Shown in pieces: positions 1-64,000 of a DNA stretch of 64,000 bases (position 1 is its first letter; each line of letters begins with the position of its first letter). The stretch comes from Aquiluna sp. (GTDB lineage Bacteria; Actinomycetota; Actinomycetes; Actinomycetales; Microbacteriaceae), in the NCBI GenBank assembly GCA_028822985.1, contig JAPKCK010000004.1, forward strand, positions 56,240 through 120,239, written 5' to 3'. Under the pieces are notes generated by a model. It had not been told where the DNA came from, did no database searches, and was given only the letters and a program-made list of their open reading frames with translations. Made by a program: the position numbers and the translations under genes.

Positions 1-2192
1 GCAGCGGTGCGCTTGGCATAACCACCCTCGGTTACAACAAAGACAAAGCCAGACTCCCCAATAACCGAAGCCGACAACAGCTGGTCGCCCTTTCTAAAGG
101 CCATCCCGATGACACCGGAGGTGTCTCGACCCATTGGACGCATCGAGTCGTTAGCCGCTGAGAACCGTATGGACATCCCCTTGCGACTAACCAAAAGCAC
201 ATCGTTCTCTTCGCTGACCAACATTGCGTTAATGAGCTCATCGCCCTCGCGGAGCTTGATAGCGATGATGCCGCCAGTTCTGGCGGTGTCATAGAGCTCC
301 AGAGCCGTCTTTTTGACAAGCCCACTCTTGGTGGCCATGACCAAATACGGCTCCTGCTGATAGTCCTTAAGATCCAGCACCTTCACAACATATTCCTCTG
401 GTTGCAAGGCCAGGAGGTTTGCAACGTGCTGACCCTTCGAATCACGGCCAGACTCTTGGACCTCGTAGACCTTGGAGCGATAAACCCGTCCGGTATTGGT
501 GAAGAACATCAGCCAGTGGTGAGTAGTGGAAACAATAAAGTTCTGAACCACATCGTCGGCCCGAAGGCTTGCACCCTTAACGCCCCTACCACCGCGGTGT
601 TGCACGCGATAGTTGTCGCTTCTGGTGCGCTTGATGTAGCCACCTTGAGTTAAGGTCACCACCATTTCCTCTTCGGGAATTAGGTCTTCTATGCTGACGT
701 CGCCGTCGTAACCAAGCATTATCTCTGAGCGACGCTCATCGCCATACTTGTTCGTAATTTCAGCTAACTCATTAGAGACGATGTCGCGTTGGGCTTTTTC
801 GTCTCCGATGATGCGCTGAAACTCAGTTATCTGAATTTCGAGTTCCGCTGCCTCATCAATAATTTTCTGGCGCTCGAGCGCCGCCAGTTGGCGCAATTGC
901 ATGTTCAAGATCGCGCGTGCTTGCAGTTCATCGATCTTCAATAATTTGATTAGTCCATCGCGTGCATCTTCCACGGTCGCACTCTTGCGAATCAACGCGA
1001 TTACATCGTCGAGCGAGTCAAGTGCCTTCAGGTAACCGCGAAGGATGTGGGCTCGCTCTTCTGCCTTACGCAGCCTGAACTGAGTTCTTCTGACAATGAT
1101 GTCGATCTGGTGAGTCACCCAATTGGTAATAAAGCCATCAATCGACAGCGTCCTAGGGATGCCATCAACAAGCGCAAGCATGTTGGCACCGAAGTTGTCT
1201 TGCAACTGGGTGTACTTATAAAGGTTATTCAGCACAACCCTTGCAACCGCGTCGCGCTTGAGGACAATTACGAGTCGCTGACCAGTTCTACCGGATGTTT
1301 CATCACGAATGTCTGCAATGCCGGTGAGCTTGCCTTCTTTGGTCAGCTCTGCGATCTTGAGTGCCAAGTTATCTGGGTTTACTTGATAAGGAAGTTCGGT
1401 GACAACAAGGCAGGTTCGGTTCTGAACCTCTTCGACGTTCACAACCGCACGCATTGTTATTGAGCCGCGGCCGGTTCTATAAGCTTCTTCAATGCCGCGG
1501 CGACCAAGAATCTGAGCGCCGGTTGGGAAATCTGGACCCTTAACAATCTTGATCAGCTCTTCAATTAGAGCTTCGCCCTCGATTTCAGGGTTAGCAAGGA
1601 CAAACTGCGCTGCCTCTGATACTTCTCTGAGGTTGTGCGGCGGGATGTTTGTTGCCATACCAACCGCAATACCGATTGATCCATTAACCAAAAGGTTTGG
1701 GAACCTAGCAGGCAAAATAGTCGGCTCCTGGGTGCGGCCATCGTAGTTGTCTTGGAAGTCAACAGTTTCTTCGTCGATGTCGCGTACCATCTCCATCGCC
1801 AACGGAGCCATCTTGCACTCTGTATATCTTGGCGCGGCGGCTGGGTCGTTTCCGGGGGAACCGAAGTTGCCCTGCCCCGAAACAAGCGGGTAACGAAGGT
1901 TCCAGTCTTGGACCAAACGAACCAAGGTGTCGTAGATAGCTGTGTCGCCGTGAGGGTGATATTGACCCATGACATCGCCCACTACACGCGAGCACTTTGA
2001 GAACTGCTTGTCTGGTCGGTAACCGCCGTCATACATCGCGTAGAGAACTCGACGATGAACCGGTTTTAGCCCGTCTCTCACGTCAGGAAGCGCTCGCCCG
2101 ACGATAACGCTCATCGCATAGTCGAGATAGCTTCGTTGCATCTCGACCTTTAGGTCGATTTGCTCTATTTTGTCCATCTGGCCTTCTGACAT
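1..2192 (-). CDS. gyrA: DNA gyrase subunit A (partial, runs off left edge)
   Basis: Reverse-strand translation from ATG at 2192 gives [58 protein letters not shown]..., the GyrA N-terminus with the active-site Tyr region; adjacent to gyrB. Absent from the ORF track because it has no stop in the window. Confidence 0.97.
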
Positions 2193-2205
2193 TTTTCTCT
2201 CCTAC

Positions 2206-4149
<1,944 letters not shown>

Positions 4150-4263
4150 CTACTTCCCGTTTGAGTTGGCTCCACGTAAATGCGGTCTAGGACCGACTTA
4201 GATTCAGGTTTGCTAACCCCTCTAGTCTAGTCCAGAGGGCAGAAAAAGCAGTGCATATGGTTA

Positions 4264-4761
4264 TTAGCCATAGGTGTCGCGTGGACCCCGCCCAGGAACC
4301 GATCTAGGACCCTTTTTCCAGCTCGGTGCATTGGGACCGATAAACATTATTTCGTCTACGACGAGTTTTGGATGAACATCGGCCAGCTTCTCCAACACAT
4401 GACTCTCCAATAAGCGCATTTGAGTAGCCCAGGCGGTCGACTTGCAGCGAACAATTAGTTGAGTGCCCTTCAGCTCCTCGGGGAAAGAAGCATTTGCGCT
4501 TTCCGGGCCTACAACCTGATCCCAGTCAGCAAACAGTGAGGCCTTTTCAAGATCTGCAGTCCAGTTGAATTCCCCAAACAGCTGTTCTAGGCTCTGGCTT
4601 GCGGTAACCAGGTCGCGACCCGGGTCAAACGGCTGCGTGCCGCGAGTCCGGTTTTTCTCCCGCCGCTTCTGGTCCTTCGATTTCATTCCATGAGAGTTCG
4701 CAAGAAAGCTCTTAAAGAATCCGTCGGCGACTTCAAAAAAGATGTTAGGCACTGACAACAC
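4264..4761 (-). CDS. DUF721/DciA-family protein (start uncertain; MKSKDQ... internal Met also possible)
   Basis: Position between recF and gyrB; actinobacterial DUF721 pattern (W..VVG...A......P..L....L.V...S..WA..L). Confidence 0.8.
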   Translation of the reverse strand: MLSVPNIFFEVADGFFKSFLANSHGMKSKDQKRREKNRTRGTQPFDPGRDLVTASQSLEQLFGEFNWTADLEKASLFADWDQVVGPESANASFPEELKGTQLIVRCKSTAWATQMRLLESHVLEKLADVHPKLVVDEIMFIGPNAPSWKKGPRSVPGRGPRDTYG

Positions 4762-5878
4762 CCCCGGACACGCTCATTTTGCTGGACCAATCAAGACTTG
4801 GCGCCATGGTTTCATCCGCGGCGGTAATTATTACCTGCTCATAATCGGTGACGAATTCGACCAGGCGTTCCCGTCTACCCTTGTCCAATACTGCGAAAAC
4901 GTCATCTAGGAGCAAAATAGGGTCCCCGTTGTTGCTTGTCTTCCGTGAAACATCGCCAAGGGCGAGCTTTAGGCCCAGCGCCAATGACCAGGCTTCTCCT
5001 TGGGACGCGTGAGTTCGAGCGAGTAATCCCGCTTTATCTATCAACAACTCATCCCTGTGGGGTCCAGCTAAAGTGATGCCACGCTCAAGTTCCTTTTTTC
5101 GCAAGGAATCGAGGCGTTCGTAGAACAGCTGAGAGTAAAGCTTCGGATCACTTTCGATGTCCGTCCATCTTTCGCCATCATCACTTCCCACTGCAGAAAC
5201 TATCCGCAGGCTGATTTGATCGTGTGAGTCACTAAGGGCAGTGTAGAAAGTCTGTAAAAGCGGTGAAAGCGCTGTTACTAGCTCAAGCCGCTCTGCCGCA
5301 AGCTCAGTACCTAGCGCGATGAGCTGATCGTCCCAAATTTCCAGAGTAGAAAGCTCGGGATTCTTTACACCCCTTGCAGATTTCAACAGAGCATTTCTTT
5401 GCTTTAGAACACGTTCATAATCTGCTTTCACGCCGGACAGGCGGGGCTTCAGCTGAACGAGGGAGCTGTCGAGAAATTTTCTTCTGTCACCAGGATCGCG
5501 TCTTATCAGATCCAGATCCTCCGGAGAAAAGGAAACCGTTCTGACTAATCCGAGGATCTCTGAGGTTTTTTTTCTAGCAGAGCCGTTCAGGAAGTACCTG
5601 TTACTCGTCTCTCTGTTCAGCTCAATCCCGACCAGGAGCTCGCGTGAGTTATGGTTCACCTTCCCGGACAGCTGTGCTGTGGGATGGTCTTTTTGAATCA
5701 GAGATTGATAACCACTAACCCGATGTGACTCAAGAGCAGATAGATAGCTGACCGCCTCGACGAGATTAGTTTTCCCCTCGCCGTTTTCGCCGTAAAGCAA
5801 AATCTGGCCCGCCGTGAAATCAACGCTTAGCTGCGGGTAGTTCCGAAAGTTAGCTAACTGCAGAGACTTGAGCCACAA
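4745..5878 (-). CDS. recF: DNA replication/repair protein RecF
   Basis: N-terminal LQLANFRNYPQL, Walker A YGENGEGKTNLVEA, C-terminal LLLDDVFAVLD; dnaN-recF order. Confidence 0.96.
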   Translation of the reverse strand: MWLKSLQLANFRNYPQLSVDFTAGQILLYGENGEGKTNLVEAVSYLSALESHRVSGYQSLIQKDHPTAQLSGKVNHNSRELLVGIELNRETSNRYFLNGSARKKTSEILGLVRTVSFSPEDLDLIRRDPGDRRKFLDSSLVQLKPRLSGVKADYERVLKQRNALLKSARGVKNPELSTLEIWDDQLIALGTELAAERLELVTALSPLLQTFYTALSDSHDQISLRIVSAVGSDDGERWTDIESDPKLYSQLFYERLDSLRKKELERGITLAGPHRDELLIDKAGLLARTHASQGEAWSLALGLKLALGDVSRKTSNNGDPILLLDDVFAVLDKGRRERLVEFVTDYEQVIITAADETMAPSLDWSSKMSVSGGVVSA

Positions 5879-5894
5879 GTGCCGATTCCTTTGA

Positions 5895-7025
5895 CTAGGA
5901 AACTAGAAGATTTGGTTGCAAAAGGTACTTGAAGTCTTTGTCACCATCTTTTGGATCTACTGGGCTTATTAGTACCGGGCCGGGTTTATTTGGGTTGTTT
6001 GGGTTCACCGTAAATCCAATTTTTACATTTTCGACATCGAGGCCCGTCAAGGCGTCGGTCAAAAATTGAGGCCTTAGGGACACTAATGTTTCTTCGCCCT
6101 TCATCGAGCATGAAATCTGCTCCGACGCATCAGCCACGTCGGAACCTATTGATTCCAGTGACAATTCACTTTCACTGAATTTGTAGCGCAGAGGTTTTTC
6201 TCTGTCTACCACTAAGGCGACTCGGCGTGTTGCATCTAATAGGTCTTGTCTGCTTAGAATCGCAAAGGTTGCGGTTTCCTCCGGAAGTAATTGCAGTACC
6301 GCAGGGTATTTACCCTTGATGGTGGCCGTCGAAACAGACTTGTTCCCACTTGAAAAGCCAATCATGTCCTTTTCACCGTCACCAAAACCAAGCTCTAGCT
6401 CATTATCGTGGCTAAATGTTTTCGAGATCTCGCTTAGAACCCTCGCAGGAATCAAAACTTCGCGTTCCACGGACTTGCCATTCCAGGGAAGTACCTTTAC
6501 GGCGACTCTAAATCTGTCGGTTGACACCATCGTCAACTCTTTGGCGCTCGCCGTTATCATTACGGCGGTTAGGACAGGTGTTATCTCCTCACGGGACGCG
6601 GCCACCGCAACTTTGGAAACGCCATTAGTGAACTCGCTCGCCGATACTTTTCCAGTAGGCGTTGGGAATGGCGGAATATCCGGGTAGTCGGTTGTTGACA
6701 TGGAGGATAGGGAAAACTTACTGGAGCCCGAGTTGACCTGGAGCCTAGATTCGTCGAGTTGTATAGCAACAGATGAGACGGGTAATTTACTCAGTATTTC
6801 GGAGAGCAACCTTGCTTGAACTAAGACTTTTCCCGGCAGATCGACGGCAGCTGCAATTTTCACCCTGGCAGCAACCTCGTAATCAAAAATCGACAATTGA
6901 ACTTCGTTACCAGTTGCTTCGATCATAACGCCCGACAGCTGGGGTAGCTGTGGCCTAGGCGATAGAAGGCGTACAAGAAAGGAAACAGCATCACTTAGTA
7001 CTTCGCGATCGGCCTGAAATTTCAT
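5895..7025 (-). CDS. dnaN: DNA polymerase III beta sliding clamp
   Basis: Beta-clamp architecture, MKFQADREVLSDAVSFLVRLLSPRPQLPQLSGVMIEA..., located between dnaA and recF. Confidence 0.97.
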   Translation of the reverse strand: MKFQADREVLSDAVSFLVRLLSPRPQLPQLSGVMIEATGNEVQLSIFDYEVAARVKIAAAVDLPGKVLVQARLLSEILSKLPVSSVAIQLDESRLQVNSGSSKFSLSSMSTTDYPDIPPFPTPTGKVSASEFTNGVSKVAVAASREEITPVLTAVMITASAKELTMVSTDRFRVAVKVLPWNGKSVEREVLIPARVLSEISKTFSHDNELELGFGDGEKDMIGFSSGNKSVSTATIKGKYPAVLQLLPEETATFAILSRQDLLDATRRVALVVDREKPLRYKFSESELSLESIGSDVADASEQISCSMKGEETLVSLRPQFLTDALTGLDVENVKIGFTVNPNNPNKPGPVLISPVDPKDGDKDFKYLLQPNLLVS

Positions 7026-7352
7026 GGTTGCCTTCTAGTTGATTGGGTTTTATCTTGGCACAAGACTTCGTCAGAGTCACAACCACGCCATAGGGGGTGG
7101 AATTATTAATTACTTAATATCTTTAATAATCACTAATAACCTGCTGTGTAAAAGTGCATAAGTCTCTGTAAGCCTGCTGTTGGTTGGGAACTACATCGTT
7201 GTAAGTTGTACACAGTTCTGTGGATAAGTCTGTGCATAAGTTGTTTCGCTGTGGATGGTTTTTGTTTTCTGAACACTTTTATGTTTTTTTATAGGGAAAA
7301 AATGCTACTTCTCCACGTTTTCTTCGGAGTTGTCCACAGGCTATTTTGAAAA
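7026..7352. other. oriC: Candidate oriC: dnaA-dnaN intergenic region with AT-rich DUE-like stretch and DnaA boxes
   Basis: AT-rich tract attattaattacttaatatctttaataatcactaataac (about 7101-7140); perfect box TGTGGATAA (7219-7227); variants AGTGCATAA (7153-7161), TGTGCATAA (7231-7239), TTGTCCACA (7330-7338). Confidence 0.75.
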
Positions 7353-8777
7353 CTATTTGTGGTTATCTTTTATTTTCTGAATTATTTCGGACACCTGATT
7401 GTAGATATAGCGTTTTTCGCGCATCTCAGAACTGATTTTTTTCGTTGCGTACATGACGGTCGTGTGATCACGGTTTCCGAAGTGTGTACCTATTTTTGGC
7501 AATGAGAGGTCGGTAAGTTCCCGGCAGATGTGCATGGCTATTTGTCTGGCAAGCGCAATTGCGGCTTGTCGTCCGGATCCCGTTAGTTGTTCTTGGGTGA
7601 TTTTAAAATACGTTGAAGTAGCCGCAATGATTTCGAGGGGGCTTATTCGCGTGTCGTCTGATACTGAATAGGTGTCTTTAAGAACAGTTTGTACCAAGTC
7701 CATGTCCAAGGGTTGCCGGTTTAGGTTGGCGAAGGCAGTAACCCTAATCAGCGTGCCTTCTAGCTCCCTTATGTTTGACGAAATTCTGGTGGCCATGTAC
7801 TCGATAACGTCGTCTGGTATCGGAATTTTCTCCAGGGCAGCCTTTTTACGCAAAATGGCAACTCGGGTCTCAAACTCGGGGGCCTGGATGTCTGTAATCA
7901 AGCCCCATTCAAAGCGAGATAGCATCCTTTCTTCAAACCCCGCTAGCTGCTTGGGGCGGAGATCAGAGGTGATGACTACCTGCTTGTTGTGGTCGTGCAA
8001 ATTGTTGAAGGTATGAAAGAAGGCTTCTTGCGTTTGGTCTTTACCTTGAAGGAATTGAATGTCGTCCACTAGCAAAATATCAACATCGCGATACTGCGCT
8101 TGGAAATCCGCGGTCTTGTTGTTTTGGATCGCGTTTATAAAATCGTTTGTGAATTCTTCGCTCGAGACGTAGCGAACTTTGGTTCTTGGCTTCAGGTGCA
8201 TTGCGTAGTGACCGATTGCATGAAGCAAGTGAGTTTTACCTAGACCGCTAGATCCATAAATAAACAGCGGGTTGTAGGCCTCGGCGGGTGCCTCGGCAAC
8301 GGCAAAGGCCGCGGCGTGCGCGAACCTGTTTGATCCGCCAGTCACAAAGTTGTCAAAGCTATATTTTGGATTCAAACCCGAAGTGCCGGTTATTGGAATC
8401 GGGCCAGTTGCCGGATCACGGTCGGTCACGGGCGGCTCGGGTTCGACCGCTAATTCAATACGGGTAGGAGTTTGGAGCTCTTCATTGGTGATTATTAGAA
8501 ATGATGTGGGGCCGCCGAATTCGGCAACATCCCCGAGTGCATCCAGGAGTAACTCTTTGAGTCGTTGCTGAAGCATTGAGCGTGTTGTCTCGTTTGGTAC
8601 TTCTAGGTAGAGGGTGTCGTCCAGGACGCCTTTTGGAACTGCAAGGTCGAGGTGGCCTTTCAGGTGGGGCGTAACCCTCGGGTCTACGGCAATTTTCGAT
8701 ACGAGGTCGCTCCACATACTGGTGAGGGTGACGTCGGCCAACTGGGGCTCCTTCAGGTTCTTGACATACTTATGCAC
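7353..8777 (-). CDS. dnaA: Chromosomal replication initiator DnaA
   Basis: Walker A YGSSGLGKTHLLHAIG, LLVDDIQFLQGKD, C-terminal box-binding motif FGNRDHTTVMYA. Confidence 0.98.
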   Translation of the reverse strand: MHKYVKNLKEPQLADVTLTSMWSDLVSKIAVDPRVTPHLKGHLDLAVPKGVLDDTLYLEVPNETTRSMLQQRLKELLLDALGDVAEFGGPTSFLIITNEELQTPTRIELAVEPEPPVTDRDPATGPIPITGTSGLNPKYSFDNFVTGGSNRFAHAAAFAVAEAPAEAYNPLFIYGSSGLGKTHLLHAIGHYAMHLKPRTKVRYVSSEEFTNDFINAIQNNKTADFQAQYRDVDILLVDDIQFLQGKDQTQEAFFHTFNNLHDHNKQVVITSDLRPKQLAGFEERMLSRFEWGLITDIQAPEFETRVAILRKKAALEKIPIPDDVIEYMATRISSNIRELEGTLIRVTAFANLNRQPLDMDLVQTVLKDTYSVSDDTRISPLEIIAATSTYFKITQEQLTGSGRQAAIALARQIAMHICRELTDLSLPKIGTHFGNRDHTTVMYATKKISSEMREKRYIYNQVSEIIQKIKDNHK

Positions 8778-8811
8778 AGATTTTTACACAGATAGTTGAA
8801 CCTGTGCATAA
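8770..8811. promoter_or_regulatory. Pair of TTATGCACA-type DnaA box variants at the dnaA start/upstream region
   Basis: TTATGCACA at 8770-8778 and TGTGCATAA at 8803-8811, one mismatch each from TTATCCACA, arranged as an inverted pair. Confidence 0.5.
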
Positions 8812-9055
8812 ACCCTCAATGCCTGTGGAAAACTTTACGAAAGTACTTCGAGTTTCACGATTGGAACATTCAAGTGGATAGGGCGGTTGGATATCAAGTT
8901 AACTCAGCGTGTCGCAACTGATTTTTTCGAATTTGTATGAGAGGCACGCAATTTGGCACATTTAGTCCAGAGCAGCCTTGACTATCGGCTATATTCGTCG
9001 TAGATTATGGAAGTTGTTTTGGGATGTAATTCCCAACAGACCCAGGGAGTTTTAA

Positions 9056-9193
9056 GTGAGCAAGCGCACATTCCAACCGAACAATCGTCGCCGTGCAAAA
9101 AAGCATGGCTTCCGTCTACGTATGCGTACTCGCGCGGGACGTGCCATCATGGCCGCTCGCCGTCGCAAGGGCCGCACAGAGCTAAGCGCCTAG
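9056..9193 (+). CDS. rpmH: 50S ribosomal protein L34
   Basis: GTG start; (M)[44 protein letters not shown], 45 aa; below the ORF-track length cutoff. Confidence 0.97.
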
Positions 9194-9200
9194 AGGGCAG

Positions 9201-9524
9201 TTGCTAGCGCGCGAGAATCGATTATCTTCTAGCGATCAAATCCGCCAGGTGATAAGACTCGGCAAGCGCAGCAGTAATGAATTTGCAACAATCCATTTTT
9301 TGCCGGCTGAAACAAGCCGTTTTGCGATAGTAACTTCCCGCGCCGTCGGGAACGCCGTGGTGAGAAACAAAATACGTCGTAGGACTAAGGCCGTTCTTTG
9401 CGAACTAATTGCAGAGAAAACTCAGATTCATGGGGTCGTGCGTTATCGATCCGGGGCCACCAATCTCAGCTTTGACGAACTGAAGGCTTCAATACTCAAA
9501 CTCATGGAGCGGACGGAAAAGTGA
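9201..9524 (+). CDS. rnpA: Ribonuclease P protein component
   Basis: RnpA signature ...AVGNAVVRNKIRRRTKAVL...; rpmH-rnpA order; TTG start. Confidence 0.93.
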   Translation: MLARENRLSSSDQIRQVIRLGKRSSNEFATIHFLPAETSRFAIVTSRAVGNAVVRNKIRRRTKAVLCELIAEKTQIHGVVRYRSGATNLSFDELKASILKLMERTEK

Positions 9525-9829
9525 AACTTCTTCGTTTTCTTCTTCTTGTGCCCAGAAACACCTTGATCGTTTTTGTGTTGGTTTACAGAAAAATCATCTC
9601 TCCGCTCTACGGAGACGTCTGTCGCTACTACCCGTCTTGCTCGACCTACGGCCTTCACTCTCTCCAGCACTTGGGTGTCTTGCGCGCAATCCCGCTCATG
9701 GGCTGGCGAGTTCTGCGCTGTAATCCCTGGTCGGCTGGCGGGGTGGATGAGGTCGCAAGTGCGCCTAACTGGATTTCCATAAGCCAGCTAGGATTTAGTT
9801 CACCCGCTAGTTCAGAAATAAAGAGGTAA
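9521..9829 (+). CDS. yidD: Membrane protein insertion efficiency factor YidD
   Basis: YRKIISPLYGDVCRYYPSCSTYGLHSLQHLGVLRAIPLMGWRVLRCNPW is the YidD signature. Confidence 0.95.
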   Translation: MKLLRFLLLVPRNTLIVFVLVYRKIISPLYGDVCRYYPSCSTYGLHSLQHLGVLRAIPLMGWRVLRCNPWSAGGVDEVASAPNWISISQLGFSSPASSEIKR

Positions 9830-9831
9830 TT

Positions 9832-10764
9832 GTGGATCTGCTATGGCCAATTAAGTGGCTCATTGAACTAATTCTTGTGAGTTTTCACACGGTCTTCAGT
9901 TCCATTGGCTTTTCGTTCGACTCTGGTGGATCGTGGGTCCTGGCAATCGTCGGTTTAGTTTTGGTCGTACGCGCTGCTTTGATACCTGTCTTTGTTCGTC
10001 AAATCAAGAGCCAGCGAAACATGATGATGGTTCAGCCACAACTTGCCAAACTTCAGAAGAAGTACAAGGGCAAGACGGATAAAGACTCACGAGAGCGATT
10101 CGCCAAAGAGCAGATGGCCCTCTATAAGGAGACTGGCTCCAACCCCCTTAGCTCCTGTCTTCCGCTTATTTTGCAGATGCCAATCTTTATTAGCCTGTTT
10201 TACGTTCTCAATGGTGCCCAGCGAAACGAAGCAGGGGTCGGAGTTCTAACCGAAAGCCTGGCTCAGTCGTTTTCGCAGGCCAAATTATTTGGAGCGACTT
10301 TGTCTGACACCTTCTTCGGGTCTGATGAAATAAACGTGAAGGTAATTGCCGCCATCATGATTGTGCTGATGTCTTCCTCGCAGTTCATCACCCAGAAGCA
10401 GATCATGGCTAAGAACCAAAACCCAGAGACTCAAAATAGCCAGTTCATGCGGACCCAGAAGATCATGCTCTACACACTTCCAGCGGTCTTCCTGTTTTCC
10501 GGACTGACCTTCCCGCTGGGTGTTATGACCTACTGGTTGGTTTCCAACTTTTGGACCATGGGCCAGCAATTCATTGTTATTCGCAACATGCCTACCCCTG
10601 GCTCACCAGCGCACAAAGCGCGACAGGAGCGCCTGGAGCGCAAGGGCAAGCTGCCCAAACTAGAGACCACCCCGGCTATCGAGGAGGAGACGCCCGAGCT
10701 AGAAGCTCGCCAGCGCAACCAGCCAGTTAGCAAAAACCGAGCCAAGAAGAAGAAGAAGAAGTAA
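9832..10764 (+). CDS. yidC: Membrane protein insertase YidC
   Basis: 60KD_IMP family: RAALIPVFVRQIKSQRNMMMVQPQLAKLQKKYKGK..., hydrophobic helices, Lys-rich tail; GTG start. Confidence 0.95.
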   Translation: MDLLWPIKWLIELILVSFHTVFSSIGFSFDSGGSWVLAIVGLVLVVRAALIPVFVRQIKSQRNMMMVQPQLAKLQKKYKGKTDKDSRERFAKEQMALYKETGSNPLSSCLPLILQMPIFISLFYVLNGAQRNEAGVGVLTESLAQSFSQAKLFGATLSDTFFGSDEINVKVIAAIMIVLMSSSQFITQKQIMAKNQNPETQNSQFMRTQKIMLYTLPAVFLFSGLTFPLGVMTYWLVSNFWTMGQQFIVIRNMPTPGSPAHKARQERLERKGKLPKLETTPAIEEETPELEARQRNQPVSKNRAKKKKKK

Positions 10765-11232
10765 ATGAGTGAAGAAAAAGAACTAGAACAGCAAGGCGAA
10801 ATCGCAGCGGACTTCATTGAAGAGTTTTTAGATGTAGCTGACTTAGATGGCGACCTAGAGATTGAGTTCAAGAAAGAACGCGTTTACATAAGCGTTCAGA
10901 GCGATGCCAAGTCCAACTTGGGTAAGATTTCTGACCCGGACACTGTCGAGGCGGTCCAAGAGCTTGCACGGCTTGCCGTTCAGGCCAAGACCGGTGAGAT
11001 GAGCAGATTGATTCTGGACATCGGTGGGTCGCGCCAGGCTAAGACCGACAAGCTAAAGCAGCTTGTGGAGCGAACCATTGAAAAGCTAGAGGATTCTGAC
11101 GGCGAGCAGCACTTAAAGCCAATGACTTCTTACGATCGCAAGCAAGTACATGACATGGTGTCGGAAGCGGGATTCGTTTCGGAGTCCGAAGGCCAGGGTC
11201 GTGACCGTCACATAGTTGTTCGCAAGCCTTAA
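10765..11232 (+). CDS. Jag-type KH/R3H single-stranded nucleic acid-binding protein
   Basis: C-terminal R3H-like MTSYDRKQVHDMVSEAGFVSESEGQGRDRHIVVRK; directly downstream of yidC. Confidence 0.9.
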   Translation: MSEEKELEQQGEIAADFIEEFLDVADLDGDLEIEFKKERVYISVQSDAKSNLGKISDPDTVEAVQELARLAVQAKTGEMSRLILDIGGSRQAKTDKLKQLVERTIEKLEDSDGEQHLKPMTSYDRKQVHDMVSEAGFVSESEGQGRDRHIVVRKP

Positions 11233-11233
11233 A

Positions 11234-11249
11234 TGTTTCACGTGAAACT
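11234..11249. promoter_or_regulatory. parS: parS site 1 (15 of 16 match)
   Basis: TGTTTCACGTGAAACT versus consensus TGTTTCACGTGAAACA. Confidence 0.9.
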
Positions 11250-11258
11250 TGTGGCGAA

Positions 11259-11903
11259 TTGAACGAGCTAAGCCAGGTTGAAATCGAACCGAGCTACGCC
11301 AACGATCTGTTCGGGCCAAACATTTCACAAGCTCGTGCATACACGGCATTGTTGGCGAAAGATTCAGAGACCTTTGGTCTCTTGGGCCCACGTGAGCTTC
11401 CTCAGTTATGGAGTCGCCACGTAATCAGTGGCGGACTTCTAGCGGAGCTAGTTACCTCGGGTCAAAAAGTTGTAGACGTCGGAAGCGGTGCAGGCTTACC
11501 AGGGATTCCTATGGCAATCGCCGCGCCCAATACGAATTTCACCTTGGTGGAACCTATGGAGCGCAGGGCCAACTGGTTATCTTCGGCGGTTACGGAACTC
11601 GGATTACAGAATGTCTCGGTGCTGCGTGCAAGGGCTGAGGATGTTCACCGCACGGATTTTGATATCGCTACGGCTAGGGCTGTGGCGGGGCTTGATAAGT
11701 TGATCGGACTCCTTAGCCCTCTTATTAGGGGCTCTGCGGGAAAAACAGTTCTAGCACTCAAAGGATCAAGGGCCCCAGAGGAGATTCTCGCTGCAACCGA
11801 GCGTCTCGAGCTACTTGGGTTCGATACTCCTGAGATACTTACTCTGGGTTTGAATAAAGCTCCGGAAACTGCGACTGTTGTCCGAATTAGATTAAAGGCC
11901 TGA
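11259..11903 (+). CDS. rsmG: 16S rRNA (guanine(527)-N(7))-methyltransferase RsmG
   Basis: VVDVGSGAGLPGIPMAIAAPN SAM motif; located between jag and parA; TTG start is the first usable start codon in frame. Confidence 0.93.
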   Translation: MNELSQVEIEPSYANDLFGPNISQARAYTALLAKDSETFGLLGPRELPQLWSRHVISGGLLAELVTSGQKVVDVGSGAGLPGIPMAIAAPNTNFTLVEPMERRANWLSSAVTELGLQNVSVLRARAEDVHRTDFDIATARAVAGLDKLIGLLSPLIRGSAGKTVLALKGSRAPEEILAATERLELLGFDTPEILTLGLNKAPETATVVRIRLKA

Positions 11904-11908
11904 GGGAA

Positions 11909-12085
11909 ATGACTGTGCAACCAGCGGACGAGACGGCGATTACAAAGCCGAGCGTTGTACCTGGGTTGGGCTATCCAAATCAGCGGGACGAGCTATCGCC
12001 TGAGCCAACTGGCTGGAAGCACACCTATAGCCACGATATCGAACATGTTTCACGTGAAACATCTACTGGGGGCGATCATGAGTAG
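11909..12085 (+). CDS. Short ORF (58 aa) spanning parS and overlapping the probable parA start
   Basis: Own translation: MTVQPADETAITKPSVVPGLGYPNQRDELSPEPTGWKHTYSHDIEHVSRETSTGGDHE*; stop overlaps the parA ATG as ATGAGTAG. Translation in vivo is unproven. Confidence 0.45.
   Translation: MTVQPADETAITKPSVVPGLGYPNQRDELSPEPTGWKHTYSHDIEHVSRETSTGGDHE
12046..12061. promoter_or_regulatory. parS: parS site 2 (perfect)
   Basis: TGTTTCACGTGAAACA, 16/16 palindrome adjacent to parAB. Confidence 0.96.
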
Positions 12086-12965
12086 CCAGCAAGATGTCAG
12101 GGCACCAATCCTGAGGGAAATTACCCTTAATTCTGAGCGAGCTAAGAGAGTTGATGCTGCCAAGCTCGTTCCACCAGCCAAGACTCGAATCATTACGGTT
12201 TCGAACCAAAAGGGCGGTGTCGGTAAAACCACCACTGCAGTTAACGTCGCTGCAGCTCTTGCAATCAAGGGCCTTAGGGTTTTGGTGATCGATCTTGATC
12301 CACAGGGCAACGCATCTACTGCACTTGGCGTGGAGCACCACAACGGTGTTCCAGGTAGTTACGAAGTTTTGGTCGATGGATCAGCAGTGGGGCCGCTAGT
12401 TCAACGGAGTCCAGAGCACGAAAACTTGTTCTGCCTGCCCGCCAGCATTAATCTTGCGGGTGCTGAGATCGACATGGTGAACGTGGACCGCCGCGAAAAG
12501 GTTCTAGCCTCGGCTTTGGCGACTTATGTCGACGAGACGGCTCCGCGAATAGATTTTATTTTTATTGACTCGCCACCGAGCCTTGGTTTGCTAACCGTAA
12601 ACGCTCTGGTCGCTGCGACCGAGGTTTTAGTTCCGATTCAATGTGAGTACTACGCCCTCGAGGGGGTAACTCAACTGATTGCCAACATCGAGCGAGTCAA
12701 GAAAGCTCTAAACCCAAGTCTCGATATCAGTTCAATTCTTCTAACCATGTTTGATAACAGGACCAATCTCAGCACCGACGTGGCCAACGAGGTTCGTAAG
12801 TACTTCCCTGAGCAGACACTTGCCGCCACAATTCCGCGCTCTGTACGGCTTTCTGAGGCTCCGAGCTACGGTCAGACTGCAATTACCTTTGATCCGAAGA
12901 ATTCGGGCTCCCTGGCCTATCAGGAAGCCGCTATCGAGCTGGCTCAGCGAGGAGACCACCTATGA
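12078..12965 (+). CDS. parA: Chromosome partitioning ATPase ParA (probable start at ATG 12078; ORF open from 11955)
   Basis: Deviant Walker A SNQKGGVGKTTTAVNVAAALA; DLDPQGNASTALG; immediately upstream of parB. Confidence 0.95.
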   Translation: MSSQQDVRAPILREITLNSERAKRVDAAKLVPPAKTRIITVSNQKGGVGKTTTAVNVAAALAIKGLRVLVIDLDPQGNASTALGVEHHNGVPGSYEVLVDGSAVGPLVQRSPEHENLFCLPASINLAGAEIDMVNVDRREKVLASALATYVDETAPRIDFIFIDSPPSLGLLTVNALVAATEVLVPIQCEYYALEGVTQLIANIERVKKALNPSLDISSILLTMFDNRTNLSTDVANEVRKYFPEQTLAATIPRSVRLSEAPSYGQTAITFDPKNSGSLAYQEAAIELAQRGDHL

Positions 12966-13888
12966 CAACTAGTAAACGCCCAGAACGCCGCGGTGGACTC
13001 GGCAGAGGCATTGGCTCTTTGATTCCAGAGGGCGATCGAAATGCGGTGGATGTCTTCTTCGGTTCTGACAGCACTCAACCAATAGGTGTTGAGGTTGCGC
13101 CAGGAGCCAGACTCGCCCAGCTAGATCTAGGCCAGATAACCCCCAACCCTCAACAGCCAAGAACAGTTTTTGAAGCAGATTCCTTTGCTGAGCTGGTGCA
13201 TTCAATCCGCGAGTTCGGCGTCCTGCAGCCAATTGTCGTGCGGCCGCTGGGCGCGGGCTATGAACTTATTATGGGAGAGCGAAGATTACGAGCATCGAAG
13301 GAGGCCGGGCTTTCATCTATCCCAGCTGTCGTTCGCGAAACGGCTGATGAGAACATGCTGCGTGACGCCCTGCTTGAGAACATTCACCGCGCAAACCTAA
13401 ACCCTCTGGAAGAAGCCTCTGCCTACAAGCAGATGCTCGAGGATTTTGGAACCACTCAGGATCAGTTGGCTGACAAGCTTGGGCGCTCCAGACCGCAAAT
13501 CACTAATACGTTGAGATTGCTGAAACTGCCCATGGATGTTCAGGACAAAGTAGCCGCCGGCGTCCTTAGTGCGGGTCACGCCAGGGCCTTGCTGTCAACC
13601 AACGATGAGAACACTATGCGTGCGCTAGCCAGCCGAGTGATTCGCGAGGGTATCTCGGTTCGCGGACTCGAGGAGATAGTTTCCGGTGCAAAGGCCAAGC
13701 CGGGAAAGGCCACGATTAGGCCGGGCGGCAAACAGGACATGCTCAAGGAGCTCGCCGAGGAATTGGGTGACCACTTGAACACCGTGGTCAAGATAAGCAT
13801 TGGCCGCAAAAAAGGTCAAATGATTATTGAGTTTGGGAACTTAGTGGATTTGAGACGCATAATCCAGGACATCAAGGGTAAAAACTAA
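12962..13888 (+). CDS. parB: Chromosome partitioning protein ParB
   Basis: RGGLGRGIGSLIPE; ParB box I GERRLRASKEAGL; DALLENIHRANLNPLEEA. Confidence 0.96.
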   Translation: MTTSKRPERRGGLGRGIGSLIPEGDRNAVDVFFGSDSTQPIGVEVAPGARLAQLDLGQITPNPQQPRTVFEADSFAELVHSIREFGVLQPIVVRPLGAGYELIMGERRLRASKEAGLSSIPAVVRETADENMLRDALLENIHRANLNPLEEASAYKQMLEDFGTTQDQLADKLGRSRPQITNTLRLLKLPMDVQDKVAAGVLSAGHARALLSTNDENTMRALASRVIREGISVRGLEEIVSGAKAKPGKATIRPGGKQDMLKELAEELGDHLNTVVKISIGRKKGQMIIEFGNLVDLRRIIQDIKGKN

Positions 13889-14829
13889 CTTTTTTGGGCC
13901 AGCTTCACAAGCGCTAGGTATGTTTTGGGCAAGGTCGCTTCGGTTGCCAATACTGCCTGCGGGAAAAGCGAAGTCTCTGTCATTCCGGGTGTCACGTTTG
14001 CCTCCAGGAACCAGATTTCCCCGGATTCATCGACGATCAGGTCTACTCGGCTTAGTTGAGTGAGCCCCAAGCTAGAGTGAACCGCCACTGCAATGCGGGC
14101 AGCTTCCGTCAGAACCTCATCATCCAGCCGAGCCGGAACGTAATAGTTCGTCTGGCCGGGTGTGTAGCGCTCGCTATAGCCAAACTCACCGGAGTCAGGG
14201 ACTATCTCAACCGCGGGAAGAGCTATTGGCCCATCTCCTAAGTCAATAACGCTAACTGCTAGTTCGGTGCCGACGATAAAACGCTCAATCATTACTTGAT
14301 CGCAGTACGCAAATGCATCGACCATTGCTTTTGCAAAGCTTTTTGGCTCGGAAACTTTCGCGCAACCCTGCGCGGAGCCACCTTTAGCTGGCTTTACCAC
14401 GAGGGGGAAACCAAGTTCAGTCCCAACCATTGCTAGCACCGACTCTGCATTCAGTTCCCGAAAGCTTGATTTGGGGAGTGCGATGGATTCAGGTGTTTTG
14501 ATGTCCTGCCTTGCGACTAGCACCTTCGCCACTGGCTTATCCCAGGCCAGGCGAGCACCCGCGGAACCGGACCCGACAAATGCAATTCCAGCCAGTTGCA
14601 ATAGATTTTGCAAGGAACCGTCCTCGCCAACGGCGCCGTGGAGCGTGGACCAAACCACATCTGGCCTAGTTGCCATTAGGTGACCCACCAGCTCGCCGTC
14701 TGGTTCGCGTATTTCGGTTGAAACCCCAGCGTCGGTAAGTGCGTCGGCAACTCTTCGACCGGATTTGAGGGAAACGTCACGCTCGTGAGAGATTCCGCCG
14801 GCTAAAATCAGCACTCGAAGGTCGCTCAC
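13885..14829 (-). CDS. D-alanine--D-alanine ligase family protein
   Basis: ATP-grasp fold, ILAGGISHERDVSLKSGR, VVKPAKGGSAQG, WFLEANVTPGMTETSLFPQA. Confidence 0.88.
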   Translation of the reverse strand: MSDLRVLILAGGISHERDVSLKSGRRVADALTDAGVSTEIREPDGELVGHLMATRPDVVWSTLHGAVGEDGSLQNLLQLAGIAFVGSGSAGARLAWDKPVAKVLVARQDIKTPESIALPKSSFRELNAESVLAMVGTELGFPLVVKPAKGGSAQGCAKVSEPKSFAKAMVDAFAYCDQVMIERFIVGTELAVSVIDLGDGPIALPAVEIVPDSGEFGYSERYTPGQTNYYVPARLDDEVLTEAARIAVAVHSSLGLTQLSRVDLIVDESGEIWFLEANVTPGMTETSLFPQAVLATEATLPKTYLALVKLAQKS

Positions 14830-16088
14830 TAGTCCCTCTTCCCAAAGGTCTCCAGAAGATCTATTTGTTGGTTTAGAACCCTGGAAAGCCTCTCAATGCC
14901 TACGCGAACATTGTCGGCCGTTGGGTGAGAGAAGCAAATTCTGATGTTGTCCGCTCCTCGGCCATCTCCAAAGAAGGCGGTTCCGGGCGTATACGCCACC
15001 AGCTCAGTGACGGCCAGCGGCAGCATTTCTTTACTGTTTAGCCCTTCGGGGAGCGTAAGCCACAGGAAGAAGCCCCCATCCGGCCTGGTCGTGTGGACCT
15101 TTGGTAAAAACTGCTCGACAGCCTGCAGAGCGGCGTCGCGCTTGGTTTGATACAGGTCCCTAAAGGTCCCGATCTGTTTTTGCCAGTCGGCAATGCTCAG
15201 GTATTCACTAACGAGCATTTGGGCGAAGCTGGCGGGGGACAAAATTGCCGACTCATTAGCGAGCACCAGTTTTTCCCTGATTGCTGGTGGGGCAAGCACA
15301 TAGCCGACTCGAAGCCCCGGGGACAATATCTTAGAAAAACTTCCCAGGTAAACTACGTTCTGCTCATCGAGCGATCTCATCGCGTTCGGCGGTTTTTCGC
15401 CGAAGTAAAGCTGTCCGTAGGGGTTATCCTCAACGATCAGGATGCCACGTTGCTTGCAAATCTCCAGAACTTCAAGTCTGCGATCGGCAGTGAGGGTCAC
15501 GCCACTGGGGTTTGCAAAGTTGGGCACTAAGTAGAGCAGTTTTATGCGCTTGCCTTCGGCAGTCAGCCGATCGGCTGTTTCGGCAAGTGCTTGAGGCGAA
15601 ATGCCGTGCTCGTCTGTGTAAACGTGAGCAATGTGAGCCTCTTTGTGCCGGAAAATTCCTACGGCACCCACGTAACTTGGGGCCTCAACCAAAACGACAT
15701 CGCCCTTGTCCAAAAATAAGTCCGAAACTAGTTCTAAGCCGTGCTGAGACCCGGTGGTGATTGTGATGTCCTCAACCGAGCTGTGGATGCCCTCGAGGGC
15801 CATGATTTCTTGGATCTGTTCCCGAAGTCGTAAGTCTCCTTGACCGCCACCGTACTGAAGGGCTAAGTCCTTGCGGTTGGACATGAGCGACGCAAAAGCT
15901 TTTTCTATTAGTTCAGTGTCAAGAGCCGCAACATCCGGCATTCCACCGGCGAGCGAGACTACTTCTGGCCTAGACACCACTGCGAAGAGCGCTCTAACCT
16001 CGGAAACCGATAAGTTCTCGGCCCGCGCGGCGTAGGAATGCTTCCAAGCATCAAAGTTGGTTACTCCGTCAGCACGCGTCTTAGTCAT
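14829..16088 (-). CDS. PLP-dependent aminotransferase (class I/II, MocR/2-aminoadipate-like)
   Basis: LAGGMPD..., LQYGGGQGDLRLREQI, ITTGSQHGLELVSDLFLDKGD, YLGSFSKILSPGLRVGY (PLP Lys). Confidence 0.9.
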   Translation of the reverse strand: MTKTRADGVTNFDAWKHSYAARAENLSVSEVRALFAVVSRPEVVSLAGGMPDVAALDTELIEKAFASLMSNRKDLALQYGGGQGDLRLREQIQEIMALEGIHSSVEDITITTGSQHGLELVSDLFLDKGDVVLVEAPSYVGAVGIFRHKEAHIAHVYTDEHGISPQALAETADRLTAEGKRIKLLYLVPNFANPSGVTLTADRRLEVLEICKQRGILIVEDNPYGQLYFGEKPPNAMRSLDEQNVVYLGSFSKILSPGLRVGYVLAPPAIREKLVLANESAILSPASFAQMLVSEYLSIADWQKQIGTFRDLYQTKRDAALQAVEQFLPKVHTTRPDGGFFLWLTLPEGLNSKEMLPLAVTELVAYTPGTAFFGDGRGADNIRICFSHPTADNVRVGIERLSRVLNQQIDLLETFGKRD

Positions 16089-16145
16089 TCGAACTCCAAG
16101 GGTAGGTTCTAAAAAAGTCTAGTTCCCTAATTGCCCAGTGACTAG

Positions 16146-16475
16146 CTAACTAGCTGGAAGGAGGTCGCGGATTTCATCCATGATTGCGGCCTTTGGTCTC
16201 GCTCCAACCAACTGCTTTACCAGCTTGCCACCCTGGAAAATGCCCAGGAGCGGAATTGAGGTGACGCTGTAGTCCATGGCGAGCTGCTGCTCAAGGTCAA
16301 CGTTCACCTTTACGATTTTGATGCTGTCTGCATTCTCACTTGCTATTTCATCCAGAACTGGCGCAACCATGCGGCATGGGCCGCACCATTCAGCCCAGAA
16401 ATCAACGATTACTAGCTTTTCTTCGTGCAGAACTTCTTGGTCAAAAGATGCTTTTGTTGCTTCAACTGGTTGCAT
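16146..16475 (-). CDS. trxA: Thioredoxin
   Basis: DFWAEWCGPCRMVAPVLDEIA with WCGPC active site. Confidence 0.96.
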   Translation of the reverse strand: MQPVEATKASFDQEVLHEEKLVIVDFWAEWCGPCRMVAPVLDEIASENADSIKIVKVNVDLEQQLAMDYSVTSIPLLGIFQGGKLVKQLVGARPKAAIMDEIRDLLPAS

Positions 16476-16485
16476 TTCTCTCTCC

Positions 16486-17406
16486 TTATTTCGAACTTAG
16501 GTAGTGCTCGGCGTCGAGTGCTGCAACGCAGCCTGATCCAGCCGCAGTGATTGCTTGTCGGTAAATCGGATCAATCACGTCGCCAGCAGCAAATACTCCC
16601 GGCAGGCTTGTCTTTGATGTTCGGCCATCTACTTTTATGAAACGCTCTTTAGAAATCTCCACTTGATTTTCAATCAAGCTAACCCTCGGGTCGCTTCCGA
16701 TGGCAACGAACAAGCCTTCAATGGCCAGGTCCCGCTTTTCACCGGTTACAGTGTCTTCCAACACGACGCCATCTAGCTTCGGCGAGCCCTTTAACTCGGT
16801 GATCGCCGAGTTCCAGATAAATTCAATTTTCTCGTTGTCAAAAGACCGCTTCTGCATGATTTCTGACGCCTTCAAGCTGTCTCTCCGGTGGATGACATAA
16901 ACCTTGGATGCAAACTTTGTCAGGAAATTAGCCTCTTCCATGGCGGAGTCACCGCCGCCGACGACGGCAATCACTTTTTCACGGAAGAAGAACCCGTCGC
17001 AGGTTGCACACCAAGAAACCCCGTGTCCGCTTAGCTCTTGTTCTCGAGGAACACCCAGCTCTCGGTAGGCGGCTCCGGTCGACAAAATAACGGTTTTGGC
17101 TTCGTAGGTTTCACCGTTTCCGGTCTTTACTATCTTGATATCACCGGTGAGATCCACCTCTGTCACATCTTCAAACAAAATCTCGGTGCCGAACCGCTCC
17201 GCCTGCTCTTGGAAGCTAGCCATTAGATCCGGACCCATGAGGCCATTCGGGAAACCCGGATAGTTTTCCACGTCTGTGGTTTTCATCAGCTCGCCACCTG
17301 GCTCAACGCTCGAGGCGATCATCAGCGGATTCAGGGCGGCTCTAGCAGCGTAGATGGCTGCTGTGTAACCGGCAGGACCGGAACCGATGATTATTACTTC
17401 TCTCAT
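16486..17406 (-). CDS. trxB: Thioredoxin-disulfide reductase
   Basis: IIGSGPAGYTAAIYAARA, CATCDGFFFR redox motif, adjacent to trxA. Confidence 0.96.
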   Translation of the reverse strand: MREVIIIGSGPAGYTAAIYAARAALNPLMIASSVEPGGELMKTTDVENYPGFPNGLMGPDLMASFQEQAERFGTEILFEDVTEVDLTGDIKIVKTGNGETYEAKTVILSTGAAYRELGVPREQELSGHGVSWCATCDGFFFREKVIAVVGGGDSAMEEANFLTKFASKVYVIHRRDSLKASEIMQKRSFDNEKIEFIWNSAITELKGSPKLDGVVLEDTVTGEKRDLAIEGLFVAIGSDPRVSLIENQVEISKERFIKVDGRTSKTSLPGVFAAGDVIDPIYRQAITAAGSGCVAALDAEHYLSSK

Positions 17407-17475
17407 GATGCTCTTTTCTGGTTATTTCGTAAAACATAGACGCTCATCTATTTATTCCAAGACTAGATTAGCGAA

Positions 17476-19125
17476 CTACTTTGAATTTTTGCCAAATCTA
17501 ATGGTCAATTGTTTCGAAACCTCTCTGAGTTCTGGAACTCTGAACAACCAAAGCAACCCTAAGTAGGTAAACAGCATGGCGAACCCAACCAATAATCCGC
17601 TTGCTACCGCCGTTACCGCCCGGTCTACCGGGTAGCTGCCCTCGCCAATGCCGCCGAGCCAATTCAGAGCGAGAACTCCGATCATGGCGGCCGGAATCAT
17701 GGCCAAGAAAAATGTAATCAGCGACTTGCCAACGCCAAAGCCCTCTAGACCGCCGATTCGAGCCTTCAGCGCCAAGTACGCGATGATTCCTTGAACTGTC
17801 ACCGAGAAAGCAGTCAATAAAGCAATTGACACCACGAGCCACTGCTTGTCCATTGTTGCGCCGAGAATCAGTGAGCCGGTGATGTGGATCACAATCTGGA
17901 TGCTTGTAAAGAAAAACGGTGTTTTTGTGTCCTCAAGTGCAAAGAAAGCTCTTTGCATCATGTAGACGAAGCTAAACGGAACCAGGCCGATCATGAATGC
18001 TGCGACCACATTTCCAAGCGCAGCGGTCGCGGGGTACTCTCCCGCGAAAACTCGAGCAATCGGATAGCTCAGGACTATCAAGATCGCTGTAGAGATCATG
18101 CTCACGAGTGCGATCACTTTGAGCCCGGTGGTCATGTCAATCTTGAATTTAGCCATGTCTTTATTCGCAGCGTGCTGGCTCATTCTTGTGAAGTAGGCGG
18201 TGGCTACCGAAACTGTGACTACCGAGTGCGGAAGCATGAAAATTAGCCATGCAATCGCGGCCGCGGCCACCGATGCCACCACAATCCCGGTGTCTCTAGC
18301 GCTTGCGGCAGTGGAGGCAACCGCAGTTTGAACCAAGCCACCGATTTGTGTAACAAAGACCATCGCGAGCGACCAGCTCGCGGTCTTTAGGGCTGGCCCC
18401 AGGCCGAAACCACGCCAGCGGAAATTTAGCTTCAACTTCAAGCCGATTCTCCGCCAGCTTGCCAACAGAATCATCGACTGCGCCGCCACACCCAAAGTCG
18501 CGCTCCCCGCCAAAAGGGCTATCTGGTCAGCGCCCCAGTCCGTGACGCCTCTTGCCCCGGTAGGGTCCGCACCAAAAATAGCTATGAATGCCGCTAGGCC
18601 TCCCAGTGAAACCAAGTTGTTTAGAACCGGTGCCCACATGTAAGGACCAAAGGCGCTTCTGGAGTTCAGGACCTCGCCAAAAACCGAATATATCCCGTAG
18701 AAAAACAGCTGAGGCAGGCACCAGTAGGCAAAGGCGGTCGCCAGCGCCAGCTGCTGCTCGGTCCAACCGGCCGTGTAGAGCCGAACTAGGAACGGGGCCG
18801 CGATGGTAAGAATAAGCCCGACAACAAAAAACACGGTGATGGCCAGTGTGACAAAGCGGTCGATGTAGCCCTTGCCGCCGTCTTTGGCGGCGCGCGCTCG
18901 AACCAACTGCGGAACCAGCACGGCATTTAAAACGCCACCGACGATTATTGCGTAGATGCTATTCGGCAGCTGATTGGCGACACCGAAAGCATCGGCTGCG
19001 TCGGTAGTGACACCGATTGTGGCGGCCAGTAAGACCGCGCGCGCAAAACCTAGTAGCCGGGACACAATTGTTCCGCTTGCCATGATCAGCGAACTGCGAG
19101 TCACTGAGGGGTTGATATCACTCAC
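17476..19125 (-). CDS. murJ: Lipid II flippase MurJ/MviN family
   Basis: Polytopic, SSLIMASGTIVSRLLGFARAVLLA, VVGGVLNAVLVPQLVRA; MATE/MVF family signature. Confidence 0.93.
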   Translation of the reverse strand: MSDINPSVTRSSLIMASGTIVSRLLGFARAVLLAATIGVTTDAADAFGVANQLPNSIYAIIVGGVLNAVLVPQLVRARAAKDGGKGYIDRFVTLAITVFFVVGLILTIAAPFLVRLYTAGWTEQQLALATAFAYWCLPQLFFYGIYSVFGEVLNSRSAFGPYMWAPVLNNLVSLGGLAAFIAIFGADPTGARGVTDWGADQIALLAGSATLGVAAQSMILLASWRRIGLKLKLNFRWRGFGLGPALKTASWSLAMVFVTQIGGLVQTAVASTAASARDTGIVVASVAAAAIAWLIFMLPHSVVTVSVATAYFTRMSQHAANKDMAKFKIDMTTGLKVIALVSMISTAILIVLSYPIARVFAGEYPATAALGNVVAAFMIGLVPFSFVYMMQRAFFALEDTKTPFFFTSIQIVIHITGSLILGATMDKQWLVVSIALLTAFSVTVQGIIAYLALKARIGGLEGFGVGKSLITFFLAMIPAAMIGVLALNWLGGIGEGSYPVDRAVTAVASGLLVGFAMLFTYLGLLWLFRVPELREVSKQLTIRFGKNSK

Positions 19126-19585
19126 GGGGCTGCTTTCGAAGCTTCGAGGTGGTTCGGATCACACCAATAACAATCAGTGCGAACATCGCCACACCAAAGC
19201 TAACCAGCAAAAACAGCTCAATGTCGTAATTTACGATCACTTCCACAATCACGGTGTCGCCGATCTGGTTGCCCTCAATGCTCAGCCACACCGAAATTTC
19301 GAGCGGTCCATTGGCAATTGCCTTGATTGGGAGTTCGGCCACCGCGCTTGATCTTGCCGGGACGATGAGCGTGGCGCTCTCAATTATTTCTAGGCGAAAG
19401 CTGTTGCTTGCCGCCATAACCGTGACTTCCATGTCTTGGTCGGTGGGGTTCGTGACTGTTACCGGTATCCGGGCATCTCTCGCCACAACGTTTATGTTGC
19501 TACCTGGGACAATGCTTGGTTCAGCCGCGATGGCGGCGTTTGGAATGAGCAGAAGTGCTAGCACCAGTAGCCACGCCCGTCTCAC
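19118..19585 (-). CDS. Small secreted/membrane protein, possibly a compact DUF6049-like protein
   Basis: N-terminal signal peptide, beta-rich region, C-terminal TM helix LFLLVSFGVAMFALIVIGVI; sits directly upstream of murJ. Confidence 0.45.
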   Translation of the reverse strand: MRRAWLLVLALLLIPNAAIAAEPSIVPGSNINVVARDARIPVTVTNPTDQDMEVTVMAASNSFRLEIIESATLIVPARSSAVAELPIKAIANGPLEISVWLSIEGNQIGDTVIVEVIVNYDIELFLLVSFGVAMFALIVIGVIRTTSKLRKQPRE

Positions 19586-20028
19586 TGGAGCAGCCTCTGG
19601 GCCTTCTCCGCGATGCGCTTTTCAGTGGCGTGAGCCAATACATCTCCAACCTCGCTGATGTCGAACCATCGAACATCAACCACCTCACCAGTCGGGTCAT
19701 TATTGGCAGAAAGCTCGCCGCCGGTGTGTCTAAGCAGGTAGTGATGAACTGTCTTTTTAATTCTTTTTTTACCGACCGTGAACCCGTACTGAATTTCGCC
19801 AATTTTCGAGACCACTTCGCAGGCTAGGCCGGTTTCTTCCTCAACCTCGCGTTTAGCGGTTTGTTCTAGGGCTTCTCCGGGTTCAACGTGCCCCTTTGGG
19901 ATTACCCAGTCCATGCCTCCACCGCGATTCCGGTGGCTAATCAGTGCAACTTCGTTTGGGTTTGTGGCGCTAATAACTAGACCGCCAGCGGAGACTTCCG
20001 TGACAGTTCTATTACTGGGGGCACTCAT
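19582..20028 (-). CDS. NUDIX hydrolase
   Basis: NUDIX box GHVEPGEALEQTAKREVEEETGL. Confidence 0.93.
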   Translation of the reverse strand: MSAPSNRTVTEVSAGGLVISATNPNEVALISHRNRGGGMDWVIPKGHVEPGEALEQTAKREVEEETGLACEVVSKIGEIQYGFTVGKKRIKKTVHHYLLRHTGGELSANNDPTGEVVDVRWFDISEVGDVLAHATEKRIAEKAQRLLQ

Positions 20029-20067
20029 AACCCAACTCTACTTGTCGACTGTGGCAAGCTATTGCGC

Positions 20068-21486
20068 ATGCAACAAGTGGCGGATGCTCTCAAGAACCTG
20101 ACGGACAACACGGATAACCCGTTGTTCACTGTCCTGGGCGAGGCCTTTGCGGCAGCTGGCGAAGAGCTGGCTCTGGTCGGTGGGCCAGTCCGGGATGCCA
20201 TTATGGGCAGGCGCTCAATTGACTTAGATTTCGCCACTAGTGCCAACCCAGACAAGATTCTGAGCATCGTCGGACCTTTGGCGAGCGTAACCTGGGATAT
20301 CGGCAGAGCCTTCGGCACAATTGCCGCTCAAATCGCTGACGAAAAAGTTGAGATTACAAGCTATCGCGCCGATAGCTATGAGGTTGGTTCGAGGAAACCA
20401 ACCATTGAATTTGGTGACAATCTAGAGGATGACCTGAAGCGCAGAGACTTCACCGTGAACTCAATGGCCCTTCGGTTGCCATCCAGAATTTTTGTTGATC
20501 CACATCAGGGCCTTCGCGATTTGCTGCTGGAAACCCTCAGAACCCCTTCAGCCCCGGAGATTTCCTTCTCGGACGACCCGCTTCGCATGATGCGAGGGGC
20601 CAGGTTCGCATCGCAGCTCGGGTTTGAACTGGACCCGGAGGCTTTCACAGCCATGCGTGGCATGGCTGAACGAATTGAAATCATCTCCAAGGAGCGAGTT
20701 CGTGACGAACTGAGCAAACTTTTGCTGTCAGATAACCCGATTCCAGGTCTTGAGATCTTGGTCGATAGCGGCATTGCAAAACTTGTCTTGCCGGAGTTGC
20801 CGGCTCTAAGGCTGGAAATGGATGAGCACCACCACCACAAGGACGTTTATCAACACAGCCTTACAGTCGTTTCTCAAGCAATCGAGCTGGAAGCTGAGTA
20901 TGGGTTGGAAAAAAACCTCGTGCTCCGGCTAGCAGCGCTGCTACACGACATTGGTAAGCCAGCGACTAGAAAATTGGAGTCCGGAGGCGCGGTCACTTTT
21001 CATCACCACGACGTGGTCGGGGCAAAGCTTGCAAAAAAGCGTCTGAGTGAACTGCGCTTTGACAATGACACCGTCAAGGCCGTTTACCGTTTGGTCGAGC
21101 TACACCTGAGGTTCTTCGGGTATTCGGACCAGCAGTGGAGTGACAGCGCGGTCAGGCGTTACGTGAGAGACGCCGAATCTCAACTCGCCCAGCTACACGT
21201 ATTGACGCGCGCAGACGTCACAACCAGAAATAAGCGCAAAGCCGATCGCTTGGCCCACGCCTACGACGATTTGGAAAAACGAATTGCGATTCTGAGCGAA
21301 CAAGAGCAGCTCGATGCAATTCGCCCGGAATTAGATGGCGCTCAAATTATGGAACTCCTGAAGATAAAACCCGGTCGCGAGGTCGGAATTGCTTACGATT
21401 ATTTGCTGGAGTTGCGCTTAGATCAGGGCGAGATTGGCCCAGAAGAAGCAAAGAAACTCTTGCTCGAGTGGTGGTCGAACCGCTAA
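20068..21486 (+). CDS. CCA tRNA nucleotidyltransferase (ATG 20068; ORF open from TTG 20062)
   Basis: LVGGPVRDAIMGRRSIDLDFATSA and HD domain LLHDIGKPATRK. Confidence 0.94.
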   Translation: MQQVADALKNLTDNTDNPLFTVLGEAFAAAGEELALVGGPVRDAIMGRRSIDLDFATSANPDKILSIVGPLASVTWDIGRAFGTIAAQIADEKVEITSYRADSYEVGSRKPTIEFGDNLEDDLKRRDFTVNSMALRLPSRIFVDPHQGLRDLLLETLRTPSAPEISFSDDPLRMMRGARFASQLGFELDPEAFTAMRGMAERIEIISKERVRDELSKLLLSDNPIPGLEILVDSGIAKLVLPELPALRLEMDEHHHHKDVYQHSLTVVSQAIELEAEYGLEKNLVLRLAALLHDIGKPATRKLESGGAVTFHHHDVVGAKLAKKRLSELRFDNDTVKAVYRLVELHLRFFGYSDQQWSDSAVRRYVRDAESQLAQLHVLTRADVTTRNKRKADRLAHAYDDLEKRIAILSEQEQLDAIRPELDGAQIMELLKIKPGREVGIAYDYLLELRLDQGEIGPEEAKKLLLEWWSNR

Positions 21487-21532
21487 GGTTGAAAGGTTGC
21501 TTAGGCAATTCCAAAGTAAAAAAAATGCTAAT

Positions 21533-21583
21533 ACCCTCCTGTCACGGAAAGACCGTGGCCGTTTTAGACCGAAGGAGGTGGGT
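21533..21583 (+). promoter_or_regulatory. Putative structured rpsF leader (S6:S18-type autoregulatory element)
   Basis: ACCCTCCT (21533-21540) can pair with AGGAGGTGGGT (21573-21583), masking the SD; internal hairpin CACGG/CCGTG (21543-21547/21553-21557); just upstream of rpsF with rpsR in the same operon. Confidence 0.6.
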
Positions 21584-21588
21584 TATAA

Positions 21589-21999
21589 ATGCATAACTAC
21601 GAGCTAATGGTCATTATGGACCCCTCACTAGACGAGCGCATTGTCGCTCCAACACTCGACAAGTTCCTAACGGTAATCACCGCAGCTGGTGGCACCCTGG
21701 ACAAGATCGACATTTGGGGCCGACGTCGCATGACATACCAGATCCAGAAGCACTCCGAAGGGCTCTACGCAGTGGTTAACATGAACACCACTTCAGAGTC
21801 CGTGCAAGAGCTTGACCGTCAGCTAAACCTGAATGAGTCAATTCTTCGCACCAAGGTGCTCCGTCTGGAAGAAGCAATTTTCAGTATCAACCCAATCGAA
21901 TTCGTTCCCGAAGAGAAGCCTCCTCGCGCAGGCCGTGGTGGCCCTCGTGGTGGCGGCGCTCGCGGCGGCAAGCGTCCAACAGGCGCTAAGGCCGACTAA
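21589..21999 (+). CDS. rpsF: 30S ribosomal protein S6
   Basis: [19 protein letters not shown]...; rpsF-ssb-rpsR-rplI order. Confidence 0.97.
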
Positions 22000-22490
22000 T
22001 GGCAGGCGAGGTAGTCATAACGATCGTTGGCAACCTAGCTGACGATCCGGAACTTCGTTACACGCAGGGCGGAATCGCGGTGGCCTCAGTCCGCGTCGGC
22101 TCAACCCCGCGAACCTTTAACCGTGCGACAAACGAGTTTGTTGACGGCGAAACCGTATGGATTCGTTGCACTGCTTGGCGCGAGGTTGGCGAAAATGTTG
22201 CACAGACGCTAACCAAGGGGGCACGAGTTGTGGTTACCGGTCGAATGAAGCCGGCTTCTGCTTACCAAACGGCCCAGGGCGAAGCCAGGGCTTCGCTTGA
22301 GTTAGAGATAGACGAAATTGGACCATCGCTTCGCTATGCAACAGCAACTGTTACAAAGCGCGCCCGTGAGGGCTCTGCTCAGGTTGAATCCCCATGGGGT
22401 GGAGCTCAGGCAGAAAAGAAGCAGGCCAATTCTGGAGCGGATGCTTGGGCTAACCCAGCAGAAGCCCCATCCGACGAAGCACCTTTTTAG
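21999..22490 (+). CDS. ssb: Single-stranded DNA-binding protein
   Basis: ITIVGNLADDPELRYTQGGIAVASVRVGSTPR; acidic C-terminal tail ending DEAPF. Confidence 0.96.
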   Translation: MAGEVVITIVGNLADDPELRYTQGGIAVASVRVGSTPRTFNRATNEFVDGETVWIRCTAWREVGENVAQTLTKGARVVVTGRMKPASAYQTAQGEARASLELEIDEIGPSLRYATATVTKRAREGSAQVESPWGGAQAEKKQANSGADAWANPAEAPSDEAPF

Positions 22491-22511
22491 AAAAGACCTA
22501 GGAGAAAAACA

Positions 22512-22766
22512 ATGGCAGGAAAGTCAGCTGACCGCCGCAAGCAGATGAACAGTAAGTTCGACAAGCTTGCTCCGGCAAAAACAATCAAAATCGAATTCAT
22601 CGATTACAAGGACGTCGCAACATTGCGCAAGTTCGTAACCGAACGAGGCAAGATTCGTGCTCGTCGCATCACTGGTGCGACTCCGCAGGACCAGCGCAAA
22701 ATTGCCAAGGCCATCAAGAATGCCCGCGAGATGGCGATAATGCCATACTCCGGTGCCGGACGCTAG
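22512..22766 (+). CDS. rpsR: 30S ribosomal protein S18 (Cys-free form)
   Basis: [50 protein letters not shown]. Confidence 0.97.
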
Positions 22767-22777
22767 AGGAGATTCAT

Positions 22778-23230
22778 ATGTCGAAATTAATTTTGACCAA
22801 CGAGGTCCAAGGTCTCGGCTCTGCCGGTGACATTGTTGAGGTAAAGAACGGTTACGCACGTAACTTCTTGATACCTACAGGTCTGGCAGTTGTCTGGAGC
22901 CGCGGTGGCGAGAAGCAGGTCACCCAGATCCGCGACGCCCGCGACGCCCGCGCCATCGCATCCGAAGAAGAGGCATTGGAGATCAAGAGCAAGCTCGAGG
23001 GTGCTCTAATCACTATCACTTCAAAGGCCGGCACTAACGGTCGTTTGTTCGGTGCAATCAAGACTTCTGACCTGGCTGAAGCCATTCAGGCTCTTGGTTT
23101 CGGTGAGGTTGACAAGCGTAAGATTCAGTTCGCATCTTCAATCCGTACCGTGGGTAACTACGAGGCAAGCGTTCGTTTGAACTCTGACCTGGTAGCACGT
23201 GTAAAGATTCAGGTTGTCGCTGCCAACTAG
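22778..23230 (+). CDS. rplI: 50S ribosomal protein L9
   Basis: MSKLILTNEVQGLGSAGDIVEVKNGYARNFLIPTGLA. Confidence 0.97.
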   Translation: MSKLILTNEVQGLGSAGDIVEVKNGYARNFLIPTGLAVVWSRGGEKQVTQIRDARDARAIASEEEALEIKSKLEGALITITSKAGTNGRLFGAIKTSDLAEAIQALGFGEVDKRKIQFASSIRTVGNYEASVRLNSDLVARVKIQVVAAN

Positions 23231-23243
23231 CACAATTTTATGA

Positions 23244-23282
23244 AGGACAACCCACACTTTTTGTGTGGGTTGTCCTCTTTTA
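23244..23282 (+). terminator. Strong intrinsic terminator after rplI
   Basis: Perfect 14-bp stem AGGACAACCCACAC-ttttt-GTGTGGGTTGTCCT followed by CTTTT. Confidence 0.93.
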
Positions 23283-23337
23283 AGGGGCATGTTCTCCACA
23301 ACCCTAAGCCTGAGCTTGAGGCTTTTCAGAGATTTAT

Positions 23338-23467
23338 TTATCCACAGGCAAATCCGGGTAAAACACTGGGCAAAAGCCAGATGTCAATTTATTTATCCAC
23401 AGGTTATCCACAGGCCAACACTTAAATCATCGGCGTGTTTCCACAGGGTTATCCACAGTTATCCACA
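23338..23467 (+). promoter_or_regulatory. Cluster of five perfect DnaA boxes (TTATCCACA) upstream of dnaB
   Basis: TTATCCACA at 23338-23346, 23393-23401, 23404-23412, 23449-23457, 23459-23467, all in the same orientation. Confidence 0.85.
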
Positions 23468-23535
23468 GACTCATTTGTATGCAAAGTGTCACTGCCCCAA
23501 GCTATACATGTCTTATCTAGTTCTGGAGGAACCTT

Positions 23536-24879
23536 ATGTCGATGTTGTCAACCGTCACAGCATCTGACCCACGAGTAGCACCTCACAACCTTGAAGCAGA
23601 ACAATCCACTCTCGGTGGCATGCTGCTTAGCCAAGAAGCTGTCGCGGAGGTCGTTGAAGAAATAGCCGGTGTTGATTTTTACGCGGGTAAACACGAACTT
23701 ATCTATAACGCCATCCTTAACCTGTTCGGTCGTGGGGAGCCAACCGATGTAATCGCGGTTACCGATGAACTGAATAAGCAGGGAAACTTACTGAGAGCCG
23801 GAGGCTCCGACTATCTTCACTCCTTAGCCAGCTACGTTCCAACTGCCGCGAATGCCGGCTACTACGCGAAAATCGTTGGCGACAAGGCTATTTTGCGCAG
23901 ACTAATTGATGCCGGAACCAGAATCGCTCAATCAGGGTACGACAGCCAAGGCGAGGTAGAGGATCTTGTGAACCAGGCGCAGGCAGAGGTCTACAAAGTC
24001 TCTAGCCAGTCTTCTAAAGAAGATTACGTGGGCTTGAGCGACTCCCTAGAGGCTGCAATTCACGATATCGAGTTGGCGCAGAACCGTGGCGGGGAAATGA
24101 CCGGAACTCCAACCGGCTTCACCGATCTTGACGCCTATACCCACGGACTACACGCCGGACAGCTAATAATCGTCGCCGCACGGCCGGCGGTTGGTAAGTC
24201 GACCTTCGCGCTGGACATCGCAAGAAACGCGTCAGTTAGACACAATCAAGCAACTATCTTTTTCTCTCTGGAAATGGGTCGTTCCGAGATCGCAATGCGT
24301 ATGTTGAGCGCAGAAAGTTCGATTTATCTCCAAAGTATGCGAAAGGGAACAATCTCTGAGAGCGACTGGACGAGGCTCGCAGCCGTTCGCGGTCGAATTA
24401 ATGACGCTCCGCTATACATCGATGACAGTCCAAACATGTCCCTGGTTGAAATTAGGGCCAAGTGCAGGCGTTTGGCTCAGCAGGTCGACCTGAAGCTCGT
24501 GGTCATTGACTATATCCAGCTGATGTCCAGCGGCAAGAAGGTTGAATCTCGTCAGCAAGAGGTTTCCGAGTTCTCAAGGGCGCTGAAGCTCTTGGCTAAG
24601 GAGCTAGGCCTTCCAGTTGTCGCGCTGTCACAGCTGAACCGTCAGGCAGAGCAGTCAAAGGACAAGCGCCCTGAACTTTCTCACCTTAGAGAATCGGGAT
24701 CGCTGGAGCAGGATGCTGATGTTGTGGTGCTGTTGCATCGAGAGGGAATTTACGAGCGCGACCACCCCAGAGCAGGCGAAGCAGACCTGATCCTTGCAAA
24801 GCAGCGAAACGGACCGACCGGAACCGTCACGGTTGCTTTCCACGGACAGTACTCACGCTTTGTAAATATGCCAAGCTAA
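23536..24879 (+). CDS. dnaB: Replicative DNA helicase DnaB
   Basis: VAPHNLEAEQSTLGGMLLS, ARPAVGKSTFALDIARNAS, KLVVIDYIQLM, QRNGPTGTV. Confidence 0.97.
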   Translation: MSMLSTVTASDPRVAPHNLEAEQSTLGGMLLSQEAVAEVVEEIAGVDFYAGKHELIYNAILNLFGRGEPTDVIAVTDELNKQGNLLRAGGSDYLHSLASYVPTAANAGYYAKIVGDKAILRRLIDAGTRIAQSGYDSQGEVEDLVNQAQAEVYKVSSQSSKEDYVGLSDSLEAAIHDIELAQNRGGEMTGTPTGFTDLDAYTHGLHAGQLIIVAARPAVGKSTFALDIARNASVRHNQATIFFSLEMGRSEIAMRMLSAESSIYLQSMRKGTISESDWTRLAAVRGRINDAPLYIDDSPNMSLVEIRAKCRRLAQQVDLKLVVIDYIQLMSSGKKVESRQQEVSEFSRALKLLAKELGLPVVALSQLNRQAEQSKDKRPELSHLRESGSLEQDADVVVLLHREGIYERDHPRAGEADLILAKQRNGPTGTVTVAFHGQYSRFVNMPS

Positions 24880-24883
24880 ACCC

Positions 24884-25387
24884 GTGCAAATTCTCTTTGG
24901 CCTAAGGGCCACTATCTCTTTTGGTCTAGGTGTATTTATAACCTTCAGTCAAGCCCACACTTTCCTCGTCGGCACGGCAGTTATGACTGGTTTTGGACTA
25001 GCGGTTGGTCTTATTTCGTTGGCATACATCTTTTTCACTAAAAATAACAGCCAACTCATCCCGTTGACCTTGATAGCAACGCTCATTGGCCTACTAAGCG
25101 CAGGCACTTTTTTGTACCCAGACATCCAGCCCATGTTGTTTCTGCCACTGGTTGCACTGTTCGGGCTGTCTTTCGCGGCGTTTGAGGGTTATCTGGCAAA
25201 ACGGGAGGGATATCGCATCGGAATCGGCCGAGATTTCGCGTTGAGTGCGGGTTTCAACCTGGTGCTTGGGTTGCTGTTCCTAATCGCTCCACTTGACGAG
25301 GTCAGTGCCGTTGGCTTCTTGGGTGCGTATCTTGCGATTAGCGGAGTTTTCTGGGGTATAGCCGCCGCAACACCGCAACCGAAGTAG
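24884..25387 (+). CDS. Polytopic membrane protein of unknown function
   Basis: Multiple hydrophobic helices; follows dnaB by 4 nt. Confidence 0.6.
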   Translation: MQILFGLRATISFGLGVFITFSQAHTFLVGTAVMTGFGLAVGLISLAYIFFTKNNSQLIPLTLIATLIGLLSAGTFLYPDIQPMLFLPLVALFGLSFAAFEGYLAKREGYRIGIGRDFALSAGFNLVLGLLFLIAPLDEVSAVGFLGAYLAISGVFWGIAAATPQPK

Positions 25388-25396
25388 GCTTGAGGC

Positions 25397-25609
25397 GTGA
25401 AAAGATTCGGAAACCTTAAAAGTTACATGGGTATGTCAACCATTGCCGCCCTGTTTGTTGGGATCATCGTTCTTTTCGGAACCAGATTTGTTGAACAGGC
25501 GATTATTTGGGGTCTAGTGACCTTTATAGTCTCGCTTGTGATTATTGCGACGCTTGATCTAAGTTTCAAGCCCGATGACCCTGACCCAAACAGGCCGCGT
25601 CTTCGTTAA
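25397..25609 (+). CDS. Small two-helix membrane protein of unknown function
   Basis: 70 aa, two TM segments, C-terminal DDPDPNRPRLR; apparently continues the dnaB operon. Confidence 0.6.
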   Translation: MKRFGNLKSYMGMSTIAALFVGIIVLFGTRFVEQAIIWGLVTFIVSLVIIATLDLSFKPDDPDPNRPRLR

Positions 25610-25621
25610 CTGTCTAGTGGC

Positions 25622-27055
25622 TTAGCTTTCTAGGTGATCGGTGAGAGCTTCGGCGAGCCCTACGTAAGTTTGCGGCTTGAGCTTTAGCAGTCGGGCCTTT
25701 GTTGTTTCGGACACCTCTAGATCGTTAACAAAGGCTAAAAGCTCATCTTCGCCAACACTCTTGCCTCGCGTTAGCTCTTTCAGAAGAGCGTAAGGGTCGA
25801 CAATCTGCGACTCTCCGCGAGCCACATCAGCTCTTATTGCTGTTTGAATGGCCTCGCCAAGAACTTCCCAGTTTTCAAGCAGGTCAGCCATGAGCACACC
25901 TTCACTAATGGCTATTTCGTCTAGACCGCGGTTCACGTTGTCGATTGCGAGCACTGAATGGCCAAAACCAACACCAATGTTTCGCTGAGCACTGGAATCT
26001 GTTAGGTCACGTTGCATTCTCGAGGTGACAAGGGTTTGAGCTAAAGAATCAAGCACTGCGCAGGAAAGCTCGAGGTTCGCTTCGGCGTTTTCGAATCGAA
26101 TAGGGTTTATTTTGTGGGGCATTGTGGATGACCCAGTGGCTCCGGCAACCGGTATCTGCTTGAAGTATCCAATCGAAATGTAGGTCCAAACATCGGTGGC
26201 AAGGTTGTGGAGAATTCTGTTGAAGTGGCTGATGGTTGCGTAAAGCTCAGCCTGCCAGTCGTGGGATTCGATTTGGGTTGTAAGTGGGTTCCAGTCAAAA
26301 CCTAGGTGCTCAACAAATTCTTTTGATTCCTTAGCCCAGTCGACATTTGGCGCCGCAGCTAAGTGGGCGGCAAAAGTGCCGGTTGCTCCGGAAAACTTAC
26401 CTAGAATCTGCTGACCGGCGGCTTTTGTGGTCTGTCGTTTTAGTCGGTGGGCGAATACTGCCAGCTCTTTGCCCATAGTGGTTGGGGTTGCGGGCTGTCC
26501 GTGAGTTCTTGAAAGCATTGGAATGCCAGCCATTTCCTTGGCCATTCTCGAGATCTTTACGATCGTGTCCTTGGCTCGCGGCAACCAGACCCGCTCGAGG
26601 GCGTCGTGAACAGTTATTGCGTAGCTGAGGTTGTTTATATCCTCCGAGGTGCAGGCGAAGTGAACTAGTTCGGCTAGATCGTCACGCTTCATAGCTGTTA
26701 AAGCGTTCCTTACGAAATACTCCACTGCCTTGACGTCATGGCGAGTAGTTGCCTCGATTTCGGCTAGTTCCGTGACGGAAGCGTCGGAGAAATTTGTCAC
26801 TAAATCACGCAGTTTGGTTTTTTCTTCGAGGGAGAGCGTTTTACCGGTTCCGAGAAGATCCCTCTCAACCAGCCAAATCAGCCACTCAACTTCGACTAAT
26901 ACCCTGGCTCTGTTGAGACCGGCCTCACTGAGGTGCTCGCCGAGCTCCCTGACCTGAGGTAGGTAGCGGCCATCTAGGGGGCTTAGGGGTTGCGAAGAAA
27001 GAGTCACCACTCTATTTTGCCGTACTTGGGGACTGAGCACACTGCGAGTATCCAA
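25622..27055 (-). CDS. purB: Adenylosuccinate lyase
   Basis: PLDGRYLPQVRELGEHLSEAGLNRARVLVEVEWL; GSSTMPHKINPIRFENAE signature. Confidence 0.96.
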   Translation of the reverse strand: MDTRSVLSPQVRQNRVVTLSSQPLSPLDGRYLPQVRELGEHLSEAGLNRARVLVEVEWLIWLVERDLLGTGKTLSLEEKTKLRDLVTNFSDASVTELAEIEATTRHDVKAVEYFVRNALTAMKRDDLAELVHFACTSEDINNLSYAITVHDALERVWLPRAKDTIVKISRMAKEMAGIPMLSRTHGQPATPTTMGKELAVFAHRLKRQTTKAAGQQILGKFSGATGTFAAHLAAAPNVDWAKESKEFVEHLGFDWNPLTTQIESHDWQAELYATISHFNRILHNLATDVWTYISIGYFKQIPVAGATGSSTMPHKINPIRFENAEANLELSCAVLDSLAQTLVTSRMQRDLTDSSAQRNIGVGFGHSVLAIDNVNRGLDEIAISEGVLMADLLENWEVLGEAIQTAIRADVARGESQIVDPYALLKELTRGKSVGEDELLAFVNDLEVSETTKARLLKLKPQTYVGLAEALTDHLES

Positions 27056-27083
27056 GTGTTTGTTATTTTATGGTCCCAATTGG

Positions 27084-27509
27084 CTAGCGAATTTTCAATA
27101 CCTTCAGTACTGCCCTGGTGAAGAAGCTCGCAATACTCATTACTATTGCAGCCAAAATTGCCCAACCTAGGGATTCAATTTCTAGACCTTCGGAGGTGAA
27201 GCCATCGATGCTGAAGACATCCACCCCAATTACCGTGCTTAGCCAAGCCACGAGCAACAGCAGCGCACCGTTGATAACAAAAGCGATAAGGCCAAAGGTG
27301 ATGATGTAAAGCGGGAAGGCGAGAATCTTTATTACGGGGGCAATGATGGCGTTCACCAGCCCAAAGACCGCGCCAACCACCAGGAACGAGCCTGCTATGT
27401 TCCAGAAACCACTGCCGCCGTAGGGGGTTAGTTGAACTTGCGGGACCACCGAGGTGGCAACCCATAGACCGACGGCATTAACAATCGTGCTAACCAGAAA
27501 TCGCAACAT
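27084..27509 (-). CDS. Phage-holin-family / Mycobacterium-type small membrane protein (DUF360-like)
   Basis: Four hydrophobic helices; GAVFGLVNAIIAPVIKILAFPLYIITFGLIAFVINGALLLL pattern. Confidence 0.75.
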   Translation of the reverse strand: MLRFLVSTIVNAVGLWVATSVVPQVQLTPYGGSGFWNIAGSFLVVGAVFGLVNAIIAPVIKILAFPLYIITFGLIAFVINGALLLLVAWLSTVIGVDVFSIDGFTSEGLEIESLGWAILAAIVMSIASFFTRAVLKVLKIR

Positions 27510-27547
27510 CAGGCAATTCTTTCAGTAAAAGAGCTAAATTAGGTGAC

Positions 27548-28666
27548 GTGACCCCCGAAAATCAGCCACCAATGTTGCAGCTTTTAGCGCCCGACGGAAC
27601 CTACGGCGTGCCCAAAGGGTATGAGGCGTACGGAAAGATAATCGAGGGGCTCGATCAAGACTTCCTCAAAACGCTCTATACCGACATGGCTCGCATTCGC
27701 AGGTTTGATATCGAAGCAACCGCTTTGCAGCGTCAAGGTCAGCTGGGCCTTTGGGTCCCAGCCATTGGCCAAGAGGGCGCCCAAATTGGTTCAGGACACG
27801 GTGTCGGTAAAAACGATCATATCTTTCCAAGCTATCGAGAGCACGGAGTCGCCCTGACTCACGGAATTGAGCTGATCTCGATTCTGAAAATGATGCGTGG
27901 AGTTAACCACGGTGGTTGGGACCCAGAAGAAACTCGTTTTCACCATTACGCGATTGTTCTTGCGACCCAGGTTTTGCATGCGGTCGGTTATGCAATGGGT
28001 GTGAAGCTGGATGGCAAAGTTGGCACCGGGGACCGCGACAAAGATCTAGCCGTCATCTCCTATTTTGGAGACGGCGCAACCGCAGAGGGCGATGTTTCTG
28101 AAGGCTTATTGTTTGCAGCGGTCAACGAATCACCGATTGTCTTTTTTATTCAAAACAATCAGTGGGCAATTTCCTCTCACATTGACAGTCAAACCAAGGT
28201 TCCTCTTTACACCCGCGGTGAAGGCTTCGGTGTTCCAGGAATGCGCATAGACGGAAATGATGTTTTGGCTTGTTATGCGGCAACCAGGCTTCACATGGAT
28301 AACGCTAGGTCCGGCGATGGACCGTTCTTGCTGGAGGCACTCACCTACCGAATTGGCGCCCACACAACATCGGATGACCCGAGCAAATATCGGGAAGAAG
28401 CAGAAGTTGATGAGTGGAAAGCTAAGGATCCGATCAAGCGATTTGAAATCTTCTTGCGCAGGCAAGGCATCGGCGATGACTTCTTCGAAGAGGTAAAGGT
28501 TGCTGGAGACGATCTAGCTAAAAAAATTCGCGCAGAGACCTTCGCTCTCGAGGATCCCCCACTAGAAAACATCTTCAACCATGTTTACACCGAGCAGCAC
28601 CCCGAAATTGACAAGCAGCGAGCCTGGCTCGAAGCCTACGAAGCACGCATGGGTGATCATGAGTAG
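27548..28666 (+). CDS. Thiamin-dependent 2-oxoacid dehydrogenase E1 alpha (pyruvate or branched-chain type)
   Basis: ThDP motif GDGATAEGDVSEGLLFAAVNESPIVFFIQNN. Confidence 0.93.
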   Translation: MTPENQPPMLQLLAPDGTYGVPKGYEAYGKIIEGLDQDFLKTLYTDMARIRRFDIEATALQRQGQLGLWVPAIGQEGAQIGSGHGVGKNDHIFPSYREHGVALTHGIELISILKMMRGVNHGGWDPEETRFHHYAIVLATQVLHAVGYAMGVKLDGKVGTGDRDKDLAVISYFGDGATAEGDVSEGLLFAAVNESPIVFFIQNNQWAISSHIDSQTKVPLYTRGEGFGVPGMRIDGNDVLACYAATRLHMDNARSGDGPFLLEALTYRIGAHTTSDDPSKYREEAEVDEWKAKDPIKRFEIFLRRQGIGDDFFEEVKVAGDDLAKKIRAETFALEDPPLENIFNHVYTEQHPEIDKQRAWLEAYEARMGDHE

Positions 28667-29642
28667 CTACAAGGACATGGCAATCTCAAAAGCCCTAAAC
28701 GCAGGCCTGCAGCAAGCGATGATGAAGAACGAAAAAGTTCTAATGTTTGGTGAAGACGTTGCAGAACTCGGAGGAGTCTTCCGGGTTACCGAGGGGCTTT
28801 ATAAAGAGTTTGGCCAAAGCAGAATATTTAATACCCCCATTGCAGAGTCTGGAATCGTGGGAACCGCAATCGGACTGGCCATGCGAGGTTATCGCCCAGT
28901 AGTAGAGATTCAGTTCGACGGCTTCGTGTTCCCAGCCTTTAACCAGATCACAAGCCAGCTTGCAAAACTCACCTACCGGTCCGAGGGTGCAATGCAGATG
29001 CCGGTGGTTATCAGGATTCCTTACGGTGGCGGAATCGGCGCTGTTGAGCACCACTCTGAGAGCCCAGAAGCATATTTCGCCCACACTCCTGGACTGAGAG
29101 TTGTCACACCCTCGAATCCAAACGACGCCTATTGGATGATGCAGCAGGCTATCGAGTCTTCGGACCCGGTGATCATGCTGGAGCCAAAACGCCGCTATTG
29201 GCAAAAGGGCCCGGTAAATCTTGACACTGCGCCAATGCCGCTTCACAATGCAAGGGTCATGCTCGAGGGCACCCAGGTAACGCTTTTGGCCTACGGACCG
29301 ATGGTCACGGCCGCACTTCAGGCTGCGGAAATCGGCGCTGAAGAAGGTGTGAGCATCGAGGTGATTGATCTCAGATCGCTATCTCCAATCGATTACCCAA
29401 CAATCATGGCTTCGGTGAAGAAGACCTCAAGGGCGGTTATTGTTCACGAGGCTCCAACGAACGTTTCGCTCTCCAGCGAAATAGCGGCTCGTATTTCCAA
29501 CGAGGCCTTCTACAACCTAGAAGCTCCGGTAATACGCGTCGGTGGTTTTGACACTCCGTATCCACCTGCGAAGCTAGAAGAAGCTTTTTTGCCTGATGCA
29601 GACCGTATTCTTGAAGCTATCGACAGGTCTCTGGCCTACTAG
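28659..29642 (+). CDS. 2-oxoacid dehydrogenase E1 beta (ATG 28659 preferred to the 28581 ORF start)
   Basis: [52 protein letters not shown]; overlaps the end of E1 alpha. Confidence 0.93.
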
Positions 29643-29653
29643 GGAGTCTCAAA

Positions 29654-30964
29654 ATGACCATTGCGAAGTTCCCACTGCCCGATGTCGGCGAGGGGCTAAC
29701 CGAGGCCGAGATGGTCAGCTGGCTCGTTGCCCCGGGAGACCATGTCACGGTCAATCAAACGATCTGCGAAATAGAAACCGCGAAATCAATTGTCGAACTG
29801 CCATGCCCTTTCGAGGGTGAAGTAGATGAACTTTTGGTTCAGGTTGGCGACACCGTCGAAGTTGGCACCCCAATCATTTCAGTCCGAGTTACAGGTGACT
29901 CGCCGATGCTGGTGGCGGACAAGCCAGACCCCCATCCTGCGCTTGCTCAAGAAGCGGACACCGGAGCCGAATATAAGATCCCAACTTTGGTTGGCTACGG
30001 AGATGCCGGCGAAGCCAAATCCCGCAGAGGCCGGCCCGTAAGGCCGGCCGCCACCGCAACAGCGGTGCCGGTGGCAATGATGAGCGCCGCGGCTATGGCT
30101 TCAGACGCAATCATTGCGAAGCCACCAATTAGAAAATTAGCCAAGGAACTCGGCGTGAACTTGGCAGTAGTTAACGGCTCGGGAACGCGAGGCGAAATAA
30201 CTAGAGAAGATGTTATTTCCAGTGCCAGCCAGGCCAGCGTCTTCAAAAACCTCACCACGCCAGCGGTTTCCTCCGAACGAGAAGAGCGGATCCCGGTCAA
30301 GGGCATGCGCAAGGTAATTGCCACGGCAATGGTCAAAAGTGCCTTCACTGCTCCCCACGTCAGCATCTTTGTTGATGTCGATGCGACTAGAACTATGGAA
30401 TACGTAAAGCGCCTAAAGGCATCGGTTGATTTTGCCGGCGTGAAAGTAACGCCACTTTTGATCATGGCCAAGGCCATAATCTGGGCCGCCAGAAGAAACC
30501 GAATGGTGAATTCCACTTGGTCGGACACCGAGATTGTCGTTCACTACTTTGTGAACCTAGGCATTGCGGCAGCAACCCCGCGGGGTTTGATAGTTCCGAA
30601 CATCAAAGATGCCGACGCGATGAACATGATCGAGCTTGCAACAGCAATCGAAAAGCTGGCTGCAACCGCCAGAGAGGGCAAGACCACGCCTGAGGACATG
30701 CAGGACGGGACAATCACCGTCACCAACATCGGTGTTTTCGGTGTTGACACCGGTACCCCGATTTTGAACCCGGGTGAGGTTGGAATTGTTGCCCTTGGCT
30801 CCATTCGTAAAAAGCCATGGGTTGTTGACGACGAGATTGTGGTTCGACAGGTGACAACTATCGGTGCGACTTTTGATCACCGGGTGGTTGATGGTGATGT
30901 TGCTTCCAGGTTTGTGCAGGATGTGGCCAGCGTTATGGAGGAGCCAGCCCTACTGCTTGACTAA
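29654..30964 (+). CDS. 2-oxoacid dehydrogenase E2, dihydrolipoyl acyltransferase
   Basis: Single lipoyl domain ([11 protein letters not shown]), peripheral subunit-binding domain, catalytic [13 protein letters not shown]. Confidence 0.95.
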
Positions 30965-30970
30965 ATGGTA

Positions 30971-31000
30971 TTGACAATCGTTTTCATTAGGCGCTAGTAT
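30971..31000 (+). promoter_or_regulatory. Promoter with overlapping Zur-like operator upstream of znuA
   Basis: -35 TTGACA (30971-30976), 18-nt spacer, -10 TAGTAT (30995-31000); TGACAATCGTTTTCA (30972-30986) resembles the Zur palindrome TGAAAATGATTTTCA. Confidence 0.7.
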
Positions 31001-31006
31001 GACACC

Positions 31007-32011
31007 ATGAATCCGCTATTGAAGAAAATCATCTGGGCCGTTCTTGCCGCCGCAGCTGCCCTTGCCCTTGTCGTCTCAGCGCTGACCTTTTTTTCCAATA
31101 GTGAGGAGCCTGAAGCCTCAGCAACCCCCAACCAGGACTCAAGCCTGACTAGAGAGGGAATGACCGGGACCATCAAGGTTGTGGCATCAACCAACGTTTG
31201 GGCAAGCATTATCGAAATTGTCGGCGGCGACTGGGTAGAAGTAACGGCCATTATCAACAACGCCGCTCAAGACCCTCACTCCTACGAGGCAACCGCCAGA
31301 GACCAGCTAGCAATTCAGGATGCCGAGTTAGTAATAGCAAATGGCGGCGGCTACGACGAATTCATGGACCAGTTAGTTTCTGCAACCGATGGCGACAGAA
31401 TATTCTTGGAACTCGTTGAAGGCGAGCACGGTCACACCGAAGATAACCATGAAGCCACCGATGCTGAGGCTGCTGCGGTCGATACACATGAGAACGAACA
31501 CATTTGGTATGACCTTCACGCTGTCGCAGAGGCCGCTGAGTTGATAGCCGAGGCGATCAACGAACTGAGGCCAGAAGCCTTTGACGATGTGAATCAGAAC
31601 TACGATTTCTTCGCATCCGAGCTTGAAAACCTTCAGCTTCGCGTCGATTCGCTAAGGGATCGAGCTTTGGGCTTAGGTGTGATTGCCGTTGAGGGCGTTG
31701 GAAACCTAATGCTTACTGATGCTGGTTTTGAAAACCTGACTCCGCAGAGTCTTGCCGATGCAATTGAGGAAGAGCGCGAAATTCCGCTAACAGCTGCCGA
31801 TGAGGCCAGGACCCTGATAAAGAACAAGCTTGTGGTGCTACTTGTCACCAATACTCAGGTTCAAGATGCGGTTTCGGCGGACCTAGTGAAAATGGCGGAA
31901 TCGGTGGGGACTCCAGTTGTGGAGCTCAGCGAGGTGATTCCGAGTGAAGACCTGGACTACTTGGATTGGATGGCATCAGTTATTGATCGACTTCAACAGG
32001 CGATTTATTAA
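31007..32011 (+). CDS. znuA: Zinc ABC transporter substrate-binding protein
   Basis: SBP9 family: IKVVASTNVWASIIEIVGGDWVEVTAIINNAAQDPHSYEATARD; His/acidic loop EHGHTEDNHEATDAEAAAVDTHENEH. Confidence 0.9.
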   Translation: MNPLLKKIIWAVLAAAAALALVVSALTFFSNSEEPEASATPNQDSSLTREGMTGTIKVVASTNVWASIIEIVGGDWVEVTAIINNAAQDPHSYEATARDQLAIQDAELVIANGGGYDEFMDQLVSATDGDRIFLELVEGEHGHTEDNHEATDAEAAAVDTHENEHIWYDLHAVAEAAELIAEAINELRPEAFDDVNQNYDFFASELENLQLRVDSLRDRALGLGVIAVEGVGNLMLTDAGFENLTPQSLADAIEEEREIPLTAADEARTLIKNKLVVLLVTNTQVQDAVSADLVKMAESVGTPVVELSEVIPSEDLDYLDWMASVIDRLQQAIY

Positions 32012-32806
32012 ATGACAGCAGTCTTAAGCGTCCAAAATGCAACTCTCCGGTTCCATGATCGGGTTATCTGGCAAGGTCTAGATTTTGTTATCGAGCCCGG
32101 AGAGTTCATCGCGCTAATTGGGGCAAACGGATCCGGCAAGTCGATGCTCTTGAAATCAATCCTTCGCCAACAGGAACTCACCTCGGGCTCGATTGAGTTT
32201 CTCGGGAAGCTCTCCACTTCCGGTAGCACCGAGATTGGCTACATCCCTCAACATCGCTCCACGGACTCCCACCTGCCTCTTAGAGTCTTTGACTCTGTTC
32301 GTCTTGGCCTAGACGGGCATCGTTTTGGTTTGCCGCTGTCAAGCAAAAAAACCAAGCAGCTTGTTTTGGCAGCCCTTGAGCAGGTTGATGCCCTGGACCT
32401 AGCGGATAAGCCAATCGTTGAGCTTTCCGGCGGCGAGATGCAAAGAGTTCGAGTGGCGCAGGCGATTATTTCTAAGCCCAAACTGATCCTGGCCGATGAG
32501 CCTCTTAGTGCGCTGGATCTAAACCACCAACAAATAGTTAGCGGTCTGATTGCCGATCAGGCAAAAAAGCAGGGTTCAGCGGTGCTGTTTGTGACCCACG
32601 ATCTAAACCCAATCGCAGACTATGTCGACCGGGTTCTTTACTTAGCGCAGGGGCGATACGAAATCGGAACAACCGATGAAGTAATGCAGTCCGAGGTGCT
32701 TTCCAATCTCTACGGAACCGAGATCGACGTAGTTAGAAACCAAGGACGAATCGTGGTTCTTGGGGCTCACGATCACAACCACCACGATGACGAAGAGTGG
32801 TTGTGA
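32012..32806 (+). CDS. znuC: Zinc ABC transporter ATP-binding protein
   Basis: Walker A IGANGSGKSMLLKSI, LSGGEMQRVRVAQAI; His-rich tail GAHDHNHHDDEEWL. Confidence 0.9.
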   Translation: MTAVLSVQNATLRFHDRVIWQGLDFVIEPGEFIALIGANGSGKSMLLKSILRQQELTSGSIEFLGKLSTSGSTEIGYIPQHRSTDSHLPLRVFDSVRLGLDGHRFGLPLSSKKTKQLVLAALEQVDALDLADKPIVELSGGEMQRVRVAQAIISKPKLILADEPLSALDLNHQQIVSGLIADQAKKQGSAVLFVTHDLNPIADYVDRVLYLAQGRYEIGTTDEVMQSEVLSNLYGTEIDVVRNQGRIVVLGAHDHNHHDDEEWL

Positions 32807-33666
32807 TGGAGCTCTCCGACGTTTTTGACTTTTCAGACTATGACCGGCTAATTCCGCTGGTGAGCAACTCGCTGTGGGCGGGGGTATTGCTGGCTCTAGT
32901 AGGCGGCCTGGTTGGTGTTTTTGTAATGAACCGAGAGCTGTCCTTCGCCGTCCACGGAATTTCCGAGCTTTCTTTTGCCGGAGCAGCGATTTTTTTGCTG
33001 TTCGGTTTTGACGTGGTATTTGGATCGGTTATCGGGTCGATGATTGCCGCGCTGATTCTTTCGCTGTTGGGAGACAAATCAAAGGATCGAAATTCAATTG
33101 TGGCGGTGCTGATGCCCTTTGGCCTTGGTATTGGAATCCTTGCTTTGGCACTTTATCCGGGTAGGGCGGCGAATAAATTTGGTTTGCTTACGGGCCAGAT
33201 AGTTGCCGTCGATGACCCAAAGCTTGCCTCTCTTACGGTCATAAGTGCCGTAGTGCTCACCTTGTTGGTGATTATGTGGCGACCGCTTTTGTTTGCGACG
33301 CTCGATGCCGAGGTTGCCGCCGCTAGAGGTGTAAACACCAAGGCTCTTGGAATTGTGTTTGTGCTGGTTCTGGGTTTGGCTGTTGCAGCTGCGGTCCAGG
33401 TTGTTGGGGCGCTGTTGGTCCTCGCGCTCCTTGTCACGCCTGCTGCTGCGGCGCTTCGACTGAGCAAGTCTCAGCTTTGGGTTCCGGTCCTAAGTGTTTC
33501 ATTCGCACTGGTGGCGATGTTGGGTGGAATTCTGCTTGCCCTTGGCGGCGGATTGCCAATTAGCCCTTACGTGACGACCATTTCGTTCTTGATTTACCTG
33601 ATTGCACGCCTGATAGCTTTCGTGAAAACCAAAGGGGTAAAAGAAAAGGTCGTGGTGCGCTCATGA
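32806..33666 (+). CDS. znuB: Zinc ABC transporter permease (ATG 32806 preferred; ORF open from 32797)
   Basis: ABC-3 permease: VMNRELSFAVHGISELSFAGAA...; next to znuC. Confidence 0.9.
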   Translation: MELSDVFDFSDYDRLIPLVSNSLWAGVLLALVGGLVGVFVMNRELSFAVHGISELSFAGAAIFLLFGFDVVFGSVIGSMIAALILSLLGDKSKDRNSIVAVLMPFGLGIGILALALYPGRAANKFGLLTGQIVAVDDPKLASLTVISAVVLTLLVIMWRPLLFATLDAEVAAARGVNTKALGIVFVLVLGLAVAAAVQVVGALLVLALLVTPAAAALRLSKSQLWVPVLSVSFALVAMLGGILLALGGGLPISPYVTTISFLIYLIARLIAFVKTKGVKEKVVVRS

Positions 33667-34055
33667 CTCAGCGAAGGACTACCTGGCAGAAGACAGCAGT
33701 CTTTGAGGCTTTGAGTCAAGACCAGGTCTTTGTCTCTGCCCAAGAGCTGCACCAAAAACTCCTCTTGGCGGGTCAAAAATTAGGACTCACCACTGTCTAT
33801 CGGGCACTCACGGATCTGGTCGAAGCTGGCCAGGCTGATGTTTTGGCTGGCGAAGACAACGAAATGCTTTATCGGGTCTGCAGTAACGAGCACCATCACC
33901 ACTTGATTTGCCGAAAGTGCGGCACCGCAGTGGAATTTGATCTTGATGGTTTTGAGTCTGAAGTGAGCGCTTTGGCTATCAAACACGGCTACAAAGATGT
34001 GGCCCACAGCATCGAACTTTTCGGTATTTGTGAAAAATGTGGCATGTCGGCTTGA
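33663..34055 (+). CDS. zur: Fur-family regulator, likely Zur
   Basis: TQRRTTWQKTAVFEAL, TTVYRALTDL, CSNEHHHHLICRKCGTAVEF, CEKCGM. Confidence 0.88.
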   Translation: MTQRRTTWQKTAVFEALSQDQVFVSAQELHQKLLLAGQKLGLTTVYRALTDLVEAGQADVLAGEDNEMLYRVCSNEHHHHLICRKCGTAVEFDLDGFESEVSALAIKHGYKDVAHSIELFGICEKCGMSA

Positions 34056-34177
34056 TTTTCTTGATTCAGGACTTGCTTTTGAGTGCCCGAGCCTCCTAAA
34101 CTTGCATGGTTGCACGGGCTCCGGCCCGCTCAAACCCAAATCATTAGCTTCGGGAAAACACGCCCTTAGGAGGAAAC

Positions 34178-34414
34178 ATGGCAGCGTACTGCCAGGTGAC
34201 GCAAACAGGACCGCAGTTCGGTCACAAAGTTTCGCACGCCCAGAACAAGACCAAGCGTCGTTTTGACCCGAACATCCAAAAGAAGACTTACTTCGTTCCT
34301 TCATTGGGACGAAAGGTTACTTTGACCCTTTCTGTGAAGGGCATCAAGACAATCGACGTTCGCGGTATCGACTCGGTAATCTCCGAGATGGTTTCTCGCG
34401 GCCAGAAGATCTAG
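34178..34414 (+). CDS. rpmB: 50S ribosomal protein L28 (lacks CxxC pairs)
   Basis: MAAYCQVTQTGPQFGHKVSHAQNKTKRRFDPNIQKKTYFVPSLGRKVTL. Confidence 0.96.
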   Translation: MAAYCQVTQTGPQFGHKVSHAQNKTKRRFDPNIQKKTYFVPSLGRKVTLTLSVKGIKTIDVRGIDSVISEMVSRGQKI

Positions 34415-34424
34415 GAAGCAATAG

Positions 34425-34592
34425 ATGGCCAAGGATAAGGACGTACGTCCAATCATCAAGCTGAAGTCCACTGCGGGCACAGGCTTTACATATGTAACTA
34501 AGAAGAACCGTCGTAACGACCCAGACCGTATCAGTCTGAAGAAGTACGACCCAGTAGTGCGTAAGCACGTCGAATTCCGCGAGGAGCGCTAA
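34425..34592 (+). CDS. rpmG: 50S ribosomal protein L33 (Cys-free)
   Basis: [55 protein letters not shown]; 55 aa, below the ORF-track cutoff. Confidence 0.96.
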
Positions 34593-34596
34593 ACAC

Positions 34597-34902
34597 ATGG
34601 CAAAGAAGTCGAAGATAGCTCGTAACGAGCAGCGCAAGGTAATTGTTGAGCGCTACGCAGTAAAACGTCTAGAACTAAAGAAGGCTTTGGTTGACCCAGC
34701 CTCAACTGTTGCGCAGAAAGAAGCAGCCCGAGTGGGGCTTCAGAAGCTTCCTCGCAACGCAAGCCCAGTGCGCGTTCGCAGCCGTGACCTAATTGACGGT
34801 CGTCCACGTGGAGTGCTATCCAAGTTTGGTATCAGTCGTGTTCGTTTCCGCGACATGGCACACAAGGGTGAGCTTCCAGGTATCACCAAGTCAAGCTGGT
34901 AA
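34597..34902 (+). CDS. rpsN: 30S ribosomal protein S14 (long, Cys-free form)
   Basis: [28 protein letters not shown]...[33 protein letters not shown]. Confidence 0.97.
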
Positions 34903-34918
34903 ATACTTTTTTATAACT

Positions 34919-34963
34919 AATCCCGTCTGCCTAGGCCATAGCCAAGGTAGACGGGATTTTTTT
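34919..34963 (+). terminator. Intrinsic terminator after rpsN
   Basis: AATCCCGTCTGCCT...AAGGTAGACGGGATT followed by TTTTTT. Confidence 0.88.
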
Positions 34964-35195
34964 GTTTTTGCCGGTGGGCACGTTGTCGCGGGAGGAGCAG
35001 AAACCACTTCCGAATCCTGATAGCTAAATCCTGAGCGGGGGTAATTTCTCTCCAAAAAGCCTTAAAACTGTCTACATCCCCCAAAAATAGCGGGAATCCA
35101 AGCGCGCAACACGCCGAGGCGAGAGCATTGACACCGGCGCAGGGGCTATAAGTTGAATGGGACATAACTGTCCACAAATTGTCCAGGAGGACCAT

Positions 35196-35468
35196 ATGAA
35201 CAAGAGCGAGCTAGTTGCCGCAGTTTCACAACACACCGGAGAATCTCAGGCAGCAGTAGGCCGAGTTATCGACGCAATGTTTGACACCATCGGCGCATCA
35301 ATTGCATCAGGCGACAAGGTCACCATTCCTGGTTACCTAAGCGTTTCCAAAGGTCACCGCGCAGCACGTGCGGGCCGCAACCCACAGACCGGCGCAACCA
35401 TTCAGATTGCAGCAGCTAACACCGTAAAGGTTTCAGCAGGCAGCAAGCTAAAGGCGTCAGTCAAGTAA
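35196..35468 (+). CDS. HU-family DNA-binding protein (ATG 35196; ORF open from 35157)
   Basis: MNKSELVAAVSQHTGESQAAVGRVIDAMFDTIGASIASGDKVTIPGYLSVSKGHRAARAGRNPQTGATIQI. Confidence 0.95.
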   Translation: MNKSELVAAVSQHTGESQAAVGRVIDAMFDTIGASIASGDKVTIPGYLSVSKGHRAARAGRNPQTGATIQIAAANTVKVSAGSKLKASVK

Positions 35469-35487
35469 CTCAAGTATTTAACCTAGA

Positions 35488-35518
35488 AGCGGCGTCTTTG
35501 ATTAGACGCCGCTTTTTT
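35488..35518 (+). terminator. Intrinsic terminator after HU
   Basis: AGCGGCGTCT-ttgatt-AGACGCCGCT followed by a T run. Confidence 0.92.
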
Positions 35519-35543
35519 GTTTCTCTGGAATAAGCTTGAACGC

Positions 35544-36008
35544 ATGAATAGCAAGTCGCGCTCCTACACTTTGGTCCTTATGCAGTTTCTGCTCATTGCA
35601 CTGCTGCTGTTATCCCCGAGACAGGAATCTCCTTACGGCGGTGCCAGTCAGATTGTTGGAGTGTTTGGAGTGGGCCTGATCGCACTTGGCTCAGGTGTGT
35701 TGCTAGTTAGTTTTATCGGGCTGGGTAATTCTTTAACCGCCCTTGCGATCCCCAAAGACAATGGGACCCTTGTTACCCACGGTATCTACTCGCGGGTTAG
35801 GCACCCGATTTATTTTGGTCTACTGGTCATGAGCTTGGGCGTGATGCTCGATGCTGGCTACTGGCCGCAGGTGATCGTCGTGATGCTGCTTTATGTGCTG
35901 CTTGGTAAAAAGGCAGATTTCGAAGAAACGATGTTGCGCGAACGATACCCGCAATACAAGCAATACGCTGAGAGGACTCCGCGGTTTTTCCCGAGGCTCG
36001 GTAGGTGA
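35544..36008 (+). CDS. Isoprenylcysteine carboxyl methyltransferase / PEMT-like membrane protein (ATG 35544; ORF open from 35517)
   Basis: LVTHGIYSRVRHPIYFGLLVMSLGVML...FEETMLRERYPQYKQYAERTPRFFP. Confidence 0.85.
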   Translation: MNSKSRSYTLVLMQFLLIALLLLSPRQESPYGGASQIVGVFGVGLIALGSGVLLVSFIGLGNSLTALAIPKDNGTLVTHGIYSRVRHPIYFGLLVMSLGVMLDAGYWPQVIVVMLLYVLLGKKADFEETMLRERYPQYKQYAERTPRFFPRLGR

Positions 36009-37966
36009 ATCTAAAAACCTCTAGTCATGCTCTGCAGGCAATAGCAGTTGTTCTTGCTACGGGCCTAATAAGCGTCGTCGTTGGGCTGGTTATTGCCGGC
36101 GGTGCCAGCCCTCTTCAGCTTTCTGATCCAGGTCCCGTAGTTCGCTGGGGAGCCCCATTTGCCAAGTTGGTCATGAACTTTGCGATGGCAACCACGGTGG
36201 GGTCTTTGGTGCTTTCAGCGTTTGCCGGAAACGAAGAAGAGCGGTCGAGATTATCTCGAGTTGCTAGCGCGGCTGCGGCCCTTTGGGCGGGCGCTGCCGC
36301 TGTCAACTTCGTAATGACCTACCTGAGCGTCTCGGGCTCCGCTATCTCCTATGGCTCAACATTTTCTGATGGCCTGTGGTTGTTTGCAACTCAGATTGAA
36401 CTGGGGACACTTTTGGTTTGGAATCTAGGTTTTGCGTTTCTGCTGAGCCTTTCCACGCTGGCTTTTAATGGCCGACGGATGAATGCGGTGAATGCAGCGA
36501 TCGCTATCGCGGGGCTTTACCCTTTGGCTGCATCCGGGCACGCTTCTTCCGACGCGGGTCATGCGCTTGCGGTGAACTCACTGTTGATGCACCTGGTTGG
36601 GATCAGCATTTGGGTTGGCGGGCTTATTGCCCTGTACGCGGTTTTCAAGGGCGATAACCAGCGAACAGCAGTTCTGGTTTCTAGATACAGCACCTTGGCG
36701 TTTGTAGCGTTCATTATGGTTGCGGTTTCCGGAGTGACCTCAGGCATCATCAGGCTCTACGAGCCAGCAGACTTGTTTTCTAGCTACGGGTTGCTACTGA
36801 TGCTAAAAGCGTCGCTGCTGGTGGTACTGGGGCTCTTTGGAGCCCGACACCGGCTTGGGCTGGTGAAGAAGCTGACTGAACGCTCAGTTAGTTTTTGGCG
36901 ACTGGCGATTTTCGAATTGGCGGTCATGGGGCTGGCAGTTGGAATGGGGACGGCACTAGCCAGAACCCAGACCCCACTGGACGCTGCAGAGTTTGTGCCA
37001 CTGACTCCGGCCGAGATCCTCACCGGTGACACATTACCTCCGGAGCTCACTGACCTTGCCTGGGTTACAGTCTGGGATTTTGATGTTTTGTGGATGAGCG
37101 TGTCCCTTGGGGCAATCGCGCTTTATCTCTACGGGGTGAGCGTGCTGCATAAGCGCGGGGATAAGTGGCCACTGGTTAGAACTATTTCTTTTGTCTCCGG
37201 AATGCTGGTTTTGCTCTATGTAACTAACGGTGCGATGAACGCTTACCAGGAGTACCTGTTTAGCGTTCACATGGTTGGGCACATGGTGCTATCAATGATG
37301 GTTCCCGTCCTGCTGGTTCCAGGAGCTCCTGTCACGTTGCTATCCAGAGCACAGGCTCCGCGCAAGGATGGCTCTTGGGGGATGCGAGAGTGGGTGCTTT
37401 GGGCTGTTCACACACCTTTCGCTTGGTTTGTCTCCCACCCGTTATTTGCTGGTCTGAATTTCGCGCTTTCACTCGTGATGTTTTACTACACGCCGCTATT
37501 CCGGTGGGCAACAGAAGAGCACATAGGACATCAGTGGATGTTGATTCACTTCTTGATTACCGGCTATCTGTTCGTCCAGTCTCTGATGGGTGTTGATCCT
37601 CAGCCACACAGAACCGGTTATCCGATAAAGCTAATGCTCTTGATCGGAACAATGGCTTTTCACGCCTTCTTCGGGCTTGGTCTTATGAACGAAAAAAGCT
37701 TGTTGTTGGCCGACTGGTTCGGCGCGATGGGTAGAACCTGGGGCGATGACCCGTTGGCGGATCAGGCCATTGGCGGCGCTTTTGCGTGGGGAGTCGGTGA
37801 AATACCCACTATCGTCATAGCCCTGATAGTTGTTACCCAGTGGTCAAGGTCTGATGATCGAGAGCGCAAGCGACTAGATCGAGCATCTGATCGCAGTGGT
37901 AACCGGGACCTTGAGGATTACAACCAAATGCTTGATAGTCTGAGTAAAACGAGAGACAAGCACTAG
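36005..37966 (+). CDS. CopD/CtaG fusion membrane protein (copper handling / cytochrome oxidase assembly)
   Basis: N-terminal CopD-like SGHASSDAGHALAVNSLLMHLVGISIWVGGL; C-terminal CtaG-like HMVGHMVLSMMVPVLLVPGAPVTLL... Confidence 0.88.
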   Translation: MNLKTSSHALQAIAVVLATGLISVVVGLVIAGGASPLQLSDPGPVVRWGAPFAKLVMNFAMATTVGSLVLSAFAGNEEERSRLSRVASAAAALWAGAAAVNFVMTYLSVSGSAISYGSTFSDGLWLFATQIELGTLLVWNLGFAFLLSLSTLAFNGRRMNAVNAAIAIAGLYPLAASGHASSDAGHALAVNSLLMHLVGISIWVGGLIALYAVFKGDNQRTAVLVSRYSTLAFVAFIMVAVSGVTSGIIRLYEPADLFSSYGLLLMLKASLLVVLGLFGARHRLGLVKKLTERSVSFWRLAIFELAVMGLAVGMGTALARTQTPLDAAEFVPLTPAEILTGDTLPPELTDLAWVTVWDFDVLWMSVSLGAIALYLYGVSVLHKRGDKWPLVRTISFVSGMLVLLYVTNGAMNAYQEYLFSVHMVGHMVLSMMVPVLLVPGAPVTLLSRAQAPRKDGSWGMREWVLWAVHTPFAWFVSHPLFAGLNFALSLVMFYYTPLFRWATEEHIGHQWMLIHFLITGYLFVQSLMGVDPQPHRTGYPIKLMLLIGTMAFHAFFGLGLMNEKSLLLADWFGAMGRTWGDDPLADQAIGGAFAWGVGEIPTIVIALIVVTQWSRSDDRERKRLDRASDRSGNRDLEDYNQMLDSLSKTRDKH

Positions 37967-39345
37967 TGATTATTGAGTTGAGCCAAGAGCAACAGTCTCT
38001 TTTTGAGTACATCGAGCAATCAAGCAGCAACGTCTTTGTTACCGGTCGCGCCGGCACGGGCAAATCGACCCTGCTTTCACACCTGACGGCCAATACTGAA
38101 AAGTCTTTCGCGGTTTGTGCTCCAACCGGCGTAGCGGCCTTGAATGTGGGTGGAGTTACGATTCACTCACTATTCACTTTCCCAATTGGCCTGCTCGGCG
38201 AAGTCGAGATTGCAAGGCACCTGAATAAGAGAACTCGTGAAATTCTTCGAGCGTTGGACATGCTGGTAATTGACGAGATTTCAATGGTGTCTGCCGATTT
38301 GATGGACGGGATTGACCGGGCTCTTAGAATCGCAAGGGGCAGGAAGAACGAGCCATTTGGTGGCGCCCAAATAGTAATGTTCGGTGATCCTTACCAGCTA
38401 GCCCCCGTCCCACCTCGTGATCCTTCGGAAAAAAACTACATCGCTGAGAATTACCAGTCACTTTGGTTCTTTGATGCTCATGTTTGGCGCAACTCTGAAC
38501 TAGAGCGATTCGAACTGTCCGAAATCTTCCGTCAGTCGGATGACGACTTCAAGGAAATCCTGAATGCAATCCGAGATGGCTCGGTAACCCAAGCCATGCT
38601 GGATGTTTTGAATAAAGCCGGCAATCGTTACCCGCCACACTTGGATGTGATCCGACTCGCAACGATCAACGAGACCGTGAATGCCGTGAACCACCAGCGA
38701 ATTGAGCTAATAGAAACCGACCCGAAGATTTTTAAGGCCGTCTACTCCGACGGTGCTGCAAAGGCCTTTGGGCGAGCACTTCCTGCGGAGACCGAATTGA
38801 CTCTCAAAGTCGGCGCTCAAGTGATGTTTATTAAAAACGATGACGCCAGCAACAATAAGACCTCAACTGGTTCAGCAATCAGACGCTGGGTGAACGGAAC
38901 CATTGGCCGAGTTGTTGCACTGCCGAAATCGGGCTTGGTAGTAGTTGATGTTGACGGCGAGCAACTAGAAGTTGGACCGGCGACCTGGGAAAAGATTCGC
39001 TACGAGGTCGAAGAGGGCTTTAACGAATCAACGGGCGAGACCAAAGAGACGCTGGTGCCGGTTACGCTGGCTGAATTCAAGCAGATTCCGCTTCGCCTAG
39101 CATGGGCGGTCACTATTCATAAATCTCAAGGTCAAACCTATGACGAGGTCCAGATCGACATGGGCAGGGGAGCATTTTCGCCGGGTCAAACATACGTCGG
39201 CCTTAGCCGAGTCAGAACATTGGGCGGTCTTTATCTAACCCGCGCGGTTCTAATTAGAGACGTGATGGTTGATTCAGATGTGGTCCGGTTTATGTCCGGG
39301 GCCCAGATCGAAGCCACCAGTTCAGAGCTTCTGCCACCCTTCTAG
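37966..39345 (+). CDS. PIF1-like AAA / superfamily 1 helicase
   Basis: VTGRAGTGKSTLLSHL, APTGVAALNVGGVTIHSLF, LVIDEISMVSADLMD, GDPYQLAPVPP, AWAVTIHKSQGQTYDEV, YVGLSRVRTLGGLYL. Confidence 0.9.
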   Translation: MIIELSQEQQSLFEYIEQSSSNVFVTGRAGTGKSTLLSHLTANTEKSFAVCAPTGVAALNVGGVTIHSLFTFPIGLLGEVEIARHLNKRTREILRALDMLVIDEISMVSADLMDGIDRALRIARGRKNEPFGGAQIVMFGDPYQLAPVPPRDPSEKNYIAENYQSLWFFDAHVWRNSELERFELSEIFRQSDDDFKEILNAIRDGSVTQAMLDVLNKAGNRYPPHLDVIRLATINETVNAVNHQRIELIETDPKIFKAVYSDGAAKAFGRALPAETELTLKVGAQVMFIKNDDASNNKTSTGSAIRRWVNGTIGRVVALPKSGLVVVDVDGEQLEVGPATWEKIRYEVEEGFNESTGETKETLVPVTLAEFKQIPLRLAWAVTIHKSQGQTYDEVQIDMGRGAFSPGQTYVGLSRVRTLGGLYLTRAVLIRDVMVDSDVVRFMSGAQIEATSSELLPPF

Positions 39346-40408
39346 CCCAGTAGCTCTCGTGGTGACCAGTGTTTGGGTAGGTGGCACCAACGAGTGAATC
39401 GGGTGTCAGGTAACCCTTGGCTTTTATTTTCTCAAGGGCCGCTTCGTGAAAAGGGGCGTAGTTTTCATCGAGCTCAATGGTTCCGGTGTCAGTCCAGATC
39501 CGGTGCTTGCCATCCTCGGGCAGTAAATCCGTCAGTTCTTGAACCATGAAGTCGCCACCAAAAGGCCAGTGAGTAGAAAAGCCAATTGCAGTGCCAAACA
39601 CCTCGGGGCGCTTGCTCATTGCGTATAGGGACATGAGCCCACCCATAGATGAGCCCATGACTGCAGTGCGATCTGGGTGGTGGGTGATCTGATGCCTGTC
39701 CAAAACAAACGGGATGATGGCGTCGGCCATCAAGGAGACATACGCATCCCCAAGTGATTCACCGGGGGAGTCCTTATATTCTTCCGGCATGTTATCCCAG
39801 ATCTCCTGGTGGTCATCTAAAATCTTCTGCGGAGCCAGCTCTCTAAGCCTCGATAGATCGCTTAGGCCCCAGAGTCCGATAATCACCGGCCGTGGCCCTC
39901 TGACCTCGTCTCTCAGGGCTGTGAGGATCTCCCAGGTCTTGCCCGTGTAAGAGTCTTTCTCGTCAAACAGGTTTCTGCCGTCGTGCATTATCAAAATCGG
40001 GGTTGTGGCAGTGATGGTTTTAGGTGCCCAAACATCAACGCGGTGGTTATCAAACTCGAATTTCTCCATTGAGCCGCCGGCAAGGCGGCGCTCTAGAAGT
40101 TTTCTCTCTCTAAAGGCCATGAACAAAGGGAAGGTAAAGGCCATTGCGGTGATTCCGGAAAGCAGGAAATAAAGCCAGACCCGCTTCATGCCCAGGCGTT
40201 TTGCCTCAACCAGCATCAAGGTGATAACCGCCATTCCAACCACCAGCAAATCTAGAGACAGCACCCAATCCACGTAGGACCCAAACCAGGCATTGAGGTA
40301 GTCTGCTTCTTGGGTCACCGCGATTGCATTCAGCACCCATGCGGTCACTAAACCCAAAGCGGCAACGGCGAAGTAAATTCTTGATCGAACGATGTGTTTT
40401 TTGAACAT
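39290..40408 (-). CDS. Alpha/beta hydrolase, putative esterase with N-terminal TM helices (start at ATG 40408)
   Basis: TAVMGSSMGGLMSLYAMSKRPEVFG nucleophile elbow; PILIMHDGRNLFDEK; esterase D-like. Confidence 0.82.
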   Translation of the reverse strand: MFKKHIVRSRIYFAVAALGLVTAWVLNAIAVTQEADYLNAWFGSYVDWVLSLDLLVVGMAVITLMLVEAKRLGMKRVWLYFLLSGITAMAFTFPLFMAFRERKLLERRLAGGSMEKFEFDNHRVDVWAPKTITATTPILIMHDGRNLFDEKDSYTGKTWEILTALRDEVRGPRPVIIGLWGLSDLSRLRELAPQKILDDHQEIWDNMPEEYKDSPGESLGDAYVSLMADAIIPFVLDRHQITHHPDRTAVMGSSMGGLMSLYAMSKRPEVFGTAIGFSTHWPFGGDFMVQELTDLLPEDGKHRIWTDTGTIELDENYAPFHEAALEKIKAKGYLTPDSLVGATYPNTGHHESYWARRVAEALNWWLRSGPRT

Positions 40409-40468
40409 GCTGGAATCATTCCACGAACTACAAGGCTTTATCTTCAAACAGACGAAGTAAAGGACCAA

Positions 40469-42589
40469 ATGATCTCCCTGGCTAACTTCATTGTGCGTCG
40501 TGCCAAGTTCGTGCTCTTCGGGTTTATATCGCTTATCGCGCTCAGCAGCGTTTGGGGATTTCAGGTTTTTGGCAATCTGCAAGGTGGCGGATATGACGAC
40601 CCCAACTCGGATTCGGCAACCGTGAGTGAGCTCCTTGGCACTGAGTTTGCTCTTGATCCAGCCGAGGTAATAGTCCTAGTTGATTTGCCAGGTAGTGCCA
40701 ACGAACTAAATGCCAGTGGAGAGCCAAAGTATTTTGAACTGGTCACGGAACTAAGTGATGATTTAGCAAAAATCGATGGCGTTATTTCTGTTGATAACTA
40801 CTACTCACTTGGTTCACCAAGCTCACTGGTTTCTTCTGATGGCAAGTTGGTCTACGTCATAGTGGATCTTCAAAATGGCATCAGCCAATCTGCTCCCACT
40901 GCCCTGATCATTGATGAATTTACAGGCGATTACCTCGGTGCCGAAGTTCACATCGCCGGCTTCGGCGCTGTCACAAAAGCAATCACCGAAACAATTGAGC
41001 AGGACCTAATTAGGGCCGAAATCATTGCCATACCAATTGTGCTGTTGCTGTTGCTATTTGTCTTTGGCTCTCTGATTGCAGCCGGGTTGCCGTTATTTGT
41101 TGGTGGGCTGGCAATCGTCGGTTCATTCTTCGTGGTTTGGGGCGTTAGCGAGTTCACCGACGTGTCGATCTTTGCGGTGAACCTGATCACTGGTCTCGGT
41201 CTCGGTCTCGGCATCGATTACAGCCTGCTGGTGGTAAACCGTTTCCGTGAGGAGCGAGCAGCCGGTAACAGCGTTGAAGAATCAACGGTTGTAACCATTA
41301 CCACCGCCGGTAAAACGGTTATCTTCTCAGGTCTCACCGTCGCACTCGTCATGATTTCAATGGCGTTTTTCCCGCAGTATTTCTTGCAATCCTTTGCCCT
41401 TGCCGGGTTCACGGTTGTGACACTGGCAGTCATTGGAGCAGCAATCGTGATTCCAGCTCAGTTGGTTCTTTTGGGCGACAAGGTCGATGCGATAAGAGTC
41501 TTCAAGCGCAAGTTAGCACCGAGCGACAAGGGCATTTGGGAGAAAATTGCTCGCTTCACGATGCGCAGGCCATTGCCAATTTTGTTCGTAACGATTCTTG
41601 GTCTCTCCGGCATGTTCTCGCTGTCAACCGATGCCGTGTTTGGTCAGGTGGATGACCGAGTATTACCCAAAGGTAGCCCTGCTTCGGTTGCCTCTAATCT
41701 TTTGAGAGAGCGTTTTGATGGCCGAGAGTCTTCGCCGATAGAAATACTTGTTCAAGGCAGCGATGAGGCGATAAATGACTACATTGTTCTGGTCCAAGAA
41801 CAGCCAGATATTGCCAGGGTCGCCGTTGTCCCAACCGGTGAGGACACCGCTTGGGTAAGGATTAATGCAATTACTTTAGTTGAGCCCAGAAGCCCAGCCG
41901 GTTACGATCAAACGGTTTTACTCAGGGGTCTTGATTCCGATCTAGATCAAGTATTAATTGGTGGCGGCGGGGCTTATTACACAGACTCGCAGCAGGGTAT
42001 TGAAGACGCGCTGCCACTTGCGGTGCTGTGGATATTTATAACCGCATATGTACTGCTGTTTCTGTTTACCGGCAGTGTGCTTTTGCCGCTCAAGGCAATT
42101 GCACTCAATGTGCTCTCGCTCGGCGCCGTGGTAGGAGTGCTGAGTTACATATTCCAAAACGGTCACCTACAATGGCTGATTGGCGAGTACTCGGTCACCG
42201 GAACCCTCGACACTTCTTCGTTGGTGATGGTCGCGGTCGTGGCATTTGGTTTATCAATGGACTACGAGATGTTCCTGCTCTCAAGAATCAAAGAGCAGCA
42301 CGACGCCGGCATGAATACCGAGAACTCGGTCGCTATTGGTTTGCAGCGCTCCGGCCGGATTATCACTGCGGCGGCATTTATTTTGGCCGTTACCTTTGGG
42401 GCGTTCGCGTCGTCGGGGGTGTCAATCATGAAGATGCTCGGCTTTGGAATTGCCTTCGCGATTCTGCTCGATGCCACTGTGGTCAGGGCCCTGTTGGTTC
42501 CGGCACTAATGCGGCTATTTGGAGCCGCAAACTGGTGGGCGCCGAAGTGGCTTAAGGCAGTTCATAAAAAAATCGGCTTGAGTCACTAA
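40469..42589 (+). CDS. MMPL-family transporter (ATG 40469; ORF open from 40394)
   Basis: Two MMPL repeats: [25 protein letters not shown] and [23 protein letters not shown]. Confidence 0.92.
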
Positions 42590-42599
42590 CCTTAGAGCC

Positions 42600-43190
42600 A
42601 TGCTGCTTTCAGATAGAGACATCAAAGCCCAAATTGACGCCGGTCGTATTGCCTTAGACCCTTTGGATTTGGGGCTAATGCAGCCAAGCAGCATCGACGT
42701 GAGGCTAGATCGATTCTTCCGGTTATTCGATAACCACAAGTATCCATATATTGACCCTCGTGAGCAGCAGGACGATTTAACACGTCTGGTTGAAGTCAAA
42801 TCGGATGAGGCTTTTATTTTGCACCCGGGTGAATTTGTGTTGGGATCGAGCTTTGAATACGTGACTCTGCCGGATGACATTGCAGCGAGGCTCGAAGGCA
42901 AGAGCTCGCTTGGGCGTTTAGGCCTCTTGACTCATTCAACCGCGGGCTTTGTGGACCCTGGCTTCCAGGGCCACGTGACTTTGGAGCTTTCCAACGTTGC
43001 GAGTCTGCCCATAAAGCTTTGGCCGGGCATGAAGATCGGTCAGCTGTGCTTTTTCCAGCTTTCGAGTGCCAGTCAGAACCCTTACGGGACTTCTGCCTAC
43101 GGATCTAGGTATCAAGGACAGCGCGGCCCAACCGCTTCCAGGAGCTACCTGAACTTTCATGTCACCGACACCGGCAACAATCCCCTCTAA
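42600..43190 (+). CDS. dcd: dCTP deaminase
   Basis: [77 protein letters not shown]. Confidence 0.96.
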
Positions 43191-43204
43191 ACAAGCGGCG
43201 GTTT

Positions 43205-43912
43205 TTAGCTGAACTTGGACTTAGCTTCAATCAGGTCCTTCGAGTAAACCCGGTAAATAGCGTATTTATAAGCGCTCAGTTCGCAGAGCCGTTCTATCTC
43301 ATGAACCAGGGCCCTAGAAGCCACAACCCAGGGAAATAGTCGGTAAAACAAATGCGCGAATTGCCTTAGGTCTTGGTGACGAAATTTTATGTGCCCATAT
43401 TCTTGGCGCATGATGGCCGCGAGTTGCTTGGCCGGTAATTCAAAAACTGCCTTGGAAAGATAAATCTGCTTGTCACGGGTTAGCGCAAAGTAGCCAGGGA
43501 CATCTAGCTCCATAATCTGTGCCTTGCGGTAGGCCATGATTTGTCTAGCCGTTCGATCCGCCAGTGGGTCCTGTTTTTCCATGATGGTAAACAGTGGAGC
43601 AAGTCTCTGGTTGGCCAAGGCCAGCAAAATACCCGCCGCACCGAGCAGCACCCAGGGCGCGAAACTTGCTAGCAGCGTTATGCCAAGGCTTTGTCCAGTG
43701 GCAAGATTTTGCCAAGTCGTAAAGATTGAGGCCGTGGCAATAACTACGGAGACGGCAGTTGCCAAAACAGCAGAGATCAGGATTGTGAACCAAAACCAGA
43801 TGCCGATATTCGGCGTCTTATTGAAACGACCGGCAAAGAATAACGGTCCGGCGACCGTTATTAGCATTACCCACTCGATCAGGATAATCAGCAGGTAGAG
43901 AGGAATCTCCAT
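43205..43912 (-). CDS. M56/M48-like membrane metallopeptidase homologue with degenerate active site
   Basis: Multiple TM helices and IMRQEYGHIKFRHQDLRQFAH (QExxH instead of HExxH). Confidence 0.65.
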   Translation of the reverse strand: MEIPLYLLIILIEWVMLITVAGPLFFAGRFNKTPNIGIWFWFTILISAVLATAVSVVIATASIFTTWQNLATGQSLGITLLASFAPWVLLGAAGILLALANQRLAPLFTIMEKQDPLADRTARQIMAYRKAQIMELDVPGYFALTRDKQIYLSKAVFELPAKQLAAIMRQEYGHIKFRHQDLRQFAHLFYRLFPWVVASRALVHEIERLCELSAYKYAIYRVYSKDLIEAKSKFS

Positions 43913-43921
43913 CTTGGAAGA

Positions 43922-44128
43922 CTACTTGCCTAAAACGTCTTTTAGTTTTTGAAGCTGGTCGGCTGAGAGCGAGCTTGCAAAGTTGGAGAAAACCAGTGAC
44001 GGGTTTGTGGAATCCTGAATTGCGTCGAGCAACAGCGACGCGATGTGAGCCTCTTTGATGATTGCTGATTCAAGCTCGCCCTGCTCGCGCTTTGACGTGG
44101 ACGGGATTCTACGAGCTGTAGAAGAGGC
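43922..44128 (-). pseudogene. Probable remnant of a BlaI/MecI/CopY-family regulator (C-terminal part)
   Basis: Stop-to-stop frame: ASSTARRIPSTSKREQGELESAIIKEAHIASLLLDAIQDSTNPSLVFSNFASSLSADQLQKLKDVLGK*; no ATG/GTG and no TTG before codon 33; directly upstream of the M56-like gene, the usual BlaI position. Confidence 0.5.
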
Positions 44129-45448
44129 TTAGTCGGTTGCTGCAGGAGCTGCTACTGGCCTAACGGAGATAAGTAGCAGCAAACCAACCACCAAAATCAA
44201 CATCAAACCGAGAATCCCATAAATTGGTGAGAACAGTCCCACGAAGATTGCCCAGGCCGCCGGCGCCAAGAAGCTGACGGCTCTTCCGGTGGTGGCGTAA
44301 AGCCCGAATGCTTCGCCCTGCTTGTCATCGGCCGAGAGCCTAGACATCATCGTTCGAGACGCTGCCTGCGCAGGACCGACAAAGGTGCAAAGGAACAAAC
44401 CAAAACTAAAGAAGGCAATTGTTCCGGCGCTTTCAAATATAAACACCCCGAAGCCACCGAATATCACTCCAACTAGCGACACAAATATAATTTTCCTGGA
44501 GCCAACGCGGTCTTCAAAGAACGACCCTACGAATGCCCCAATGCCGGCAACTATGTTTGCCGCAATTCCAAACAGGATTATCTCTGTTAGGTCCAAGCCA
44601 AAGGCAATGCCACCGAGCACCGCACCGTAGGCAAACACACCGTTTAGTCCATCGCGGTAGACGGCCGAGGCAATCAAGAACTTCAAAAGGTTTGGGTTTT
44701 CTTTTCGCATGGCTACAAGCGAGCGAATCAGCTTTTTGTAGGCAAGCAGCACGCCTTCATTCTCGGTGCCAGCAATCGGCTTCGCTTCTGGAACCTTTAG
44801 CATCAAAGGAATCGAGAAGATAATCACCCAGAACATGCTGAGAACCATCACGACCCGGACCGACAGTGCATCAGTGTCCGGGATGCCCAATAGTTCAGCT
44901 CCGCCGAACTGAATGATCCAGAGCGCCATCACCAAAAGGATGATTCCACCGATATAGCCAAGGCCCCAGCCAAACTGGCTTATCTTCCCGCGTTCATGGG
45001 GTCTCGCGACCTCATTCAGCATTGAGTTGTAGTTCACGGTTGCAAACTCGAAGAAGATACCCCCTGCTGCAAGCAGCACCAGGCCAAATACAAAGAAGTC
45101 ACTTGAGGGTGCTACGAAGAACATCAAACCGATGGTGCCTGCAAATAGATAAGTGTTGACCATCAGCCAGAACTTCTTGCGCCCCGAGGTGTCTGCCCGG
45201 CGTCCAACAATCGGAGCGATGAGAGCGATTAGCACTCCGGCGACAACGCCAGATATCCCAAGCCAAAAGGCAGTGTATTGGCCGGCTTCTTCTGTTGAAT
45301 AGCCAGCGGGAGCGAAGAATTCACTTGTTATGTAGCGGCCGAAGACAAAGGAGGTGACAACGGTCGGGAAGGCCTGTGATGCCCAGTCCCAGAGTGCCCA
45401 CGAGAATGTTCCTTTTGGCCTAGCTGCTGCAACGTCGATGTTGGTCAT
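44129..45448 (-). CDS. MFS transporter, UMF1-like
   Basis: WALWDWASQAFPTVVTSFVFGRYITSEFF N-terminus; 11-12 TM helices. Confidence 0.88.
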   Translation of the reverse strand: MTNIDVAAARPKGTFSWALWDWASQAFPTVVTSFVFGRYITSEFFAPAGYSTEEAGQYTAFWLGISGVVAGVLIALIAPIVGRRADTSGRKKFWLMVNTYLFAGTIGLMFFVAPSSDFFVFGLVLLAAGGIFFEFATVNYNSMLNEVARPHERGKISQFGWGLGYIGGIILLVMALWIIQFGGAELLGIPDTDALSVRVVMVLSMFWVIIFSIPLMLKVPEAKPIAGTENEGVLLAYKKLIRSLVAMRKENPNLLKFLIASAVYRDGLNGVFAYGAVLGGIAFGLDLTEIILFGIAANIVAGIGAFVGSFFEDRVGSRKIIFVSLVGVIFGGFGVFIFESAGTIAFFSFGLFLCTFVGPAQAASRTMMSRLSADDKQGEAFGLYATTGRAVSFLAPAAWAIFVGLFSPIYGILGLMLILVVGLLLLISVRPVAAPAATD

Positions 45449-45571
45449 GACCCGAGATTACTCCTAAAGGCAACGCAGTTACGTCTCAACAGACCAAAAA
45501 TTCACTTTTTGGCAAGCAGGTAAGCACGAACTATTTGCCAACCCTCAACACGAAACTCAAAATTCTCCAAA

Positions 45572-45592
45572 CTTGAGTCATTAACGCTCAAC
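45572..45592. promoter_or_regulatory. HAIR element 1 (HspR operator)
   Basis: CTTGAGT-CATTAAC-GCTCAAC; consensus CTTGAGT-N7-ACTCAAG. Confidence 0.85.
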
Positions 45593-45635
45593 TCTCAGCT
45601 AACCATTCTTGACAAGCCTTCTGCGTTAGGACAAA

Positions 45636-45656
45636 CTTGAGCGCATGTGGCTCAAC
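45636..45656. promoter_or_regulatory. HAIR element 2 (HspR operator)
   Basis: CTTGAGC-GCATGTG-GCTCAAC; consensus CTTGAGT-N7-ACTCAAG. Confidence 0.83.
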
Positions 45657-45711
45657 TTGGGCCATAAGTTCACGAGTTTCAAAAATAGCTTTCACAAAGA
45701 AGGAGCAACAA

Positions 45712-47610
45712 ATGGGAAGAGCAGTAGGCATTGACCTAGGAACCACCAACAGCGCTGTCACAGTGCTGGAAGCTGGCGAACCAAAGGTCATCTCAAACGC
45801 AGAAGGTTTCCGCACCACCCCATCGGTGGTTGCTTTCACCAAGGATGACAACGTCCTAGTTGGTGAAACAGCGAAGCGCCAGGCCGTCACAAACGTTGAC
45901 CGCACCGTTTCATCGGTGAAGCGTCACATGGGTACCGACTGGAAGTTCAAGGTCGAGGATAAGGATTACACCCCGCAGGAAATCTCAGCGCGTATTTTGA
46001 TGAAGCTCAAGCGTGATGCTGAGACTTATCTTGGCGAGAGCGTCACCGACGCGGTTATTACTGTCCCAGCATATTTCAACGACTCTGAGCGTCAGGCAAC
46101 TAAGGAAGCCGGAGAGATTGCGGGCCTAAACGTGCTTCGCATTATCAATGAGCCAACCGCGGCAGCACTTGCCTACGGCTTGGACAAGGGTAAGGAAGAC
46201 GAGTTGATCTTGGTGTTTGACCTTGGTGGTGGAACATTCGATGTTTCCCTACTCGAAGTTGGCAAGGATGATGACTTCTCAACTATCCAGGTTCGTTCAA
46301 CCAGCGGAGATAACAAGCTTGGTGGAGACGACTGGGACCAGCGAGTGGTCGACTACTTGGTTAAGAAGTTCAAAGAAACCACCGGTGTTGATGTTTCAAA
46401 GGACAAGATCGCGCTGCAGCGTCTAAAAGAAGCCGCTGAGCAGGCAAAGAAGGAACTGAGCCAGTCAACGACTGCCCAGCTTCAGTTGCCATACCTTTCC
46501 TTGACTGACGCAGGTCCTGCGAACCTAGATGAGACCCTAACCAGAGCTCAGTTTGAAGACATGACCTCTGATCTTCTTGAGAGAACCCGCAAGCCGTTCC
46601 TTGACGTAGTCAAGGAAGCCGGAGTAAAGGTGGCTGACATCGCACACGTTGTAATGGTCGGTGGATCAACTCGTATGCCGGCGGTTACCGAGTTGGTAAC
46701 CAAATTGCTTGGCGGCAAAGAGCCAAACAAGGGCGTGAACCCGGATGAGGTTGTTTCTGTTGGGGCAGCACTGCAGGCTGGCGTTATAAGGGGCGAGCGT
46801 AAAGACGTTCTACTTATTGATGTGACCCCACTTGCACTTGGTATTGAAACCAAGGGTGGCATGATGACCAGGTTGATTGATCGCAACACCGCGATTCCAA
46901 CCAAGAGAAGCGAAACCTTTACAACCGCTGATGACAATCAGCCAAGTGTTTCCATTCAGGTTTTCCAGGGTGAGCGCGAGTTCACAAGGGACAACAAGAG
47001 TCTTGGAAACTTCGAGCTAACAGGTATTGCCCCAGCACCACGTGGCGTCCCACAGGTTGAGGTCACTTTTGACATTGACGCTAACGGAATTGTTCACGTG
47101 TCCGCCAAGGACAAGGGAACCGGTAAGGAGCAATCCATGACCATCACCGGAGGCTCCTCGCTATCCGAAGAAGACATTGAGCGCATGGTCAAGGATGCCG
47201 AAGAGCACGCCGCCGAAGACAAGCTGCGCCGCGAAGAAGCAGAAACCCGCAACCAGGCAGAACAGCTTGCCTACTCAACCGACAAGTTGATCAAGGAAAA
47301 TGACGAGAAGCTACCCGAAGACGTGAAAACTGAGGTTCAGGCCGACGTTGACGCACTCAAGGCGGCGCTCGCGGGTGATGACGCTGATGCGGTCAAGGCT
47401 GCTCAGGAGAAGCTATCAACCTCTGCCCAGAAGCTTGGAGAGGCAATATATGCCAACCAGCCGGCTGAAGGCGAAGAACCGGCAGCTCCAGAAGCGGAAG
47501 AAGACGTAGTGGACGCTGAGGTCGTCGAAGACGATGAGGCCGAAACACCTGCTGCAAAAGACGCTCCTGAAGATGACACCCCAGAAGATAACACCAAGGA
47601 CAAGAAGTAA
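45712..47610 (+). CDS. dnaK: Chaperone DnaK (ATG 45712; ORF open from 45637)
   Basis: [42 protein letters not shown]; Hsp70 signatures throughout. Confidence 0.98.
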
Positions 47611-48185
47611 TGTCAAACAAGAACCTCGACCCCGAGCACAATGAGGGAAATCAGACCGAAGAGATGAAAGAGGAGGGCTCCCCAGTGGAGCCAACCTCTG
47701 ATTCTTCAGTCGATGCGGATGCCGAGACCAGTGCAGATGTTCAGGATGAGGCAAAGGACGCGGTTGACCGCGAACTAGAGATCTTCCAGGACATGCAGCG
47801 GTTGCAGGCTGACTTTGTGAACTATCGATCGCGTGTTGAGCGCGACCGAGGCGCTGAGCGTCAGTCCGCTATTTCAGAGGCGATTAGAGCATTCCTCCCT
47901 GCCCTTGATGACCTAACCAGAGCCGAATCGCATGGCGATTTGCCTGAGGGGTCGCCGATGGCTGCAGTTGCTCAAAAGCTAAGGGCTGCCGGTGAAAAAT
48001 TTGGGCTGGTGTCCTTCGGAGCCAAGGGCGACCGCTTTGACCCAGAGCTTCACGATGCTCTAGTTCAAAACCCAAATCCTGAGGTGACCGTGGCTGAAGT
48101 GGCAGATGTTATTGAGCCCGGCTACAAGATTCAAGATCGATTATTGCGACCCGCCAAGGTCGCTGTGTTCTTACCAGCCGAATAA
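47610..48185 (+). CDS. grpE: Nucleotide exchange factor GrpE
   Basis: LQADFVNYRSRVERDRG...; FDPELHDALV; downstream of dnaK. Confidence 0.95.
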   Translation: MSNKNLDPEHNEGNQTEEMKEEGSPVEPTSDSSVDADAETSADVQDEAKDAVDRELEIFQDMQRLQADFVNYRSRVERDRGAERQSAISEAIRAFLPALDDLTRAESHGDLPEGSPMAAVAQKLRAAGEKFGLVSFGAKGDRFDPELHDALVQNPNPEVTVAEVADVIEPGYKIQDRLLRPAKVAVFLPAE

Positions 48186-48197
48186 GAGGTGAGTTAG

Positions 48198-49109
48198 ATG
48201 GCGTCGCAAGACTGGATTGAAAAGGATTTTTATAAAATCCTTGGGGTCACCAAGGGCGTTAGCGATGCCGATCTCAAAAAGGCATATCGGAAGTTAGCTA
48301 AGGCCAATCACCCTGACCTACACCCGGGAGACCAGGCCGCAGAGTCAAGGTTCAAGGACATCTCCGAGGCTTACGACGTCTTGTCCGATGTCACTGAACG
48401 CAAGGAGTATGACGCCGTTCGGGCAATGGGCGGCGGTGCTCGTTTCCAAGCCGGCGGGCGTGGAGGCCAAGGCGGCGGCTTTGAAGATGTATTTTCAAAC
48501 TTTTTTGGAGGCGGTGGTTTTCCTGGCGGCGGCTTTGGCGGCGGCGGCTTTGCGCCGCAGCGTGGCCCAGACCTGAGTACTTCCTCGAGCGTTGACTTTA
48601 TTGATTCGATTCACGGCACCAACATTAAGCTAACCGTTTCCGGCAAGCCGGTGACCTTGAAGGTGCCGGCCGGAATTCAGGATGGTCAAAAACTAAAACT
48701 CAAGGGCAAAGGACAGCAATCACCAAATGGTGGCCAAGCCGGAGATCTCGTTGTGAGCATTAAGGTCAGACCCCACCCTGTTTTCACTAGGGATGGCGAC
48801 AATGTCCGAGTGGTGATTCCAGTCACTTTCGCCGAAGCTGTTCTTGGCGCAATTATCTCAGTGCCGGTGCTCGGCGGGGAGCCGGTGAAGCTCAAGGTTG
48901 CCCCCGGAACACCAAACGGTAGGACCCTGCGCGTAAAGGGCAAAGGCGTGCAGCACGAAACTCACCAGGGTGATTTATTGGCCTCGGTAGATATTCTGGT
49001 TCCAAACCGAATCAGCAAGAAAGCCGAAGAGGCGCTTAGGGCGTTCGACAGCGAAATACCGGTCGAAGACCCAAGAGCGACACTTATCAGTAGGGCAGGA
49101 CTTCTGTAA
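48198..49109 (+). CDS. dnaJ: DnaJ-family co-chaperone without zinc-finger domain
   Basis: J domain DFYKILGVTKGVSDADLKKAYRKLAKANHPDLHPGD, Gly/Phe-rich linker, DnaJ_C; no CxxCxGxG repeats. Confidence 0.93.
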   Translation: MASQDWIEKDFYKILGVTKGVSDADLKKAYRKLAKANHPDLHPGDQAAESRFKDISEAYDVLSDVTERKEYDAVRAMGGGARFQAGGRGGQGGGFEDVFSNFFGGGGFPGGGFGGGGFAPQRGPDLSTSSSVDFIDSIHGTNIKLTVSGKPVTLKVPAGIQDGQKLKLKGKGQQSPNGGQAGDLVVSIKVRPHPVFTRDGDNVRVVIPVTFAEAVLGAIISVPVLGGEPVKLKVAPGTPNGRTLRVKGKGVQHETHQGDLLASVDILVPNRISKKAEEALRAFDSEIPVEDPRATLISRAGLL

Positions 49110-49118
49110 GGAGGGGTT

Positions 49119-49529
49119 GTGGATATTAGCCAGGACACACCACTGTTTGTGATTTCAGTGGCCGCAGAGCTTTGCGGCATGCACCCACAAACTCTTAGGC
49201 AGTATGACCGAATCGGATTAGTCTCCCCCACCAGAACCTCCGGCAGGTCTCGCCGCTACACAATGCAAGACGTAGCTCATCTCCGCGAAGTCGCAAGGCT
49301 AAGTGCCGAGGGAGTTTCTCTCGAGGGCATTAGGCGAGTCCTGGAACTCGTAGACCAAAACACTGCTCTTAATGCTCGCGTCAGAGATCTCGAGCGCGAA
49401 TTAGCAAATCAAGTGATGAGTCAACCAGGGAACCGGGTGTTTGCCGCTGGCGAGCAAGGCGTAATCAGGCTCAACCCGGGGCAGCGCCCTGAGCGCTCGG
49501 GCTCTGTAGTGCTGTGGAAGAGGCGTTAG
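49119..49529 (+). CDS. hspR: MerR-family heat-shock repressor HspR
   Basis: [50 protein letters not shown]; immediately after dnaJ. Confidence 0.94.
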
Positions 49530-51677
49530 ATGAGTAAAGAGCAGCAGGGGCAAGAACAGCAAAAAAGTGCTCTTGAACTATTTGGGATTGACCTGACAGC
49601 AATTGCAAGAGCAGGCAAGCTGGATCCTGTCATCGGCAGAGACGCTGAAATTCGCAGGGTGAGCCAAGTGCTATCGCGAAGAACTAAGAACAACCCGGTA
49701 CTAATCGGTGAACCAGGAGTTGGAAAGACGGCAGTTGTAGAGGGCTTAGCCCAAAGAATAGTGGCGGGCGATGTGCCAGAAAGCCTAAAGAACAAGGCTC
49801 TGATAAGCCTTGATTTATCGGCAATGGTTGCCGGCAGCAAGTTTCGTGGCGAGTTTGAAGAGCGCCTAAAAGCAGTTCTTAAGGAAATTCAGGATGCCGA
49901 GGGTGGCATCATCACTTTCGTTGACGAGATTCACACTTTGGTGGGCGCTGGAGCTGCTGATGGCGCAATGGATGCCTCGAACATGCTCAAGCCAATGCTT
50001 GCGCGCGGTGAACTTCGCCTAATTGGCGCAACCACGCTTGATGAGTATCGCGAGCGGATTGAAAAAGACTCCGCCCTGGAGCGCAGATTCCAGCAAGTTT
50101 TCGTGGGAGAGCCATCGGTAGAGGACACGGTTGCGATTCTTCGCGGCTTGAAAGAGCGCTACGAAGCACACCACAAGGTCACCATTGCAGACAGTGCCCT
50201 GGTTGCAGCAGCCGGGCTTTCCAATCGCTACATCACCGGTCGCCAATTGCCAGACAAGGCAATTGACTTAGTTGATGAGGCAGCTTCGAGGCTCCGCATG
50301 GAGATTGACTCTGCTCCGGTTGAGATCGACGAACTTAGGCGGTCAGTAGATCGGCTAAAGCTTGAAGAGCTTGCCTTGAAAAAAGAGAAGGATGAAGCTT
50401 CCAAGAGGCGTCTAGAAAAACTTCAAGAGGACTTGGGTGAGAAACAGCAAAAGCTTGATTCTCTAAATGTCCGCTGGGAAAAAGAGCGGAGCGAGCTCAA
50501 TAAAATCGGTGATCTCAAAACCAAGTTGGACTCCCTAAGGATTCAGGCAGAGCGAGCTCAGCGTGAGGGAAACCTAGAGGCAGCTTCCAAGCTCCTCTAC
50601 GGGGAGATACCAGCCCTTGAAAAAGAACTTAGCGAAGCAGAGCGAGCAGAAACCGAAACCCAATCTGCCGACCGGATGGTCGGCGATCGGGTTTCCGAAG
50701 ATGAGATTGCGGCAGTTGTTTCTGCCTGGACCGGCATTCCAACCGGAAGGTTGCTTGCTGGAGAGTCCAAAAAGCTCTTGAATTTGGAGCGAGAGCTTGG
50801 CAAGAGGCTTATTGGCCAATCGAAGGCGGTCAAGGCTGTTAGCGATGCTGTTCGCAGAACTAAAGCAGGCATTTCCGATCCAGATAGACCAACCGGTTCG
50901 TTTTTGTTCCTAGGTCCAACCGGCGTTGGTAAGACTGAGCTTGCAAAGTCACTAGCGCATTTCCTGTTTGACGACGAGCGCTCCATGGTTCGGATCGACA
51001 TGAGCGAGTATGGCGAAAAACACAGTGTCAGCCGTCTGATCGGAGCACCTCCGGGCTATGTCGGATATGGCGAAGGCGGGCAGTTGACCGAAGCGGTTAG
51101 ACGCAGGCCCTACTCGGTGATCCTTTTTGATGAAATCGAAAAGGCCCACCCAGAGGTTTTTGATGTGTTGTTGCAGGTGCTGGACGATGGTCGACTAACT
51201 GATGGTCAGGGCAGAACGGTCGATTTTAGAAACGTGATCATGATCATGACTTCAAACCTGGGTTCACAGTTCTTGATCGACCAAGAGTTATCTGATGACC
51301 AGAAGTCTCGGGCTGTTAGGGAGACGGTTCGAAGCGTGTTCAAGCCGGAGTTCCTAAACAGGCTCGATGACATCGTGCTGTTTGATTCGCTCAGCGTTGA
51401 AGAGCTTGGATTCATTGTCGATCTCAACATTGAGAAACTCACCGCAAGGCTCGAGGATAAGCGCCTAACACTCGGTGTGACGCCGGCTGCAAGATTGTGG
51501 TTGGCAGAAAACGGCTATGACCCTGTTTATGGGGCGAGACCTTTGCGCAGACTTATGCAGCGTGAGATCGATGACCGGTTGGCAAACCTTCTGTTAGCCG
51601 GAGGGCTCATTGACGGCTCGCAGGTGCTTGTTGATGTCTCTCAAGACAAGAGCTCTTTGGTTATAGCTGCTAACTAA
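49530..51677 (+). CDS. clpB: ClpB-type AAA+ disaggregase lacking the N-terminal Clp_N domain
   Basis: Two NBDs ([25 protein letters not shown]) and a coiled-coil middle domain; protein begins immediately before NBD1. Confidence 0.93.
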
Positions 51678-52446
51678 TCGTCAAAATCACAGGAACGTGA
51701 TCGCTTGGGAGTTCTCCCTTGCGCTCATCCCGCTCAATTGAGGCGGCGGTTATGCGCTCGGTGAGAGCTTCTGAGGTGAGCATGAAGTCGATTCTCATGC
51801 CTTTATTCTTTGGGAAGCACAGCTCTTTGTAGTCCCAGTAGGTATAGGCATTGGGGACTAGTTCACGGACCTTGTCGGCAAGCCCAACTTGTTCAAATGC
51901 TTCAAAGGCTTCTCTTTCGGGCTGAGAAACGTGAGTTTCGAACATGCTCAGGTCATAAACGTCTTCATCTAACGGGGCAACGTTGAAATCCCCCACCAGT
52001 GCAATTTCGAGGCTCGGGTTCATTTCCAGCTGCTCGGCCATTGTCGCTGCAAGCCGGTCTAGGAATTCAAGCTTGTATTGCATGTGGGGGTCATCAAGCT
52101 CTCGGCCATTCGGCACGTAGATTGACCACACTCGGACACCATTGAAGGTTGCTCCAATTGCTCTGGCTTCCTGGACGTCTTTGAATTCGGGCTGCTGGTA
52201 GAAGGAAGTTTCAACATCTTCTGGAACTAAGTCTTCACGGTAAGCAAAGGCCACACCGTTCCACTGGTTTAGCCCGTGAGCCAAGACCTTGTAGCCGATT
52301 GCTTCGAATGCTTCATAGGGAAACTGCTCGGGTTTGCACTTAATTTCCTGCATCGCAAGCACGTCAACCTTGGTGCGTTGAAGGAATTCGACAATGCGAC
52401 CTTGTCGTGCTCGAGCGGAGTTTACGTTCCAGGTTGCGATTTGCAT
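51670..52446 (-). CDS. Exodeoxyribonuclease III
   Basis: [60 protein letters not shown]. Confidence 0.93.
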
Positions 52447-52461
52447 CCCTAAACTCTAACT

Positions 52462-53022
52462 ATGACCCTGAACTCAATTCACCTGCCACGTCTAGTGGAG
52501 CTAATAAAACAGTTAGCCATTGTTCACGGCAAAGTCACTCTTTCCTCTGGGCTCGAGGCCGATTACTACGTTGACCTTAGAAGAGCGACCCTGCACCATG
52601 AAGCAGCGCCACTTATCGGTAAGGTCATGCTCGAATTACTTGAAACCGCCGGGTACGGCAACATCGATGCTGTTGGCGGCCTCACAATGGGCGCCGACCC
52701 AGTTGCAACCGCCCTGCTTCATCAGGCGGCAGCCACAGGGATTCAGCTCGACGCCTTTGTTGTCCGCAAGCAAGCCAAAGCCCACGGCATGGCCCGGCAG
52801 GTTGAGGGTCCAAGTGTTGAGGGGAAAAGAGTAATTGTTTTGGAGGATACTTCCACCACCGGAGGCTCGCCTTTGACTGCAGCGGAGGCACTGGTCGCAG
52901 CTGGTGCGACGGTAATCGCCGTCGCGACGGTAGTGGATCGTGATACGGGAGCACGCCAGGCAATCGAGGCGGCAGGGTATCCTTATCTAACAGCAATCAC
53001 GCTAGGTGATCTCGGTCTGTAG
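52462..53022 (+). CDS. pyrE: Orotate phosphoribosyltransferase
   Basis: KVTLSSGLEADYYVDLRRATLHHEAAPLIG; VIVLEDTSTTGGSPLTAAEAL PRPP loop. Confidence 0.95.
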   Translation: MTLNSIHLPRLVELIKQLAIVHGKVTLSSGLEADYYVDLRRATLHHEAAPLIGKVMLELLETAGYGNIDAVGGLTMGADPVATALLHQAAATGIQLDAFVVRKQAKAHGMARQVEGPSVEGKRVIVLEDTSTTGGSPLTAAEALVAAGATVIAVATVVDRDTGARQAIEAAGYPYLTAITLGDLGL

Positions 53023-53028
53023 AAGAAG

Positions 53029-54264
53029 GTGAAAGTGCAGCGTCGCGTTGCGCCCTTTGTCCTAACCCAGCTTGCAAACTTTATGAGTGTGACCGCGGGT
53101 TCGATGGTGTTTATTGCCATTCCTTGGATAGCGCTTGAAATCAGTGGTTCAGCAGCTCAGGCCGGCTTAGTTGTAGCTCTAACAGCGATACCAGGCCTAG
53201 TTGTGATACCCGTCATCGGTTCGATTATCGATAAGTACGGCAGAAGACGAGTGGCCGTCTGGGCTGAACTAATTACAGGAGCACTCACGTTGCTGCTGCC
53301 TTTGGTTGCCAGCCTGTGGGAGCTAACAATCGCTTGGCTAATAGTGCTTGCGACTCTGAAAAACGTTCTCGCGGCAGCGGGGCCTACCGCAAGAAAGTCT
53401 CTGGTTCCAGACGTCGCAGTCCCTGCCCGGATGACTCTTGACCGCGCTAATTCAATACACGAGGGTGTCTTTGCAACCGGTTTTGCTTTCGGTCCTGCCC
53501 TAGCAACCTTCTGTATAGCTGTAATCGGGTCAGCTGAAACCTTCATAGTGGTCGCCGCCTTTGCAATAGCAAGCGGTCTGACCGCGTCCTTCGTGAGAGT
53601 TGTTGAACAGCACGAGCCCAACGATGCAACCGAGAAGGAGCCCTTCTATCGCTATGCGTTGCAAGGCTTCAAGGTTTTGTTTGCGACCCCTTCTGTTTTG
53701 GTGATGATGATCGCGATTTCGATTTTGGCTGTTATTTACTTACCAACCGAGATGGTGGTTTTGCCGGCCTATTACAGCTCACTTGGTGACCCAGCAGGCC
53801 TAGGTCTACTGATTTCAGCCATGGCGGCTGCATCGATTATTGGAGCACTGTTCTTCGAACAGATTCATAAGTTCTTGAGCTACTCGACTATTTTGAGAAT
53901 CGGCATCCTTGGCGTTCCACTGGCAATGCTGCCAATGAGCCAACTTCCGGCGCAGTGGGCAATGTTTGTTGGGGCGTTGGTTTTGGGTCTGGCCTGGGGC
54001 CCGCTATTGCCGCTTTTGAACACCGTTATCCAGCGCAAAATCCCAGCCAACAAGCGAGGCCGCGTCTTTGCGCTTGAAATGGCTATCTGGAATGCCGGAC
54101 CACTTATCTCAATGGTGGCAGTTGGTTCGGCCGTGGATGGATTCGGGATTCGGCCCACATACACCGCGTTGGCGCTAACAGTTTTGACCGCTGGTTTGCT
54201 CGTGTCATTCAATCGGCATATCAAGTCGATAGATGCCCAGGAAGAAATTCCTATAGCAGGTTAG
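53029..54264 (+). CDS. MFS transporter
   Basis: 12-TM-like protein; GSIIDKYGRRRVAVWAELITG MFS loop motif. Confidence 0.85.
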   Translation: MKVQRRVAPFVLTQLANFMSVTAGSMVFIAIPWIALEISGSAAQAGLVVALTAIPGLVVIPVIGSIIDKYGRRRVAVWAELITGALTLLLPLVASLWELTIAWLIVLATLKNVLAAAGPTARKSLVPDVAVPARMTLDRANSIHEGVFATGFAFGPALATFCIAVIGSAETFIVVAAFAIASGLTASFVRVVEQHEPNDATEKEPFYRYALQGFKVLFATPSVLVMMIAISILAVIYLPTEMVVLPAYYSSLGDPAGLGLLISAMAAASIIGALFFEQIHKFLSYSTILRIGILGVPLAMLPMSQLPAQWAMFVGALVLGLAWGPLLPLLNTVIQRKIPANKRGRVFALEMAIWNAGPLISMVAVGSAVDGFGIRPTYTALALTVLTAGLLVSFNRHIKSIDAQEEIPIAG

Positions 54265-55021
54265 CCACCGAGTCCATGATCTCGGTTGGGCGGAACGGAT
54301 ACCTAGCTATTTCTGCGTCATCCGAAATGCCAGTTCTCACGAGAATGGTGTGAAGGCCAGCCTCAATACCGGCAACAACGTCGGTGTCCATGCGGTCACC
54401 GATCATTGCCGTGGTTTCTGAGTGTGCACCGATTTTTCTCATGGCGGACCGGAACATCATTGGGTTTGGCTTGCCAACAATGTATGGGTCTTTGCCGGTA
54501 GCCCTAGTTAGAAGTGCGGCAACCGAGCCGGTTGCCAGCAGAACACCGTCTTTGCTTGGGCCAGTGGCATCCGGGTTGGTAGCGATGAACTTGGAGCCTG
54601 CGTTTATGAATCGGGCGGCCTTGGTCAAGCTGTCAAAGCTCAGGTTTCGAGTCTCGCCGAGCACCACGTATTCGGGCTTCGACTCGGTGAAAACATAACC
54701 AATCTCGTGCATTGCGGTGATCAGTCCGTTTTCGCCAATTACGTAGGCGGTGCTTTTTGGTGACTGGTGGTTTAGAAAGTCAGCGGTCGCCATTGCGGAG
54801 GTGTAAATCAGGCCCTCCGGAACATTTAGGCCGCCCGATTTCAGGCGAATAGAAAGATCATGAGGCGTGTAGATCGAATTGTTAGTCAAAACCAAGAACT
54901 TAGTCTCGGTTTCTAACCACTTTTTTATTAGCTCCGGTGCCCCCGGGATCGCCTTGCCTTCGTGCCAAAGCACACCATCCATGTCGGTAAGCCAGCTAAT
55001 AATCTCAGATCGTTCTCTCAT
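54251..55021 (-). CDS. HAD-IIA family hydrolase (NagD-like; start near 55021)
   Basis: WLTDMDGVLWHEGKAIPGAPELI; VLTNNS; MIGDRMDTDVVAGIEAGLHTILVRTG. Confidence 0.9.
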   Translation of the reverse strand: MRERSEIISWLTDMDGVLWHEGKAIPGAPELIKKWLETETKFLVLTNNSIYTPHDLSIRLKSGGLNVPEGLIYTSAMATADFLNHQSPKSTAYVIGENGLITAMHEIGYVFTESKPEYVVLGETRNLSFDSLTKAARFINAGSKFIATNPDATGPSKDGVLLATGSVAALLTRATGKDPYIVGKPNPMMFRSAMRKIGAHSETTAMIGDRMDTDVVAGIEAGLHTILVRTGISDDAEIARYPFRPTEIMDSVANLL

Positions 55022-55051
55022 AAGTACAACCATAGCTTTAGGCTTTAGCCC

Positions 55052-55717
55052 GTGAGTGATGAAAACGTGACCGGAACCCAAGAGCAACCTACCTGGGGAG
55101 TCGGGCCTTGGCCAGGCAAGCTACCCGGTCCTACCCACCCCGATTTTGAAAAGTTTGATTTAGAGCTACTTCAGAACGGCGACACCAGAAACGTGGTGGA
55201 CGAATACCGATATTGGACCATGCGCGCAATCGTTGCGGACCTTGATACAAAGCGCCACCCGTACCACGTTGCAATTGAAAACTGGCAGCATGATCTAAAC
55301 ATTGGTTCGATTGTGAGAACTGCGAACGCATTTCTAGCAAAAGAAGTCCACATAGTCGGCAATAAACGGTGGAATCGTCGCGGCGCGATGGTTACGGATC
55401 GCTACCAGCACGTTAGGCACGTCCCCACCATCGAAGAGCTGGTGGCCTGGACAGAGACTGGAGCAGCCGACGGCGGTAAGTTACCGATTATTGCAATCGA
55501 TAACGTTCCAGGCTGCAAGCAGCTCGAAAATGTAAAGCTGCCTGCCGAGTGCCTTTTCCTGTTTGGTCAAGAAGGCCCAGGGCTCAGTCAATTAGCGCTC
55601 GATGCGGCGGACATGGTTTTGGAAATTACCCAGTTTGGTTCGACCAGGTCGATAAATGCCTCGGCTGCGGCCTCAATAACTATGCACACCTGGGTGATGC
55701 AGCACGTTTTTGGGTAG
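55052..55717 (+). CDS. SpoU/TrmH-family RNA 2'-O-methyltransferase
   Basis: NLNIGSIVRTANAF-like NIGSIVRTANAFLAKEVHIVG; LFGQEGPGLS; SINASAAASITMH. Confidence 0.9.
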   Translation: MSDENVTGTQEQPTWGVGPWPGKLPGPTHPDFEKFDLELLQNGDTRNVVDEYRYWTMRAIVADLDTKRHPYHVAIENWQHDLNIGSIVRTANAFLAKEVHIVGNKRWNRRGAMVTDRYQHVRHVPTIEELVAWTETGAADGGKLPIIAIDNVPGCKQLENVKLPAECLFLFGQEGPGLSQLALDAADMVLEITQFGSTRSINASAAASITMHTWVMQHVFG

Positions 55718-55754
55718 ACTTGAAAAAGGGTCGATAACCCGAATCTCCCCCTAA

Positions 55755-57062
<1,308 letters not shown>

Positions 57063-57340
57063 TCAGCAGCCTAAATCATCAAGCATCTCTTTAAAGGCCT
57101 ACTGCAAAGGCACTCTTTGGTAGTAGCGCTCAGCCTAAATCAGTCTCGGAGGAGGGCCACATTAGCGTCGTAGCGCCTTTGTTCTTTTGCTGTGTCAGAT
57201 AAGGACTTTGCGGCTACCTTACGTTGTTATGTTTTATTCGCGCGATACCAAAAAAAGCAACTAGGCCAATGAAGACAACGATTTCCACAATTCCTCATTT
57301 TTCAGTTCAAAACTGACCCAATTGGAAGACAATATTAAAG

Positions 57341-57910
57341 ATGAGTAACCCGACGCCTGAAGAACTGGAGCAAATCCCTTACCCGGATGAGGCCTTCAAC
57401 ACTTGGGGTGCCGCGGCTATGGGCGTTGACCCACTTCTTGCCAGCTTCACATCAAGGCCTTATCAATCGGTTCGTCCTCACGTTCCTTTCTATCGCTTCG
57501 CTTCTTACCCGGACATTCTTGACTTGCGAAAGCACGGCTACGAGATGGAAAGGTTTGTCCCGATTTTCGATCGTCTTGAAGATGTTCGCTATCGCCAAGC
57601 GCTAGAACTAAGTGACATGTTGCACTATCCAAACCCAATGACTCCTTGGAACCCAAGAAGAGCTAAGGAAATCGAGTTTGAAGTTAGGGCCCAGCTTCAT
57701 GAGCACGGTTTTGGGGACATGCCAACCTTGCTCCGAAGATTCCTCGGAAAAGCCTTTCCCGGGGACACAATCAGTTACTTGAGCGTCGACCTAATTACAA
57801 TTTTTTTCTGGGCATCGATGGCCGAATTGGCCGACGACTTGGCCTGGCGATCCGATGCTCTGCGCTGGAAAGCCGCCTATCTCAGGTTCCCGCTTCATAC
57901 CCTCGACTAG
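57341..57910 (+). CDS. Hypothetical protein (no recognised family)
   Basis: 189-aa ORF, composition normal, SD-like tattaaag upstream of ATG; follows a 278-bp gap after purA. Confidence 0.55.
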   Translation: MSNPTPEELEQIPYPDEAFNTWGAAAMGVDPLLASFTSRPYQSVRPHVPFYRFASYPDILDLRKHGYEMERFVPIFDRLEDVRYRQALELSDMLHYPNPMTPWNPRRAKEIEFEVRAQLHEHGFGDMPTLLRRFLGKAFPGDTISYLSVDLITIFFWASMAELADDLAWRSDALRWKAAYLRFPLHTLD

Positions 57911-57946
57911 CCTGAGTGTTTAGGGACTGATAGATAGGCACTGAAC

Positions 57947-58624
57947 ATGGCAGCAATGAAGCGGGCGCTAAATTCATACTTTGACAAAATAGAGCCCGTT
58001 TTGCTGGTTCTGGGTTTTTCTTTTCTTGCCGTCTACGCATATCAAGTGCTGGCTCAGCCAGCTGGCGCCGCATACGATGCGCTGAGTGTTATTCAGGCTT
58101 TGATTTACGCCTTCTTCGTTCTGGATTTGGTCTTGCGCCTTATTGGCGCCGGAAAAGATCTGCTGACTCTCGCTGGGCTTATGCAGTTTTTGAAGCGCAA
58201 CTGGTTAGCGATTGCCGCCGCTATTCTGCCGGCATTTAGAGCATTCAGGGTCTTTGGCGTGCTGCTTGTCATACGAGGATTTGCGCCGTTTTTCAGAACC
58301 AGAGCATCAAAGGTTGGCCTCGTGGTCGCGGTTAGTTTGCCGTTGACTCTTTTCACCGCAGCAGTCGCTGCACTGGAGGCCGAGCGCGGGGTTGCCGGCT
58401 CGAATATAAACACCTTTGGTGACGCCATATGGTGGTCAATAGCATCGGTCACGACCGTGGGCTACGGGGATAAGTTTCCGGTCACTCCGGATGGACGGTT
58501 TATCGCAAGCCTTTTGATGGTGGTTGGAATCGCGCTATTTTCCGCGCTCACAGCACTCATGGCGGCGTGGGTGATGGGAGAGCGTAGGTTGGAGCTAGAC
58601 AGAGAAAGGCAAAAGAATGAGTAA
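57947..58624 (+). CDS. Ion-channel protein, voltage-gated-like K+ channel
   Basis: Selectivity filter TVGYGD in [22 protein letters not shown]; preceding TM helices. Confidence 0.88.
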
Positions 58625-58973
58625 TTGGACACTGAAGCTGCCAGGCAATGAACACAAACTGACTACCGAAGAACTCAAAACATGGGCAAGCGCCGGAAAA
58701 ATTACAGGCGATTCAATGGTGGCTGATGCAAATGGGGAGCATTGGAATGCGAAGCAGATTCCGGGAGTATTTTCTAAACGAGAATGGCTAATTGCCCTTC
58801 TGTTGTCGGTGATAGTCGGGACGCTTGGCGTTGATCGTTTTTATCTGGGCAAAATCGGCACTGGAATCTTGAAGCTAATCACGTTTGGTGGTCTGGGTAT
58901 TTGGACAATAATTGACATCATTTTGATTGCAGTCAAGAAGCTAGACGACAAAGAAGGCTTCAAGCTGGCCTAA
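58617..58973 (+). CDS. GYF_2-like plus TM2-domain membrane protein
   Basis: C-terminal TM2 pattern [46 protein letters not shown]-terminal [29 protein letters not shown]. Confidence 0.85.
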
Positions 58974-59365
58974 CAAAGAGGCATTGTTAGCTTTTTTACC
59001 GCAGGCATATCGGGAGCCGCCCAGTCCAGGCTAGATAGCTCAGTTTCTTTCAGCCAGCGAATTTCAGAGTGGTCGCTGGATCCAGTTGGCTTCGGGCTAA
59101 CTAGAACCGCGCTGAAGCAAACGAGGTCTATTTCAATATCGTCAACACTTGTGGTTGAGCGATCAAAGATACGCAGTGGTTTGACTTCAATCGCGAGCTC
59201 TTCTCTTAGCTCACGAATCAAGGCACCCTCGAGCGATTCGTTTTCTAGAGGCTTTCCCCCTGGAAACTCCCATTTGCCGGCGGCATCTTTCCAGTCACCG
59301 CGCTTCGCGCAAAGCAAGAGACCTTCAGAATCCTGAATGATCCCCGCCACCACCGTTATTGCCAT
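58970..59365 (-). CDS. NUDIX hydrolase, MutT-like
   Basis: [31 protein letters not shown] box; GKWEFPGGK. Confidence 0.9.
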
Positions 59366-59374
59366 GAGGCAAGA

Positions 59375-59854
59375 TTAGCGCGGCAGGTTGGCCTCAATGG
59401 CCTCGATGATTTCTTCCGCGTCCGGCTTGGTTTGTGGCCTAAATCGCATGATCTTGCCATCTGGCGCCACTAAGAACTTTTCAAAGTTCCACATCACTGG
59501 ACCAGCGAGACCCATCCCGTCTTTCGCTTTAACTAATTCCTTATAAAGCGGGTGACGCTTGCGACCATTCACGTCAGCCTTTTCAAGCATCGGGAAGGTG
59601 ATACCCCAGGTCGTGGAGCAGTATTCAGAGATGTCTTCGCTGTTTTTTAGTTCCTGCATAAAAGACCCAGACGGAACACCCAGCACGGTGAAGCCACGCG
59701 AGGCGTACTTCTTATGCAGGGCTTCCAGGGTTTCGTACTGCGGCGCGAGTCCGCACCTTGAGGCAACATTGACCACCATAAGGAGGTCACCGGAAAAATC
59801 GTGGACGTTCTTTATAGAGCCATCCAACATTATTAATTCGTGATTTATAAGCAT
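59375..59854 (-). CDS. Glutathione peroxidase-family protein (start about 59854)
   Basis: LLMVVNVASRCGLAPQYETLEALHKKYASRGFTVLGVPSGSFMQEL; GPVMWNFEKFLVAPDGKIMRF. Confidence 0.88.
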   Translation of the reverse strand: MLINHELIMLDGSIKNVHDFSGDLLMVVNVASRCGLAPQYETLEALHKKYASRGFTVLGVPSGSFMQELKNSEDISEYCSTTWGITFPMLEKADVNGRKRHPLYKELVKAKDGMGLAGPVMWNFEKFLVAPDGKIMRFRPQTKPDAEEIIEAIEANLPR

Positions 59855-59950
59855 GTGAAGTAACAACAGCGCTGCAGGCAAACTAATTTCATGGTTCGTG
59901 TCACCCGACGAATCCGGGCCGTCACTACTTGCAGCAGTAGCCTTGTGGTT

Positions 59951-61054
59951 ATGCAAATAAACAGAATTGCCTTGGCGGCAGTCGTGCCGCTTGTCCTTGT
60001 GTCATTAGTGGCGTGCTCAGATGCCGGAGACTCCCCTAGTTCCACTGGCAAATCAAGCTCTAACGACTCTGGTTCCGGTGATTCCAAACCCGGAAACAAC
60101 GTAGTTATAAATGGAGAGCCGATCATGGAAGTTTTCATTGCCTCGGACATCGACCCGAGCGTCGGAGTGGCCATAGAGAAAACTCTGAATCTCGCCGGAG
60201 AGTACTGGGGTCTTTGGTGGCCGGTCGAATACTGGGTTATGGGTCTAGAAGAGGCAGCTGGGCGTGATTTGGTTGACCAGTTTTGTTCTCGACGCGATGC
60301 CAATTCACAGTGGGATTACGACGATTGCATGGATCGTGAAGCCGGCTCCGAGGAGCATGGAATGATGAGTTACCAGAGGATCGGAGCGGAGGCTGTTGCC
60401 ACGGGAGATCTCAGAATGGATGCTGGCAGAAATGGGACTGCGGAGTGGGGCATACACAGGTTTGCTTCTTCGCTGCCCTGGGGTCTTGCCGGCTTATATG
60501 GAATCCCTGGTGAGGAAGAATTGAAGACCGTACTGCATGAATACTGGCATGCGGTGCAGCACTCTCACATCCTCACGCTGGATCGGGACAAGCGTGATGA
60601 CCTCATGGGTCCAGTCTGGTTTGTTGAAGGATCTGCGGAATACATGGCTCAGTACGGCCTAGCGGATTTGAGGTCCCAAGGATTGCTGCCGGAGGTCCCA
60701 ATGGGCGATTGGCCTTTCGAGCTTGAGGGCAAAATGGAGGACAAGCTTCGAAATGTGGATTCGGCCCTCAGCGGTGAGTGCGAAGGTCGTGAGCTAATGA
60801 GCATCGCCGAATATTCTGATCCTTGCTCATCCTTGGGATACGACATGGGAGCCTGGGCCAGCGCCTACTTGCTGAACATTGCAGGTAACGATGTCTTGCT
60901 CGATAAGTTCTACCCGGACCTTGAGTCAAACGGCTGGCAAGACTCCTTCGAGAAAGTTGCCGGTATGAGCCTTGATCAGTTCAATGTGGAGTTCATGGCG
61001 TTCATGAACCAATCCACCGGCGAGCGAATGGCAATTCTTCCTTCTTTCCCATAA
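59951..61054 (+). CDS. Lipoprotein with gluzincin-like HEYWH motif, unknown function (ATG 59951; ORF open from 59891)
   Basis: Lipobox VSLVACSDAG; VLHEYWHAVQH and downstream WFVEGSAEYMAQYG. Confidence 0.7.
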   Translation: MQINRIALAAVVPLVLVSLVACSDAGDSPSSTGKSSSNDSGSGDSKPGNNVVINGEPIMEVFIASDIDPSVGVAIEKTLNLAGEYWGLWWPVEYWVMGLEEAAGRDLVDQFCSRRDANSQWDYDDCMDREAGSEEHGMMSYQRIGAEAVATGDLRMDAGRNGTAEWGIHRFASSLPWGLAGLYGIPGEEELKTVLHEYWHAVQHSHILTLDRDKRDDLMGPVWFVEGSAEYMAQYGLADLRSQGLLPEVPMGDWPFELEGKMEDKLRNVDSALSGECEGRELMSIAEYSDPCSSLGYDMGAWASAYLLNIAGNDVLLDKFYPDLESNGWQDSFEKVAGMSLDQFNVEFMAFMNQSTGERMAILPSFP

Positions 61055-61199
61055 GCCCGAGCTAGACAAGTGAAATTGGGGCCTGACCGACTCGCACCAT
61101 TTAGTGTCCATGTCGAATACATAATGGAAAACGGGGTAACCGGAATTGAGACACGTATCCCCTGGTATCGGTGCGGCCGGCACTTCGAGGTCGGCCAAA

Positions 61200-61853
61200 C
61201 TATTCGCTAGCGGACTTAATTATCCTTGCGAGGGCGATCTTCAACCCCAGAACGACAAAACCAAGAGCAATGAATGCGGCAGCGATTGCAAAGATGTAGC
61301 TAAGCATTCCTATTACGCCGCCCTCACTACCGGGGTTTATAAACCAGTAAGGCCACCAGCCATCGCTGAGCCCGCGAATTAGTGAGAGTCCCAGCCAAGC
61401 CAGCGGATAGATAACGACCCAGAGAGCCTTTAGTAATCGCGGCTTGGCCCCTTTGACCGAGAATAAATACTCAAGGGCCACCAGGACCGGTGCGTAGGTG
61501 TGGATTATTGCGTTCGGAATCCTTGGCCAGTCATAGCCGACATCCCTCGGGTCAATTGCTGAGTCGCCGAGTAACAGGTGATACACCGTGCCTACAATGA
61601 TCATCGACACCACAGCCACTAAGCGTGCAATGTTTTGCCGCTCAGACTCCGATTTTCCTCTAAGGAGCATCACTCCGCTTGTCAGCACCACAAACCCCGC
61701 CAGCATCGCGGACGTTATCGAGAAGTAGGCAAAATATTCGGTTGGTCGAAACAGGTCAGCGGCTAGTCGGTCCGCAACCTGCCAAATGACGCTTCCAAGA
61801 AGCGCCAAGCCAATCAAAGTTCTAATAGTTCCAAAAACACCTTTATAAAGCAT
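61200..61853 (-). CDS. Pr6Pr-family membrane protein
   Basis: Six hydrophobic helices, YFAYFSITSAMLAGFVVLTSGVMLL, NAIIHTYAPVLVALEYL, GWWPYWFINP pattern. Confidence 0.75.
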   Translation of the reverse strand: MLYKGVFGTIRTLIGLALLGSVIWQVADRLAADLFRPTEYFAYFSITSAMLAGFVVLTSGVMLLRGKSESERQNIARLVAVVSMIIVGTVYHLLLGDSAIDPRDVGYDWPRIPNAIIHTYAPVLVALEYLFSVKGAKPRLLKALWVVIYPLAWLGLSLIRGLSDGWWPYWFINPGSEGGVIGMLSYIFAIAAAFIALGFVVLGLKIALARIIKSASE

Positions 61854-61872
61854 GACTAAAAACCTATCGTTA

Positions 61873-62835
61873 TCAGTTCAGAAACCGCAGAACTGCGTCA
61901 ACAAATTCCTGTGGCTTTTCTTCGTTTGGCAGGTGACCGGCACCCTCGATGATCACCAGTTCTGAGCCTGGAAGATCCCCGTTTAGCCTTATGGAGTCAG
62001 CGGTTGCAACAACTCGGTCATCGTCACCGGTGATAATCAATGCCGGCGCTCGCAAATCACCCAGCCGTTCCACCAAGTTCAGTGAACGCGGTGCTTTATT
62101 AAATTCCCAGAAAGCTCTTTCCCAGCCGTCAATCTTGAGTGGTGCCGTGTAGCCGGCCTGAACCTCAGCGGTAATCATACTGGGGTCGGTGTAGCTCTCA
62201 ACAAGAAGATCTAGACCACTTGAGGCAATAGATGCAACCGCGAGTGGGCCAAGGTGATCGATCTGCGGAATGCTGAAAACCCAGTTCAGCCAGCCAGGAC
62301 TGCCACCGGTGCCATAAACAGCAGGAGCCTCGAGAATTAAGCGGTCCACTTTGGCTGAGTGATCAAGCGCATAACCAAGAGCCAGGGCGCCGCCCGCGCT
62401 ATGGCCAAGGATGACAACTTCTTTGTCCGTCCCATATAAATCGACCAAGCCATCGATCACTTTGAGCTGCCCGGCTGCCGAGTAGGGGTTTAGGTCCCCG
62501 AAGCTCGTGGGCCTCTCAGTAAAGCCAAAAGCCGCTCGGTCGAAGGCCACAACGTAAGCTGCCTGTCCCAGTGGCTCCAATACTTGCTGCCAGGTCAGTG
62601 AACTGGCGCCAAACCCATGCAGCAAAACAATCAATCGGTCGCTGTCTGGGTTTCCGGCCGTAATGATGTGGACTTGGTGATCGACCAGATTAACAAACTC
62701 AGATCTCCCTTCCCAGCTAATAGCTGCCGCCTCTTGATAGGTAAGGGTTCCAGACGAATTAACTGGGACAGCAAAAGGACCCAACACTAAGACAGCGGCG
62801 AGCGAACCGAGAATAAATTTGATCCTAGTTTTCAT
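61873..62835 (-). CDS. Alpha/beta hydrolase
   Basis: LIVLLHGFGASSLTWQQVLEPLG; GHSAGGALALGYAL nucleophile elbow; GAGHLPNEEKPQEF. Confidence 0.9.
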   Translation of the reverse strand: MKTRIKFILGSLAAVLVLGPFAVPVNSSGTLTYQEAAAISWEGRSEFVNLVDHQVHIITAGNPDSDRLIVLLHGFGASSLTWQQVLEPLGQAAYVVAFDRAAFGFTERPTSFGDLNPYSAAGQLKVIDGLVDLYGTDKEVVILGHSAGGALALGYALDHSAKVDRLILEAPAVYGTGGSPGWLNWVFSIPQIDHLGPLAVASIASSGLDLLVESYTDPSMITAEVQAGYTAPLKIDGWERAFWEFNKAPRSLNLVERLGDLRAPALIITGDDDRVVATADSIRLNGDLPGSELVIIEGAGHLPNEEKPQEFVDAVLRFLN

Positions 62836-62938
62836 TAGCCAATGAAACCACAGGCGGCTTCTAACTAGCGCTGCGGCTCTCTATGTAATTCGGCCCCTGT
62901 TTGTTGGGTTAGCATCATAAATGTCAAAAGGAGACTAA

Positions 62939-63982
62939 TTGTCAAAGACCCACGCCCTCATCGTCAGTGCACCTGGTGCAGCATTTGAAAAAGCAGAAAT
63001 GCCAGTTAGAGAGCTAACTGCCGACGCCGTTGCTATCAGCATCAAGTACTCAGGAATCTGCCACTCAGATATCCACCAGGCACGAGATGAGTGGTTCGAG
63101 GGCATCTTCCCAATGGTTCCAGGTCACGAAATTGTCGGTGAGGTAACAGCCATTGGTGACGCGGTCACCAAGTTCAAGGTTGGCGACAGAGTAGGCGTTG
63201 GAACCTTCGTTGATTCTTGCGGGACCTGTGAGCCTTGCAAGCAAGGCATGGAAAACTACTGCCGAACCGGCAACGTTCAGACTTACAACGGTCGTCACTA
63301 TGACGGCGAAGAGTCTTATGGCGGTTATGCCAAAGACGTCGTGGTCAAAGAGGCCTTTGTTCTAAGGGTTCCAGAAAATCTTGATTACGCGGCAACTGCT
63401 CCATTACTTTGCGCCGGAGTCACCGTCTACTCTCCACTGAAGCACTGGAAAGTAGGACCGGGCATGAAGGTCGGGATCATGGGCCTCGGTGGCCTTGGCC
63501 ACATGGCAGTGAAGTTTGCCGCGGCCATGGGGGCTGAGACTTATGTTCTTGGCCACAGCTTGTCCAAGGCGCAGGATGCAAAGGAGTTCGGTGCCAAGGA
63601 TTACCTAATGACCACTGAGATCTTCGAAACCCACAAAGACTTCTTTGATGTGATTCTGAACACCACTAGCACCGACCTTGATCTTGATTCTTTGCTCGGC
63701 ATGTTGAAAGTCGGCGGAACCTTTGTGACCGTCGGGATTTCCCCAAACAAGCAGGAGTTCCACCCATTTAGCGTGATTACCGCATTGCGCTCAATTGCAG
63801 GGGCAAACACAGGCAGCATCTCTGGCACCCAAGAGATGCTTGATTTCTGTGGTGAGCACAACATTGTTTCAACCATCGAGATGGTTGATGCCAGTGACCC
63901 GAAAACCATCGACGATGCTTATGCCCGAGTGGTGGATAGCGATATCCGCTATCGCTTTGTGATTGACGCAAGCACTATTTAG
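62939..63982 (+). CDS. NAD(P)-dependent alcohol dehydrogenase (zinc-type MDR)
   Basis: YSGICHSDIHQARDEW, GHEIVGEVTAIG, CGTCEPCKQGMENYC, GLGGLGHMAVKFAAAMGAE; TTG start. Confidence 0.94.
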   Translation: MSKTHALIVSAPGAAFEKAEMPVRELTADAVAISIKYSGICHSDIHQARDEWFEGIFPMVPGHEIVGEVTAIGDAVTKFKVGDRVGVGTFVDSCGTCEPCKQGMENYCRTGNVQTYNGRHYDGEESYGGYAKDVVVKEAFVLRVPENLDYAATAPLLCAGVTVYSPLKHWKVGPGMKVGIMGLGGLGHMAVKFAAAMGAETYVLGHSLSKAQDAKEFGAKDYLMTTEIFETHKDFFDVILNTTSTDLDLDSLLGMLKVGGTFVTVGISPNKQEFHPFSVITALRSIAGANTGSISGTQEMLDFCGEHNIVSTIEMVDASDPKTIDDAYARVVDSDIRYRFVIDASTI

Positions 63983-64000
63983 CCAGCTTGGAAGCCTAGG

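What the first reader, a model, noticed from the sequence alone, without database searches (positions are those of the whole stretch)
23338..23467. Five perfect DnaA boxes in 130 bp upstream of dnaB, about 15 kb from dnaA
TTATCCACA occurs five times, all same strand (23338, 23393, 23404, 23449, 23459), with two tight pairs; near-matches (gtttccacag at about 23437, gttctccaca at about 23291) flank them. The region is isolated from rplI by a strong terminator and leads into dnaB. By contrast the dnaA-dnaN and dnaA-rpmH regions together show only one perfect box plus variants. It could be a DnaA-regulated dnaB promoter coupling helicase supply to initiation, a datA/DARS-like DnaA titration or reactivation site, or part of the functional origin.
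Basis: partly seen in the sequence, partly recalled or inferred. Interest (0 to 1): 0.7.

Follow-up and report, generated by a model that had tools for sequence, protein, structure and literature searches.

The report
DnaA-box array at helicase gene promoter
In this small freshwater actinobacterium the stretch in front of the DNA-helicase gene dnaB is packed with binding sites for the replication initiator DnaA, next to what looks like a DNA-damage-inducible promoter; the arrangement recurs across actinobacteria and matches DnaA binding already shown at the same gene in mycobacteria.

Summary
Five perfect TTATCCACA boxes, all on the dnaB-sense strand, lie in the 305-bp rplI-dnaB gap. The genome has only 14 such boxes in 1.28 Mb. 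In a closed Aquiluna relative this is the densest perfect-box cluster of the chromosome. All 22 Aquiluna-genus loci keep the array, and the boxes are the most conserved bases of the gap. With a relaxed box, most Actinomycetes sampled and 5/5 Acidimicrobiia have two or more sense-strand boxes; 0/36 other bacteria do. The boxes stay with dnaB even when dnaB lies 39-452 kb from dnaA, and the gap lacks the AT-rich stretch seen at dnaA-dnaN. It is therefore a gene-linked regulatory array, not an origin part. Published work shows DnaA bound upstream of dnaB in Mycobacterium tuberculosis and M. smegmatis, with a DnaA mutant that binds less there and under-expresses dnaB. Best reading: DnaA regulates, probably activates, dnaB, with a PafBC damage input. 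New member of a known kind.

The parts
22778..23230 (+). rplI (ribosomal protein L9), upstream neighbour
   Evidence: TIGR00158, E 2e-35
23244..23276 (+). intrinsic terminator of the rplI operon (GGACAACCCACAC-TTTTT-GTGTGGGTTGTCC, T-rich tail)
   Evidence: fold z -6.3; not listed by the pattern scan
23292..23300 (+). DnaA box 1, degenerate here (TTCTCCACA); TTATCCACA or TTTTCCACA in most relatives
23298..23327 (+). conserved non-box block (ACAACCnTnAGnttnAGnTTtAGngTTTTC), function unknown
   Evidence: mean column conservation 0.86 in 22 genus loci
23338..23346 (+). DnaA box 2, perfect
23393..23401 (+). DnaA box 3, perfect (first pair)
23404..23412 (+). DnaA box 4, perfect (first pair, 11 bp from box 3)
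23430..23438 (+). TCGGCGTGT element; CGGCGTG 100% conserved in the genus, fixed 28 bp before the last box
23437..23445 (+). DnaA box 5, degenerate (GTTTCCACA)
23449..23457 (+). DnaA box 6, perfect (second pair)
23459..23467 (+). DnaA box 7, perfect (second pair), nearest the promoter
23487..23508 (+). predicted PafBC (RecA-independent damage) promoter: -26 element TGTCACTG, 8-nt spacer, -10 TATACA
   Evidence: motif match and conservation; motif definition in PMC5656591 and PMC8151990
23525..23529 (+). ribosome-binding site GGAGG of dnaB
   Evidence: read from sequence
23536..24879 (+). dnaB, replicative DNA helicase
   Evidence: TIGR00665, E 4e-158, above cut-off
7026..7352 (-). dnaA-dnaN gap, the likely oriC: boxes in both orientations, 50-bp stretch of 20% GC at 7101-7150

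Best explanation
The rplI-dnaB gap is the control region of dnaB. DnaA binds a head-to-tail array of five perfect and two weaker boxes that ends about 20 bp upstream of the promoter, and regulates dnaB transcription, most likely as an activator (class-I position, centre of the last box near -52 from the inferred start). The promoter itself has no -35 and carries a PafBC-type -26/-10 pair. dnaB supply is thus tied to DnaA (initiation) and to PafBC (single-stranded DNA and damage). Shown here: the sites, their conservation, their geometry, and that they follow dnaB rather than the origin. Shown by others in mycobacteria: DnaA binding upstream of dnaB and an expression effect of a DnaA mutant. 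Inferred: binding in this organism, the sign of regulation, and use of the PafBC promoter here.
For: Box array in 22/22 Aquiluna-genus loci, 3-7 perfect boxes, all sense strand. Box columns conserved 0.93 versus 0.70 elsewhere in the gap. Sense-strand boxes (YBNTCCACA, two or more): 41/47 other Microbacteriaceae, 34/42 plus 12/17 other Actinomycetes, 5/5 Acidimicrobiia, 0/36 non-Actinomycetota. Box number does not fall with dnaA-dnaB distance: 2.9 (n=29, under 25 kb) versus 3.1 (n=8, 39-452 kb), p 0.56. M. tuberculosis DnaA binds Rv0057 upstream of dnaB, the homologous region is a ChIP peak in M. [quoted passage not shown] PafBC motif at least 7/8 in 60/126 upstream regions versus 0/126 on the reverse strand and 0.9% in simulated sequence. 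M. tuberculosis dnaB induction is partly PafBC-dependent, and the TGTCAC variant is accepted there (PMC8151990). This genome encodes adjacent PafB and PafC homologues.
Against: No DnaA occupancy, transcript start or reporter data exist for this genus. The sign of regulation rests on position and on one mycobacterial mutant whose effect could be indirect. The PafBC motif is not exact here (7/8), is absent or weak in about half of the regions, and was not found upstream of recA, uvrA or ruvC in G001, only at a radA-like gene and dnaB. Exact motifs are no commoner in G001 at the 8-nt spacing than at other spacings.
Confidence: 0.7

Rival explanations
1. DnaA bound to the array represses dnaB (or switches with its nucleotide state, as at E. 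coli nrdAB), limiting helicase supply when free DnaA is high.
For: DnaA represses and activates in E. coli depending on level and nucleotide (PMC8203912); the array is long and includes weaker boxes.
Against: The last box lies upstream of the predicted promoter and does not overlap the -26 or -10; the mycobacterial mutant with less binding has less dnaB RNA.
Confidence: 0.2
2. Titration site: the array mainly soaks up DnaA soon after initiation because it is duplicated early, 15 kb from oriC.
For: It holds 5 of the 14 perfect boxes of this genome, and in G001 it is the densest cluster among 26 boxes; it lies near oriC in most genomes.
Against: Boxes persist unreduced when dnaB lies 39-452 kb from dnaA; orientation is tied to dnaB; geometry to the promoter is rigid.
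Confidence: 0.15
3. Part of the functional origin (a distant second half of a split oriC).
For: Nearness to dnaA; cumulative GC skew in G001 and in the window cannot separate the dnaA and dnaB positions.
Against: No AT-rich unwinding stretch (minimum 34% GC per 50 bp versus 20% at dnaA-dnaN); the dnaA-dnaN gap carries boxes in both orientations; known split origins flank dnaA closely (PMC4285127); dnaB can move away with its boxes.
Confidence: 0.04
4. datA- or DARS-like element that changes the nucleotide state of DnaA.
For: datA and DARS are also clusters of DnaA boxes outside oriC (PMC4585315).
Against: No match to the IHF consensus in the gap; seven head-to-tail boxes at a promoter do not match a three-box core with flanking factor sites; no assay.
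Confidence: 0.04

Closest known systems
DnaA-bound region upstream of dnaB in Mycobacterium tuberculosis (Rv0057) and M. smegmatis (PMC7738170)
   Same: Same gene, upstream of dnaB, DnaA sites, near oriC; one of the five strongest DnaA regions in that genome.
   Different: Here the boxes are perfect TTATCCACA in tight head-to-tail pairs in a 305-bp gap; binding is not measured.
DnaA-dependent dnaB in Caulobacter crescentus (Hottes 2005, as cited in PMC8203912)
   Same: dnaB is in the DnaA regulon with predicted boxes upstream.
   Different: Distant lineage; different arrangement; not compared in sequence here.
PafBC / RecA-independent promoters (recA P1 type; PMC5656591, PMC8151990, PMC11804915)
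   Same: TGTCRS-N10-TA layout without a -35, transcribing a replication or repair gene; PafB and PafC encoded.
   Different: Sits directly downstream of a DnaA-box array; -10 is TATACA, lacking the final T of TAnnnT.
datA and DARS of Escherichia coli (PMC4585315)
   Same: Box clusters outside oriC.
   Different: No IHF-site match, promoter-linked geometry, moves with its gene.

Membership tests
DnaA-regulated dnaB promoter | several DnaA boxes directly upstream of dnaB | tested here: met
DnaA-regulated dnaB promoter | boxes conserved with dnaB independent of distance to oriC | tested here: met
   near 2.9, far 3.1, p 0.56
DnaA-regulated dnaB promoter | DnaA occupancy in the cell and effect on dnaB transcription | not testable with these tools
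   only mycobacterial data (PMC7738170)
PafBC-dependent promoter | TGTCRGTG-N8-TAnnnT, or TGTC(GG/AG/AC)-N10-TA-N3-T | tested here: inconclusive
   TGTCACTG-N8-TATACA: 7/8 of the -26 part and exact spacing; final T is A; enriched class-wide 60/126 versus 0/126
PafBC-dependent promoter | PafB and PafC present in the genome | tested here: met
   two adjacent WYL proteins matching PDB 6sj9 PafBC, E 2e-26 and 1e-21
PafBC-dependent promoter | damage induction lost without PafBC | not testable with these tools
   needs an experiment
oriC | AT-rich unwinding stretch beside the box cluster | tested here: not met
   minimum 34% GC per 50 bp, versus 20% at dnaA-dnaN
oriC | lies at the GC-skew minimum | tested here: inconclusive
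   skew too weak to separate dnaA from dnaB
datA / DARS2 | IHF binding site among the boxes | tested here: not met
   no WATCAANNNNTTR match in 23231-23535
DARS | stimulates ADP release from DnaA | not testable with these tools
   needs a biochemical assay

The most novel reading that the evidence does not exclude
The region upstream of dnaB is an ancient actinobacterial control hub that joins two signals on one gene: a DnaA-box array (initiation) and a PafBC promoter (single-stranded DNA and damage). In the Aquiluna lineage a third, unidentified factor binds TCGGCGTGT, a site shared with the dnaA and recA upstream regions, so dnaA, dnaB and recA form one small replication-repair regulon.
Probability: 0.25. 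Interest if true: 0.65.

Novelty: new member of a known kind. Interest (0 to 1): 0.45.

Why it matters
How bacteria match helicase supply to initiation is poorly known outside a few models. The conservation pattern suggests that DnaA control of dnaB is ancestral in Actinomycetota, so the mycobacterial observation is likely the rule for the phylum, and it points to exact sites to mutate. The adjacent PafBC-type promoter predicts that damage raises helicase supply through the same region, which one reporter construct in a laboratory mycobacterium could test.

Tried and rejected
GC skew was used to place the origin (window, G001, G010, G024) and could not separate dnaA from dnaB; in G024, where they lie 452 kb apart, the skew was too weak as well. 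Searching only for perfect TTATCCACA suggested that GC-rich relatives lack the array; a relaxed box showed that they keep it. Classical sigma-70 promoter: none found. RNA element or riboswitch: none. A first alignment with minus-strand loci in the wrong orientation was discarded and redone. WhiA (recalled core GACAC) for the CGGCGTGT element: rejected as a name, because the dnaB copies in the genus read GTGTT. IHF site: none. The DnaA-trio idea for the 23298-23327 block was not supported by eye. A phylum-wide sample outside the class was searched, but its DNA could no longer be fetched.

Full report
WHAT IS THERE. The window belongs to an Aquiluna-type freshwater actinobacterium (family Microbacteriaceae, 1.28-Mb genome in 26 contigs); the nearest named genome is Candidatus Aquiluna sp. 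IMCC13023, with a 100% identical DnaB. Between rplI (22778-23230) and dnaB (23536-24879) lies a 305-bp gap with five perfect TTATCCACA boxes on the + strand at the stated coordinates and two one-mismatch boxes at 23292 and 23437. Only 14 perfect boxes exist in the genome, so the cluster is not chance (Poisson about 3e-15). A terminator after rplI isolates the region. In the closed relative G001 the homologous gap is the densest perfect-box cluster of the chromosome: five in 300 bp, next best two.

CONSERVATION. All 22 genus loci have 3-7 perfect boxes there, all on the dnaB-sense strand. In the genus alignment box columns average 0.93 conservation against 0.70 for the rest of the gap. The perfect-box count drops in GC-rich relatives, but with a relaxed box (YBNTCCACA) most of them keep two to six sense-strand copies where simulation expects about 0.1. 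By group, the number of regions with two or more sense-strand boxes is: Rhodoluna and related lineages 15/15, other Microbacteriaceae 41/47, other Actinomycetes 34/42 and, in a second sample, 12/17. Of 41 loci from outside the class, the five that have two or more are exactly the five Acidimicrobiia; none of the 36 other bacteria do. Some zero-box loci are large-genome Streptomyces or Kitasatospora copies without rplI nearby and may be paralogues.

GENE-LINKED, NOT ORIGIN-LINKED. In most of the family dnaB lies 13-25 kb from dnaA. In eight genomes it lies 39-452 kb away, yet the mean number of sense-strand boxes is the same (3.1 versus 2.9, p 0.56). The distances were taken from the listed coordinates; a misassembly in one genome would not change the result. 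The dnaA-dnaN gap of the window has boxes in both orientations and a 50-bp stretch of 20% GC, whereas the dnaB gap never falls below 34%. GC skew could not decide. The array is therefore best read as part of the dnaB control region.

PROMOTER. Anchoring the sequences on the last box shows fixed geometry in the family: CGGCGT 28 bp before it and TTTG 15 bp after its start. In the genus a further conserved block, TGTC..TG-N8-TATACA (23487-23508), sits 20 bp downstream of the last box with no -35. This is the layout of the RecA-independent damage promoter, tTGTCRgtg-8 nt-TannnT (PMC5656591), which PafBC activates through a -26 element instead of a -35 (PMC11804915). M. tuberculosis accepts TGTCGG, TGTCAG and TGTCAC variants, and its dnaB is partly PafBC-dependent under mitomycin (PMC8151990). 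Across 126 dnaB upstream regions, 60 match at least 7 of 8 positions at exact spacing, against none on the reverse strand and 0.9% in simulated sequence; relatedness among genomes inflates the count but not the strand contrast. The genome encodes adjacent PafB and PafC homologues. In G001 an exact motif precedes what reads as radA, a repair gene (named from its sequence), but recA, ruvC and uvrA have none, so PafBC use in this genus is likely, not shown.

MECHANISM. The last box is centred near -52 from the start inferred from the -10, a place where activators contact RNA polymerase. DnaA is known to activate as well as repress, and to contact RNA polymerase in E. coli (PMC8203912). In M. tuberculosis the region upstream of dnaB is one of five strongest DnaA regions in vitro, the homologous region is a ChIP peak in M. 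smegmatis, and DnaA I282T binds less there and under-expresses dnaB (PMC7738170). Activation is thus the favoured sign. The pairs 10-11 bp apart on one strand place DnaA on one face of the helix and would favour cooperative binding (inference).

KNOWN OR NEW. DnaA binding upstream of dnaB is known in mycobacteria, and DnaA-dependent dnaB in Caulobacter. What this adds is the phylum-wide conservation, the distance test, and the pairing of the array with a PafBC-type promoter; no paper found in the held library describes the pairing, but that library lacks most subscription journals. It is filed as a new member of a known kind.

UNEXPLAINED. The element TCGGCGTGT is invariant in its core in the genus. 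In G001 the 9-mer occurs eight times, six outside called genes, including the dnaB, recA and dnaA upstream regions. The dnaA copy, within one mismatch, is present in all five Aquiluna-lineage genomes checked, 112-126 bp before dnaA, against 3.5% in simulated sequence. The factor is unknown.

Noticed in passing
window 23430-23438; G001:C1 883573 (recA), 1362643 (dnaA), 1348162 (dnaB), 834771: TCGGCGTGT(C/T) element shared by the dnaA, dnaB and recA upstream regions of Aquiluna; eight copies in the closed genome, six intergenic; at 834771 it lies next to a perfect DnaA box upstream of a possible MerR-type regulator. Factor unknown.
   Followed up: partly
window 23298-23327: Conserved block after the first box, ACAACCnTnAGnttnAGnTTtAGngTTTTC, with TTTAG-like units about 6 bp apart; not explained by boxes or promoter.
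   Followed up: partly
G024:C1 about 1023215 (L317): Densest relaxed DnaA-box cluster (5 in 500 bp) in 800 kb of a Microbacteriaceae genome, about 100 kb from dnaA and not at dnaB.
   Followed up: no
G001:C1 1250168 and 377513: Exact PafBC-type motifs upstream of a RadA-like gene and a YchF-like GTPase gene (named from sequence by eye).
   Followed up: partly
G024:C1 1121545 to 1574077: dnaA and dnaB 452 kb apart in one family member, against 13-25 kb in most; a rearrangement or misassembly.
   Followed up: partly
window 7101-7150 and 7330: Likely unwinding stretch (20% GC) and a TTGTCCACA box in the dnaA-dnaN gap, the probable oriC.
   Followed up: partly
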